Assembly (NCBI GenBank): GCA_030674185.1
Contig: CM060307.1
Location: 46,858,681 to 46,922,680, forward strand
Length of the DNA stretch: 64,000 nt
Reading direction: 5' to 3'
From: Monoplex corrugatus
Taxonomy: Eukaryota > Mollusca > Gastropoda > Littorinimorpha > Ranellidae
Made by a program: the position numbers and the translations under genes. Positions 1 to 64,000 of the stretch are shown one piece after another (position 1 is the first letter of the stretch; each line of letters starts with the position of its first letter). The notes below the pieces were generated by a model that did not search any database, was not told the DNA's origin, and saw only the letters and a list, made by a program, of their open reading frames with translations.

Positions 1-70
1 AGAATTTCCAGAAGGTGGGGATACTATTTCTACTGAAAGAGCCCCCAGCATCCCCACGGGGGAAGCTCAG
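1..70 (-). repeat. F1 interspersed repeat, 5' end fragment
   Basis: The first 70 bases match the terminal part of the ~560-bp F1 family seen many times in this window (landmarks: CAGAAGGTGGGGATACTATT and CCCCACGGGGGAA). The sense strand of F1 is taken as the one whose 3' end reads GGCTGGGCTTTAAACAAT followed by a variable AAT/AAC tail; on that definition this piece is the 5' end on the minus strand. Confidence 0.7.
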
Positions 71-590
71 GAAGTGAGGTTTCCGGTAAAATCCGGGGTT
101 CAATATCTAACTGGACAGGAAAAAAGAATTCACAGAAATAAACAGATTGTCACTGGCAGAATTCTACAGGCAAATCCTCTTTATGTTTTACACAAGAATA
201 TGCGCGCACACATATACAATGACGATGAACAAAGTTATCATTGTTGGTGTTACAGGAAGAAGTAGTGAAGTTTTTCTCTACAAGTTTATCTATTGGCTGC
301 AGCTCCATCATTTCCTTAGATGAGTGTAATAATCCAATAGATACACAAAAAAGACCAATGGAAACAGCGACTCAACAAAATTCAATAGGCAATAAAGTTG
401 TTGTAAAAATTTATTGTATCAATGGATGTTAGGCAAAAGCATCAGAATGTGAGCCAAATTACACACAATAATGCTGACATATGATTAACAAGAGACAATT
501 TGCTTTTAAGTATGAATACTTAAGTCTTGTATTTTGTGCATTTCCAAAGTAACAGCAGAACATGGTGATCATTGTAATTTATAACCAATA
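71..590. other. AT-rich sequence, nothing recognised
   Basis: No convincing ORF, repeat or RNA signal was seen. Short ORFs of about 60 codons are at chance level. Confidence 0.5.
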
Positions 591-1200
591 ATAATCTTTT
601 TCTTCTTCTGCTCCCTTACCTCTGTGAAGAGTCACTGGGATGCTGCACACTACATCACTGTTCACCAGATTCCTCCAGCTCTGTTGGTTGCGTGCCAAGC
701 CTGGGTCTCTGTGAAAGGTTTCTCTGTTCATCTTACAATGCTATCAGTCCTTCATTATTTTCCATCTCCCTCCCTAAAAAGTTCCCCACAGGACTGATTT
801 AGCAAGGCCACTGGATCTTGTTACTTGACCTTGCCATTGTAGTTTTATCTTCTTAACTGAAGTCAGCAGATCTTATGATCCAATTGCTGCTTAATGGTTT
901 GGTGCACTTGTGATCAGCGTATCTGATGTTTAGTATCTTGAGATAACACCTCATTTCCATGGCAAAGATTCGTCTTTCCAAATCCGCTGTGAGGATCAAT
1001 GTCTTGCACGCATACAGGAAGATAGAATATACCAGTGCGCGCGCATAAAAGCCTGATCTTGTGTTTCATGATGATGTTCTTGTCCTTCCCTATAGGTTTC
1101 AGCCTGGACAAAGCTGATATTGTCTTTGCTGCCCTCGAGAGGATTTTCTGGACCGGATCCCACCTCAAGTCTATAGACACTTATATCAGTAGCCATGGTG
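590..1200 (-). mobile_element. LINE 3' fragment (C-terminal RT region)
   Basis: Read on the minus strand, the segment gives the conserved C-terminal stretch of a non-LTR reverse transcriptase (SRLKPIGKDKNIIMKHKIRL, broken by frameshifts). About 300 bp further on comes a 3' part reading RDPGLARNQQSWRNLVNSDV. The pattern 'kinase-like K-x-KI-L...' upstream of an E-R-RIQA-EMR block is typical of LINE ORF2 C-termini. It is degenerate and cannot code. Confidence 0.6.
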
Positions 1201-1227
1201 ATGTTGCTGCTGGCTGTCAACTTTGTC

Positions 1228-1402
1228 TTGTCGGTGCTGGAACCAGAAAAAAAAAAAACCACGAAAAAAAAAGAACGCGTATTTAATACAAGATAAGACA
1301 GGCACAAATTTTCAGTTAACTGGCCTTTGTCAAGCATAAGATCACAAACAAACAAACACCAGATACAAAAATTAGGAGAAAAAGACTGAAACTTCCCTGC
1401 TG
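1228..1402 (-). repeat. Snap-back (SB) retroposon, long form, inverted copy
   Basis: This is the reverse complement of the SB family: AACCAGAAA-rich start, GCGTATTTAATACAA, then GGCCTTTGTCAAG and the pyrimidine-rich head in antisense. It is inverted relative to the copy at 1690-1850, so the two form ~165-bp arms around a 290-bp spacer. Confidence 0.65.
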
Positions 1403-1404
1403 CT

Positions 1405-1640
1405 CCGTCCTGTGTGATCTGTGTATCTGATGTTCGGTATCTTGAGAAAACACCTCATTTCTATGCCTTAGATTCGTCTCTCCAAATCCGTTGTGAGGGT
1501 CCACGTCTTGCATGCCTACAGTTAGATGAAATATATCAGTGCACACAATAGCCTGATCTTGTGTTTCATGATGATGTTTTTGTCCTTCCCTACAGGCTGT
1601 TATGCGCACTGATATATTCCATCTAATGCATTCCATGTAT
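1405..1640 (-). mobile_element. Second copy of the same LINE C-terminal piece
   Basis: The sequence GTATCTTGAGA..ACACCTCATTT and the following ~200 bp repeat the segment at 930-1120 with point differences. Both read on the minus strand as the same LINE C-terminal region. It lies between the two inverted SB copies. Confidence 0.55.
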
Positions 1641-1689
1641 GCATGCAACACATGGCCCTTCTCAACGGATTTGGAAAGACACAGCAACA

Positions 1690-1850
1690 GGGAAGTTTCA
1701 GTCTTTTTCTCCTAATTTTTGTATCTGGTGTTTGTTTGTTTGTGATCTTACTCTTGACAAAGGCCAGTTGGCTGAAAATTTGCCTGTCTTGTCTTGTTGT
1801 ATTAAATACGCCTTCTTGATTTTTTTTTCATGTTTTTTCTGGTTTCAATG
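1690..1850 (+). repeat. SB retroposon, long form
   Basis: Sense copy: CAGGGAAGTTTCAGTCTTTT head, CTTGACAAAGGCCAGTTGGC middle, TGTATTAAATACGC, then TTTTTTCTGGTTTC. It is inverted relative to 1228-1402. Confidence 0.65.
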
Positions 1851-1859
1851 TAAATGGTG

Positions 1860-3980
1860 TTGAATAACTTTTTTCAAAGTACAAGCGTCATGATGACGGG
1901 AGATGTTTGTGAAGGTACATCATAATTTGTCAAAGATGACTACCTTGACAAAGACATAACACAGAGGCCAAAATGATGTAATCAAATTCATTGTTTTAAC
2001 AAAAGGATTGCTTTGTAATGTATATTCACAAACAACAAAACCATTCTGACGACATTTATAAAAGATACATACATAAACATGATGAACATATATCAGTAGA
2101 AAACTGAAGATTATGTATTTTACTTCTGAAATTGTTTTGGCATGTGAGATTAAAAGCAGACTGGCTGGAGAAAATAAAACACATTTTTGTGGTGGAGGTA
2201 TTATTTCTTGAAATTGTCAATATTCAGCACTGTCACTGTTACTCAGCAATCATTGTTCATAAAATTGCATATCATATAATCTTAATTTGGTGTCTTAACA
2301 CAAATAACCAATGTACAGTGAACAGTCATCCAAAATAAAAAAGAAGAGTCAAAAACATTGTCAGGCTATTATTTCAGGCATTAAAAGAAATCACTATGCT
2401 TAAGCATAAAAAATCACCATGCTTCTTTTGAAAAAAGAAAAACAAACTGAGAAATTAATAATAATAGAATGCTCATGGTACCACCCAAAATAAAATCAAG
2501 CTTTTACAACTTCAGAAGTGATTAGTGATCATGTACAACTTTTAAAGCATACCATCAACGGACCCAGACTGAAATTCATAAATACACAGGCAGACAGACA
2601 GCTGTAAGTTTTATATAATGTAAACAAAATTACTTTAAAATTTCTACTATGAATCTCAAAATTCTTGTTTCAAAAATGAAAATGTATGCATTGAATGCAT
2701 GCAGGAACAGTTTTATATACTTTACATGGTCACACGCACTGGAACACATGAAAGAAAAGGAAAGGACATACTCATATTAGATTTTGTATGTAACAAATAT
2801 GGTCACTGAACATTTTTGGGATCAAAAATGACTGACTCTAAAGTTACACATGTTGGACAAGGGATCATTCTTCATTCCAAACATTTCAGATGGATGAAAA
2901 CTCTTTAAGAATGAAGGGTTTTCACTGTTTCACTTACTTGAATCAAATTATCAGACAGCATTAAAAACTAAAACCAAGTTATGAGTGTTATTAAAAGGGC
3001 AATTTTCCCCTAGTTTACTGTTTAACACATATGCATAAACAGGCATACATGCAAGACTCCAGGTAAGTTATTCTGTGCAAGCGTCACAGAACATCCTATC
3101 CAACAACGCTTCTCAGTATTCTGCACAATAATGCTTACCAACATACATCTATCTGACCATAGCAGAACTGGCTAAAACCAATGTCCAGCTGTAATTTCAT
3201 CTGACAAAAGGGAAAAACAAGACAATGATATTCATACACACAGCCAGAAAATGCAAAGATTGCAGAATTCTGACTGAAATTCTTTACATTTACAGTTAAT
3301 AATATGATATGACAAGAGATTTTGCAAAAGCTGATTAGAAATCTGGCAGACACAGCACGACAGAATTATTAGTAATGACATTTAAATATCAGGATAACTG
3401 ACAATAACAAACCAGATTTTCTGTCATCCCATGTACTACCTGACTTTACCAGAATAAGCTTGAATAACATCACATTTAAGGCCCCATTTCATAAGGACAG
3501 TGTCAGACTAAGCTTGCATATTACACATTACAACAGGCCCACTATGGCTTTGGTCTGCCAACAGTATGAAATATTTACCAAAATGATGACAGTGTGTTAC
3601 TTCCAACAACATCAACAAAAACAACAACAAAACAACATTTTAAAACTACATCTCAAACCTGACAAAGAAAATTGAAATGAAACAAATTCTGTTCATAAAA
3701 GCAAATATTGAGAATAGGGAGAAGAGGTGGAGAATGGTTTCTTGATAACTTCTACTCAAAAAATGTCTTTCAAAGCATGTAGACACTTCTCTGTAATTAC
3801 AAACTCATTAAACTCATCTACTTGCTTGAGGTAAAAAAAACAACAACAAAAAACAAAACAAAACAAAACACAGAAATCTATGCTAACATAAACTTGAAAC
3901 ATTTTCAGTCACTGAAACTTTCCATTGTAAGTTTACCAGAACTGTGGTTCAAAAAAAATATAAATCCTCTTTATTATTAT
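1860..3980. other. AT-rich flank, nothing recognised
   Basis: This is ~2.1 kb of AT-rich DNA with no coding signal. It could include distal 3' UTR or flank of CHMP3, whose stop codon is at 8824 and which is transcribed leftward, but no polyadenylation site could be assigned. Confidence 0.4.
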
Positions 3981-4562
3981 TATTATTATTCTTACTGTTT
4001 AAAGCCCAGGTGACTGCATGCAGTCATATCAGGGCAGAAACCATATTCAAATGTACACAGTATCTGGTTGGATAAAAAACTGGAAAAGAAAATTAAGTAC
4101 ATATATCAATGCATGCCCACATAACCTAAGGAAATGCCCCTGGCAAAGATCATTCTGTCGAATTTATCATTCGAGCATTTTAAAAAACAAACCTGAATAC
4201 AAATGTGAACATAACTAAGGACACTAAAGCATACAAAAAAATAGCCTACATTGCCAAACATTGTTCCTAAACAGCACGGTTCCTTAGAACCAAACATGCA
4301 GTCTATATACATATCCATTTATCAACTTAAGAGAAAGTACGTAAGGCTTTATAGAACACATACAGGGGAATGGACCAGCAAGATAGAAAATGATAGGAAG
4401 AGACAACAAAAAGCAAAGAAGGAAGGACGTAACAAAGTGAGTGATAGAAAAGAGGAAATTTCTAGCACAGAATCTCCAGAAGGTGGGGTAATACTCATAT
4501 GGAAAGAGCCCCCAGCATATCCATGGGGGAAAAATCCATCAACAGATACCTCTGCTAATAGA
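3980..4562 (-). repeat. F1 interspersed repeat, near full length
   Basis: Begins GTTTAAAGCCCAGGTGACTG after an (ATT)n run (the antisense 3' tail). It passes through the landmarks TCAATGCATGCCCACATAA and CCAATTATCAA-like, then GAATGGACCAGCAAG, and ends at CCCCCAGCATATCCATGGGG. Other copies in the window align along the whole length. There is no ORF, no terminal inverted repeat and no clear Pol III box, so its class is unresolved. Confidence 0.7.
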
Positions 4563-4566
4563 TCTT

Positions 4567-4636
<70 letters not shown>

Positions 4637-4655
4637 ACATACACACACACACACT
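4567..4655. repeat. (CA)n microsatellite
   Basis: Long nearly uninterrupted CA run directly after the F1 copy. Confidence 0.95.
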
Positions 4656-5015
4656 TTCCAAACTCAGTAACAACACAAACAACATGATAAAAATAGAGAA
4701 TAATTATATTCTATTGATGTTTTGTACATTGTCACCCCGCTCAGCAACTCAATTTATTACTCAAATATTATGAATGTCATTACTGGTTAGAAGTAATAAT
4801 CTGTCAACAATCAGCACTCTGTATTTATTCCTACTTTATTTCGAAATAAAAGAGCAAAAGAAACACTGTACACATAATATAAACATGATTTAGCAATAAC
4901 AGACCGAAGAAAAACAGTACAAAAATATACAGCAGAAACTTTCTGAGATGTTCAGAGACCTTGATCCTTTCTATACACAAGAATTCACACACTTTGCCCA
5001 CTGTTAACAGATAAA

Positions 5016-5137
5016 TTAACCCTTTGACTCCCACACCCTGTCCACAAGCATCCTGCAGGAAGCTGTGGATAGGGTGAGGGAGTCAAAGGGTTAAGTTTTT
5101 GCAACTGGTGAATAGGGTGTAGGAGTCAAAGGGTTAA
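5016..5137. mobile_element. Palindromic MITE with TTAA target site
   Basis: The element is 5020-5133, flanked on both sides by TTAA (5016-5019 and 5134-5137). Its ends are CCCTTTGACTCCC and the complement GGGAGTCAAAGGG-type sequence. The centre is a near-perfect palindrome around CTGCAG, followed by a third partial arm. TTAA duplication with CCCTTT termini is typical of piggyBac-type elements; no transposase is present. At least seven relatives lie in this window. Confidence 0.75.
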
Positions 5138-5689
5138 CATAACAGAATGGTTATTTACCAGCACTACACCTGTGTCAATTATGTTATGTTTTAGCAGAAA
5201 ATGAACAAAACCATCGACTTTGTTCCCTTTCCAGCCAACTGTATTAGTTATCACATAACTTTCTTGCAAATTTACATATGTCTACAATAAAGCCTCTGTC
5301 AGGTGGCTCCACTGATTCACCAATACAAACTGATATTCAAAATCATGAATCAATATAGAAAGATCATGTTACAACACAATATTGTTGACATATGAATGTA
5401 ATTTAGACATACGAATGTAATTTATTTTCAGTAGTGTCTTTCCATCTGTTTTGTTTGTTCTTTATACATTAATACATCTGCACATCATTTTGTGGTATTT
5501 CTTCACCTACTATATTTTGACATGTGTACACATTACAATAAATACTTGCCTATCATATCTGTTGATTATTCATTGTATTTGTTTTCAAGATAATTGTAAA
5601 TGTTTTGTATCATAGAATTTGAAAATGATGAAACAAGCTAAACAACAACAACAAAAAAGACATAAAACCCATATGTTATGCAGGATTTT

Positions 5690-5840
5690 AAAACTTTGCC
5701 AGCACATTGACTGACATGCAGGCTTATGGCTTATTCCATGATCATTTTGGACCTTCTCCATCACACAGCATGTATGGCATTAGTGCATACAGAATTTAAC
5801 CTGAGAGCAGAGACACTATCTTCAGACACTAAAATTGACA
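5690..5840 (-). repeat. SINE-like copy, family V1
   Basis: Contains ACTTTGCCAGCACATTGAC, CAGGCTTATGGCTTATTCCA and ATCATTTTGGACCTTCTCCA, shared with copies near 21.4, 27.2 and 31.3 kb. The 31.3-kb copy carries a tRNA-like head on the minus strand, which sets the orientation. Confidence 0.5.
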
Positions 5841-6527
5841 ACGAAACTAATCTCTTGCCAGCTATTGGCTGCCTCTATCTCTTGCCAGGAGGAAATGGAA
5901 CTAGTGGAGTTCCATTACTGTTAGTAAGAACAAAGAGACAACTTTTAATCTTTTGCATATACTAGAAAATTTTACAGTTAACAACCACCACCACCCAAAA
6001 CAAAAACAAAGAGATGGAATAGTCCAGATTACATCAAATCTCTAATCTGGTGCTTTTAGAACCCACCAATGCAAAACTGCAAACTCACATAAATTTCAGT
6101 GCTTGTTAGCGATATTCACATAACACAACAACAATAGTCACCAAGAAATACCGCGAGGGTATGGATGGGGCCCAAAGCAACAACGCCTCACCACTCTCCG
6201 GACAATCACCTCCCAACACCACTTGACAGTCATCTCTTACATTCTACTTTGTCTTTAAATTCTTCATGTCCTGTGCCAAATTTTCTTCTGCTTGACCAAA
6301 AACTGGTCAATGTAATAGCAGCATCAATGACTGTACACTGTAACTTTCTGTGTATGTAAGACAAACTGAACTCACAAATTCTCGTGTCAGTATGTGCTGA
6401 TAACTTGGAATATTGTACATTCTGTAGACGGTTGGAGGATTGTGCATTTGGTAATAGCTTGATGCTGAACTCTGAGCTGCTCTCTGTGTTGTATGAGACA
6501 ATGATTTACCATATAAACAAGTACACA

Positions 6528-6613
<86 letters not shown>

Positions 6614-6760
6614 ACAAACACACACAACACAAACACACCACACTCTACACACACAACACAACACAAACAACACACATACACAAACACACTCACACTCTCA
6701 CACACACAACACAACACAAACAAACACACACGCACAAACAACAGAGTGATAAACACAACA
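6528..6760. repeat. (CA)n microsatellite and derived AC-rich repeat
   Basis: Pure CA to about 6610, then imperfect CA/ACA repeats. The long Thr/His and Cys/Val ORFs here are products of the repeat. Confidence 0.95.
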
Positions 6761-7019
6761 ACCAACCAATTCAAAACATCAAAATCAAGCATAGGAAAAA
6801 AACAGGTCAGTGAACCACAGAAACAATTTCATCAGTGTATCCCAAGACACACCAGAACACCCCACTACATCGTATCCAGCAGCTTCAAGACAAACAGTGA
6901 TTATTAATTTTAACTCAGTGAAAATTCCATATACACAGAACTTCATATCAGTCTGATCAGATGAAAGTGAGAAAAGTGATATGCTCCATAATGGTGATAA
7001 TAGTGAACTGGCTTACATG

Positions 7020-7760
7020 AAAGATAGAAAGGGACAGGTCTTCTTTTATCCACCTGCAACTGGCAGACATGAGAGATAGGAAAAAGTTCTGATACCCATC
7101 TGCAACTGGCAGACATGAAAGATAAAAGGGAAAGGTTGTCTTTTACCCATCTGCAACTGGCAGACATGAGAGATAGGGAAAAGTTCTTTTACCCATTTGC
7201 AACTGGCAGACATGAAAGATAGAAAGGGAAAGGTCTTCTTTTACCCATCTGCATTGGCAGACATGAGAGATAGGGAAAAGTTCTTTTACCCATCTACAAC
7301 TGGCAGACATGAAAAAAAGAAAGGGAAAGGTTGTCTTTTACCCATCTACAACTGGCAGACATGAAAAAAAGAAAGGGAAAGGTTGTCTTTTACCCATCTA
7401 CAACTGGCAGACATGAAAAAAAGAAAGGGAAAGGTGTTCTTTTACCCATCTACAACTGGCAGACATGAAAAAAGAAAGGGAAAGGTTGTCTTTTACCCAT
7501 CTACAACTGGCAGACATGAAAAAAAGAAAGGGAAAGGTCGTCTTTTACCCATCTACAACTGGCAGACATGAAAAAAAGAAAGGGAAAGGTTGTCTTTTAC
7601 CCATCTACAACTGGCAGACATGAAAAAAAGAAAGGGAAAGGTTGTCTTTTACCCATCTACAAATGGCAGACATGAAAAAAAGAAAGGGAAAGGTGTCTTT
7701 TACCCATCTACAATGGCAGACATGAAAAGAAAGGGAAAGGTCGTCTTTACCATCTACAAA
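7020..7760. repeat. Minisatellite, ~48-56 bp unit
   Basis: About 14 tandem units built on TTTACCCATCTACAACTGGC + AGACATGAAA + an A/G-rich segment + GGTTGTC. Unit length and sequence drift from left to right: the left units carry GAGAGATAGGGAAAAG, the right units AAAAAAAGAAAGGG. The ORFs it contains are repeat artefacts. Confidence 0.9.
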
Positions 7761-7814
7761 TCTATTGATATAAGAATTGGAAATCCACTGTATCAAGCAT
7801 GCATGCTTGTAATG

Positions 7815-7849
7815 TTGTGTGTGTGATGTGTGTGTGATGATGTTGTATG

Positions 7850-7892
<43 letters not shown>

Positions 7893-8008
7893 GTGTGTGT
7901 GTGTGGTGTGTGTGTGTGTGTTGTGTGTGTGTGTGTCTGTGTGTGTGTGTGGTGTGTGTGTTGTGTGTGCGTGTGTCTGTGTCTGTGTGTGCGCACATGT
8001 GTGTTTGA

Positions 8009-8039
<31 letters not shown>

Positions 8040-8185
8040 TGTGAGTGTGTGTGTGTGTGTGTTTGTGTCTGTGTGTCCATGTGTGTGTCTGTGTGTGTGT
8101 CTATATGTGTCTGTGTGTGTGTCTATGTGTGTGTCTGTGTCTGCTGTGTGTGTGTGTGTTTGCTCTGTGTCTGTGTCTATGCACA
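7815..8185. repeat. (GT)n-rich microsatellite block
   Basis: About 370 bp of GT repeats broken by GTTGTG, TCTGTG and GAGAGA variants. Confidence 0.95.
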
Positions 8186-8823
8186 CTTCTAAATCCCATG
8201 AGTGTTATTTCCATGTATATATGACATGTAACCAAACTCTATCTTATCATCTTTATGTCATTCCAAAATACCACAATAAATATAGCAATAAATCATAACT
8301 AAATATTCACACAATCCATTTATTACTTTGAATGCAATACTTACATTTCAGCATGATAGGAACCCGTACCAAAGATCAATGCCTGATGTGCAGAAATATT
8401 TTCTGTACATGCTTTGTTTTTGTTCTGTAAACTTTTGTCATTGTACATTACACTTCAAAAAGCCATGGTACTTTAATTTTGGGAGTATCTTAACTCTTAA
8501 CTGCCTCACCTTAATTCCAATGCCGCTAAATTTTCAAACAATTTCTGCTCAGAAGAAAACGCGATTTCAAGTTCTTGCACAGCTGTAGTCTACAAATTTA
8601 TAATATATTACAGATATATATACATGTATATGTACAAAAAGTAAGAATTTGTACTATTTTTTCCCCTTTGAGCTGTTTTTCTCTCTTGCAGTAAGCACAA
8701 CCATATCTACATATAACATACTTACGCTATATCCCCAATATCTACTGCCTGTCCAGAAATGAGTGTATACAAGTGAAGTTCTATACAACGCATTCAAGGA
8801 ATCAAAAAAGTGGATAAAGTATT

Positions 8824-8972
8824 TCAACTCCGGAGGGCCTCTAGCCTGGCCTGCATTGCAGTCATGTCCTCCTCTTCTTCTTCATCCTCCACATATGACG
8901 GGCCAGCCGTAGCCCCCTGGGGCTCAGCAGGTAGGGAGTCTTCCACAGCTGCTGGGGCTTTGCCCAGTTCAC
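8824..8972 (-). CDS. CHMP3: CHMP3 coding exon 6 with stop (residues 174-222)
   Basis: Acceptor TTGTTGCAG; encodes GELGKAPAAVEDSLPAEPQG, an acidic run (VEDEEEEEDMTAMQ) and ARLEALRS, then TGA. The C-terminal helix is the MIM1 motif read by VPS4 and by MIT-domain deubiquitinases such as AMSH. A polyadenylation site was not assigned; ATTTATT-type AT-rich sequence lies around 8300. Confidence 0.95.
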
Positions 8973-11810
8973 CTGCAACAAAGAAATAATTGCACTGATC
9001 ACTGGCTACAATTCTGGCTTAGTAATTCATTTGCTTGTTACTAAAATTTAAAAGGAAAGACAACAACCAGACAAGACTTATCTGGTTGAATTAAATACGC
9101 ATTCTGATTTCTTTCCTGTGTTTTTTCTGGTTCCTGTTTGCTTGAATGCGGGCAGTCACACTTGGATTTCTTAAAATTTCAATTCTTTGCTTATTCGTTT
9201 CACAAAGTTTTGAGCTGACACGTGCGAGAGGACAGCGATGTCACAATCAATTATGTCACAATCAATTTCTCTGAGCGCGAAAGAAAAACTGAGCAGTTTT
9301 TTCTAACTTTTAGAAAAAAATCTCAAAACTACTTTTAGAATAAAATCTCAAAACCGAACCAAATATTGAAAGAGTTAACTGTGACTATACCCATCACTCC
9401 ACTGTGTGGCGTATGGACTATACAATACTCTACTACAAGGCGTATATTTTTTAAAAATCGCCAAAAAATATACAAGGTATGGAACAAAGCTGCCTACAAC
9501 AGTCAAGCCAAACAGTGTTTAATTTCTATTTTTCCACTTTTCTCTTATTAACCCAGGGTTTAATTTCTATTTTCTCCATCTTTCTCTTACAAACCATCTT
9601 CACAGAACTCAAAGATAAGTCCAAGGTCTCAAATGCTGAAACAGACAAAATGGAGAGGCCGCTTCAGAGTTGCTTCCCTTCAGTTGCTATTTACAGCGGT
9701 GAAGAATGCTGAACAGTTTAAAGTGATTTTCTTTTTTTCTGTAGTACTATTAATCAGGCAGTATGCTTACCAGCAGTGAGATCATACAGGACTTTGTCAA
9801 CCTCTGTGTCTGCTGCTTCCTCCAGTTCTTCATCATCCATCACATCCATTGCATCATCCATCATCTCCTCTATGATACCAGCCTGAAAATTGTATATATA
9901 CATAATGTGATTAAAAGATCATGCAAAAGACACCACACAGCAAAAAGTTCACAGATTTTCAGGGTATGCATCGTCTGTTTATTTCCATTTAAACAGCAGG
10001 GAAGTCTCAGTCTTTTCCTCCTAATTTTGAATTTGGTTTTTGATTGTGATCTTACATTTACACTTGACAAAGGCCAGTTGGCCTGTCTTGTCTGGTTGTA
10101 TTAAATACGCGTTCTGATTTTATTTTCATTTTTTTCTTATTCCTATTCACTTGAACACAGGCAGTCACACTTGTTTTGGGTTTTATTTACTACAGAAAGG
10201 GGAAAAGTGCTGACAGCTATGCGAGCTGGTGGCAGGGTGGGTTGCCCGAAGTAGAGATGAAGACCAGAGAGGGGCGAGCGGGGGCTCTTCCATTCTCTTG
10301 GTCCAGAGGCTGGGCTGGACCTGGTTTTGTGCATTGTGTGGCTATGTTCCGGGATTTGTCATCTCCCCACCTTTCCTCTGGTTTGTAAACAAGGTTACTG
10401 ATGACTGAGTCCGAATGGGTCCGCATTCTTGTGGTGTTTCTTGTTGACAGAAAACACCAGTGTCCTGTGGTTGTCTCAGGCGAGACCAAGGCTATGGGAG
10501 TAAACCCTGATAGAAAATCTGACGGAAGGCACCAGGAAACAATCATTGTATCTTTGCTAGAAAAAGCATGTCCCAAAACATGAAAAATATAGCGAACATA
10601 AATAGGGGCTCCACTGAAGCACCTTCATCCGGTACAGGGTGATGGTAAACAGATAACAACAGATCACAACCAAGCTACTGCCATTAAATTAAAAAAAATC
10701 AGAATTGCAACAAGGAATGTTGGTACAATGCTCCAAAAGGGGAAACGAGAAAATGTCAAATAGAAACGGAAAGACTGAATGTTATTAATTTTGGAATAGG
10801 AGAGGTGAGATGGAAGGGAGCAAGCATGATGACATCGGGCAAGCGTAAAATTATATATTCTGGAGGAGAAACACATGAAAAAGAAATATGCATCATAATG
10901 GACTTATGACAAGTCAAAGTCTATCAAAGGATACTGGACCTATCAAACTATGTTTTACTAGTTAGACTGAAGGGCATGCCATCTGATATCAATATCATCC
11001 AAGTATATGCACCAACATCCACAAATACTGAGGAAAAAATTGATAACTTTTATGTAGAATTAGAGACAGCCAAGGCTCAATGTAAATAACAGGACGTTAC
11101 AATTGTAATGGGAGATTTCAAGGCTAAAAAGTGGGACAGGAAAAAGTAGATAATATCGTTGGATCTCATGACCTGGGCATGTGAAATGAAAGGGAAATTT
11201 GACTGAACATAACATCCTCAACAATATGAAACAGTCCTCATACAAATTACCATTTAGATATTCTACCTTCATCATCTCTTTTGACATGTCTCTCATGGTA
11301 GCCATGACCTCTGGCATTTTGATCAGTTGCTGCATGCAGCTCATCACCTGGGTACTCTTCTGTAGCGCCCCAGCAATTCGCAAGTTAGCTGAAACATCAC
11401 AGCATTCATTCCAAAACCATGCTCCGTGCATACGTTAACTGTTTCGTTGTTGCATGTAAGTAAAGATTCATTAACTTAGGGGCATCTTTTAATATATTAT
11501 GATTTACAGGTGTTTTTAACAAATGTAAAGTATTAGGTGTGATGTGAATTTGTATACTGTGATATAACACTAAACGCTATATAATACTGCACAGTAAAGC
11601 TCATTGCTTGTTTTCTTCACAATGCAGTTTTCCATGTAAAAGTTTACATTCTGACTATTTGTTGCATGGGAGCTAGCATCTATTTCAATATCAATCCAGA
11701 TTTATTCTCTGAGGAGTCAAAAGTTTATACAAAACCTGTGGCAAGTACTTTCCACCTCTTAAAAGATTAGTAAAACAAAAACACAAACACATTAAATGTG
11801 CACACACTCC

Positions 11811-11867
<57 letters not shown>

Positions 11868-11873
11868 ACACAA

Positions 11874-11947
<74 letters not shown>

Positions 11948-14900
11948 ACACACATCTCCGGATTAGTCTTGTTAAATGACGGTAGAACAACTAGAATTCC
12001 GGATAATCCTCAACATAAAGTTTCTGCCATTGACCTAACTTTGTTATCACCTGACCTTGTCATTAATAGCATGTGGGATGTTACATCTGACTCCCTCGGA
12101 AGTGATCACCTGCCAATTGTTACAGTTATAAATGAACCGTTTGATAACACACCAGAACAAGACGACGTTATACCTCGATATATGTACAAACGTGCTAATG
12201 GGTAAAATACCGGAAGATTTTAATGGGAAAAGATTGCACGTTTAATGAATGCGTCAATATTAATGATATGTATTCCCATTTCACCGATGCGCTACATGAG
12301 GCAGCAAACAATTCCATTCCAAAAAGGAAAAATGTAAACAAAGGTACTCATGTTGGAAATAGTTGGTGGAATCAATTATGTGAAGAAGCAAAGAATGAAA
12401 AAAAGAAAATGTATAAACTCTATTTAAAAACTAAATCTCCAGAAGACCATTACAATATGAAAATGGCTAAGATTCACTCAAACAAAGTTATAGCCCAAGC
12501 CAAAAAGCGCTATTGGTCAGATTTTTGCTCTGAACAAATTTCCGGGCCTAAAGATCTTCCTAAAATTTGGAATAAGGTCAAAGAAATGAAAAATGGTTTT
12601 AATTTACCACAATTTCCTCTTAAGATTAAAGATAAAGACTTTCCTTCGTCATCTGAGAAAGCTGAAGAGTTTGTACAGTTCTTTTCAAGAACAAGTAATT
12701 CCAGTAGCTTGTCTGCTCCATTAAGGGAGGAAAGACGGAAAATTGAAGAGTCCGTCGCATACTCAGATCCTGCCCCTGATAATCACATGTACATAAATTA
12801 AAAAATTACATTAAAAGAACTTAAAGATGCCCTTCTCTCGTTGAACAACAAAAAATCGGCTGTAGGACTGGATGGCGTTTCATATACCCTTTTAAATCAT
12901 TTACCAGAGAAATGGATTGAATACTTACACAATATCATACTAAAATGCTGGGAAAGTGGTAGCTTACCTGACATTTGGAAGACTTCGATTGTGTTACCAA
13001 TACCAAAACCTAATAAACCCCTTTCAGATCCAGGTAGTTACAGACCTATCTCACTTACATCCCATGTTTCAAAACTAATGGAAAAAATTATAGTGAATAG
13101 ACTGAGTTACTTTTGTGAGAAAAATAATATAATACCTATCAATCAATCTGGGTTTCGAAAAGGTAGATCAACATCAGACCATTTAGTTAAGTTAACAACT
13201 CAAATAAAAAATCAGTTTGCTAAAAGGAAAAATGTCTTAGCTACCTTCTTTGATCTTAAAAAAGCATACGATCAAGTCTGGCATGTGAAACTTTTGTTAA
13301 AATTTAAACATATTGGTCTCAACGGTAATCTTTATAATGTTATCAAAACATTTATAAATGACCGAAGTATAGTCGCTAAAATAGGTAATACATACTCTGA
13401 AAAACGATCTGTAAACATGGGAATTCCTCAGGGTTCCATAATATCTCCTCTATTATTTATATTTTGATCTATGACCTACCAACTCAAGTCTCAAACAATG
13501 TAAACGTTGCTCAGTACGCTGATGATATAGCGATCTGGATGAATGTTTCGTTAAAAAGGAAGACTTCCTTGAGAGAAATAAAATACATTAAAAAGGTCTA
13601 TCAACATGAAATTAATAATATTTCCACTTACTTGACAGTTAACGGTCTGGAAATATCCAATGAAAAAACACACATGATGCTTTTTAATAATGGTCTCAGT
13701 CCGAAAGAAGTACCGTTGTTTAAAATTGGTGATGAGGAACTGAAATATACTACTCACGTGAAATTTCTGGGAGTACAATTGACTTCTAGTTTACAGTGGA
13801 AAGAACATATTGATGCCTTGTTATGTAAAGCTATGAAAAGCTGTAATTTAATAAGAATTATTAGTAAACAGTCCTGGGGACAGGACACTAAAACGTTGTT
13901 ACATCTTGTCACAGCTTTAGTCAGATCTAAGTTGGCTTATGGTCAAGAGGTCTATTTTTCAGCTCCAAAATGCTATTTGAAAAAACTTCAAAGCTTAGAT
14001 AGTAAAGCTATTAAATGTGCTCTTGGGGTACCGGTGTATACAAAAACACAAGAAGTATATAAAACAGCTGGCATCCTTCCCTTGGAAGATTGGAGGAAGT
14101 TATCAACTGCTAAATATATAGTTAGAGCAAATGCAGTAGCTAATTATGCCAGTACGGAACTTAAAATTCGGTCCGACATCCATTTCCCCAAGAGAGCAAG
14201 AACAATAAAGTCACAAGAAACAATATCCACTTACACAAATGAGCTCTTCAAACTTTCTCACGTATTACCTAACAAAGTTTCACATAAAATGATATGTTGT
14301 CCTCTAACCCCCTGGGAACTGTCCAATGCTATTTTTGATATCAACTACACTGATACTGACCTGACAAAAGATATTAATCCACACTTGTTAGCAATTGATG
14401 TTCTGTCACATCTACACAAAAAATATTCACATTACTTAAAAATCTTTACAGATGGCTCTGTTCTAGATGATGGTAAAGCAGGCGCTGGCTTTCTAATTCC
14501 TAAATTTAAAGTAGAAAAGGCTTACTCTTTAGGACAGGGACATTCAATCTTCTGAATTAGTTGCCATCCTAATGGCACTGAAATATATAGTAGATCTTCC
14601 CATAACTTTGTTTAGTATCCTATTATGTGTAGATTCGAAATCTGCATTACAATCCTTAAATATTTTAGATAAAATTTCTAATTCATTGTTTAATAACAAA
14701 TAATACACAGGTTACTTTTTGTTGGATCCCATCACACTGTGGTATCCTTTTTAACGACCGGGTCGACAGAATAGCAAAAAATGCAGCAATGAATAGGGCT
14801 GGCAGTACTAAACTTGATTTACCACTCTCTGAACATGAAATGAATGCTATATTAGAAAACAAAGTAAAAGCACAATGTGACCTTCGCCCCTTCTCGGTAA

Positions 14901-15339
14901 ATTACCAGGGTTTTACAAGACAAGAGATAACTTTAGCTTACAGATTAACTCTCAATTCACTTCGAACTAAATTTAGTAAAACCATCAAATGTATCTGTGG
15001 TGATTTTATAACAGTTGATCACCTTTTGTGTTGTCAGCAAATGCGACCTTATTTCCCTGCGTCATTTACAAACTTAAAACAGAAACATACTGATTTCACT
15101 CTGTATTTACACATTGCTAGACGTTTACTGCACAGTCCTGTAGGTCGTTTTCTTTGATTCAGCCCAACTGTTTTATACCTGTAACTCCCACACAGCCCCG
15201 AGAAATCCGATGAAGCCTGACTGATATAATGTTCTGATTGTTTTTCTTTTGTTCGTTAATTTGTTTGATGTTACATTAATTGTTACCTTAATTGATACAA
15301 TGCCTTCATGATTACATAGATTCATTCATTCCTTACGCA

Positions 15340-15370
<31 letters not shown>

Positions 15371-18300
15371 CCCGTCTAAAAGCACATATGTGAATAGACG
15401 TTAAAAGAAATAACGAACGAACATCTTTGCCAGCGTTCACATCTTAAGTTATTAAACTTGAGTTATTAAACTATCTTATACAAATATTGTATCATACGTA
15501 TACGTATATAGTATGCCTGCACCAAAAATATAACACTGTATTAACTATTATACGTATTGTATGCCTGCACCATAAATGTAACATACTTTAAAAATAAGTA
15601 TAATTACATATACAACAGTAAAATACAATAGTTCTGAATATAAGCGGGCTGGAATATCTGAACATGTTAAACTTTTACTGAATCTGTCAAAACATATGAT
15701 GAATTATTTACAAAATGTCTTTATCTACTGGATAATAATAAAAGCTGAATTGAACTGCACTGCTTCAAAAACCGCAATATTTCCATTACCTATTTAAGGA
15801 ACTGCTTGTAAATAATGCAATACTTCCATTACATAAGCATTGCACTGATTGTACATAGTGCAACATTTCTATTACCTATGTACTGCACTGTCTGCAAATT
15901 ATTCGATACTTTTTCTGATTACATTTCCTAAAAATACTGAACTGTCTGTAAATAATCTGATACTTTTTTGATCCCATTAGCTATGTACTGCACTGTCTGT
16001 AAATAATTTGATACTTTCAATTCCATTACCTATGTACTGCACTGCTTACAAGTAAATTCTTCTCTGCATTCCTGCCTACATGAACACGCCATATTTGGTG
16101 AAAAAACGTGGCCATTTCTTCTTTCCAGTTCCTGCTGGTTGTTATGTAGCTTGGTAATTAGAGGAGTTGTAGTAGGCCATGTCTCTTTTGTTTCACCTGA
16201 GAGAGGCAGCAGCAGCATCATGCTTGTAAATAATGCAATACTTCCATTACATATTCATTGTACCAATCATAAACAATGCAGTATTTTCATTACTGACGTA
16301 TTGCACATCATGTAAATAATGCAAATACTTCCCATTCCATTATCCTTGTCTTGCTTCTTTCAAGACTGTCTCTTTTGTTTTCTTTGCTGTTCATGGAACT
16401 TCTAACATTCTTCTCTGAAACCACATTTTGCTGCCTCAATCTTGTTCTGACTTTGTTTGTTGATTGTCCAGGCTTTGTATCCATATTAATGTATATACAG
16501 TATTGCTTCTATACATAATATTGAAAAACTCTCTTCCTCATGTCAACTGACAGACATTTGTAAGAACGCTTTTCATTTTCTGGAATGGCCTGTTATAGCT
16601 TGGCCAATTCTGCTGGATAATTCTGATGCGCATCATTGCCATTTGATGAGATGACTAGTGTTACCAGATATTTGAACATATCAACTTTGTGCCATTTGCT
16701 ATTATTTTACATAAGGAAGTTTTGGGTTTGTTTTTTTTTTTTTAACGATTACCATGATTTCAGTCTTCCTACTATTTAGCTCCAACTCTGCTTTCTATTA
16801 TATTCACAAGACTTTGTCTTTTTCATTTTTTGCATTTAGAAGGATGTCATCTGCATTTAACGAAGATTGTTTATCGTTTTTCCTTTAATTTTTATCCCAA
16901 ACCATTCATCAAGGTTTCTCATGGTTTAGTGTAAATTAAAAACACATCTAGTGACAAAACACCTTCCTATTTAATCTTCTTTTGATATTTGGAAAGATCT
17001 TATATCATTTTCTACTCTCAATGATGCTGTTTGTTCAGTACATATTCCTTATTATTCTCAGATCTTTTCCATCAATATTGAGATTTCCCAATTGGATGAT
17101 CAATTTCCATGTCTTAGTACTTTTACAGAATAAAGGCCATGGTATTCAACAAAATATCACTGTAAATCCTTACTCAACTCATTTGATCTTTCTATGAGAA
17201 TTACAATACATATGGCCTTAACAGTTCCTTTCCATTTAACAAATCCACACGGTTCTGCTATTTCTGATCTGATTCTATTCCTTATCCTCATTATGATTAC
17301 TCTTAATAGAATGTTTGTCACATGAATCATCAAACTGATTGTAAGATGACTGTTAATTTTTCAATACCAAATTCACCTACAGCCTCAATCATTTCTAAAG
17401 CACTTAATGTCTGGTCCTGAAGCTTTTCCTTGTTTCATCTTTTTCATCTCTGCTCTAAATTCACCTTTCATTATTGGTGATCCTTCAACATTCTTTCTAC
17501 AGATGTGTTCCCCCTTCTGTCATCGTCAAAAAGATCTTTGATGTACTCTCCCCAATTACTCAATATTTTGTTTTTTTCCCATAAGAATAATACTATCTTT
17601 TGATTTGAAGCAACCAGTTGATCTGCATGTCTTTTTCCTGTGAGCAATTTCTTCAATATTTATACATAAACTTTGGGTCTGTTTTGTGTCGGTCTTCAAT
17701 TTCTTTCCACTCTGTTTCTAGCCAAGCTCCCTTAGCTTCAACTCACTGCTATTTCTAGCCAACCTGCCTTAGCTTCAACTCACTGATTCCTGATTTCCTT
17801 ATCTATCTTTCTGTATTCTTCCTCTTTCTCCTTTACTGTCAGGAACTACACTGATCCATCAAGTCTAAAATTTCTGTTGTCATCAAATTCTTCTTTGCCT
17901 TTCCTTCAACTCTAGGGATTTCTTCACAAGCTTCATTTATTAGGTTTTTTTCAAATTTGTCCATTGTTCCTCACTGTCCCCCATATTTTCCAAAGCACTG
18001 AATTTGTCCTGAACAGATACAACTACATTTTGCACAAGTTGATTCATCTGTCTTTAAGAGTCCTAAATTTAGTTTGATGTAGTTTCTGGTTCTTCTCTTC
18101 AGTTTCAACCTAGATTTTCTTATTACAGGATTATGGTCATTGTTACAGTCTGCACCTGGCTATGTTTTTGCAATCAGTACAGAACGTCTAAATCTCTTTA
18201 TTTATCACCATGTACTCAATCTGCTTTCCTGTGCTGCCTCCTGGGTTCATCCATGTCCATTTTCTTCTATTAGGTTGCTCAAACCAAGTGTTTCCAATTA

Positions 18301-18988
18301 TGAATTCATTCATTTAAGCCCACTCAATGGCACTACACTTGTAAATAAAACAGAGGCAGCAACATGCTTGTAAATAATGCAATACTTCCATTATCTATGC
18401 ACTAAACTACTTGTAAATAATGCAATACTTCCATTATCTATGCACAACACTACTTGTAAATAATGCAATACTTCCATTATCTATGCACTAAACTACTTGT
18501 AAATAATGCAATACTTCCATTATCTATGCACTACACTACTTGTAAATAATGCAATACTTCCATTATCTATGCACTAAACTACTTGTAAATAATGCGATAC
18601 TTACATTACCCATGTACTGCACCTTCTGTCAATGATGTGATATTTCTATTACCTACATGATGTATCCCCAGCAAATAATGTGCATAATTCTTATTACTTA
18701 CCCAGCTGTTCCTTCATGCTCAACTGAACTGAATTCATATGAGCCTTGGATGCATAAAGTCGACTGACTGACTTTCGTGCATTGACAATTTCTCTGGCGA
18801 GAACTTTACATGAATCTTTTTCACCTTTCTTGGCAGCATCTTTCAGCATGCGCTTTGTTTTTTCCTCTTCTCTCTGAATGCCTGCAAAATGGAAACAGAA
18901 TGTAAAGCACAAAATCATTACTGAAATGAAAACATGTTAAGAATAGGCTGTTTTTGACAGTACACAATTACAGACATTTTCTAGGGTA

Positions 18989-19040
<52 letters not shown>

Positions 19041-19073
19041 GTGTGTTGGTATGTGTGTGTGTGTGTGTGTGTG

Positions 19074-19146
<73 letters not shown>

Positions 19147-20063
19147 GTGTGTGTGTTGTTTTTGTTTTTTGATTTTGATTTTTGCTTGTTTTTTTGTTTG
19201 TTTGGATTTTTCTTTTTTCTCCCATTCCCAAACAAGACATAAAAAAAACAATTATAATTTATATAATACACACATGGACGTAATTCTTATTAAACTGTTT
19301 ATTACAGACAATATTATTCATAAAAAAAATCAACACTACCAAAATGATATGATGGGGGTGGGATGGTTCAAGTAAACTTAATTACAGTTCAGTACAACAT
19401 GCACTGATGTACATGATCAGTAATTTTTCTTAATTTACTTTTTTATTAAGTCAATTGGAAAACGGAAAATGCGCCTGACATTTCCCAGTGTTTTTTTTAC
19501 CTGGATACTTGATAGTCAAAGGAGCAGTACACATGCCATTTAAAAAATTATACACAAACTTTTTATGTAACCAAGATTTTGAAAGCTGTCACATAGCTTT
19601 TTTTAAAAAATTTTATTTATATTTTTATTTTTATTTATTTCTTTTTTTTTTAGCTAAGTGTATATTAATTATAATGATCAATTTGACTACTTTGCAAGCA
19701 CAGTGTGGGTTAAATTTCAGAGTGACTCAGTGCGTGTCTCACCATATTTCCCCCTTCTTAACACAGTAATAGTATTAGTAACAGTGGATTCAATATTCAT
19801 TCAGTATAACTAACTAATCTATTAGAAACTAGATCCTGCCACTCCCAAGAAAAGGACCCGTTCATTAACATCAGCTTAAATAGTGATAATACAAAATACC
19901 AATATAGAAATAGTGATAATGGATATCATTACATACAGCTAACATAACACTTCATGAATGTTGATACCTGAAAATTAAACACATACATTATGTTTCCTTT
20001 CTAAGTATCTTACAATTATAATGTGCTGTATTTCTGAACATTGGGCACACACACACAGACACA

Positions 20064-20138
<75 letters not shown>

Positions 20139-21212
20139 TGTCAAGGTACAACTAGGAACAAAAAATTTAGAACTTAAAATTCCTGAATACATTTAGTGTT
20201 ACTCAATATCTTGGTGAAATAATCCCCCCCTTCCTTTTTCATTTCAAGACCTTGCCATTGCGTAGGGTTTTGTGCAGGGTAAAAAAATGTATACAAGATC
20301 ATCAGAAGAAATGGGTGAAGCACATATCGGATTGTGTGAATGTGATGAATTCCTCTTTACTAAATCATAATTCTACCAAACTTTCAGACACATTAACTAG
20401 AAATCAATAACTAGCATAAAAGATGTGCACAAAATGTCCTTGTATCACATATAATTTAACTAAAATCTGAATTGATAAAAACTGAAACAACATCATAATA
20501 ATAATTAATATACAACTAAATCTTGACAATATATAATAAAACAATATATGATACAAGAACTGTACTGTTTCTTACCTTTTATTTGCCTGTCTATCTGGTA
20601 TCCCTCTTTTCTTATTTTGTGGGTCCATTCTTGAACCTGATGGGGAAAAAACCTGTTGTGACCACTGACAGATATCACAGAATACATTTTTCATTTTTAA
20701 AATTTGAAAAAAAAAAATCTGCTTTACTTTTTCTGTATGCGAGCCACCACAGCAGACTTCAACAATTCTTTTCCATTTACTCCAGTGTTGACTTTTCTGT
20801 TTAATTCATAAACCTTCAAACAGCTGACAGCCTCAACTTTTCCTTGTAAAACTGTTGTCATTAGGTTTGTGTTAGTTTGTGGGTTGCATGGCTGATGCAT
20901 TTCATTTTTCTTTTGTTCATTTTTGCTAGCAGATGATGTTGGACTGTGAGTTCAATCAAATGCTTTCACTTGTAGAACTCTGTACTTTTATTGGTCCATC
21001 TGACTCTAAAAAAGCTGTGAACGACAGACTGGCGGGCCTATGATTAAGAAAATATTGTCTTCACCTAGTTGATACTATGATAGACAGCTTAGGCTTTGTG
21101 TACTGACTGGGGGAGGGGGGTCTTTCTGTTATGTAAGACGAGTTTATACAGAATAGCTAGTTGTGTTGTGATTAAGACCTTTAATTAGTACTTATTCATT
21201 TCATATATATAT

Positions 21213-21275
<63 letters not shown>

Positions 21276-23172
21276 TGGTGTGTGTTCCTTTTTCTGAAGA
21301 TAAGATACACATGTCATTTACATGTAACTAAGATTATTCCAGTGATAGGCTGATACAATACCAGTATAACATATAGCCTAGGTAAAACATAGGCTAGATA
21401 GGGCCTCAGGACCTGGCCAGCTCATGGGTTTATATGCAGGCTTACAGCATGTGCCATGATCACCATACACATGGCACCTGTGACGTTAGTGCATATAATG
21501 GATTTCGTTCTGAGCGCGGAGATTGTTTTGAGAAATTGAAACTGAAACTGAAACTAAAAAGCTGCCTATTCTAGTGTTGAACCACCATATCTCTGCTGCT
21601 TTTCACCTGCTTTTCTGCATGTCCAGGCTTCACAGCCATATAGCATTACTGGCCAGATCAGGCATCTCAGAATTTTGATTTTATGGGCTGCTGGTATGTT
21701 CTCTCTTTCTAAATGTTAGTGAGTTGGATCATTTTCTGTTTGCCATTCCTACTCACATTTTGATGTCTTTAGTACAGGTGTTATACAGAGCTTTAACTGA
21801 GCCTAAATGATTAAAATCACAGACATTTTCTAATGCAGTTTTGTTGATTTCAATATCTCCATATGCTTGACTTTCTGCTCCTTCTTGGTGCATTACTTTT
21901 GTCTTCTTGGAATTTAGATTTAGACCTGCCTTCTTGCCCACTGCATGTATACAGAATTCTTTTCATGCTATTGATCTCATCCAACATCAGTGCAGTATCA
22001 TTATCAGATAGTAGACTTGATGCAAGGATCGCCTATTCTTATTCCCCTTAAATCATTCACATGGATTTTTCTATATCTTTGCCAAGGACAACACTAAAAG
22101 TATGCTGCACACATGGGACCATGTTCACAGTTTTTCCAAATTTTATACAAAAGACTAACACAAGACTAATATTTATGATCTAGGTAGTATTCAACTAAGA
22201 ATTATAAGGCTGAGATTTTCCAACATATCTGATGACTCCTTACACTGTTGGGCCAGCACTGTGCATGTCAGTGGTTATGCATATATGCATGTGTGTGTGT
22301 GTGTGTGTGTGTATGTGTGTGTGCGCGCGCGCACATGCACTTGTGCATGAATATGTCTGTGTGTGTCTGTATATGTGTGAAAAATGTATGATGGTGTGAA
22401 ATGTATGTGTGTGTTGTGTTTGAACGTGTGTGTGTGTGTGTGTATGTGTGTGTATAGTTTGATGTGTCCATGAAGTGTGATGTATGTGGATGTGGGTGTG
22501 TAAATTCATCGTGTAACTTCAATTGCACGTACTTGTGTGTGTGTGTGTGTGTGTGTGTTCTGTGTGTGTGTCACTCTGTGTGTGTGTGTGTGTGTGCGTG
22601 TGTGAGTGTAAGAGTGTGTGTGTGTGCCACTGTGTGTGTGTCAGTGTAAGTGTGCACGACCTGAATCAGTGAATGTTATGAAATATTATGGACTATAGAA
22701 GAAAGCAAACTTCTTACTCTGTCATACACTAACGATCAAGTATGTAGTCTATACAGAGAAAGAAAATTCAGGAAATGCGGGAGACGAAATTAGTCATTAA
22801 ACTCTACAGTCTACGGAAGTCGGAAAGAAAACGTCTGGATCTGGATCTGGATCTGGATAATTACGTTGCAGGAGCCTTTTCAGGCTATCGTCGCAGCGGG
22901 TGGTAGGAGCGCATGGCTTGATTTGAATAAGTAGTCCTCATTTTTTTTTTTTTTTTTTTGTGACTATAATTTAATTTTTCTTATTTATTTATTTATGAGT
23001 GAAAATAACTAATTTAAGTGGTGTTTCAACTGCTCGTTACGGGCATCGAAAAAATATTCATTTGATAACATCTTTAGAATCTGCTTCAAATATCCTCATA
23101 CCGAAAGTAAATGCCCATAACACTTACCATTTCTTTTGGTGGTCTTTCGTTACTTTTACCAAATAAGCCCAT
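8824..23172 (-). CDS. CHMP3: CHMP3 (VPS24), ESCRT-III subunit, six-exon gene
   Basis: CHMP3 is an ESCRT-III subunit that polymerises with CHMP2/CHMP4 on endosomal, midbody and other membranes and recruits VPS4. Six exons on the minus strand (23128-23172, 20576-20636, 18702-18881, 11267-11388, 9771-9882, 8824-8972) join to 669 nt, i.e. 222 residues plus stop. All introns are GT...AG and all phases agree. The protein starts MGLFGKSNERPPKEM, keeps the basic alpha-1 (VQEWTHKIRKEGYQIDRQIK) and alpha-2 (YASKAHMNSVQLSMKEQL) regions and LQKSTQVMSCMQQL. It has an acidic C-terminal region and ends MTAMQARLEALRS, a MIM1-type VPS4-binding motif (xxRLxxLR). Length and exon content match the animal family, so the gene appears complete and functional. 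The introns are full of transposons, the largest an antisense LINE in the third intron. Confidence 0.95.
9055..9170 (+). repeat. SB retroposon, 3' part
   Basis: AACCAGACAAGACTTATCTGG, AATTAAATACGCATTCTGAT, TTTTTTCTGGTTCCTGTTTG and GCGGGCAGTCACACTT in family order, in a CHMP3 intron. Confidence 0.6.
9771..9882 (-). CDS. CHMP3: CHMP3 coding exon 5 (residues 137-174)
   Basis: Acceptor CAATTTTCAG; encodes AGIIEEMMDDAMDVMDDEEL and EEAADTEVDKVLYDLTA; donor GTAAGCAT. It is the acidic alpha-4 region of CHMP3. Confidence 0.95.
9995..10185 (+). repeat. SB retroposon, long form
   Basis: CAGCAGGGAAGTCTCAGTCT head, CACTTGACAAAGGCCAGTTG middle, TGTATTAAATACGCGTTCTG, CACTTGAACACAGGCAGTCA and CACTTGTTTTGG end. 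It has no hairpin 5' arm. Lies in the fourth intron of CHMP3. Confidence 0.65.
10685..11200 (+). mobile_element. LINE endonuclease-domain fragment (RTE-like)
   Basis: Plus-strand reading gives TRNVGTMLQKGKREN, IIYSGGETHEKEICIIMDL, MPSDINIIQVYAPTS and QDVTIVMGDFKAK. These are the signature blocks of the apurinic-type endonuclease of RTE/CR1-type LINEs (NIIQVYAPT and GDFNAKVG). Stops and frameshifts break it and the RT part is missing. It sits antisense to CHMP3 immediately beside exon 4. Confidence 0.75.
11267..11388 (-). CDS. CHMP3: CHMP3 coding exon 4 (residues 96-136)
   Basis: Acceptor GATGTTTCAG; encodes ANLRIAGALQKSTQVMSCMQ through MRDMSKEMMK; donor GTAGAATA, a weaker match to consensus than the other donors. 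An RTE-like LINE endonuclease fragment lies just downstream at 10685-11200. Confidence 0.93.
11811..11955. repeat. (CA)n microsatellite
   Basis: About 145 bp CA run with few interruptions, directly abutting the 5' truncation point of the LINE that follows. Confidence 0.95.
11957..15157 (+). pseudogene. Broken LINE ORF2: endonuclease end, reverse transcriptase, RNase H
   Basis: Domains in order. The endonuclease C-terminus has SAIDLTLLSPDL and GSDHLPI. The RT starts with LLSLNNKKSAVGLDGVSYTL, then SYRPISLTSHVSKLMEKI, INQSGFRKGRSTSDHLVKL, FFDLKKAYDQVWH, GIPQGSIISPLLF and AQYADDIAIW (YADD catalytic box). The RNase H part has FTDGS, VDSKSALQSL and WIPSHCGI followed by DRVDRIA. A C-terminal Cys/His segment (CICGDFITVDHLLC) follows. 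Lesions seen: frameshift near 12205, in-frame TAA at 12799-12801, frameshift near 13465, frameshift near 14545 and another near 14700. No intact protein can be made. Confidence 0.88.
15371..15421 (+). repeat. LINE 3'-end nested hairpin and tail
   Basis: CGTCTA (15373-15378) pairs with TAGACG (15395-15400), and the loop itself contains the palindrome CACATATGTG. A conserved GTTAAAAGAAATAACGA and a short AACGA-type repeat tail follow. A second copy of just this segment is at 51247-51291. A hairpin of this kind at a LINE 3' end could be the site its RT recognises; that is inference. Confidence 0.6.
15755..16340. repeat. 43-bp minisatellite, left block, with an insertion
   Basis: Degenerate units of the type ACTGCTTGTAAATAATGCAA + TACTTCCATTACCTATGTACTGC. 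A non-repeat segment (about 16048-16222) interrupts the array. Confidence 0.75.
16345..18310 (-). mobile_element. LINE fragment (RT), minus strand, inside minisatellite
   Basis: The minus strand encodes broken RT sequence. At the upstream end it has WGEYIKDLFDDDRRGNTSVE (17471-17656), a degenerate (F/N)ADD catalytic box near 16850, and C-terminal blocks near 16350-16560 that match the other LINE 3' ends in this window (PWTAxxTNxTVL-type, complement of CAAGACTGTCTCTTTTGTTT). It lies between two blocks of the same 43-bp minisatellite. Confidence 0.65.
18345..18640. repeat. 43-bp minisatellite, right block
   Basis: Six near-identical units of CTTGTAAATAATGCAATACT + TCCATTATCTATGCACTAAACTA. It is more homogeneous than the left block. 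Confidence 0.85.
18702..18881 (-). CDS. CHMP3: CHMP3 coding exon 3 (residues 36-96)
   Basis: Acceptor TTTTGCAG; encodes GIQREEEKTKRMLKDAAKKG through YASKAHMNSVQLSMKEQL; donor GTAAGTAA. It corresponds to the alpha-1/alpha-2 core of the Snf7 fold. Confidence 0.95.
18986..19160. repeat. (GT)n microsatellite
   Basis: Long GT runs with single interruptions, followed by T-rich sequence. The apparent ORFs are repeat artefacts. Confidence 0.95.
20047..20140. repeat. (CA)n microsatellite
   Basis: Almost pure CA run in the second CHMP3 intron. Confidence 0.95.
20228..20370 (+). repeat. SINE-like fragment, family V2
   Basis: TTTCAAGACCTTGCCATTGC, GTAGGGTTTTGTGCAGGGT, TACAAGATCATCAGAAGAAA and GGATTGTGTGAATGTGATGA, shared with 53293-53420 and 59480-59610. 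The 5' part is absent. Confidence 0.5.
20576..20636 (-). CDS. CHMP3: CHMP3 coding exon 2 (residues 16-36)
   Basis: Acceptor CCCCATCAG, then VQEWTHKIRKEGYQIDRQIK and one base of codon 36; donor GTAAGAAA. This is the membrane-binding alpha-1 helix, rich in Lys/Arg. Confidence 0.95.
21205..21278. repeat. (TA)n(GT)n microsatellite
   Basis: TA run followed by a GT run. Confidence 0.95.
21405..21545 (-). repeat. SINE-like copy, family V1
   Basis: ATGCAGGCTTACAGCATGTG, CCATGATCACCATACACAT and a GAAACTGAAACTGAAACT end, matching the copies at 5.7, 27.2 and 31.3 kb. Confidence 0.45.
21560..22130 (-). mobile_element. LINE RT fragment, minus strand
   Basis: Minus strand reads KKAGLNLNSKKTKVMH then IEINKTALENVCDFNHLGS, the segment just after the YADD box of RTE/CR1-type LINE RTs (GLxINxKKTKVM...FxYLGS). 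Frameshifts on both sides. Lies in the first CHMP3 intron. Confidence 0.65.
22285..22660. repeat. GT-rich microsatellite block
   Basis: Several GT runs broken by AT-rich interruptions and one GCGCGCGC run. Confidence 0.9.
23128..23172 (-). CDS. CHMP3: CHMP3 coding exon 1 (residues 1-15)
   Basis: The start ATG is at 23172-23170 in a good context (A at -3, G at +4). It encodes MGLFGKSNERPPKEM, including the N-terminal myristoylation-type glycine context and basic tip known in CHMP3. The donor GTAAGTG follows directly; the intron phase is 0. Confidence 0.95.
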
Positions 23173-23275
23173 TCTGACGTGAACAAAACCAAATAAATAG
23201 AAAAACTCCTTATCTCGTTCTCGATTGGGAAATCCACAGAGATGTAAACTTCCCGATTGGCATGCGCATTAGCAA
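23173..23275 (-). promoter_or_regulatory. CHMP3 promoter region: two CCAAT boxes, CRE-like site
   Basis: Minus-strand CCAATCGA (plus 23221-23228) and CCAATCGG (plus 23253-23260) are inverted-CCAAT/NF-Y-type boxes exactly 32 bp apart. TGCGCATG (an NRF1-like half site) abuts the outer box, and TGACGTGA (a CRE-like site) is at 23175-23182, beside the start codon. No TATA box was seen. This is a typical TATA-less housekeeping layout; the transcription start is not determined. Confidence 0.5.
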
Positions 23276-24109
23276 TCCTAAGGGGAAACTACTCTTCGTT
23301 GAGAACCACAGAGACAGGCGGCTTGATGGAGAAATAAGCATAACAGAAACTATCAAGACACACCACAACACACTACTACACAACACAACACAGCACAAAG
23401 AAAAATGAGAAAGAAAACCATCTCCACAACTTTCTCTTGGGTTTTTGTTTGTTTATTAGTTTGCCGTCATCTCTTTATTTATATTTCATATTTTTACATT
23501 TTCTTGTTTACTTTCTTCTTTTCCTTCACGGCTAAGTAGGCCTAATTAGTCCATCATTTGGGCGAGTTTCATTCATGCGTTGTGAGCTGGACTTTCCAAG
23601 TTTTGGGATAGGTTCTTTTTCTGCATGTGTTTTGGTAAATTCTCTTCTCCAGCTGGAGATTCAACAGATAAAAGAGTTAGCCCTGACAAAATTCTGAAGA
23701 AAAATCCATTTTTATAAGTATATTTCATAAGTAAATAAAACAAAAAACAAACAAACAAAACACGAATTCAAAAAACAAGATGGCATTTTATTATGGACAC
23801 GCGCATTTTCTGAGGAAAGCAACCCTCTTTTTATGGAGACAAATTCCATTGTGACAACAACAATAACAAGTAGTAGTAAGTAGTAGTAATAGGGACTGGC
23901 TTTCAATGGCCTAGGCCTTGCGGCCTATTTACGTCCCCTCTTTCTCAACTATTTCTAATACAGGTGTTAAAACAACAACAACAACAACAACAAAGTAAAA
24001 CCAGTCCAATTCATATATTTAGGTCAATCAAGGTTGACGAGCCTTTACAAGGCGAAACCGTCGCTTCCTTTGGATTGTGTGGGCCCTTCGTTGTGATAGG
24101 ATATTGGGC

Positions 24110-24465
24110 CACAGGTTGCTTGCTTGTTTGTTTGTTTGCTTACTTGTTTGATGGGCTGGTTGGTTGGTTGGTTGGTTGCTTGGTTGCTTGGTTGGTTGGT
24201 TGGTTGGTTGGTTGGTTGGTCGCTTGTTTGTTTGTTTGTTTGCTTGCTTGTTTGTTTGTTTCTTTGCTTGCTTTTTTTTGTTTGTTTGATTGTGTGTTTG
24301 TTCGTTTGATTATTTGTTTGTTTGCCTGCTTGTTTGCTTCATTGTTCGTTCGCTTGCTTGCTTGTTTGCTTGCTTGTTTCTTTGTTTGATAGTTTGTGTA
24401 TTTGATTGTTTGTTTGCTTGTTTGTTGGCTTGCTTGTTTGTTGTTTGATTGTTTGAGTAAGGCTA
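24110..24465. repeat. Degenerate (TTTG/TTGC/TTGG)n tetranucleotide block
   Basis: About 350 bp of TTGN-type repeats. The Leu/Val/Cys/Trp-rich ORFs on + and the Gln/Asn/Lys-rich ORF on - are artefacts. Confidence 0.95.
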
Positions 24466-24897
24466 AGAACAACAGTTGTTTGTTGAGTTCTGCTCCTCCT
24501 GTATGAATAATGTCCACTTGTAACCTACCCGACAGACAGGGTTCAGCAGACGTGAGCAAATGGTATTAATCAAATAGAAGTCACGTTCGCCATTAGTCCA
24601 ACAGGGTGTTGTCGCTGTTCTAAATTTGATTGACTCTGTCCCATCAATATTAGCAAGTCTAAAGATGTCATCATATATAAATAATGATTCAGTCACTTGA
24701 TCTGGATAAGCTTTACTGTCAACCAGAACGGAAGCACTATGCTTAAAAGAAAATGCTACATATAGAATTATGATCTCTAGTTTAACTTTACCAGATGAGA
24801 TGAAAGAAAGCCAGGCCTCCATCTTGACTGACTCCATGAACTTATCTGTAGAAAGCATACAAAGTAGAAAGTGCCCTGGATACGGCCCGGCCCCCAA
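24463..24897 (-). other. Open stretch of 144 codons, unrecognised
   Basis: The minus-strand ORF (MGAGPYPGHFLLCMLSTDKF...) is unusually non-repetitive for this region. Within it DSKAYPDQVTESLFIYDDIF and TPCWTNGERDFYLINTICSR look protein-like. TTTCTACAG (acceptor-like) and CATCTGGTAAAG (donor-like) occur inside it, so it could be one or two exons or a decayed copy of a gene or transposon. I do not recognise the family. Confidence 0.3.
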
Positions 24898-25179
24898 CAG
24901 TGTCAGGAGGTAAGAGTCGAAACATTTGCTTGATGGGGGTTTCTCCTCTGCGGACCTTCTGCTGCCTGGTGTCCCATGAGTTTCCTGCTACCGGAACCCC
25001 GGACTGACACAAAGCATGTGTGTAGTATCAAACTGCAAGAGCTCACTGGCACGTGGACCACTGTTCCGGACACTATGGTGTGAAGTGAAATGGACGTGAT
25101 GATAACCTTGCAGGTAAAACAATACAGCAAGAAGTTGGTGTGATGTAAGATCGGAGGTCCTGTGAAACTTAAACATACC

Positions 25180-25516
25180 ATCCAAAATATGGTTTCTAAG
25201 AAGAATGTTGAGAGTTCCATGGACAGCAAAGAAAACAAACCAGACAGTCTTTAAGAAGGCAGACACAAGAAGATCATTGATAAAGAAGATTAGGAAAAGA
25301 CAAACAACATTTATTTTTAGAGCACCTGCTCACAACAGAACAGCGGGAGGGAAAGAGAGCATCAGGTAGACCCAGGGAAAAAATATTGGACGGACTTGCA
25401 GGATGGCTGAAGACAGACAGGGTGGGAGATGTACTTGCAGCGACAAGGGATAGATTCATATGGAGGGCTATGATCGCCAACACCATGCGGCAGGGCACAT
25501 GATGATGATGATGATA
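25180..25516 (+). mobile_element. LINE 3' end with (ATG)n tail, plus strand
   Basis: Reads KIWFLRRMLRVPWTAKKTNQ, KKIRKRQTTF and, after a frameshift, GKRASGRPREKILDGLAGWL and TRDRFIWRAMIANTMRQGT, stop, then a GATGATGATGATGAT tail. This is the C-terminus and 3' end of the LINE family scattered through the window, so it gives the family's true 3' end. Confidence 0.75.
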
Positions 25517-25679
25517 ACCTGCCAAACAACCGCTCTCTCATCGTGCCCCATCGATCATCTCATTCCAAAAGTAATAAGGCCTGTTCAGCATAAATGGCCG
25601 GAAATCCGACATAAAGAGAAAAACAAGACAGTCAATCCAGTTTGATAGTCTCCCCTTTTCTGAAAACTTAACACACTCA

Positions 25680-25795
25680 CACGCGCACTCTCTCTCTCTC
25701 TCTCTCTCTCTTTCATCACTCGAGCGCGCGCACACACACACACACACACACACATTCAAGCTAACTCTCTCTCTCCCTCTCAGTCACACACACAC
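25680..25795. repeat. (CT)n and (CA)n microsatellites
   Basis: TCTCTCT run, GCGCGC, CA run, then CT-rich again. Confidence 0.9.
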
Positions 25796-25865
25796 ATAAC
25801 CCTCACCCAATCCACCAGCTACCTGCTGGAAACTGGTGGATAGGGTAAGGAAGTCAAAGGTTTAA
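25796..25865. mobile_element. TTAA-type palindromic MITE, degenerate
   Basis: CCTCACCCAATCCACCAGCT, CTGCTGG centre, ACTGGTGGATAGGGTAAGGA then AGTCAAAGG; the left terminus is eroded. Confidence 0.55.
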
Positions 25866-26125
25866 GAGGAATATACAGAGAGTGTAAATGATGTGAACAA
25901 GAAGCGAGTTTTGTGAGCTACGAGGATGGTAGTGTGTTTTTGGGATAGTGGATCAGTACTCGTATGTAGGAGATGGACTGAGTGATGTGAGGTGATCAAG
26001 AGTAGGGGGAGGGATAAATTGATTCTTAGAGAGGAGTCATGTTGATGGAACTTTGTGGGGCGGTTGTGAAGCAGAACAGTGTGGTCCATTCATGCCAGTG
26101 AACTTGGCATGCTCTCTCCATTTGC

Positions 26126-26527
26126 ACAGGATTTACATCATCATCATCATGTGCCCTGCCGAATGGCGTTGGCGATCATAGCCCTCCATATGTATCTATC
26201 CCTTGTTGCCGCAAGCACATTTCCACCTTCTCTGTCCTCAGCCACCCTGCAAGTCCGTCCAACATTTTCTCCCTGGGTCTACCTGGTGCTCTCTTTCCCT
26301 CCAGCTTTCCTGTTGTGACGAAGTGCTCTAATTCCCCTTTCCTCATAAAATAGCCTATAAATGTTGCCTGTCTTTTCCTAATCTTCCTTATCAAATGATC
26401 TTCTTGTGTTTGCCTCCATCAAGACTGTCTCGTTTATTTTCTTTGCTGTCCATGGAACTCTCAACATTCTTCTTAAAAACCACATCTAGGCTGCCTCAAT
26501 CTTGTTCTGGATCTTATTACAGGATTT
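26126..26527 (-). mobile_element. 5'-truncated LINE copy with ACAGGATTT target duplication
   Basis: The insert is 26135-26518, between direct repeats ACAGGATTT (26126-26134 and 26519-26527). Its 3' end at the left is CATCATCATCATCAT (tail) then the GTGCCCTGCC end. The minus strand encodes MIRKIRKRQATFIGYFMRKG, KLEGKRAPGRPREKMLDGLA and GWLRTEKVEM. It is a clean target-primed insertion. Confidence 0.8.
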
Positions 26528-26680
26528 TAGTTTAGTTTAGTTTAGTTTAGTTTAGTTTAGTTTAGTTTAGTTTAGTTTAGTTTAGTTTAGTTTAGTTTAG
26601 TTTAGTTTAGTTTAGTTAGTTAGTTTAGTTTAGTTTAGTTTAGTTTAGTTTAATTTAGCTTAGTTTAGTTTAGTTTAGTT
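26524..26680. repeat. (TTTAG)n pentanucleotide microsatellite
   Basis: About 30 units of TTTAG, starting at the right-hand target duplication of the LINE insertion (GATTTTAG). Confidence 0.95.
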
Positions 26681-27179
26681 CAGATCATTTCATTGGATAC
26701 GGATTAGTATGGTGTGTGGATGCATTTGTCTGTTGGATTTGCAGATGGATTTGCTACCATGGTGGGATATGAAGTCCTGCGCTGATAGGCTGATAATAGT
26801 AGGGATACTGTATTGTTAGGTTTGTGGCATTCCTGGCGTTGTCTGTGGAGTGCCAGGAGCTTGTATTGAAGCTGGTTCCTCTTTTGAAAACTTACGTATT
26901 CTGACTTAGTTTGTATTTGTAATGACAGAGAATGATGCTTTGTGGTGGGGAGATTGTGTGTGGGGACTTGAGACTATGACAGCGCTCAGTGACATACAGA
27001 CCTTGTTTCTCGCAAACCTGAAAACTTTGGGTCATGTTAGAGGCCTTCGTGTCTTTTTCTTTTTTTCTTTTTTTTATTTTGGGGGAGGGGGAGGGAGAGA
27101 GAGCCTAAATTTGCTTTTATAACGGGTTGATACAAAATTGACAATTGTACCCTATATGGAGACCATAGATTAGTTAGAA

Positions 27180-27350
27180 CTTCAAGACTTTGCCATTGCA
27201 TAAGGTTTATGCGCAGGCTTATAGCTTTTATAGCTTATATAATCATCATTTTGGATCTTTTCCCATCACGCAGTACTTAAGGCGTTGGTACATACATTGA
27301 ATTGATTCCGGGGAGCAAAGCGATGTTGTCTTGAGAAAAGTGACACTGGT
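27180..27350 (-). repeat. SINE-like copy, family V1
   Basis: CAAGACTTTGCCATTGCATA, AGGTTTATGCGCAGGCTTAT, ATCATTTTGGATCTTTTCCC and ATGTTGTCTTGAGAAA, in the same order as the other V1 copies. Confidence 0.5.
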
Positions 27351-27446
27351 ACCGAAATTTACAACAGCAACGATTTACTGTTCCACGTAATGGTCACCTT
27401 GAAATCTGACCCGTCAAAATTCAGTCATTATTTACCGTGGAACATG

Positions 27447-27642
27447 TTTAACCCTTTGACTCCCTCATCCTATCCACCAGTATCTTGTAGTGTCAGCCAG
27501 GACAGTAAAGCAAAAACTTAACCCTTTCACTCCCTCATCCTATCCACCAGCTACCTAAAGGAAGCTGGCAGATAGAGTGAGGGAGTGAAAGTGTTAAGAC
27601 TTTGCAGCTGGCAGGTAGAGTGCCGGGGTCAAAGGGTAAAAG
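27447..27642. mobile_element. Two adjacent TTAA-type palindromic MITEs
   Basis: TTAACCCTTTGACTCCCTCA at 27447 begins a copy lacking its right arm. A second copy begins TTAACCCTTTCACTCCCTCA at 27519 with a palindromic centre and the third arm, ending GGTCAAAGGGTAAAA. Confidence 0.65.
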
Positions 27643-28009
27643 GCACAGAAATATAATTATCGACACAGCTCTAATTTTAATTCGTCTCTTAATTTTGTTT
27701 AATGGGGAAATATTAAAAAGAGACGAAGCATCAGGTTTGGTCGAGTTTATCATCTGAATTGCTATGGGAGGGGGGGGGGGGGGAGACTCAACAATAATAG
27801 TTGAAATCGCAGTTTCTCAAGCGTTCATAAACTGAATTTCCTCTGGAAAATGAAAACAAAAGTGAAATTGTTTCAAAAGTTATTTTAGTAGTCTCTGCTA
27901 TTTGTTGTTTATTTAAAGAATTGAGAGCAATTAATGTTTGGTCACATAGTCGGAATGGAACGAAATCCTTGTCCACGTTAGACATTCAGCTTCAATCATT
28001 TTTGCTCTG

Positions 28010-28379
28010 GAGATACTCTCTGTCTCTCACTCTCTGTCCCTCTCTATCTGTTTTCTTTCTGTTTCTGTCTGTCTGTCTGCCTGTCTGTCTCTCTCACTGG
28101 TTGTAAAGAAGCATATATTTTGCTTATTTTGACCGTTTGTTCTTGTTCTTGTTGTTCACTCTCTCTCTCTCTTTCCTCTCCCCCCCCCCCTCTCTCTCTT
28201 TCTTTCTGTCGTCTCAAATATATTTCTTTGACCGAAAGTATAATGATTCTGTTGTTGAGTATGTATGTTATCCAAGGTACAATTTATGTGTAGTGTGATG
28301 TAGACCCTCTTTGGCCTGGTGTGGATGTAAAAAAAGCATACATTTTGCTTATTTCAAACCGTCATAAAGAAAATTTTGT

Positions 28380-28433
<54 letters not shown>

Positions 28434-28440
28434 TAATACA
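28010..28440. repeat. Pyrimidine-rich microsatellites and flanking DNA
   Basis: CT, CTGT and C runs near 28020-28100, 28155-28210 and 28385-28435. A duplicated GAAGCATATATTTTGCTTAT / AAAGCATACATTTTGCTTAT phrase occurs at 28107 and 28335. Confidence 0.7.
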
Positions 28441-28661
28441 TATGAATATTTCGGTCGTTTGTGTAACACAGCAAAGGAAAACAAGCCACATCAATTCTTG
28501 CCACGTGGTTTTGTCCATTTTCAGTGAAGTCAATGACGCATCATGGTCATCATCATGATCACAGTACTGTGAACAATTGTCCCCGATTCCGTGACACTAA
28601 AATGGCATATGAAAAATAATAGCCTGGACAAACCGAAACCAAACCAAAGGGGAGAATATTG

Positions 28662-29230
28662 TTATTGTTGTTTAAAGCCCAGCCGACTGCGTAGAGCCAT
28701 ATCATGACTATAACCAGTTCAAACATACACAATACTTCAACAGGGAAAAAAGGAAAATAAAATTAAGTACACACATCAATGCATTCGCACACATAATCTA
28801 AGGAGATGCCCCTGGTGTTGACCACTCCGTCTTATGTATTGCACAGGGAATTTAAAAAACATACCTGAGTGCAAATTTTAACATAACTAAGGACACTAAA
28901 ACATATATAAAAACGGGCCTAAATTACCTGAAATTGATTCCGCAAGTCTCATTTCCCTAGAGCCAAAATTGCACTTAGCATATGTACCCAATTATCAATC
29001 CGAAGAGAAAGTACCTAAGACTTTATCGAACATATACAGGTGAATGGACCAGCAAGGCAGAAAATGATAGGAAGAAATGACAGAAAACAAAGGAACAAGG
29101 AAGAACAAAGAGAGTGACAGAAAAGAAGAAATATCTGGCACAGAATTTCTAGAAGGTGGGGATACTATTTACACTGAAAGAGCCCCTGGCCTCACCACGG
29201 GAGTCCCAGAGGAGAGTACCTATACCGCCA
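28662..29230 (-). repeat. F1 interspersed repeat, full length
   Basis: Starts after a TTATTGTTG tail with TTTAAAGCCCAGCCGACTGC and ends ...CTCACCACGGGAG. It is the cleanest full copy (~565 bp), useful as a family reference. Confidence 0.75.
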
Positions 29231-29339
29231 CTTAAAGATATAGTAGAGGGGAAGTGGGTAGAAGAGGGAGGGAAAGAAAAATCTCGAATGGAACCCTGGT
29301 TTCTGGGATCCTACTCAGGTGCTGTAACCATTTAAGCCA

Positions 29340-30055
29340 CACATCATCATCATCATCAAGCGCCCTGCCGCATGGCGTTGGCGATCATAGCCCTTCACAC
29401 GAATCTATCCCCTGTCGCTGCAAGTACATCTCCCACCCGCTCTGTCTTCAGCCCAAGTCTGCCCAATATTTTTTCCCTGGGTTTAGCTGGTGTTCTTTTT
29501 CCTTCCAGCTTTCTTGTTGTGACCAGATGATCTAATTCCCCTTTCCGCATAATGTCCTACAAATGTTGCTTGTCTTTTCCAAATCTTCTCTATGAATGAT
29601 TTTCTTGTGTCTGCCTCCTTTAAGACTGTCTTGTTTGTTTCATTTGCTGTCCAAGGAACTCTGAACATTCTTCTTAGAAATCACATTTCAGTTGCCTCAA
29701 AATTGCTCTGACTTTGCGTGTTGACTGTCCACGCCTCCCAACCATACAACAGTATCGGTTCTATGTAACATTCAAGAACTGTCTTCCTGATATGAATTGA
29801 TTGGTAACAACGCTTTTCGTTTTCTTGAATGCTGTTTTGGCCTGGCCGATTCTGCCGGCTATTTCTGATATGCATCTACCGTCTGGTGAGATGACCGTTC
29901 CCAGATATTTAAACTTATCAACCTGTCTCAAAGTTGTGCCATTTGCTGTTATTTTTCATGAGGGGATTTGTGTGTGTGTGTGTGTTTTGTGTTTGTTTGT
30001 TGTTGTTTTTTTATTTTACTGATTACCATGACTTCAATCTTCTTGCTCACGTGCC
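29340..30055 (-). mobile_element. LINE 3' half, minus strand
   Basis: Begins with the (CATCAT)n tail and GCGCCCTGCCGCATGGCGTT, then the C-terminal RT blocks: FRVPWTANETNKTVLKEADT, IEKIWKRQATFVGHYAERGI, and further upstream ILLYGWEAWTVN. About 700 bp survive; broken by stops and a G/T-rich insertion near 29970. Confidence 0.75.
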
Positions 30056-30984
30056 ACCATTTTTTAAAATTTATTTAACTAGCAAACAACAAACTTGCAG
30101 GCGAGCTGAAGATGCTGTCGGAATCACTTTTTTCACGGGTTGCACAATGCGAAGAATCCTTTGCACTGCTTAGTAGAACAACACGTGCTGCAGACATCAA
30201 ATGCCATTGGATGCACATGAAACGTGCACACCTCGTTGACCAATAGAAATGTTGGTTACATCTGAACAAAAATTTCCAGTAAAGTTGTTGAGTTGAGTTT
30301 CTGTCAAATTGCGTTTTTCCGTTAGACAGGCCGGACGTGGTGGAACTGACAGCGAATATAACTGTAACCAAAACCAGGTAAGCACTTTGCGGGTGAACAT
30401 TTTATCTTGTTAATTCTGCTTCGAAGACGAAGTGAATGTTTAGTTTAGTTTAGCAATAGGGACATAACACATTAGCCGTTTGGCTATTTCAAGTCCCATC
30501 ATTTTTATTTTTATTTTCTTACTGACTCGTAGTCAAGGTTTGTCGTACGCCCAGTTTTTTTGATATTCATTCATCATATTCGTATTTAAGTTCAATGTAA
30601 AATGAAAACGTTTATGTCGTAAAGCGTTGAAATACAAAATAAAAACAAAACAAAAAAACGGCGATGGGAACATTGCTAAGGTGAAGACTGGGAGTGTTTT
30701 TTAGCAAGATCCAAAAACTTAACTAGTCTTCGCCAAAGTTACTTCCCTTGTAGTAAAAGTTTCAAGAGTTTGTGTATTTTTTCTTTGCGCCATAATGCTA
30801 GAATGATGTGATAGAGACCTCGCTACTTTCGGGTCAGTTTTTGGGGGGTAGGTCGCAGTCATCGCCATAGCGGTCAGATACCCATTTATAACTGCTTAGA
30901 CTTTAGAATTCGTGCGGTTTTGTGAACGTATTAGTGAGTTGCAGAATCGTTGGATTAACATTGTATCCGTTAAAGTTGAGGTTG

Positions 30985-31250
30985 AAGGACGGGATTCCCC
31001 TGTGGGAATGCCGGAGCTCTTTTGGTATAAACATCTCCATCCCCTGGAAATTGTGCTCATTGCGTCTCCTTGCTCTTTTGCTTTCTATCTATCATTTTCT
31101 GCTTCGGTGGCCCATTCATGTTTTCCATAGTCTTCCAATGTTCCATACTCGTTCCTAGACCCTCGTTGGGATGTCTCGAGTTCTTTCAGTGTAAATAGTA
31201 TCCACACCTTCTAGAAACCCAGTACTAGATACTACCTACTTTGTCACTTG
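30985..31250 (+). repeat. Two F1 5'-end fragments
   Basis: TCCCCTGTGGGAATGCCGG, TTTTGGTATAAACATCTCCA, ATCATTTTCTGCTTCGG, then a second start at about 31155 (CGTTGGGATGTCTCGAGTTC, TTTCAGTGTAAATAGTATCC). Confidence 0.6.
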
Positions 31251-31314
31251 TTTGTCTTTGCTTCTGAGGACATAGCAGATAAAGAGGTGGATTTTACCAC
31301 AGTGAGGATTCCAT

Positions 31315-31562
31315 AATCTTGCCAGCGCATATAGTTTTGGCGCTGGTATAAGGCTTATGCCACGGTCATTTTGGATCTTTATAAGTTACATGGAAGTCTG
31401 TGGCATCAGTTCGTATGGAACTTATTCCAACCGCCATATCTAGAAATTGAAACGATTTGACTCTAAATGAAATATGTATTGTCAAAAGCAGACTCGAACC
31501 CCAAAATTCTTTTTTGCAGCCAGCAAATACGTGGTGCTGACCTCCCAAAGGACCGCAATCAG
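31315..31562 (-). repeat. tRNA-derived SINE, family V1, with Pol III B box
   Basis: On the minus strand the head reads GTCCTTTGGGAGGTCAGCAC, CACGTATTTGCTGGCTGC and GGGGTTCGAGTCTGC; the last fits the Pol III B box. The V1 body follows leftward (ATGGCGGTTGGAATAAGTTC, AAAATGACCGTGGCATAAGC). The A box is degenerate. Confidence 0.55.
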
Positions 31563-32499
31563 CACGGGTTCAAACGTAGTTTTCTGAATCTAATTCCTGG
31601 AAGATTGACATGTGGTGCCTGCCCTGTTTTTACACACAGGTCCATCTGGGTTGTGATCACACTTAGTGAAGGTATGCTTTGTATTCACAGTATTGTATTG
31701 TCATTCTTCTCTCTGTCTTTCTCTTTTCGTCTTTTTGTCTCCCCCCTCCCCTTTCTCCCTCTTTCTCTGTGGCTGTATACATGTGCATGTGTGTATCTAT
31801 TCATAGGCCTATATACAGGAAAGTATGATGAATATCACATGCGCTGTATACTAAATGTAAAGTGTTCTTTATTTCAAAAATTTACTTTCATATGTGCTCA
31901 ACCTAAGTTGCTAACAATTGTCATTTTTTTACCCTGTACTAATTTATGCGTTGCCAAGTTTTAAATGATTGTTTCTATACACAATTACTGAAATTAAAAA
32001 AATTCTGGTAAAAGTGAAGTTAAGCATTGATTATTGTAACGTGGTTCTAACGATTTGTACACTTTCTTTACACGTTCACTCTTTCCTAGAGATGATATTC
32101 GTTGAGCGTGTGTTCATTGTGAACAAAGAAATGCTCCGTGTGCGTGTAAGTTGTGCGTACGCGCGTGCGTGTGTGTGCGTGTGCTGTGGCTTGATTCAAT
32201 GTTTGGCTTGATTTTTGCAGGTGAAAACGCTGACAGTCGAGTTTTTGAGGCCTCTCTTCCCTTCGTCTTCCCCCCCCCCCCCCGACTCCCCTCCTCCCTC
32301 ACCTCCCTCTCCCCCCGTTCCTCTCTGTGCCTCCATTCTTCTTCCTAAAGTCCTTTTCCTTCCGTCCGCCCTTTCATCCTGCGATCCCCCTTCGGGTCAC
32401 TGTTCTGATTAACGAGAGCTGAAGTAGGGGGTACCCGGCCTACAGGCATCATCCCCTTACCAGCCATGGTGATAGACTCGGTTGATCTGATGGATTAGG

Positions 32500-33370
32500 A
32501 ACACTGGTCCTTGGTCCTTTACCGATTTGGTATTGGGCCTTCATGGTGTACTGGTATATAAACTGGTCTTTATCATCTGGCATTGGGTCTTCATGTGGGT
32601 AGTAGACACACTAAACCTGCAATGTCTGGTCATCAGGTGCCTTGCCACATGGCGTTGGCGATCATGGCCTTCCATCTATCCCTTGTTGCCTCAAGCACCT
32701 CCTCCACCCTCTGTCTTCCGCCACTCTGCAAGTCCGTCCAATATCTTCTCCCTGTCTACCTGGTGCTCATTCCCTCCAGCTTTCCTGTTGTGACCAGGTG
32801 CTTCAATTCCCCTTCGTAAAATGGCCTATAAATGTTGGCTCTTTTCCTAATCTTCCTTATGAGCGATCTACTTGTCTGCCTTCATCAAGACTGTCACGTT
32901 TTTCTTTGCTGTCCATGGAACTTAACATTCTTTTAAGAAACATCTCGGCTGCATCAGTCTTGTTCTGGCTTTGCTTGTATTGTCTGGTATTGGGTCTTAA
33001 TGTAGGACAGGAGACTATTGATCCTCAGTCGCCTGTATTGGGCCTTAATGTGGGACAGTAGGCATACTTGTCCTCCATCGCATGTATTGGTCTTCATATG
33101 AGATAGTAGATGATCTGGTCTTTTATTGGTATTGGGTCTAAATGTGGTGTAGTAGACATACTGGTCCTTTACTGCCTGGTTTTGGGTCTTCATGTGGGAT
33201 AGTAGACATACTGATCCTCAAACGCCTGCGTTGGGTCTTCGTGTGGGATAGTAGGCATACTGGTCATGTGGGATATAGGGCATACTGGTCATGTGGGATG
33301 GGCATGCTGGTCATGTGGGATGGGCATGCTGGTCGTCTATCGCCTGTAGTGTTAGGACTTCCAGTAAGAT
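32500..33370. repeat. ~57-bp minisatellite interrupted by a LINE
   Basis: Units of the type TGGTATTGGGTCTTCATGTG + GGATAGTAGACATACTGGTC + CTTTACTGCC occur at 32500-32622 and again at 32990-33370. Between them lies a LINE insert. The last units shrink to CATGTGGGATGGGCATGCTG. Confidence 0.8.
32623..32988 (-). mobile_element. 5'-truncated LINE copy with TGTCTGGT target duplication
   Basis: The insert 32631-32980 is flanked by TGTCTGGT at 32623-32630 and 32981-32988. The left end is the family 3' end (CATCAGGTGCCTTGCC...GGCGTTGGCGATCATGGCC). It splits the minisatellite array. Confidence 0.75.
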
Positions 33371-33399
33371 AGTAAGACAATCCAGGAGGCACGTGTTTT

Positions 33400-33720
33400 T
33401 GCATAGGCGCTGTATTGGTAAGGATACTGCAGTCTTTGGTTCTGCATACGTCGGTCCAACTTCTGTGCAAAAGCAGCTATTCTGTGCTGTTTGTGATTGT
33501 GCCCTGCATGCTCTGCGTTGCCAGCTTACTCTCTTCCAGGCAATGTTTTTCCAGTTGGTAGTAGTGTCACAGGCTGAAGTTGGTCTTCAAAGTGTCCTCG
33601 TATTGCTTTTGCAGTCTTCCCACTTGCAAGGTTAACGGTGAGCATAGATTTTAACTGGGTTTTTTTTGGTCTTAACCTGGTTGTTTTTGACGTGGTATTA
33701 GCCTTCATATGGCTCTAATA
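33400..33720 (-). mobile_element. LINE C-terminal fragment, second family
   Basis: Minus strand reads KTAKAIRGHFEDQLQPVTLL and TGKTLPG, the 'K-K-Y-x-D-T-L-K-x-S-L' region of LINE ORF2 C-termini. It matches the piece at 35030-35515 (complement of TCCTCGTATTGCTTTTGCAG versus TCCTTGTATTGCTTTAGTGG). Confidence 0.5.
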
Positions 33721-34104
33721 GTCTACTGGGCTATAAGCAATATGAACTTGAACTTGGGACCTGCAGTCTTTTGTGGTAACGAAATTCTCGTTTCAGATCT
33801 CTGTACTGCATAGCAACCTCTTAGGGATGCGGTTATTCATACGGACGTGATCTGTCCAATATATTCCATTTTACGAATGGGAACTCTATACTTGGCAAGC
33901 CATACTTAAAAGCTTGAAGGCTGGACTCTCGATAGTGCCATGCACAAAATTTTCGGCTGAACTGATTGTCTAAGGGAAAAAATGAGGAAAGGCGCAAATT
34001 CTGGTCAGTCTTTTGTAGATGAACTCGGAAAAGACAAGTTCACAAAATTCATGACGAGGACAGACGGTACAGTTGGGTTCTACGAGATAAGTATTAGTGA
34101 CGAT

Positions 34105-34203
34105 AGCGCGAGATTTCTGCAGGAAGCTGGTGGATAGGGTGAGGGAATCAAAGGGTGATGATTTTGTAGTTTGGGGTAGGATGCGGGAGTCAAAGGATTA
34201 AAA
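34105..34203. mobile_element. TTAA-type palindromic MITE, right part
   Basis: TTCTGCAGGAAGCTGGTGGA, TAGGGTGAGGGAATCAAAGG, then the third arm TAGGATGCGGGAGTCAAAGG ending ATTAAAA. The left arm is missing. Confidence 0.65.
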
Positions 34204-34204
34204 C

Positions 34205-34865
34205 TAATCGACTGAACCAAAAATAAGCCTGAATCAATTCAAACCGAATCCAAAATTGAAACTTAAATAAAACCAAAACTTAAATCAAAACAAAACTTAA
34301 ACCTAAACAAAATTTAAACCAAAACTAAACTTAAACCAAACCGAAGCTTAAACCAAAACTTAAACCAAAACAAAACTTAAACGTAAACAAAATTTAAACC
34401 AAAACTAAACTTAAACCAAACCGAAACTTAAACCAAAATTTAACTTAAACCAAAATGAAAGTTTAAACAAATTATTTTAAACCGAAATAAATTGAACATA
34501 AACCGAAACTGAACATTAAAACCAAATATAAACATTTTAAGCAACAAACTAAAACTAAACGTCAAAACAGAATATAAACAAAGGAATAACTAAACATTAA
34601 AACCGAATATAAACAACAAAAACCAAATTTACCATTAAAACCGAATATAAACAAACGGTACTAAACGTTGAAATCGAATCTTAACAATAAAACATAAAAC
34701 CACAAATCCAAACAATAAATCCAAAACTAAAATTTAAAACGATCTAAACAATAAATCCAGAATTAACATTAAAACTGAATCTTAACACTAAAACCAAACC
34801 TTGACAATACAACCAAGTCTTAACAATAACCAAATCTAAACAAAACAAAAACAAAACAATTACGA
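34205..34865. repeat. A/C-rich degenerate repeat (AAACCAAAACTTA-type)
   Basis: About 660 bp in which most of the sequence is built from AACCAAAACTTAAACC-like phrases with drift towards AAACATTAAAACCGAATAT in the right half. G and T are rare on the plus strand, so strand composition is strongly asymmetric. Confidence 0.8.
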
Positions 34866-35029
34866 TAAATAGAACCCAACTGATTCTGTGACTAGTATTG
34901 CCGTTTTCTGAAATGGACATCTTAGCTAAAAGTACTTGGCCAAACATTTGCGTACTTAGTTTCGTTTATAAAATGAAAGGGGCGAAAGTTTTCTATTTGT
35001 GTATATATTATCCTGCGTGCACTGCTGTC

Positions 35030-35515
35030 GCCAGTCCAGTCTTTAAGGGGCAATTTCTAACCAGCTGTTGATGCCACAGCTGACTTTGGCCTTCAGAGTA
35101 TCCTTGTATTGCTTTAGTGGTCTTCCTTTGTCAGTTTTCTTGTTTCACCTCTACCAATAGGAGCTCATGTGTGATGTGGCTGTCTTCCATACTGTGTCCT
35201 GTCCAACGGAATTGGTATTTGATGGGTAGCCACTCTATATCTGGCAAGCCACACTTCCTCAGAACTTGATGCTAGACACAATCTTGCCACTTGATGTTGC
35301 AGATCTTTTGCAGACGTTTTTCGTGGAACCGTTTCAGCTGTTGAAATAGTTGTACGTGGATAGTCCAAGTCATCAGCAGTACAGCAGGATGTTCAGGACT
35401 ACAATGTACACAATCTTTGTGGCGAGCCTGATACCGTGATTGTGCTACAACTTTCTGGTCACTCTTCCAAAGGCAGAGATAGCCTCGGAAATCCTCAGCG
35501 TCAAGAAACATTAAT
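35030..35515 (-). mobile_element. LINE C-terminal RT fragment, second family
   Basis: Minus strand reads PAVLLMTWTIHVQLFQQLKR, FHEKRLQKICNIKWQD, then KYQFRWTGHSMEDSHI and KTTKAIQGYSEGQ. This is the thumb/C-terminal block (RFHxRxLRxILxIxWxD...RWxGHxxRM) of a LINE RT, with stops and shifts. Confidence 0.65.
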
Positions 35516-35969
35516 ACCCACTGTTCTGCCCAGGTAGCAGAATTGGTTTACAGTCTTGATCTACCAGTTGTAGATGATCACGCGAGGCAGTGTAGCGCCA
35601 GAAAGAGCCGAAATGTATATACACTTAATATTCCCAAAGTTGAAAAGTTGAAATCTGCTCAGGTTTGTCCATGTTTAGCGTACGCAAGCGATTTCGGTAT
35701 GCACATGTGTGTGGACAAAGTGTCTCCATTTGTGTGAAATGTGGGCTGTGTTTCGTATCATATCAAATCATTTATCGTCAGATGTTGAATTCTTCCTTTC
35801 CAGTTGCTGTTGTGCAACGTGTTAACTGTTTTAAAAGTTATCTGTTCCTGAACGTAAACAGTTCTACTGGTCTTTGCCTGGCTTTCTAGTGCTCATGATG
35901 TACGTTAGACTATCTTTTCCATTTTGTTTTGCATGTCCACCTGTCATGACTGACCATCCTTAACTGTGT

Positions 35970-36130
35970 ATTATCCCATCGGCGTGTGTGGCAGCAACAG
36001 AGGTTTTCCACTTAAGTCTGTTCTGAACAAGTCACCCGAAGCGTGTTTGTGGGCCTTAAGGTCTCCTGTTTGTCGCCAGGTGTTCTTGGGTCTCATTCTC
36101 GCATCTTTTCTCTTGATGTCCAGCGAAGGG
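35970..36130 (-). mobile_element. Possible LINE C-terminal end
   Basis: Minus strand gives RPKNTWRQTGDLKAHKHAS, close to the G-R-P-x-x-T-W-R-R-T motif at the end of LINE ORF2 proteins, with a following LLPHTPMG. Short and broken. Confidence 0.35.
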
Positions 36131-37159
36131 CAGTCCTATTGACACCCTGCTGTCTGTGGATGCTGTGCTCAATCATCTTTCCATGATGATAGTGCCCCTA
36201 GGTTAATTGCAGTGGGCAGGTTGTTGGTTGGAGATGAAGAGCTAGAAGATTAGCATGCTTATTAAGAGGATTTTTGTGTTCGTGTATCTGTGGGTTAATG
36301 GAGACATTGATAACTAGGTAAGGTCGCTTTCTATCATACTCCAGTATTCGGAGTCATAAAATGACCGATTAGCCGATTTTTTTCGTGTCTTTCATCCCTT
36401 CTGTTCATTTTTTTTTTACTGAAGTTTTGTCCTTCCTTCTCGCTCCCTTAACCTCTCCCCCACCCTACCTATGACGCCTCCCAAAAGGACCAAACACGAC
36501 GAATATTAAGTCACATGAAATGAAAAGAACGAATGACAAGAACAGAACAGGACACGACAGATCTGGAGAAAGAACCGAATCGGGATTGGAAAACAGCTGA
36601 ATGCCCAACCTGTATTCCCCGACCCATCAGTCTTGACCTCGACCCACCTTTCCCTCAACTTGTCCCTTCTTCCCATCTGACACCCATCCATCCTGTTCAT
36701 TTCCAGCCCCCCCCCCCCCCCCCAGCCTCTTCCATCACCCTGTTCAATCTTAAACTGCACTAGCCTGACCTACACGTCTACCCAGAGACAGGTCTGGTCT
36801 TAAACAAACTACAGGCCTGGATACAACGCTACACACCTCAAACCTAAGTTGGAATGTGGACCTGAGCTGAACCATTCTGAACAACCTCCAAGGACCGCGT
36901 CAAGAACCACATCAAGAACACGTCGAGGATCCAGAAGGAATCATGAACATCAAAGACCTGGACTTGCCATCCTTTTGGAACGACAGGGACCACGTCATAC
37001 GGGGAGCAATGACGTGAAACGCGTTTTAAGGAACACCTACAGGTACCCAGGACCACATCACATAACCAAGGATTCGTCGTCAAGGATGTCATGTCATGAC
37101 GTCAGACGTCTTCGGGACCAATGTCAATCTGTAGACAGGTGAGTGGTTCAGATAGTCGT

Positions 37160-37300
37160 TAACTTTTCTTCGACCCCCTCGCCCTGTCCACTAGCATCAG
37201 GCATTAACATTATTAACAAAACAAAAATGTAATCCTTTGATTCCATCAGCCTATCACCATTTTTCTGTAGGAAGGGAGAATAGGACTAAGATGAAGTCAA
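37160..37300. mobile_element. TTAA-type MITE remnants, degenerate
   Basis: GACCCCCTCGCCCTGTCCAC and, 60 bp on, TCCTTTGATTCCATCAGCCT then AGGAAGGGAGAATAGG. Recognisable but eroded. Confidence 0.4.
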
Positions 37301-37559
37301 AATGTGTTCATGACCAAAACTGGCGAGAGAGGAGGCAAAAATGTCAGCGGAAGTGAGGTGAATTCTGCAATTTGAAAAGTGGTCATGCCATATAAGTATT
37401 TTTTCCTGAAGAGGGTACAGGGCTAAAACTTTGAAAACTATGAAGCACTAGCTAAGAGTACTTTTTGGAAGTATCTTACTATCAAATAATATATAAATAT
37501 ACATATATAATTTATACACACATTTTGATTTCGTCTTGGTCATTTTCTCCCACTAAACG

Positions 37560-37775
37560 AAGCTGCGTGGAAGTTTTAAGTTTTTTTTCACCTTATGTTT
37601 TGTATTTGGTGTTTGTGATCTTACATTTACGCATGACAAAGGCCAGTTGGCCAAAAATTTGCTCTTGCGTTGTCTGGTTGTATTAAATACGCGTTCCGGT
37701 ACTATTTTCGTGTTTTTTTTCTTCTGGTTTCTGTTTGCTTGTACGTGGGCAGTCGCACTTGTTTTGGATTTAAAG
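37560..37775 (+). repeat. SB retroposon, long form
   Basis: GTATTTGGTGTTTGTGATCT, GCATGACAAAGGCCAGTTGG, TGTATTAAATACGCGTTCCG, TTCTTCTGGTTTCTGTTTGC, ACGTGGGCAGTCGCACTTG and TTTTGGATTTAAAG. It has no hairpin 5' arm. Confidence 0.7.
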
Positions 37776-37799
37776 AAAAGCAAGAAATATGACTCCAGG

Positions 37800-38765
37800 A
37801 AATGAAAGAAATTCTACAATGGGGAAATCACCTGTTCACTGTCGGCAACATCATTTTTGATGGTAGCAGCTGATTCATGCCCCGTCAGCTGTCTCCATCC
37901 CCTTTTGTCTAAATCCTGTATATTTCTTCTTTTTGCAACTTCGTCCATTTGGCTATGTTCTCTGCGTAGGAAGTTGGCGGTCTTCCTTGTCTCTTGCCCT
38001 CCATTTTGCCCTGGGCCACAGTCTTCATTACATGGCAGCTGTCTCATAGCATGTCCAAAGTATTTCATTTTCATTTTCCTAACGAGGCCTGAAAGTTCAC
38101 GTTGTTTGTTCAGTTCTTTCAGAATGCTTTGGTTTGTTCGTCTTTCCGTCCAGCTTATTCTTAGGAGTCTTCTGTAAAACCACACCACATCTCAGCACTT
38201 TTTGATTTTTTTCATCTGCAGCTTTGAGTCTATCCTTCACTTCCATATAACAACGGGCCAAATTAGTGTTCGCAGTATTTTAAGTTTGAGCTCATTTCCT
38301 ATATATGTCTTTACAACTGTTAGTAAGATGGATCATTCTTTGTTTGGTTTGGGCAATTTTTGCTTTGTCTTTGCAACATGTGGCATCAAGCTGACTTGTA
38401 TGACCCAAGATATCTGAAGTGTTGTACAACTTCGAGGGGTTTTCCATCGACTGCTGTGTTTCATCCATGGATCCACTGATATGCATTACCATGGTTTTCT
38501 TTGCATGGAGTTTTAGGCCTGTAGTTCTGCCCATTCCATTTACTTTGTCAATAATTGTTCATATTGTCTTTGTCAATAATTGTTCGCATATTGTCTTTGT
38601 CAATAATTGTTCGCATATTGTCCTTGTCAATAATTGTTCGCATATTGTCTTTGTCAATAATTGTTCGCATATTGTCCTTGTCAATAATTGTTTGCATATT
38701 GTGTTTGCAGCCTGATACGAGATCAGTGTCATCCGCGTACCTCATGTTTGTGATTTCCTCGTGCG
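37800..38765 (-). mobile_element. LINE RT fragment with YADD box, minus strand
   Basis: Minus strand, N to C: LSHEEITNMRYADDTDLVSG (catalytic YADD), a repeat-expanded segment, GLKLHAKKTMVMHISGSM, then FYRRLLRISWTERRTNQSIL, KMKYFGHAMRQLP and RGWRQLTGHESAATIKNDVA at the C-terminus. Three frames are needed, so it is a pseudogene. It is related to, but distinct from, the (ATG)n-tailed family. Confidence 0.75.
38553..38710 (-). repeat. 27-bp in-frame tandem repeat inside the LINE RT
   Basis: Five or six units encoding NMRTIIDKD (27 bp) immediately C-terminal to the YADD box on the minus strand. Unit count exceeds anything the RT fold normally has here, so it is an expansion. Confidence 0.85.
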
Positions 38766-38935
38766 ATAAATTGGACGGAATGGACAACGCCAGGGGCATC
38801 TCCTCGGATTACGTGCGCAAATGCATTGATATGTGTACTTTTTTTTTCCTGTTAAAGTATTACATGTTTTTGAAACGGTTGTAGCCCTGATATGGCTCTG
38901 TGCAGTCGGCTGGGCTTTTCAACAAAATAAACAAT
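38761..38935 (+). repeat. F1 3' part
   Basis: GTGCGATAAATTGGACGGAA, TGCGCAAATGCATTGATATG, GCCCTGATATGGCTCTGTGC and AGTCGGCTGGGCTTTT with an AACAAAAT-type tail. Confidence 0.7.
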
Positions 38936-39119
38936 AAAAATAAAAAATAACCATCACGCCAAAGAGGCCATAGAATGGGAACAAAAATCAACAAAATATA
39001 CAAACATGAGCGATCTCCACAAAGTGCAATAGTCTGATCTCGAAGCAAGCATTCAGACAATGAGTGACATTTATATATTCTCCGTGTGCAGTGCTGCTCT
39101 GAGACAAGGTGGCGTCACT

Positions 39120-39605
39120 GATCCCCACCCCATCCCTCAGTATAAATAGTATCCCCACCTCCTGGAAATTCTGTGCTAGAAATGTCTTTTGTCGCTCTGT
39201 TTCTTCCTCCTTTTGTCATTGCTGCCTATCATTTTCTGCCTTGCTGGTCCATTCACCTGCATGTGTTCGATAAAGTCTTACGTACTTTTTCTTAGGATTG
39301 ATAATTGGGTACATGTATAAGAGTACGTTTTTGGCTCTAGGGAAGTGATATATGTGGAAGGAATTTAAGGTAATTTTTTTCGTATGTTTTGGTGTCATTA
39401 GCTATGTTTAAATTTGTATTCATGTGTGTTTTTAAAATCCTCTGTGCGATAAATTGGATGGAGTGGTCAGCGTCAGGGGCATGTCCTTATATTATGTGTG
39501 CGAATGCATTGATATGTGTACTTAATTTTTCCTTTTTTTGTTGTTTTGTTGTTCTTTTTGCCTGTTGAAGTTTGTATGTTTTCAAGCAGTTATAGCCATG
39601 ATATG
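39120..39605 (+). repeat. F1 interspersed repeat
   Basis: TCAGTATAAATAGTATCCCC through GTTATAGCCATGATATGGCT in family order; the last ~30 bp are lost. Confidence 0.7.
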
Positions 39606-39996
39606 GCTCATTCTTTTTCTTCCTTTTGTTTTTGTTCCCTGTTTTTTTTTTAGAGATCACCAGTGTGGACCACATGTGATGTAGTATTGATTTATCATGT
39701 GTAAAAGTCGCTATGAAATAACCATTGGTGTTGACAGTGTTTCACAGAGAAATGAGTTTTGTGTCCTCTTTAAATTGCCACATGATCAGTGTCTGACATG
39801 GAATTAGTATTTTCATTATTTTCTTTTTGACAAAAACAGATCACCAGTGTGATCCACATGAGTTTTGAACCTGCTGCGTATAAAGTCGCCATAAAATAAC
39901 CATTGCTGTTGATGGGCGACGGTTTTCCTTTATTTTTTTTTCGTTTTATTTTTATTGTAGAAAAGGAATGTGTGAAATTTGATGACATGGGAGCGA

Positions 39997-39998
39997 GG

Positions 39999-40058
<60 letters not shown>

Positions 40059-40060
40059 CA
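39997..40060. repeat. (GT)n microsatellite
   Basis: Pure GT run of about 60 bp. Confidence 0.95.
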
Positions 40061-40224
40061 CCGCCTTGAGATGACATGGGATCTGTTTTTATGAAACATT
40101 TTTTTTTTCTGTTACTTTCCATTAAGGATTTTGAATTGACATGACGTTAGTATCCACTGTCCGTTTTGAAAATTGTTTATTAAACATTGATAGTAAGACA
40201 TTTTATTTGTCAAAGTGGATGCTG

Positions 40225-40315
40225 GATACTATGAGTGAATGATGACTGTCCACTATAGGCAAGAAAGGACAGATTTGAACCTAAAGATTACCACTAGACT
40301 ACCTCTGTCAATCAC
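40225..40315 (-). repeat. tRNA-like SINE head, shortened
   Basis: Minus strand: GGTAGTCTAGTGGTAAT (A-box-like TAGTCTAGTGG) and AGGTTCAAATCTGTCC (B box). The boxes are only ~20 bp apart, shorter than in a tRNA, so it is deleted between them. It is not a functional tRNA gene. Confidence 0.4.
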
Positions 40316-40419
40316 ATTGCATTCAGAGCTCTCCACTTTAAATTGCCATATGATCAGTGACTGACATGGGATTATTTTCATGATTTACTTTTTTTTTCTC
40401 TTCCGTTTATTTTTTGTTC

Positions 40420-40500
40420 CCCCCCCCTCCCCCACCCCCAAAAAAACGTTTATTTTTTTGTTTCCCCCCCTCCCCCACCCCCAATTTTTTTGGGGGTGAG
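40420..40500. repeat. C-rich duplicated tract
   Basis: Two copies of TTTTTTGTTCCCCCCCCTCC-type sequence followed by CCCACCCCCAA. Confidence 0.8.
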
Positions 40501-40516
40501 ACAAGATGGCGTCTCT

Positions 40517-40679
40517 GTAACCGACAATTGTGCATGAGCGAATGTCGCGCTGAATCTAACCCGAAATGAATTGAGGCAATAACCATAACCACGACTAACC
40601 CTAACCTAACCTAACCTCAGTTCTAACCTTAACCCGAAGTAACACGCTGACGTTTGGTCATGACACAATTGTCGGTGTA
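40517..40679. mobile_element. 157-bp MITE with 13-bp TIRs and GTA target duplication
   Basis: The TIRs ACCGACAATTGTG (40520-40532) and CACAATTGTCGGT (40664-40676) are perfect complements, flanked by GTA at 40517-40519 and 40677-40679. The core holds a telomere-like run (CTAACCCTAACCTAACCTAA). A 3-bp target site suggests a PIF/Harbinger-type origin, but no transposase is present. Confidence 0.75.
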
Positions 40680-40820
40680 GATGTGTAGTTAGGTATGTTG
40701 TACACACATATACGCGCGCGCGCGCGCGCACACACACGCACGCATATATATATACATATATATACGTATATATATATCTATATATGTATATCTATATATA
40801 TATGTATATCTATATATATA
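40680..40820. repeat. (CG)n/(CA)n/(TATA)n microsatellite
   Basis: GCGCGCGC, CACACG and a long TATATACATATA-type run that forms the left flank of the Tc1 insertion; the same TA-rich run continues at 42430. Confidence 0.9.
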
Positions 40821-42428
40821 CTACTCAAAACAAGTTAAGGGCCACCCTCCAATCTTCACCTGGTGTCGACAACACGGTGTATTGACGCGAGTTGATGAAA
40901 TCGTACAAATTAACTTGTGTTGCTGTATTGCTGAAGCAGTGCATATGTCAGATTGAAGCATGTGAAAAAATCCGCTTGACACCAGGTTCATGCTGAGCAA
41001 CACGAGAAACGCGAAAGTCATGGAAAATTGTGTTTTCGCTGTACCCCCTAGTACTGGACAGGAACAGCATGCGAGAGAAATGGGTTGCACGTGCACGGCG
41101 CACTACTGATGAACGCGTTCACCACCTCTTAGGCTGCCAGTGCGTATTTAAAGGGGCTAACCAGCCGCACAAATAACCATGCCACCAAGACGAAAATTGA
41201 GTGACACAAACCGAGGACGAGCGCTGGCATGGATCCAGGATGGAATTGCTACACGGGAAGTGGCAAGAAGAGTCGGAGTGAGCCACTCCGTGATACAGAG
41301 ACTACGAGACCGTGTCCATGCAACTGGACAGGTGGCAGAACGGCACCGTACTGGCAGACCCAGTTCAACGACAAGACGGCAGGACCGATACATTGTGACG
41401 CAGGCTCTGCGCGATCGGACTTCCACCGCCAGTGGGCTGAGAGACCAACTCAGAGCAGCAAGCAACACGAATGTCAGCGACCAGACAATTCGGAATCGTT
41501 TGCGTGCGGCAAATCTTGCGTCAAGGGCTGCTGCTGTTCGTACGACACTCCTGCCACCCCACAGGGTGGCCCGTACAGCCTGGTGCACACAGCATGTGAG
41601 GTGGACTGTGAGGCAATGGTCCAACGTCCTCTTCACAGATGAATCCCGATTCACCGTGAGGTTCAATGACGGCAGGGTGCGCGTCTGGAGACGTGTTGGC
41701 GAACGATTCACAGATGCCACTGTCAGAGAGCATGACCGATATGGTGGTGGGTCTGTCATGATGTGGGGAGGCATCAGTTTCAACCACCGCACTCTCCTGT
41801 ACCACGTCCCCGGCAATCTGACAGGGCATCGCTACAGGGATGAAATTCTGAACCCTGTGGCACTACCAACCCTGCAAGCCATTGGTAACGGCGCTGTTCT
41901 GCAGGACGATAATGCTCGTCCACATCGTGCTGCTGTCGTCACCAACTTTCTCCAACAGCAGGGTGTCGTCAGGTTGCCGTGGCCAGCCAACTCGCCCGAC
42001 CTATCACCCATTGAACACCTCTGGGATGTGTTGGGACGGGCTGTCCGACGCAACCATCCTCCTGCAGCCAATCAACAAGAGCTGGTCCAGTTCCTGCAGC
42101 AGGAATGGGCCGCCATCCCTCAAGCGACTCTCCGCAACCTCATTCGGTCCATGCGTCGCCGTTGCACAGCCTGTCTCGCTGCAAGAGGTGGTCATACCCG
42201 ATATTGAATGAACTTTCATGTCGGAGGCCATGTTTGTGAATTGTCCATTTCAACCTCCTGACTTCAAATACACATTCCGAGGAGTGTGTGCTTTTGTAAC
42301 TCGGTTTTTTGCTTTTTCCGGTTTGACACTGAATGAAATTAAATTTTCACTCTGATTCAAGTTCATGTCTTTCATGCTTTTGATTTTACAGTGCGTTGTA
42401 ACAGTGGCCCTTAACTTGTTTTGAGTAG
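40821..42428 (+). mobile_element. Complete Tc1-type transposon with perfect TIRs
   Basis: 1608 bp. The TIRs are 25 bp and perfectly complementary: left 40821-40845 begins CTACTCAAAACAAGTTAAGG, right 42404-42428 is its complement. Both ends are flanked by TA, and the insertion is in a TA-rich microsatellite. The single transposase ORF is intact. All parts needed by a Tc1 element are present, so it may be recent and possibly active. Confidence 0.93.
41179..42207 (+). CDS. Tc1-type transposase, DD34E, intact
   Basis: 342 codons from ATG to TGA. Tc1/mariner transposases bind the element's TIRs and carry out cut-and-paste into TA. Residues ~10-110 form a paired helix-turn-helix DNA-binding region (EVARRVGVSHSVIQRLRDRV, then a GRPSSTTRRQDR linker). 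The catalytic domain has LFTDESRF (D154), QDDNARPH (D244) and SPDLSPIEHLWD (E279). The D244-E279 gap is 34 residues, i.e. DD34E. The glycine-rich YGGGSVMMWGGI motif is present. The protein ends ARGGHTRY. No stop or frameshift. It aligns without gaps over all 342 residues with the second transposase at 56638-57666, 211 identities by my hand count. Confidence 0.95.
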   Translation: MPPRRKLSDTNRGRALAWIQDGIATREVARRVGVSHSVIQRLRDRVHATGQVAERHRTGRPSSTTRRQDRYIVTQALRDRTSTASGLRDQLRAASNTNVSDQTIRNRLRAANLASRAAAVRTTLLPPHRVARTAWCTQHVRWTVRQWSNVLFTDESRFTVRFNDGRVRVWRRVGERFTDATVREHDRYGGGSVMMWGGISFNHRTLLYHVPGNLTGHRYRDEILNPVALPTLQAIGNGAVLQDDNARPHRAAVVTNFLQQQGVVRLPWPANSPDLSPIEHLWDVLGRAVRRNHPPAANQQELVQFLQQEWAAIPQATLRNLIRSMRRRCTACLAARGGHTRY

Positions 42429-42429
42429 T

Positions 42430-42660
42430 ATATATATATCTATACACATATGTGTACATATCTATATGGTGTGTGTGCGTGTACATGTGTAGATCTGTGT
42501 ATATATATATATGTAGGTGTGTAAATAGTCGTGTGTGTGTGTAGAAATGTGTGTATATGTGTATGTATATGAAATTGTGTATATACACATCTACATATAT
42601 ATATACACACAGAGACATAAGTGCGTGCGTGTGTGCGTGCGTGTGTGTGTGGAAAGATAG
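42430..42660. repeat. TA/GT-rich microsatellite
   Basis: Continuation of the TATATA run split by the Tc1 insert, with TGTGTG stretches. Confidence 0.85.
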
Positions 42661-42874
42661 AGAAAATGTATTCCTGGAAGGTTTAACTTCAATTTTTTGG
42701 ACAAATTTATTTATATGCTTGTATACCTGGCATATCAAAGTTTTTGTATACATATTTTTAAATACATCTGACAGTTTTTTTCGGTCTGTTTCTATTTTTT
42801 CTGTTTTTTTTCCATTTGTCTATATTTCTCATGTTCTGTTTTGAAAGTTTTGTTTTTTTTTTGGTCTATTTCTG

Positions 42875-43930
42875 AAAGTTCAGTGTGCGGATGCTGGGGA
42901 GCTCTCTCAGTGCAAAATAGTATCCACATCTGGAAGTTCTGTGCTATAAATTCCCTCTTTTGTCATGTTTCTGCCTTTCTCCATTGCTTTGTCATTTTTA
43001 AAAAATATTTTTTGCCTTGCTGGTCCATTCACCTGTATGTTTTATGAAGCCTTACGTATATTACGTTAGGATTGATAATTGGGTGCATGTATTGACTGCA
43101 TTTTTTAGCGCTATGGAAAAGTGAAGTGCAGATGTTTTAGGTAATTTAGGCCACCTTTTATACATGTTTTGTCTTATGTCACGTTCACATTTTGGTTCAG
43201 GTGTCTTTTAAACCCTCTGGTGATCCATTGGGTGAAGCAGACGCTCCCCCGTGGGGATTCCGGGGGCTCCTTCAGTATAAATAGTATCCCCACCTTCTGG
43301 AAATTGTGCTAAAAATGTACTTTTATGTCACTCTTTGTTTATGCCTTGTTGCTTTTCTTTGTCATTTCTACCTATTTTCTGCCTTAATGGTCCATTCACC
43401 TGTACGTGTTCGATAAAGTCTTATGTACTTTTTCTTAGGAGCGATAATTGGGTACATGTATCAAGTGCATTTTTGGCTCTAGGGAGGTGAGATATTCGGA
43501 AGAAATTTTAGGTAATTTAGGCCTGTTTGTTTTGGTGTCCTTTTGTATGCTTATATTTGTATTCAGGTGTTTTTTAAATCTCCACTTTGCGCTAAACTGG
43601 ACGGAGTGGTCAACGCCGGGGGCGTGTCCTTAGATTGTGTGCGAATGCATTGATGTGTATTAATTTTTTTTCCTTTTTTTGTTCTTTTTGCCTGTTGAAG
43701 TGTTGAAGTTTGTATGTTTTGAAGCGGTTATAACCCTGACATGGCTCTACCCAGTCGGCTGGGCCTTAACAAGTAGTAGACGCCAGGGGTCTGTCCTTGG
43801 ATTGTGTGCGAGAGTGCTTCGGTTTTTGTAGTTCTTTCCTGGTTTTGTTTTTCAACGAGGTGTTATGTACGTTGTCCCTGTGGTACTATCCCTGGTATGG
43901 CTCTGCGCAGTCGGCTGGGCTTTAAACAAT
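42875..43930 (+). repeat. Three F1 copies in tandem order
   Basis: Starts at ~42895 (GGGGAGCTCTCTCAGTG), ~43240 (CCCGTGGGGATTCCGGGGGC) and a 3' part at 43775-43930. Each shows GATAATTGGG, the GAATGCATTGATGTGT-type block and GGCTCTACCCAGTCGGCTGG or TGGCTCTGCGCAGTCGGCTG ends. The last one has the AATACTAATACTG tail. Confidence 0.7.
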
Positions 43931-44090
43931 ACTAATACTGATTACTGAAGTTTTTACGTATATTTCTAAAATTGTCATATGCCTGTATTCCTGATTCTAA
44001 AATCTGTATGTCACTTAAGTATGCCTGTGTTCTGACAGGTTTGATATCTGCCTGTATTTCTGAAAATATTCTGTATTTAAAAATTTAATT

Positions 44091-44550
44091 CGTTTGGAAA
44101 CTACAGCATATTTTCGTTTTTTGTTGTTTTTGGAATGCTTTTATAACATACACACGTACATATCTGTATATCTATATCTATACATGTAGATGATATAGAC
44201 ATGTAGATAGGTCCCCTGTATGTATGTGTACTTATGTGTGACAGTGTGTGTACACACACACACACCCACACACGCACACACACACATATGGAGAGAGAGA
44301 GAAAGACAGGACAGAGATACAGATATTGAATGTATAGATACACGTGTATATGCATATAGATACATATGTATATACATATATTTGTATCTATATGTATCTG
44401 CATATCCCCGTTGGGTTGCCAGGGGCTCTTTTAGTATATACCTTCTGGAAATTCTGTGCTAGAAATTTCCTCTTTTCTGTTACTTTGTTTCTGCCTTGTC
44501 TTGCTTTCTGTCATTTCTACTTATTTTCTGCCTTAATGGTCCAATCACCT
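44091..44550. repeat. Cassette repeat, copy A (no SB insert)
   Basis: TTTGGAAACTACAGCATATT, GGAATGCTTTTATAACATAC, TATCTGTATATCTATATC, a CA block, a GTATAGATACACGTGTATAT block, then the F1 5' end to CCAATCACC. Copies B-D follow. Copy A lacks the SB retroposon and so shows the empty site. Confidence 0.75.
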
Positions 44551-44730
44551 TTTGGAAACTACAGCATATTTTTTTCGTTTGGTTTCTTGTTTTTGGAATG
44601 CTTTTTATAACATACACACACATACATATCTGTATATCTATATCTATACATGTAGATAATAGATATAGACATATAGATAGGCCCCCTATATATATGTGTA
44701 ATGTACGTGTATATATATGTGTATGTATGT

Positions 44731-44793
<63 letters not shown>

Positions 44794-45256
44794 TATATAT
44801 ATATAGAGAGACAGACATATTGTATATATATACGTATGTAGATATATGTATAGATACACATGTATATGCATATGGATACATATGTATATGTATACATCTA
44901 TGTATCTATATTACAAGATCCAAAACAAGTTTGACTGCCCGCGCCCAAGCAAACACAAACCAGAAGAACAAGAAAACCAATGTAAGCGCGTATCCAACGA
45001 GACAAAAAACAGCCTAGTTGGCCGAAAATTTGCGCTTTTGTTTTGTCTCGTTGGATACGCGCTTACATTGGTTTTCTTGTTCTTCTGGTTTATGTATCTA
45101 GTATCTGCATACCCCCCGTTGGGTTGCCAGGGGCTCTTTTAGTATATACCTTCTGGAAATTCTGTGCTAGAAATTTCCTTTTCTGTTACTCTTTTGTTTC
45201 TGCCTTGTCTTGCTTTGTCATTTCTACTTATTTTCTGCCTTAATGGTCCAATCACC
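44551..45256. repeat. Cassette repeat, copy B (with SB insert)
   Basis: Same order as copy A, with an SB hairpin copy inserted at 44920-45093. Ends at ...CCAATCACC before the next TTTTGGAAACTACAG. Confidence 0.8.
44917..45096 (-). repeat. SB retroposon, hairpin form
   Basis: Arms AACCAGAAGAACAAGAAAAC...CGTATCCAACGAGAC and the near-perfect complement GTCTCGTTGGATACGCGC...TTCTTCTGGTTT flank a loop with CCTAGTTGGCCGAAAATTTG. The extra single-copy end at the left (complement of GGGCAGTCAAACTTGTTTTG) gives the minus orientation. The flanks share TATGTATCTA. Confidence 0.75.
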
Positions 45257-45464
45257 TTTTGGAAACTACAGCATATTTTTTTCGTTTGGTTTCTTGTTTT
45301 TGGAATGCTTTTTATAACATACACATACATATCTGTATATATCTATACATGTAGATAATAGATATAGACATATAGATAGGCCCCCTATATATATGTGTAG
45401 ATATGTATGTGTATATATATGTGTATGTATGTGTACACACACACACACACCACAACACACACAC

Positions 45465-45522
<58 letters not shown>

Positions 45523-45905
45523 TATATATATAGAGACAGATATTGTATATATACGTATGTATGTAGATATATGTATAGATACACATGTATATGCATATAG
45601 ATACATATGTATATGCATACATCTATCTATATTACAAGATCCAAAACAAGTTTGACTGCCCGCGCCCAAGCAAACACAAACCAGAAGAACAAGAAAACCA
45701 ATGTAAGCGCGCATCCGAGACAAAACAAAACAGCCTAGTTGGCCGAAAATTTGCGCTTATTTTGTTTTGTCTCGTTGGATACGCGCTTACATTGGTTTTC
45801 TTGTTCTTCTGGTTTATGTATCTATATGTATCTGCATACCCCCGTTGGGTTGCCAGGGGCTCTTTTAGTATACACCTGGAAATTCTGTGCTAGAAATTTC
45901 CTCTT
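45257..45905. repeat. Cassette repeat, copy C (with SB insert)
   Basis: Very close to copy B, including the SB at the same place, so B and C duplicated after the SB insertion. Confidence 0.8.
45625..45818 (-). repeat. SB retroposon, hairpin form (copy in C)
   Basis: Same hairpin as in copy B with small differences in one arm (GCGCGCATCCGAGACAAA). Confidence 0.75.
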
Positions 45906-46290
45906 TTCTGTTACTGTTATCACCTGTATTTTTTCGATAAAGTGTTACATACTTTATCTTCGGATTGATAATTGGGAACATGTGTTAAGTGCATTTTTGG
46001 GTCTGGGGAGGTGAGATGTGCGGAAGCGATTTTAGGTAGTTTATGCATGTTTTTATATGTTTTGGTGTCCGTATGTATGCTTATATTTGTATTCAGGTAT
46101 GTTTTTTAAATCTCCCCTGTGCGAATCGGACGGAGTGGTCCTACGCTGGGGGCATGTCCTTGGATTGTGTGCGCGAATGCATTGATATGTGTACTTAATT
46201 TTCTTTTTTCCTGTTGAAGTTTTGTTTTGAAGCGGTTGTAGCCCTGATATGGCTCTGCGCAGTCGGCTGGGCTTTAAACGATGAAAGAAA
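45838..46290 (+). repeat. F1 copy, internally deleted
   Basis: The 5' end (CCCGTTGGGTTGCCAGGGGC) is joined to the middle and 3' parts; ends TGGCTCTGCGCAGTCGGCTG, GGCTTTAAACGATGAAAG. Confidence 0.65.
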
Positions 46291-46384
46291 AAAAATGTAT
46301 TTGCATAATCTACATATACATTTATATGCATGTATCTATGTGCGTGCACGCGCGCACACGCACACACACGTGTGTGTGTGTGCA

Positions 46385-46985
46385 AGGGGTGGAGATGCCG
46401 GGGGCTCTTTCAGTGTAAACAGTATCCCCTCCCTTCCCCGTTGGGTTGCCAGGGGCTCTTAAGTATAAATAGTATCCCCATCTTCTGGAAATTCTGTTAG
46501 AAATTTCACCTTTTCTGTCACTTTGTTTCTGCCTTGTTGCCTTGCTTTGTCATTTCTACCTATCATTTTCTGCCTTAATGGTCCATTCACCTGTACGTGT
46601 TCGATAAAATCTGTCCTTTTTCTTAGGAGCGATAATTGGGTACATGTATCAAGCACATTTTTGGCTCTTGGGAGGCGAGATATTCGGAAGCAATTTTAGG
46701 TAATTTAGGCCTGTTTTTGTTTTGGTGTCCTTTTGTATGCTTATATTTGTATTCAGGTGTTTTTTAAATCTCCTCTTTGCGCTAAACTGGACGGAGTGGT
46801 AAACGCTGGGGGCGTGTCCTTAGATTATGTGTGAGAATGCATTGATGTGTACTTAATTTTTCCTTTTTTGTTGATTTTGCCTGTTGAAGTGTTGAAGTTT
46901 GTATGATTTGAAGCGGTTATAACCCTGATATGGCTCTACCTAGTCGGTTGGGCCTTAACAAGTAGTAGACGCCAGGAGTCTCTTG
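46385..46985 (+). repeat. F1 copies (short 5' start plus near full copy)
   Basis: GATGCCGGGGGCTCTTTCAG at 46395, then a fuller copy from 46435 ending TGGCTCTACCTAGTCGGTTG. Confidence 0.65.
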
Positions 46986-47053
46986 GATTGTGTGCGAGAA
47001 TGTTTAGGTTTTTGTAGTTGGTTTTCTTTCCTGGTTTTGTTTTTCAACGAGGT

Positions 47054-47109
47054 GTTTGGAAACTACAGCATATTTTTTTCGTTTGTTTTTTGTTTTTGGA
47101 ATGCTTTTT
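47054..47109. repeat. Cassette repeat, copy D, left part
   Basis: TTTGGAAACTACAGCATATT...GGAATGCTTTTT, then the DIRS-like element. The remainder resumes at 49014 with ATAACATACACACACAC. Confidence 0.8.
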
Positions 47110-47123
47110 AATTACACATACTG

Positions 47124-47242
47124 TACCGTGGCTCACTGATGCAATAAGCGGCAGCGATTTGCCATTCCTGCCTTATAAACAAAGTCCGAAAGGACCATAA
47201 CTCAGAGTATCCATGTCTTGCGCATGCGCATGTGCTCTTCCT
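47124..47242 (+). repeat. DIRS-like left inverted terminal repeat
   Basis: From TACCGTGGCTCACTGATGCA to GTGCTCTTCCT. It contains CAAAGTCCGAAAGGACCATA and the palindrome TGCGCATGCGCA, a consensus NRF1-type site that could drive transcription. Matches the complement of 48859-48974 with about five differences. Confidence 0.85.
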
Positions 47243-47249
47243 GTTTTCT

Positions 47250-48660
47250 CGGCAGCCATCTTCCAGCTTGCCTCTATGCTCTGAGCAACTAAGTATTTTG
47301 CTACTTTGCTTGCAATCAATCGATTGTCAGTGCTGTTTCGTGTTGTCTTGCCTGTTTTCGTGTAAGGGAGAAACTTACGTGAAGCGTTAGGGTGGCAAAG
47401 CGAGGGTTAAGATTTCGTCCACGGAATTCTCCAACCCACAGCCCGGTACGCCAAAACCCGCTCTCTTCACCTTTGTCTCTCCCTCCTGTCTCCTTCATCT
47501 ACTCTCTCTCTCTCGAAGTCATCGCAACTCAACTGCGGTTCTGTTGCGGTGACCACGAGCCCTCAACTCGGCTGCGGTAATGCTGAGTTTTCGTCATTTT
47601 GCGGCCTTCACATTGCCCCTCACGGTAATCGACTCAACTGCGGTTCTGTCGACTCCGTACTCGCCCCCTGCGTACAGCTCAACTGCGGTTTTGCTGCTAC
47701 GTTTCAGTCCCTATCGCTGAAGGGCGACATGGGTATGGGTCTCCTTCGGGAGGCAGGAAGGCCAGCATTTTGGCAGAAAATGGATCACCCCCTGGTTCGC
47801 CAGGTGGGCCAAGGGAGACAACCCCCTATTATGGGAGTCAGATCATAGATCCGCCCAGGTTGTCTCCCTTCTCCCCCGCAGCCTGCTTGTGCCCCCGCTC
47901 CAACCTCTTTGTCCCATTCTGGACAGTGCTTGGTCGCCTTGGCAAATGCCAAGCGACCCACTGCGGGCTGGCACATCTCTGTCCCATTCTGGACAGAGCG
48001 CTTAGTCGTCTTGACAAATGCCAACCGACTCCCAGCAGGCTGGCCCCTTAGGCACTGGGGATCCGGGGACTCCATGGGCTCAGCCCATGACGCCTTACAT
48101 GGCACCGGACATGGTTCCATGGCAGCACTTCCCATAGCTATGGGATTTCCCCTTGCCTTGTCCGCAGGGTATACTTGGTGGCCCCGCTTTATGCCTGGCG
48201 CCCCACCCGTGCAGGCATCTGCCATGCCGACCCCTCCCCCCCCCCCCCCAGTCGGATTCCTCCCCAGGGGTGCTCCCCGGGGCTTCTGACCCCGGTCCCT
48301 TTGGAGTTTGCCCACGCTTGGGCACTCCACGGTCCATCGCCTCCTCTGTAGGCGGGCCGGGGGACACTGACTCGAAATCGGATGATGAGGGCTCTACCCC
48401 ACTTTTCCTTTTCCAAAGCAGTGCAATGGCTCGCCTCACACCTGCCTGGAGCCATGTCCACTGCACAAGAGGCCAAGGCTCCCTGCCTTACGATGGCAGA
48501 GCTCGCCGCGCATTGGCGTTCTCCGGGCACGTTCATTCCATCCTACCTGCGCGACGTCTCCCGTCTGCGCGACGATGGATCCAGGGTATCGCTTGCGCTG
48601 TGGTGACTCAACACCCCATCTCTGCCGCACGCCCTGACTCATCTCATTCCTCCAGGCGTT
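47250..48660 (+). pseudogene. GC-rich internal region, broken gag-like ORF
   Basis: GC-rich and codon-like, in contrast to the AT-rich flanks. Plus-strand frames give SVGGPGDTDSKSDDEGSTP, then after a frameshift near 48390 SKAVQWLASHLPGAMSTAQE, LTMAELAAHWRSPGTFIPSY and LRDVSRLRDDGSRVSLALW, stop. Short near-repeats (SVPFWT...LAKCQ-type, 47910-48040) occur upstream. By position this would be the gag ORF of a DIRS element; homology is not proven. Overlapping minus-strand ORFs are composition artefacts. Confidence 0.45.
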
Positions 48661-48693
48661 AACCAGGTAAGCTCCTTTCGGGTAGTGCTATTC

Positions 48694-48788
48694 TGCATCA
48701 GTGAGCCACGGTACAGTGTAATTAAAAGGAAATTTTCCTTCTAAAATTACGTTTAATCTAACGGTTAATACTTACCGTGGCTCACGCA
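48694..48788. repeat. DIRS internal complementary region (ICR)
   Basis: 48694-48723 (TGCATCAGTGAGCCACGGTA + CAGTGTAATT) is the complement of the left outer end (AATTACACATACTGTACCGT...). 48732-48788 (AATTTTCCTTCTAAAATTAC, GTTTAATCTAAC, TACCGTGGCTCAC) is the complement of the right outer end at 48963-49008. The two are joined, as expected if copied from a circular junction. Confidence 0.85.
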
Positions 48789-48858
48789 GAGTCCCTTCCG
48801 TCCTCCCCGCCTTCCTGGTTCCTTCCATTCAGTCAGGGTCTTGGTTTCCTCGAAAAGA

Positions 48859-48974
48859 GGAAGAGCACATGCGCATGCGCAAGACATGGATACTGAGTTA
48901 TGGTCCTTTCGGACTTTGTTTATGAGGCAGGAATGGCAAATCGCTGCCGCTTGTTGCATAAGTGAGCCACGGTA
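48859..48974 (-). repeat. DIRS-like right inverted terminal repeat
   Basis: Complement of the left ITR: GGAAGAGCACATGCGCATGC, GGTCCTTTCGGACTTTG, CGCTGCCGCTTGTTGCATAA and GTGAGCCACGGTA. A 36-bp outer end (TGTTAGATTAAACGTAATTT...) follows to the host junction. Confidence 0.85.
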
Positions 48975-49013
48975 TGTTAGATTAAACGTAATTTTAGAAG
49001 GAAAATTTCATTT

Positions 49014-49120
49014 ATAACATACACACACACACATATCTGTATATCTATACATGTATATGATATATATAAAGTAGATAGGCCCCCTATATATATGTGTAGA
49101 TATGTGTATATATGTATGTG

Positions 49121-49194
<74 letters not shown>

Positions 49195-49198
49195 TATG

Positions 49199-49269
<71 letters not shown>

Positions 49270-49395
49270 AGACAGGACAGAGAGAGACAGATATTGTATA
49301 TTCTGTGCTAGAAATTTCCTCTTTTCTGTCACTGTTTCTGCCTTGTCTTGCTTTGTCATTTCTACTTCTGCCTTTATAGTCCAATCACCTGTATT
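49014..49395. repeat. Cassette repeat, copy D, right part
   Basis: ATAACATACACACACACACA, ATCTGTATATCTATACATGT, ATAGGCCCCCTATATATATG, (CA)n, (TA)n, then the F1 5' part. It has no SB insert, like copy A. Confidence 0.8.
49124..49266. repeat. (CA)n followed by (TA)n microsatellite
   Basis: About 66 bp CA then about 60 bp TA. Confidence 0.95.
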
Positions 49396-49745
49396 TTTTC
49401 GATAAAGTCTTACATTTTCTAAGGATTGATAATTGGGTACATGTATTAGTGCATTTTTGGGTCTAAGGTGAGATATGCGGAAGCAATTTTAGGTAATTTA
49501 TGCCTGTTTTTATGTTTTGGTGTCCTTATGTATGCTTGTTTGTATTCAGGTGCGTTTTTTAAATCTCCCCTGTGCGATTAATTGGACGGAATGGTCCTAC
49601 ACCGGGGGCATGCCCTTAGATTATGTGCGCGAATGCATTGATATGTACTTAATTTTTTCTTTTTTTTCCCTATTGAAGTTTTGTGTGTTTTGAAGCGGTT
49701 ATAGCCCTGATATGGCTCTGTGCAGTCGGCTGGGCTTTAAATAAT
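49290..49745 (+). repeat. F1 copy
   Basis: CTGTGCTAGAAATTTCCTCT to TGGCTCTGTGCAGTCGGCTG and the AATAATAAAAG tail. Confidence 0.7.
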
Positions 49746-49754
49746 AAAAGAAAA

Positions 49755-50220
49755 AAGATCCCTGCCCTCTTGAAATTCTGTCCTAGAAATTTTCTGTTTA
49801 CTGTCACTTTGTTCTTTCCTAGTTTGCTTTGTCATTTATCATTTTCGGGTTTGCTAGTCTGTTCATCTGTATGTCATCGATAAAGACTTACGTACATTCT
49901 CTTATGATTGAGAATTGGATACATGTATTAAGTGTATTTTTGGCTCGAAGGAAATGAGACATGCGAAAGCAGTGTTAGGTAATTTAGGCATATTTTTGTT
50001 TTAGTGTCCTTATGTATAAAATTGTATTCTGGTGTGTATTTGAAATCCCCCGTGTGATAAATTGGACGGTGCTCAACGCCAGGGGCATCTCCTTAGACTA
50101 TGTGCGCAAATGCATTGATATGTGTGCTTAATTTTCTTTTTCCTATTGAAGTATTGTGTGTATTGAATACAGACTTGATATGATATGTCTCTACGCAGTC
50201 GGTTGGGCTTTAAACAATAA
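49755..50220 (+). repeat. F1 copy
   Basis: TTGAAATTCTGTCCTAGAAA to CTCTACGCAGTCGGTTGGGC and an AACAATAACAG tail. Confidence 0.7.
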
Positions 50221-50226
50221 CAGTTA

Positions 50227-50229
<3 letters not shown>

Positions 50230-50274
<45 letters not shown>

Positions 50275-50280
50275 TGTGTG
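50230..50280. repeat. (GT)n microsatellite
   Basis: Pure GT run. Confidence 0.95.
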
Positions 50281-50624
50281 AGTGAAGGGGGTGTACGCGT
50301 ATTGTGTATGCTATGTCTTAGTTGTGGTGGGGGGGGGGGGTGGATAATGACATTATGATTGTTGTGTTGCTCCATGGTCGATGTTCATAATGCTGTTTAG
50401 CCAGATTTTAACAAAATTGGTTTGAAATGGTTCTTACTGCTGACGCCATACGCGCCATGTGTGACTACCCACGCCACATTGATTTACCGAGACGTAAAAA
50501 CTCTAACACAAATGTAATTGCGCTTGTACTTTTTTTTTTTTATAGGCCTACATGTTCTACACATACCTAGCTAGACAGCTATCTTTCACTGGCAGGCCAA
50601 GTGTTACAAAGTCACTGGCTGTGC

Positions 50625-50903
50625 GTGCGCGCGCGCGCGCGCGCCAGACGCACACACACAGACTAGTACACACATACCGTATAAACGCACACGCCACACA
50701 TGCACACACACATGCACACACACTAGTACACACACTAGTACACACACTAGTACACACACATACGAGCATGCACACACACATACACTAGTAACACACACCA
50801 CGAATACACAGAGTATACACACACACATAGTATACACACCACACCAGACACGTATCTCTCTCTCTCTCTCACACACACCACACACACACAACACACACAC
50901 ACA

Positions 50904-50957
<54 letters not shown>

Positions 50958-51525
50958 TAGTACACACATCACACCACACCACACACACTACATGTACACT
51001 CACACAGTACACTAGCGCACACATAGTACACATATTCACTGTACACACATTAGTACACTAGTACACGCATTAGTACACACAATATACATACACACTAGTA
51101 CACACACATAAACACATCGCACACATACACACTAGTACACATGCACACACACACACACACACGCTGTACACGCACTAGTAAACACATTTTAGCGCACGAG
51201 CACACACACAACGTACCCACGCACACGCACGCACACACACACACATTCGTCTAAAAGCGCATGTGAATAGACGTTAATAGAAATAACGACCGTACACATA
51301 CACACGCTAGTACACACACACACTAGTACACACAAACACACTAGTACGCACACACGCGCACACACACGTGCACGCGCACACACACGTGCACGCGCACACA
51401 CACGTCACACCACACGTACACACACACGTACACACTCAAATCACATCACACATCACACACACGTACACAGAAACACGCACACACACAGAGTAACCCCCCA
51501 CACACACACTAGTACCTACACACAC
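50625..51525. repeat. CA-rich array with interspersed ACTAGT
   Basis: About 900 bp of CA repeats punctuated by CACACTAGTACACAC-type phrases and (GC)n or (GCAC)n stretches. ACTAGT recurs more than ten times at irregular spacing. Confidence 0.9.
51247..51291 (+). mobile_element. 45-bp LINE 3'-end fragment inside CA array
   Basis: CGTCTAAAAGCGCATGTGAA, TAGACGTTAATAGAAATAAC matches the 3' end of the I/Nimb-like LINE at 15373-15418 (CGTCTAAAAGCACATATGTG...). It is a very short 5'-truncated copy carrying the same hairpin. Confidence 0.75.
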
Positions 51526-51900
51526 AGACTACCAATAAATAATACTTGCACGTGCCACGGTGCGGCTGCTTTAGAAGGGCTGTGCGCTGAACGGGGGGAG
51601 AGGGTGCACTGAGTGTGCTGAGTTTTCTCCACTTGGCGATGTGCAGAAAGCATCAAGGCCCCTCATCACCACAGCGACGTCTGGCAATTAAACTGATCTT
51701 CTGAAGGAGACTTCCGGTGGCATGGCTCCTTCACATCAGACAAAACGGGGGGCGCTCCTCCGGTAAACGGCTGAGTCTTGGAAGGGTTTGTTTCTTAGGC
51801 CTATTGTGATTTTTTTTTTCTCTCCTGAAACTGCTCCGTGTGTGTGGTGGTGGTGGTGGTGTTTGTTCGGTTGTGTGTGTGTGGCGTGTTTGTGATCTAC
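51525..51900. other. No recognised feature
   Basis: Mixed-composition sequence without a convincing ORF or repeat. Confidence 0.4.
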
Positions 51901-51904
51901 ACTC

Positions 51905-52245
51905 ATAACGCCAATAGTACATCCTTAGTCAACACCCCCCCTCCCCACTCAATTAACAAGACCTATGGCAAAGCCAATCGATCCCCCCCCCCCCCAATCA
52001 ACACTCACAAAACCTATGGCAAAGTCATACTCGGTCAACATCCCCTTTCCCCAATCGACATTCACAAGACCAATGGCAAAGCCATACTCGGTCAACATCC
52101 CACCCCCCCCCCCCCTCTATCAACACTCGAGACCAATGGCAAAGCCATACTCGGTCACCCCCCCCCCCAATCATCACTCGCAAGATCTTTGGAAAACCAT
52201 GCTCGGTCAACACCCCCTCCCCCAATCTACACTGTCACAATTTGC
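51905..52245. repeat. C-rich ~58-bp minisatellite
   Basis: About five units of ACCAATGGCAAAGCCATACT + CGGTCAACATCC + a poly-C tract + AATCAACACTCACAAG. Poly-C length varies from 5 to 15. The two overlapping ORFs are artefacts. Confidence 0.8.
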
Positions 52246-52387
52246 CCCTTTCTACACTCCACGCGATCGTTTAACACTTTTCTTTTTCAACAGTTTTATA
52301 AAGGTCTAACATAGGTTTTTCAGCCCTATGCTTCCCAGGAACACTAAAGATTCAGTTTAAATGTAATTCTGCACCTATCCACCACCA

Positions 52388-52485
52388 GCAAAAATATAAC
52401 CCTAGGACTCCCTCACCCTATCCAACAGCTTCCTGCAGGAAAACATGATGGTAGTGGATAGGCTGAGTGAGTCAAAGGGTTAAGG
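52388..52485. mobile_element. TTAA-type palindromic MITE
   Basis: AACCCTAGGACTCCCTCACC, CTTCCTGCAGGAAA centre, GTGGATAGGCTGAGTGAGTC, AAAGGGTTAA end. The centre carries a small insertion. Confidence 0.6.
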
Positions 52486-53114
52486 AAACCATTTCATCAC
52501 TTGATATTGACTCCAGTGTTCTTCAAACAGCACACACACACAGAGACTTATAGGCTGTTTGTACATTATCATTCACCGTCCTGGATTCATTGGTCTCTTA
52601 ACGAGTAACCGTGAATATCAGGAATGAGGTAATATGTACCGAGAAAGAGAGAGATCCGATTTGCGCAATCTTTGGACTAAGGGTGAACTCAACCGGGGAA
52701 ATCTGTACTTGAAGGCACCTGGGTTATGTGAGGGCAGACATTAATCAAATTTTGTAAAGGTGCGTATTACTCAACTAATATCTTAGGCTGCAGGTATTTT
52801 TCAGGTCAGTCATAGGTTAGATATACAGTACTATAGAGAAAAGGCGTTTACATGTTCACATGTAAAGTAGCCTGTTTCTCAGCTATTGCTCAACTGATTA
52901 TGACCAAATTTGGGCCATACGTCTTGCGCATTGTCCAATATTTGGATCATTATGGTAATGTTTTGAAATGATTTGTGCTTGTATCAGCTGTTCATCATAG
53001 TGAAACAACCTGAATCAAATTGCGGTAAATTATATTTGACACAGACTCATCACTGAAACTTCTCTCGGCTCTGTTTTCAAGGTAAGCGATGCACAAATCG
53101 TAGCCTACATGTTA

Positions 53115-53460
53115 ACAGGAAGCTGGTCAGGGTGGTTGCTTTGTTGACCGACTCTGGATCTTATAGCACAAGTTCAATACAAGCTTGCAATATAAAAAAA
53201 AAAAAACTGGCCTGTTCGCTGCCTTCGTCGATGTTTCCAATCACCTGGTTGTGTTGTCTTGCATATCTTCAGCCCCGTTCTACCCCTTCCCCATTTCAAG
53301 ACCTTGCCAGTGCATAGGGTTTAGCGCCGGCTCTAAAAATCTGAGTGCAAGATCATTACCATCAGATCTAGGTGGAGCACGTATGGTATTGTCCAAGAAT
53401 AATGATTCTGTCTTGAACAAATTCCAAGCTCCTCACCAAAAACATCGTAAAACTTGTGAC
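53115..53460 (+). repeat. SINE-like copy, family V2
   Basis: A tRNA-like start (GGATCTTATAGCACAAGTTC, weak B box AGTTCAATACAAG), then CTGTTCGCTGCCTTCGTCGA, CAAGACCTTGCCAGTGCATA, TCATTACCATCAGATCTAGG and ATTCCAAGC. Aligns with 59305-59620. Confidence 0.5.
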
Positions 53461-53466
53461 TGAACA

Positions 53467-55116
53467 TCCTACAGGGTTCGCACAGTCCTTAAAAGTCCTG
53501 AATTTTGAGGGCATGCTTTTTAAGGCCTTAAAAGTCCATACAAATCGGGCTTTTGCTGAAAGGTCTTTAAAAAGTCCAAGTTTTGTCACTGCCTATGATT
53601 TTTAATAAAGTCTGTGTAAAATCTTGAGTTTGTAAAAACAAGAAAAAAAAAAAGTCGGAGTCAGAGTTAAGATCGACGATCTCACCGATACGTCGTCTGT
53701 TATAGGTCAAAACACCAGAGTTACGGGCCTTCATGGCGCATGCGCGTACGTGAAAGAATGTTTCACCATTTTGAAATTTAGAAGTCAACATGCCGGGGAA
53801 GTGTTTGTTTTAACGTGGTTTGGCTGGAAAAAGACGAATACAAAGAATGGCTGCAGGCAGACCCAAACGGAGACAGATGCAAGGCCTTTTGCTGCATTTG
53901 TAAGAAGACCGTAGACATTCGTTCAATGGGAGAATCGGCTGTAAATACCCATAGAAAAGGGAAAAAACACTGCGACCTGATGAAGGCTTCAAATCCTACA
54001 GTTCGTCTTTCGAATTTTTTTACAAAAAATTCTACAACGAGCGATCCCATCACTTCTAGCAGTTCGTCATCCTGCAGTTCATCAACCAACTGTTCTGCTC
54101 AAACTCAAATGTCTGAACAGCCTGAGCCGAACTAAGAGACAATGAAAGCTGAACTACTGTGGACTTTAAAAGTAGTGACAAGTCATTACAGCTTTCGTTC
54201 GTGTGAAGGCATTTCAAATCTGTTCCAGCAAATGTTTCCGGACAGTGCTGTTGCCAAACAGTTTCAATGTGGAGAAAGAAAAACTGCATATCTGGCAGCG
54301 TTTGGCATTGATCCCTACCTCCAGTCTGTGTTGAAACAGAAAATAAGTGAGTCAGCATATGTGTTGCTCTTTGATGAAAGTTTGAACAAAGAACTGCAGA
54401 AAAAGCAAATGGATATTCATATCCGTTTCTGGGACAATGATACAGTTCACTCTCATTACTTACAGAGTTCATGGGACATGCAGCAGCTGCTGACATTTGT
54501 GACCATCTTGAACCACTTATCGAAGAGCTGGGTTACAAGAAGTTAGTGCAGCTGTCCATGGATGGGCCGAAAGTGAACTGGAAGGTTTTCAACAATCTTC
54601 AGGATCAAGTGGAAAAACACACTGCATGCCCCTAGTGTTGTGACCTGTAGTTTTAGTTATAGAGACATTTTACCGTCAGTGACTTCAAACATACATGTAT
54701 TTGTGTCTACTGATCACAAGAACTGAAATTCCTTATGGACGACAGGCAAACAAACATTTTTGTCAACTGCAAGATTGGAGAATCTGTTGTGTGCAGCAAA
54801 CATTTTCAAACATTTTGTCATTTCATCACAATAAATGAGAATCCTACATTTGCTCTGCTGTATTGTAAGAAACAAACATTTGTGGCTATACTGATATAAC
54901 CAGCTGAGATCCCTAAAGAAATCTATGCTCGCAGAGGATCCATGATGTGAGTATTGAAGAGTAACAGCGAATGATTTAATTTGTGTCAGAATTTCATGAT
55001 TATTTTTCTTAAAGTTATCCTTGAACTAAGTCCTTAAATTAAAAATAAAAGTTCTTCAAAAGTCCTTAAAAAGTCCTTAAATTTTTTGTCTGGAAATCTG
55101 CATGAACCCTGTCCTA
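53467..55116 (+). mobile_element. hAT-like DNA transposon remnant, TCCTA target duplication
   Basis: The element 53472-55111 (1640 bp) begins CAGGGTTCGCACAG and ends CTGCATGAACCCTG, with TCCTA on both sides (53467-53471 and 55112-55116). CAGGG termini, a BED-type finger and short target duplications fit the hAT superfamily. Subterminal AAAAGTCC motifs recur near both ends. The transposase is truncated, so this is a decayed or internally deleted copy. Confidence 0.7.
53790..54635 (+). pseudogene. hAT-like BED-finger protein, broken
   Basis: ATG at 53790, frameshift near 53811, then WLEKDEYKEWLQADPNGDRC with the finger AFCCICKKTV...VNTHRKGKKH (C-x2-C ... H-x5-H, BED type). A Ser-rich linker ends at an in-frame TAA (54133-54135). 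The frame then continues with KAELLWTLKVVTSHYSFRSC, KQKISESAYVLLFDESLNKE and, after a second shift near 54470, ADICDHLEPLIEELGYKKL and SMDGPKVNWKVFNNLQDQVE before a stop. Only the N-terminal part of a transposase-like protein remains. Confidence 0.7.
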
Positions 55117-55176
55117 CCACGGGGATGCAAGAGGCGTCAAGATCATCGGGAAGTGACCTGAATGTCCACATCATAC

Positions 55177-55295
55177 CTTTGATTCCATCACCCCATCCAC
55201 TAGCTTCCTGCAGGAAGCTGGTGGGAAGGGTGAGGGAGTCAAAGGGTCCAGATTTCACAGTTGGTGGATAGGGTGCGAGAGTCAAAGGGTTTAGA
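55177..55295. mobile_element. TTAA-type palindromic MITE
   Basis: CCTTTGATTCCATCACCCCA, CTTCCTGCAGGAAGCTGGTG centre, GGTGAGGGAGTCAAAGGGTC, then the third arm GGTGGATAGGGTGCGAGAGT, CAAAGGGTTTAG. Confidence 0.7.
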
Positions 55296-55461
55296 TGAGG
55301 GCAACAAACACATTGACAAGTCGTCCACCTATAGGCCGACATTCTCCAGACTGACAGTCTAATCCAGCAGGAAGCTGATCACGCGTTAAGTCAAAGGCCT
55401 GTGTAGTAAGCACGCTCTTCTGAATGGCAGCAAAACATGGATTGTAACACTCCACATAACA

Positions 55462-55690
55462 TCATGTACCCTGCCGCATGCATATGGCGTTGGCGATCAT
55501 AGCCCTCCATATGTATCTGTCCCTTGTTGCCGCAAGCACATCTTCCACCCTGTCTGTCCTCAGCCAGCCTGCAAGTCCGTCCAATATTTTCTCCCTGGGT
55601 TATGGCTGGTGTTCTCTTTCCCTCCAGCTTTCCTGTTGTGACCAGGTGCTCTAATTCCCTTTAGCTCATAAAATGCCTTAAATGTCGGGC
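55462..55690 (-). mobile_element. LINE 3' end, minus strand
   Basis: CATCATGTACCCTGCCGCAT, GGCGTTGGCGATCATAGCCC, GTCCGTCCAATATTTTCTCC, GTTGTGACCAGGTGCTCTAA: the 3' end of the (ATG)n-tailed LINE family, about 225 bp. Confidence 0.7.
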
Positions 55691-55699
55691 CTCATTTAA

Positions 55700-56270
55700 A
55701 CCCTTCGACCCTTGCACCCTATCCGCATAACAACGAAGGCTAAATGCCGTCCATATGCCTTGCCTGAAACATGTCCTCTGCATCTCTTGGAGAGAACAGG
55801 TTATATTCAATAGTTGAGACAGCAGGAACCCCACTCATATATCCATCCTTCAAGCAAAGCGCCTGCGTTGGTTGGGTCTTCATGTCCCCAACACGAGGAT
55901 AGTTATCACACCCAAATGAACTCCTCTTTGGAGAGCTGGTAATTTACGAAGCTGGTAGGCTACGAAAGAAGGCCAAACGTGCGGACCCGGTTGCGATGCA
56001 AAGACCCATGCAAGCAGAATCTTGAGGCATCCATGGGATCATAGGAAGCCAACTGTACATGTGTATCCTTGCTGTTATTGAAGACAGTAAGTTTCCTACC
56101 CTAAGTACTTACATTAATATTTTTACTTTTTTTTTTATAACAAGAACTGCTGTTCGCATTCTAGCGTCTGTTAATTTTTGTTTTTGTTTTGTTTGGTTGA
56201 TTTTTGTTTTGTTTTCATAGAAAAACATTTTTCATAGTTAAAAACAATTTTTCAAGTGAAAATAAAGAAC
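55700..56270. other. No recognised feature
   Basis: Left flank of the second Tc1 element; short T/G-rich runs near 56170-56230 only. Confidence 0.4.
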
Positions 56271-56275
56271 ATATA

Positions 56276-57888
56276 CTACACGTCATTATTGAAGGGCCAG
56301 GAACGTTTTTGAGTCAATTTTTGAAAGGAGAAATAACCTATTTTCTCTTACTCTTTTCTCCAATTCGTTGCCGTAACTGAATGGATAAGAGCTCAGACAA
56401 CATTGCAGTTTCCTTTTGGCACGTGTTTGTGGATTTGCCGATTTGCAATGGGCGGCCCAAGGAAGACAATTTCCACACGAAATTGTCGAATCTTCAGCAG
56501 GGTCTCTCTGACGACGCAGGCAAGGTAGCGACAAAATTCGCTTTGCACGTGCAAGGCAAGCCCTTTTTGAACACTACTCCAGCCAAAGTTGCCCGCAGAC
56601 GAGGATAAAAAGGACCCGTTCTTGGTTCGTTTTAACCATGCTTGCAAGACGACGGATGACGGATGAGCAGCGGGGGAGAGCCCTCGCTCTGCTTGATGAA
56701 GGCCTAGCGCAGCGGGAAGTTGCTAGACGACTTGAAGTGTCGCATTCCACAATCCAGAGACTGCTGGAGCGCTTCAATGAGACTGGAGCAGTCCAGGAAA
56801 GGCGTCACACGGGTCGACCCAGAGTAACGACAAGACAGCAAGACCGCTACCTTGCCCTCTCCGTCCTGAGGGAAAGGGCATCCACTGCGGTGACCTTGAG
56901 GGGTCAGCTGAGGGACGCAACAGGTGCTAACATCAGCTGCAGCACGGTGAGAAGACGGCTACATGAGGCAAACTTGAGGTCACGGAGACCGGCCGTCCGA
57001 CCCGTGCTGTCACCGGTCAACAGAGTGCGCCGCATGACCTGGGCCAGGGAGCACGTGACCTGGACAAGGCAACAGTGGGCCCGGGTCTTGTTTTCGGATG
57101 AGTCCAGGTTCACCCTGACCTTTAACGATGGCCGGGCTCGGGTGTGGCGACGTCAAGGGGAGAGGTTCGCTGACGCCACTGTCCAAGAGCATAACCGGTA
57201 CGGCGGCGGGTCGGTGATGGTGTGGGGTGGCATGAGCCGTGGTACCCGGACCCCCCTGCTCCCCATTGACGGCATCCTGAACGGGGTCCGGTACCGGGAC
57301 GAGGTTCTGGCGGCCGTGGCACTGCCTGCGCTTGTGGACCTTGGTCAAGGCGCCATCTTCCAGGACGACAATGCACCTGCGCATCGAGCACGCCTTGTGA
57401 CCGACTTCCTGGAGCAGCATGAAGTCGTCCGTATGGCCTGGCCAGCGTGCTCACCTGACCTGAACCCAATTGAACACCTCTGGGATGTGCTCGGGAGGCG
57501 CATCAGGGACAACCACCCCCCACCGGGCACCCTGGCCAGGCTGGTCGACATCCTGCAGATCGAGTGGGCGGCCATCCCTCAGGACACACTCCGTACCCTT
57601 GTGGGGTCGATGCATCGGCGCTGTGAAGCATGCATCCAGGCTCGGGGCGGACACACGCGATATTGAAAACAGATTGGCCAAATCTGACACTTTCTGTTTT
57701 TTGAAAAGGGGGGGATGTTCCTTTAAATGCATGTGCTGTTCACTAATGGGTCATTGTGCTAATTTCTTTTTCCAAAACAGGTGTGGAAATGATGAAATAA
57801 AACATAGAATCAATTCTAAACATTGTCAATTATTTCAACTTAAAATTAGAGAGGAAGGAATAAGTGGCCCTTAAATTATGATTAGGAG
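56276..57888 (+). mobile_element. Second Tc1-type transposon, imperfect TIRs
   Basis: 1613 bp flanked by TA. The ends CTACACGTCATTATTGAAGG and the complement of the right end (CTCCTAATCATAATTTAAGG), each followed by GCCA, are similar but not identical (about 19 of 25). The terminal AAGGGCCA block is also present in the first Tc1 element. The ORF is intact, GC-rich, unlike the AT-rich flanks. Confidence 0.88.
56638..57666 (+). CDS. Tc1-type transposase, DD34E, intact
   Basis: 342 codons, ATG to TGA. Same cut-and-paste role as the transposase at 41179. The N-terminal helix-turn-helix region (EVARRLEVSHSTIQRLLERF) is followed by the GRPRVTTRQQDR linker. The catalytic domain has LFSDESRF (D154), QDDNAPAH (D244) and SPDLNPIEHLWD (E279), with 34 residues between the last two. 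YGGGSVMVWGGM is present; C-terminus ARGGHTRY. It aligns without a gap over all 342 residues with the first element's protein (~62% identity by hand count), so they are two families that diverged long ago. Intact coding despite diverged TIRs suggests functional constraint or a recent arrival with naturally imperfect ends. Confidence 0.93.
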   Translation: MLARRRMTDEQRGRALALLDEGLAQREVARRLEVSHSTIQRLLERFNETGAVQERRHTGRPRVTTRQQDRYLALSVLRERASTAVTLRGQLRDATGANISCSTVRRRLHEANLRSRRPAVRPVLSPVNRVRRMTWAREHVTWTRQQWARVLFSDESRFTLTFNDGRARVWRRQGERFADATVQEHNRYGGGSVMVWGGMSRGTRTPLLPIDGILNGVRYRDEVLAAVALPALVDLGQGAIFQDDNAPAHRARLVTDFLEQHEVVRMAWPACSPDLNPIEHLWDVLGRRIRDNHPPPGTLARLVDILQIEWAAIPQDTLRTLVGSMHRRCEACIQARGGHTRY

Positions 57889-58017
57889 TATATACTACAA
57901 CTAAATGTAGATAACGTAGCTGATATACATACGAAAGAAAAGAAAACGGGGAGAATTTAAAGATTACTTCCCATTATCCTTATGATGAACACACGCACGC
58001 GCGCGCTCGAAAAACAC

Positions 58018-58032
58018 ACACAACACACCACA

Positions 58033-58066
<34 letters not shown>

Positions 58067-58311
58067 CACACACACACACAAAGAATCGAAACTCATTTTC
58101 CGTCATAAGATAAAACACTCATTACCCACCCACCCACACGCAGACACACGCAAGCAGACACAAACACACACGCGCGCGCGCACGCACACACGCACGCACA
58201 ACGCACGCACGCACACACACACGCACGCACACACGCACGCACACACACGACACACCCCCAACTGAACACACACATACACTGAACACACACACACAAACAC
58301 GCACACACGTC

Positions 58312-58384
<73 letters not shown>

Positions 58385-58390
58385 GTCCCA
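58018..58390. repeat. (CA)n, (GCAC)n and (CT)n microsatellites
   Basis: CA repeats at 58020-58080, GCAC-rich repeats at 58135-58315, CT run at 58318-58380. Confidence 0.95.
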
Positions 58391-58754
58391 CTCTATCTCT
58401 CATATACAAGCGCAAGCATTTTCTAATGGAATACATACAAGAAGGCGAAAACTCTGATATGAAAATCAACTGACGTTGTTGTTCTTTAATTGTTCAAAAC
58501 ATGATCACCCAGAAAGATAAAGAAACAAACATCACATTTATTTGACCCAGACAATCAATAGGTTTACATCAGTACAGTCCTTCACATTTAGACCTTTAAA
58601 GTGCATTCGATCGTTGCTGTATCTTGAGCTTGTGGTTTTACAACTACCATGAAGTGGCAATGGAAAAATAAGACATGGGGAATAAGACATACGGGACAAA
58701 AAGAGAAACATAATCATCATCTGCTCCCCGTTCGACAAACAAACATTTAAAAAA

Positions 58755-58771
58755 TCAACGAGAGAGAGAGA

Positions 58772-58802
<31 letters not shown>

Positions 58803-58850
58803 TGTGTGTGTGTGTTTGTATAAGAGAGAGAAAGAGAGAGAGAGAGAGAC
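58755..58850. repeat. (GA)n and (GT)n microsatellite
   Basis: Alternating GAGAGA and GTGTGT runs. Confidence 0.95.
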
Positions 58851-59154
58851 TCTTTTTATCTCTCCACTACATGGCTACCATAATAAGCATTAACTGTTCT
58901 TTTGTATTGGATAGCATAATATCCTGCAAACGAAGGTCTTCACAGACTTCAGAGAAACTAGGAAAACACAAAATATGTAGAAATAAAACCAAGACAAACA
59001 GCACATTTTACCAGTGGAAAGGCCCATTCCTGGACATATGAAATGGAGACGATTTCACAGGAAAATGAATGGGAACAACTGCTGTCACTGATGTTAAGGT
59101 TTGGTTAATAGTCGGTTGTAACCCGACTGAGTTATCTTTTCGTTGGCTGCTTGA

Positions 59155-59245
59155 TTGCTTTGGGTTGGTTGGTTGGTTGGTTGGCCGGTCTACTGGTTGG
59201 ATGCTTGTTTGTTGGTTAGTTGCTTGGTTGGTTGGGTAATTGGTT
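59155..59245. repeat. (TTGG)n tetranucleotide repeat
   Basis: GGTTGGTTGGTTGG with drift, similar in type to 24110-24465. Confidence 0.9.
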
Positions 59246-59304
59246 GGCTTTATTAATGTGCTTGTTTTGTGAAAGGCATCAAATCGTGTAATTCTAGTCA
59301 CTTT

Positions 59305-59620
59305 CTTCTTTTTAGGGACTGATTGGATCTTTTGATAGTGCCGAGCACTCAAGATATATCTCGAGTTCAATCCCAGCCCGCAACATTAAAAATGGGTCTG
59401 TTCGCTTCCCGTCTTGATGTTTCCACCATTCTGATAGTGTTCGCAAAGTGCTTCATAGGTCCCTCCGATCCTCCCTTTCCTCATTTCAAAACCTTGCCAG
59501 TGCAGAGTTTTGCGCCGACTCAAGGAGTCTACCAATAATTGTTAGCAGATGGGCGGAGTGCATATGGAATTATCTGAGTGTGAAAAAATCTCTCTGGAAC
59601 GAATTCCAAGCGTTAATTGT
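59305..59620 (+). repeat. SINE-like copy, family V2, with B-box-like head
   Basis: AGTGCCGAGCACTCAAGATA, CGAGTTCAATCCCAGC (close to the Pol III B box), then CTGTTCGCTTCCCGTCTTGA, AAACCTTGCCAGTGCAGAGT, GGGCGGAGTGCATATGGAAT and ATTCCAAGCG. Collinear with 53115-53460. Confidence 0.5.
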
Positions 59621-59844
59621 GGTTCGGATACGTGTATGCACGTGTTTCTGCACTCACTGTGCAGTCAAATAATGTTGCTGCACAGTCTACATACCCAGAC
59701 TTAGGTGTGGAGGCCAGATTGAGACAGATTTAAAAAAGTGTAGACCACTTGAAGATAGGCTGGAGAATGGAGCGGCAAAGCAAACAAACTGAAAGAAGAA
59801 GGAAAAGAAAAGAAAACAAGAAAAATAAATACATTAATAGAGAA

Positions 59845-59940
59845 AGAGGAAGTTTCTATCATCCATAGAATTTCAGAAGGTGGGAATACTAATTATACTA
59901 AAGGAATCCCCATCAACTCCATGGAGGAATATCATCAGTA
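59845..59940 (-). repeat. F1 5'-end fragment
   Basis: AGAATTTCAGAAGGTGGGAA, TACTAATTATACTAAAGGAA, TCCCCATCAACTCCATGG. Confidence 0.6.
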
Positions 59941-60689
59941 AAATGTATACAACCTGTTGTTTAAATTTATTTTTAAACGCATAAATTTTTCCATTCCACT
60001 AGAAAAAGAAATCTGCTGGACAGCTCACAATTATTTTCCTGTCTGAGAAAAAAGTCACTACATTTCTAGTAGTTCTTGTGTACTAAGCTGAGTCAAATGA
60101 TGTAGCGGTGTTGAGTTTTATAAAAAAAAAAATCGATCGAAACAAAAATCGTATTTCTGAAAGGAGATGAAATAGTTATCTTTATCTGCACTGATCCTAC
60201 GTATATTAATCTGACAAAACAGCACAATTTTGATGAACTGTTTCTCCATGGAAGACACATTTTGAACTGAGAACTGAATAAAAAAAAATCTGTAAAGACA
60301 AAAGTCTAAACAATTCATATATTCATATTCATATTCATATCTTTCTGTCACAATGGACTTATCATGTGAAACTCAGACTGCTCTACCCGTTGAGAGGGCG
60401 TCGGCGCTGTGCAGCGTCACCCATTGTTTCAATGTTTTTCACCAAGATTTTCGGAACGCAAAAAAGCTTATTGGCCTTCAAGTGGAGGGACCTGTGAAAT
60501 GAACCTATCTGTCCAATATTTTCACACCAGGGCAGCCGGGTGAATGCGCTCCTCTCCACGATCTTCAACAGCCGTGGGATATATAGTATGTAAGCAGGTC
60601 AGAAGGCACACGGGTCCAACTCGTTTTTCGTCCCTTTCCCCAAGGATTTGACGTTCAGTTCGATTTTCCGGTCAAACTGAGCAAAAAAG

Positions 60690-60785
60690 TCATGGCCTCA
60701 ACGGGAAACGAACCCTGGAACCTCGAGTTTAGTTATTGGCGGGCGAACGTTTGAATCACTCTGTCACTCTTCTCCTGACGACTAA
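60690..60785 (-). repeat. tRNA-derived SINE head
   Basis: Minus strand: AGAGTGATTCAAACGTTCGC, CCGCCAATAA, GGTTCCAGGGTTCGTTTCCC; the last fits the B box and the spacing is tRNA-like. There is no cloverleaf good enough to call a tRNA gene. Confidence 0.5.
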
Positions 60786-60861
60786 ACTACAATGATTAAA
60801 CTAAGCTAAACAAATCTGGTAAATGAAGACCACGTAAGAGGGAAACTGTCAAATAGCCTTT

Positions 60862-61020
60862 ACGAACCAGAAAAACACGAAAATAGAATGAGAACGCGTA
60901 TTTAATGCAACCAGTCTAGTCTTGACTTAACTGGTTGTATTAAATACGCATTCTCATTCCATTTTCGTGTTTTTCTGTTTCCTGTTTATTTGAACACGGG
61001 TGGTCGCATTTCTTTTGGAT
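60862..61020 (+). repeat. SB retroposon, hairpin form
   Basis: Arms CCAGAAAAACACGAAAATAG...GCGTATTTAATGCAACCAG and CTGGTTGTATTAAATACGCA...TTTTCGTGTTTTTCTG are near-perfect complements around a 15-bp loop. Then TTATTTGAACACGGGTGGTC and TTCTTTTGGATTTAA. The arm sequence differs from the 44.9-kb copy, but both arms agree with each other. Confidence 0.75.
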
Positions 61021-61489
61021 TTAACCTTAACAACTTACAGCTTTAAAGGGTGACACAGATTAAGGTACAACTGACACACACTCGGAACAGGATAGAGATA
61101 GGGGAATGAACAAAATCACCGGTGTTAGTAAAGCACTGTTACAATATCTTTCTTCTTCTTCTTCTTCTTCTTTGTCTTATTCCGAGTAAAACCTGTCATT
61201 GTCATTACGAACCGAAGCGCCTGCTGATAACTGATATATTTTTTCAAGATCACAGTATCACTGGCATTTACAATGGGCTTAATTTACGGTCCCTTTCATT
61301 TAAAAAGCCATTTATCTTTCTTCAGTTATATTGTTTAGTCTAGCAGAACCACTTTTCCAGGAAACCTATTCAATAAAGAGTAAAATAGTGACATGATGGG
61401 TAAACATTACAAAATACACTTCTTACTCTCTTAGTCTTGCATACATAAAAAAAGGCAAAACTAACCTTGATTCAAACACAAACAAGCAT

Positions 61490-61640
61490 ACAGAGAGAGA
61501 CAGAGGCAGAGACAGACAGACAGACAGACAAATAGGCAGACAGACAGGCAGAGACAGAGAGACACAGACAGACACAGGCAGACAGGCAGAGCCAGACAGA
61601 CAGACGGACAGAAACAGGGAGCCAGAGACAGAGAGTTCAT
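61490..61640. repeat. (GACA)n-type tetranucleotide repeat
   Basis: CAGACAGACAGACAGAC with GAGACAGAGA variants. Confidence 0.9.
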
Positions 61641-62062
61641 TTATAATACAGAAAGACGGACAAAGCGATTTCGAGAAACAGATTGACAGACAAGAAGGCA
61701 GGGAGTACAAAGATTGATCACTAAAACGAGCAAAAAACAACAACAACAACAACAAAAATAAACGAAAAAAAAAGTAACCTACATTTGTCAAACACTGAAA
61801 CAGAACACAATGTATGTGTTTTGCATCCTTGTCATTTCCAGGCTTTGTGACATTGACTATGAAGGCAGGTCAGTTCCACAATCTATGCACATCACCGAAA
61901 AACAGGTCCACACAAGTAACTAATAATAATCATATATCATAATTTGTTGTTGAACATTTCAGTTTCAATCACAGATGAAATGTTTTTTTCACATAAGACA
62001 TCACATAAAATGAGCGGTATTATAAGAAATAGAATCCAGCGGTTTAGTTGAAAGCACGTCTA

Positions 62063-63268
62063 TCATTCTAAGCCTGAATGTTCAGAGATACTGATATGTT
62101 TGGATGAAAGCTTTCTATGGACATCCAGGCTGGATGACGTGGTTCTCAACCCCCCACCACCAGACTGACCATTTGTCGTTCTCTTTATCCCCTCTAGCAC
62201 TAGTCTGGAAATACCCTCCATCTCGTCCTCAGTGGTGCCACCTTCGGTAGCCGAGTAACCCACCGCAGCAATGACACGATGAAGAACACCATCACTGCCG
62301 GAACTGGACACACTTGTATTAATGGGAGGGTTTAAGGACTGAAGTTCCTCATCGTCTTCCCGCCATGAAAACGTTTCTTCCGGCACCTCAACATCCACAG
62401 CTTCTAGTCCCACTTCTTTCAGACCTTTGCCCAGCGTGTAGCCAATGTCATCTAGAGGTTCTGCAGCCTCTATGCTGGCCAGCCAGGTCTGGCACCGTCT
62501 GTTGTTCTCCTCCACGTACAGTCGTTCATCAATCTCAGCAGCAGGGCGCTCACACAGCCTGAAGTCACGAGGCCTGGTGTCTGCCAAGTTCACTGTCAGT
62601 TCACCTGCTGGCAGCTCCTCTGTGTCGATGAGATGCTCGCTTCTTGTGCGGTGGATGCGAGCCCGTGTACGTTTGGCTGGCCTGGAAGGCCTGGTGCTGC
62701 TACAGGGGACGTGGAGTAACGATAACTGGCGACCACCCCCCACACTGTAACTGTCTGTGACGTCACCCCCGCCACCCCGTCCTGCCAGTTCTATGCTGGC
62801 CCTCACGTCTGAAGGGACAGTAACTGTTGGGCTGTTGGACAGGTAGTCCCTCCTTGCCGAGTCTGTCGTCACAAAGTCCCTCCAGCATGGTGGTTTAGGG
62901 GGTCTCATCACAGTTATTCCTCCTCCTGCCATCATTGTGCAACTACCGCTGCCAGTTCTTGGAGAGCTCCTGTGCATCCTTCTTTCACATGTGTTTTGAC
63001 TACTAGTCCTCCCCCCTGGTATCCAGACAGGACCTGTGCCAGCTGTACGTACCAACCTCACAGTGGTCAGCACGTTGGTCACTGTCTCCTGCTTGTGCTC
63101 TGGAACTGTCCTCACTGCTGCCTTGCAACACACGTGACATTGGGAGCAGCAGTCCTTACGTCCCCCTGGCCGCAGACAGCCCAAGGCACCACAACAACAC
63201 ACCGTGATGGCAATGGTGGGCAGCAGGTTCACAACACAAAAGTTGAATAGCTGTCCCTGAGCTGTTGA
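62063..63268 (-). CDS. Terminal coding exon of an unrecognised membrane protein
   Basis: Open for about 400 codons to a TGA at 62065-62063. There is no ATG at the start of the open stretch, and a stop lies just upstream (about 63270). A splice acceptor ATTATCAACAG near 63264 fits, so this is taken as the last coding exon of a leftward gene whose other exons are beyond the window. It begins with a hydrophobic segment (LFNFCVVNLLPTIAITVCCC), probably a membrane helix. A Cys-rich juxtamembrane part follows (CCSQCHVCCKAAVRTVPEHK), then a long polar Ser/Arg/Gly-rich tail with TRARIHRTRSEHLIDTEELP, ERPAAEIDERLYVEENNRRC and QTWLASIEAAEPLDDIGY. No zinc-finger spacing or catalytic motif was seen. I do not recognise the family. 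Codon content and length make chance unlikely. Confidence 0.65.
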   Translation of the reverse strand, partial: STAQGQLFNFCVVNLLPTIAITVCCCGALGCLRPGGRKDCCSQCHVCCKAAVRTVPEHKQETVTNVLTTVRLVRTAGTGPVWIPGGRTSSQNTCERRMHRSSPRTGSGSCTMMAGGGITVMRPPKPPCWRDFVTTDSARRDYLSNSPTVTVPSDVRASIELAGRGGGGDVTDSYSVGGGRQLSLLHVPCSSTRPSRPAKRTRARIHRTRSEHLIDTEELPAGELTVNLADTRPRDFRLCERPAAEIDERLYVEENNRRCQTWLASIEAAEPLDDIGYTLGKGLKEVGLEAVDVEVPEETFSWREDDEELQSLNPPINTSVSSSGSDGVLHRVIAAVGYSATEGGTTEDEMEGISRLVLEGIKRTTNGQSGGGGLRTTSSSLDVHRKLSSKHISISEHSGLE

Positions 63269-63269
63269 T

Positions 63270-64000
63270 AATCACGTTGACACAAACGTGAGGTCACACA
63301 GTCAGAGGACTGGCGTCAATGCCAGCAAAACACCACAAACTCAATAATATAATCAGTCAAACAATTCTGTCATTCATAGCCCAGCTGACTGTGAAGCACA
63401 TCTCATCATACCAAGACAAGTGTCATATACAAAATAAACAGTGTATGAGAAGATAGATATCTTTGAATTTTGACACGTTTCTTCTTGTCATGATAATACT
63501 CATAACACGTTGTTCACAAAACTCTGCTTTCCCCCTTGTAATATTCTTTTATTACAGAGGCAAAATGCACACACTGTAGAAGCGATTCCACTCCTTATCT
63601 CTCAAAGTTTGTACCGAGCAGCACATAGTTGAGCAGTGTAGTTATTCTTAAGCTTGATTAACATCACTATCTGCGTGCAGTGAAGCTCATGTCAGTAAAC
63701 ACAGCAGTCACGGTTTAACAGCAGGGTTTGCACTGGATGACACTGTCTACTCCATGAAAACACCGAAACCAGATCCACCATTAGTCACCAGCAATGACCC
63801 GTGCCGTAATGGCTCAGTGACTTTCAGAAGACTTGACAGAAGTAATGGAACGTAGAGAAAGAGAAGTAGTAAGAAGTGTAGACAATTCCAGGATACTATC
63901 ACATCTCCTTTAGGCCTATTCCGTTTCCAGAACTTTGAAGGTACTTGCTAACGAACGGCATTTTCTCAAAGCAGTAGTCGATTAAACTCAGCACTGGCAG
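63270..64000. other. Presumed intron or upstream sequence of the minus-strand gene
   Basis: No further coding exon or repeat could be supported before the window ends. Confidence 0.4.

Follow-up and report, generated by a model that had tools for sequence, protein, structure and literature searches.

DIRS1-like retrotransposons, as described in the available part of PMC3266345, are characterised by inverted ends and by internal complementary regions (ICRs) that overlap on a 3-bp circular junction, and most of them carry an additional extension on the right. A start with NTT is nearly universal and is complementary to the junction; the circle inserts at a matching triplet without producing a target duplication. 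The families tabulated in the same part of that source comprise DIRS1 of Dictyostelium as well as elements of Aplysia, Anolis and Xenopus. According to the available sections of a 2017 review (PMC5633606), parts of the ends are missing from the DIRS-1 transcript and have been proposed to be rebuilt on the ICR, a step which is termed 'not fully proven' there, and a circular DIRS-1 copy has been demonstrated in one mutant strain. Short DIRS elements are not described in the available sections of PMC5633606, PMC8498967 and PMC8969392, which is no proof that none are in print. The accessible text of PMC9210276 contains the word 'nonautonomous' in a reference title only, and that of PMC2685390 holds nothing on short DIRS elements. 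Our literature search retrieved neither the phrase 'non-autonomous DIRS' nor the motif YLRDV in connection with DIRS.

Here, we analysed a window of 64 kb (the whole stretch of DNA under study) from Monoplex corrugatus, which contains a compact element with the anatomy of this group. We propose that it is very probably a non-autonomous, internally deleted DIRS1-like retrotransposon that was inserted as a circle by the recombinase of a partner element.

The element and its insertion site

The sequence flanking the element on both sides is a repeat, of which three uninterrupted (empty) copies are present in the window:

47107-49010 (+): inserted element, 1,904 bp, starting with TTT
44092-44239 (+): empty copy 1 of the flanking repeat, with one T fewer at the site
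44551-44716 (+): empty copy 2 of the flanking repeat
45258-45406 (+): empty copy 3 of the flanking repeat

Upon removal of 47107-49010 in silico, the joined flanks aligned across the join with all three empty copies at 84-90% identity. A TTT of the target (49011-49013) directly follows the element. Insert and target have only TTT(A) in common, which leaves the join movable within TTTA by up to 4 bases. Judged by the three empty sites, there is no target duplication beyond TTT(A), a comparison that formally leaves room for a duplication of 3-4 bp. The T run between the arms of the ICR argues that the TTT belongs to the element rather than being a target duplication. The initial annotation had placed the borders at 47110 and 49010; its right border coincides with ours and its left border is 3 bp short of the position given by the empty sites (47107). 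No second copy of the element was found in the 64-kb window, the sole match outside the element being a simple-sequence match of 61 columns at 58315, and DNA of a full-length partner was not seen either.

The element lies inside one of a series of diverged repeat units (43766-50220), which include long microsatellites of CA and TA. By eye, two neighbouring units were found to contain a short inverted repeat of foldback type (44900-45090 and 45640-45810; CCAGAAGAACAAGAAAACCAATGTAAGCGCG... paired with its complement), possibly a MITE that was inserted prior to the duplication of the unit. The window as a whole is rich in repeats, and several other features were observed in it. Two long transposase frames of the Tc1/mariner type, both open (DDE_3 and HTH_Tnp_Tc3_2), are located at 41161-42207 and 56512-57666 (+), and ARAGORN called a probably spurious tRNA-Gly inside the second of them (57445-57530, -). 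A frame-broken retrotransposon of the non-LTR type occupies 12199-15157 (+), with RVT_1 matches of 1.6e-29 (12802-13464) and 6.3e-8 (13401-14552). A Snf7 (ESCRT-III) match at 11063-11434 (-, 1.3e-6) is perhaps a host gene exon, and frames at 53782-54546 (+) resemble a broken zinc-finger/hAT-type protein by eye, with no Pfam match. Rfam gave no match on the whole window.

Inverted ends and internal complementary region

The following parts of the element were delimited, in order of position:

47107-47123 (+): outermost left end (TTTAATTACACATACTG), which the left ICR half matches; the right end is only partly alike
47124-47248 (+): left inverted terminal repeat, 95.2% identical to the reverse complement of 48852-48974 over 125 alignment columns
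47263-48500 (+): GC-rich interior, GC content 0.52 and then 0.62, reading frames broken
47903-48044 (+): imperfect tandem duplication of about 70 bp, 82%
48505-48720 (+): remainder of a DIRS tyrosine recombinase (YR) gene, degraded and limited to the C-terminus (AAHWRSPGTFIPSYLRDVSRLRDDGSR...), from tblastn of relatives and protein search
48694-48727 (+): left ICR, matching the left terminus in reverse complement; all 34 aligned bases agree, and a single gap makes the ICR 4 bases shorter
48724-48727 (+): A-run at the circular junction (AAA of the DIRS1 model)
48729-48785 (+): right ICR, matching the right extension plus the outer right end in reverse complement, nine bases longer
48852-48974 (+): right inverted terminal repeat, pairing with 47124-47248
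48976-49010 (+): right (3') extension, outside the right inverted repeat and complementary to the right ICR

Only four substitutions separate the left from the right inverted end; the length of about 118 bp assigned to these ends at the outset was correct, if slightly short. Near the 3' end of the element, the ICR (48694-48785) consists of the reverse complement of the left end fused to that of the right end with its extension. We thereby confirm the initial annotation, which had described a fused complement of both outer ends at 48694-48788 and had counted four missing bases, which is exact, and about ten extra bases, which are nine. When the right ICR half is compared with the reverse complement of the right end, 34 bases without mismatch (counted by eye) are followed by nine gap columns and then by the shared TACCGTGGCTCAC. 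For each of three comparisons of ends and ICR, 2,000 dinucleotide shuffles failed to produce a score as high as the observed one.

The junction was additionally assessed by scoring 51 left borders against the ICR with the right border fixed at 49010. The best score (54.0) was obtained at offset -1, compared to 53.0 at offset -3 and 51.5 for the empty-site border itself; the scores fall off slowly on one side, hence the base is not fixed by the scan alone. A two-way scan of both borders also ranked this join best, although several shifted joins scored equally. The one-base disagreement between the junction scan and the empty sites comes down to the length of the T run and one A/C difference, and the predicted circle junction reads ...AAAATTTC(A/C)TTTAATTAC....

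The element thus resembles DIRS1-like elements, as far as the available part of PMC3266345 describes them, in its inverted ends, its right extension, its two-part ICR at the 3' end and the lack of a target duplication; its A-run junction is complementary to the TTT start as in XtDIRS3 (TTT/TTT/AAA) in the same source. It differs from them in length, with 1.9 kb compared to 3,974-6,196 bp in the rows tabulated there, and in the indels of four and nine bases between its ends and its ICR.

Interior and recombinase remnant

The GC-rich interior is possibly derived from gag; its broken frames gave no match to a gag family in Pfam. Seven plus-strand frames of the element, three of which (48138-48659, 48352-48603 and 48607-48741) extend past 48500, yielded a single Pfam match at E≤1, insignificant and unrelated (0.19, on 48607-48741). 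Neither RNase H nor methyltransferase was detected by Pfam in these seven frames (the only comparison made for the methyltransferase), and the best match of the reverse transcriptase (RT) half of protein P0109, introduced below, to the element was not significant (E=0.15).

As in DIRS1-like elements, in which the YR is the last gene before the ICR, the sequence leading into the ICR carries a YR remnant (48505-48720), whose active-site tail still has its W and Y. The match changes frame near 48582 and returns to the first frame on entering the ICR. Frame 48352-48603, together with the sequence that continues it, resembles the end of a YR. With residues 436-498 of the longer frame as query, one protein was retrieved at E≤10 among 52 candidates, namely P0002 (E=2.3e-4); the 84-aa YR tail had no match among PDB sequences. 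P0002 in turn matched at least 152 proteins (itself included) at E≤0.001 among 7,999 candidates scored, and 120 of them (P0002-P0121) were used as the set of relatives. Among the matches listed, the YR tail frame of the element was matched by 107 of the 120 relatives (E≤0.01, 33-85% identity), the closest over the C-terminal 27 residues being P0003 (85%) and P0002 (81%); matches elsewhere in the element were listed for three of the 120, all of them to the left end on its minus strand. Past 48582 or so, P0109 of Nucella lapillus continues in another frame with 73% identity over 26 residues. The claim that the element lacks RT and recombinase hence stands for working genes and has to be corrected for the degraded YR C-terminus that persists. 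Unlike autonomous DIRS1-like elements, it has no detected RT, RNase H or methyltransferase and only the tail of a YR, and this tail is frameshifted, unlike the longer reading frames of the relatives.

How firmly can these relatives be called tyrosine recombinases? P0002 itself matched no Pfam family at E≤10 and no PDB sequence at E≤1. Its AlphaFold model (36-row alignment, mean pLDDT 83.9) matches Cre chains best (E=5.1e-6, probability 1.00, TM 0.57, rmsd 6.3), and a loose R/HxxR/W/Y pattern of our own design fits 88 of the 120 relatives among the matches listed. P0026 has weak Pfam matches to Phage_int_SAM_4 (0.0015) and Phage_integrase (0.004), both below the cut-off, PF13495 is precomputed for P0027 and P0028, and P0045 is named 'integrase' in its source. 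The assignment as YR is based on this residue pattern, the Cre-like fold, the weak matches of P0026, the PF13495 entries and the name of P0045. P0109 combines RT and YR in a single protein (Pfam RVT_1, 6.1e-11). An organism is named for six of the 120 relatives among the matches listed (three from Babylonia areolata, two from Nucella lapillus, one from Littorina saxatilis); all six come from sea snails, with Babylonia and Littorina being caenogastropods by taxonomy, and Nucella is also a caenogastropod. Words of the inverted repeats had no match in viral contigs, and no tblastn relative was obtained with P0002 or alignment A1 in viral contigs or with A1 in prokaryote genomes (3, 22 and 26 pattern matches, respectively).

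Decay of the ICR

Three of the 120 relatives among the matches listed (P0011, P0012 and P0107) extend past the usual end and finish with FCTCEP[RQ]YSMCN. They are much alike and are perhaps copies from one genome; the other 117 among these matches have no tail entering the ICR, many of them being fragments or ending earlier. The reverse complement of the left end of our element encodes CISEPRYSMCN followed by a stop, and it is matched by P0011, P0012 and P0107 in tblastn with E-values of 1.5e-4, 0.002 and 0.002. The shared tail and the left-end match indicate that the ICR of these relatives lies at the same place in an undeleted form. The ICR of the element reads CISEPRYSVIKRKFSF and is out of frame after the loss of four bases. 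Since the left end encodes the tail of the relatives and the ICR lacks four bases, it is the ICR that decayed and not the end: as judged from the sequences, the left end retained the relatives' form and the four-base loss occurred in the ICR. The nine-base difference between the right ICR half and the right end may have arisen on either side. The initial annotation had concluded that end and ICR are not freshly homogenised; the mismatches are real, and we refine this view in that the mismatch of the left half is polarised, with bases lost from the ICR. Under the published model, in which the ICR serves as template for the ends, the ICR would still have been whole when this copy of the element was made. 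Alternatively, the loss in the ICR could be older and the left end inherited through RNA instead.

Alternative origins

A DNA transposon of the foldback or MITE-like type, in which the inverted repeats are long and the ICR is a chance internal repeat, would account for the inverted ends and for the lack of a complete recognisable reading frame. We consider it highly improbable, as the ICR joins both ends within one base of the point given by the empty sites, a YR gene remnant enters the ICR, and the borders have only TTT(A) in common; this reading is largely refuted by these observations and was dropped. A derivative of a Crypton or of another YR-encoding DNA transposon would fit the YR remnant and the lack of a clear target duplication. 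To our knowledge, the layout of Cryptons does not comprise inverted ends together with an ICR. Such an origin is likewise very unlikely given that these two features constitute the DIRS1 layout and that RT and YR are combined in P0109 of Nucella lapillus, and it was dropped on these grounds.

The third alternative is still a DIRS copy and differs from our preferred reading only in the order of deletion and insertion. It is possible, though with less than an even chance, that a full-length autonomous DIRS element was inserted and its interior subsequently deleted in place, so that it never moved as a short element. The interior lost in this way would have comprised, at the same tentative level, RT, RNase H, the methyltransferase, most of the YR and perhaps most of gag. 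Only one copy is in hand, a GC-rich block of unassigned origin adjoins the YR C-terminus in its remnant, and its ends and ICR fit either order. Nothing decisive speaks against deletion in place; the broken frames of the interior set against only four substitutions between the ends lean weakly towards an older broken interior and thus, on this sequence comparison, towards a deletion that may have preceded the insertion.

A model for the insertion

The reading as a non-autonomous DIRS derivative, which the initial annotation had already put forward, is supported by the inverted repeats, the 3' extension, the bipartite ICR, the TTT triplet and the lack of an additional duplication; the remnant of a DIRS-type YR gene entering the ICR provides an independent line of evidence. 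Combining what was observed here (the anatomy of the element, its insertion into a repeat with which it shares TTT(A) alone, and the YR remnant) with the published DIRS model suggests the following course of events. The transcript of the element would have been copied by the RT of a partner element, the missing end sequences would have been rebuilt on the ICR, and the ends would have been joined at the TTT/AAA triplet to form a circle. The tyrosine recombinase of the partner would then have placed this circle into the TTT of the flanking repeat. Following insertion, four bases were presumably lost from the ICR, with the left end retaining the form found in the relatives. As far as the comparisons above show, the element can code for neither RT nor recombinase, hence the partner should have supplied both, unless the interior was lost after insertion.

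In itself, the element is an ordinary decayed transposon copy, and it is valuable for how complete its record is. The borders, the empty site, the ICR and the polarised damage to the latter can be read together, which makes the locus a compact test system for the rebuilding of ends. But, what would follow if such copies are not singular? It is conceivable, with a chance approaching but not reaching even, that the element belongs to a family of short DIRS copies mobilised in trans, and that the mismatch between end and ICR records ends which are re-copied from the ICR at every insertion, the left end still holding four ancestral bases since lost from the ICR. If true, short copies with a broken ICR would be dead ends, and the mismatch between end and ICR could be used to date DIRS insertions copy by copy, like LTR divergence for LTR elements.
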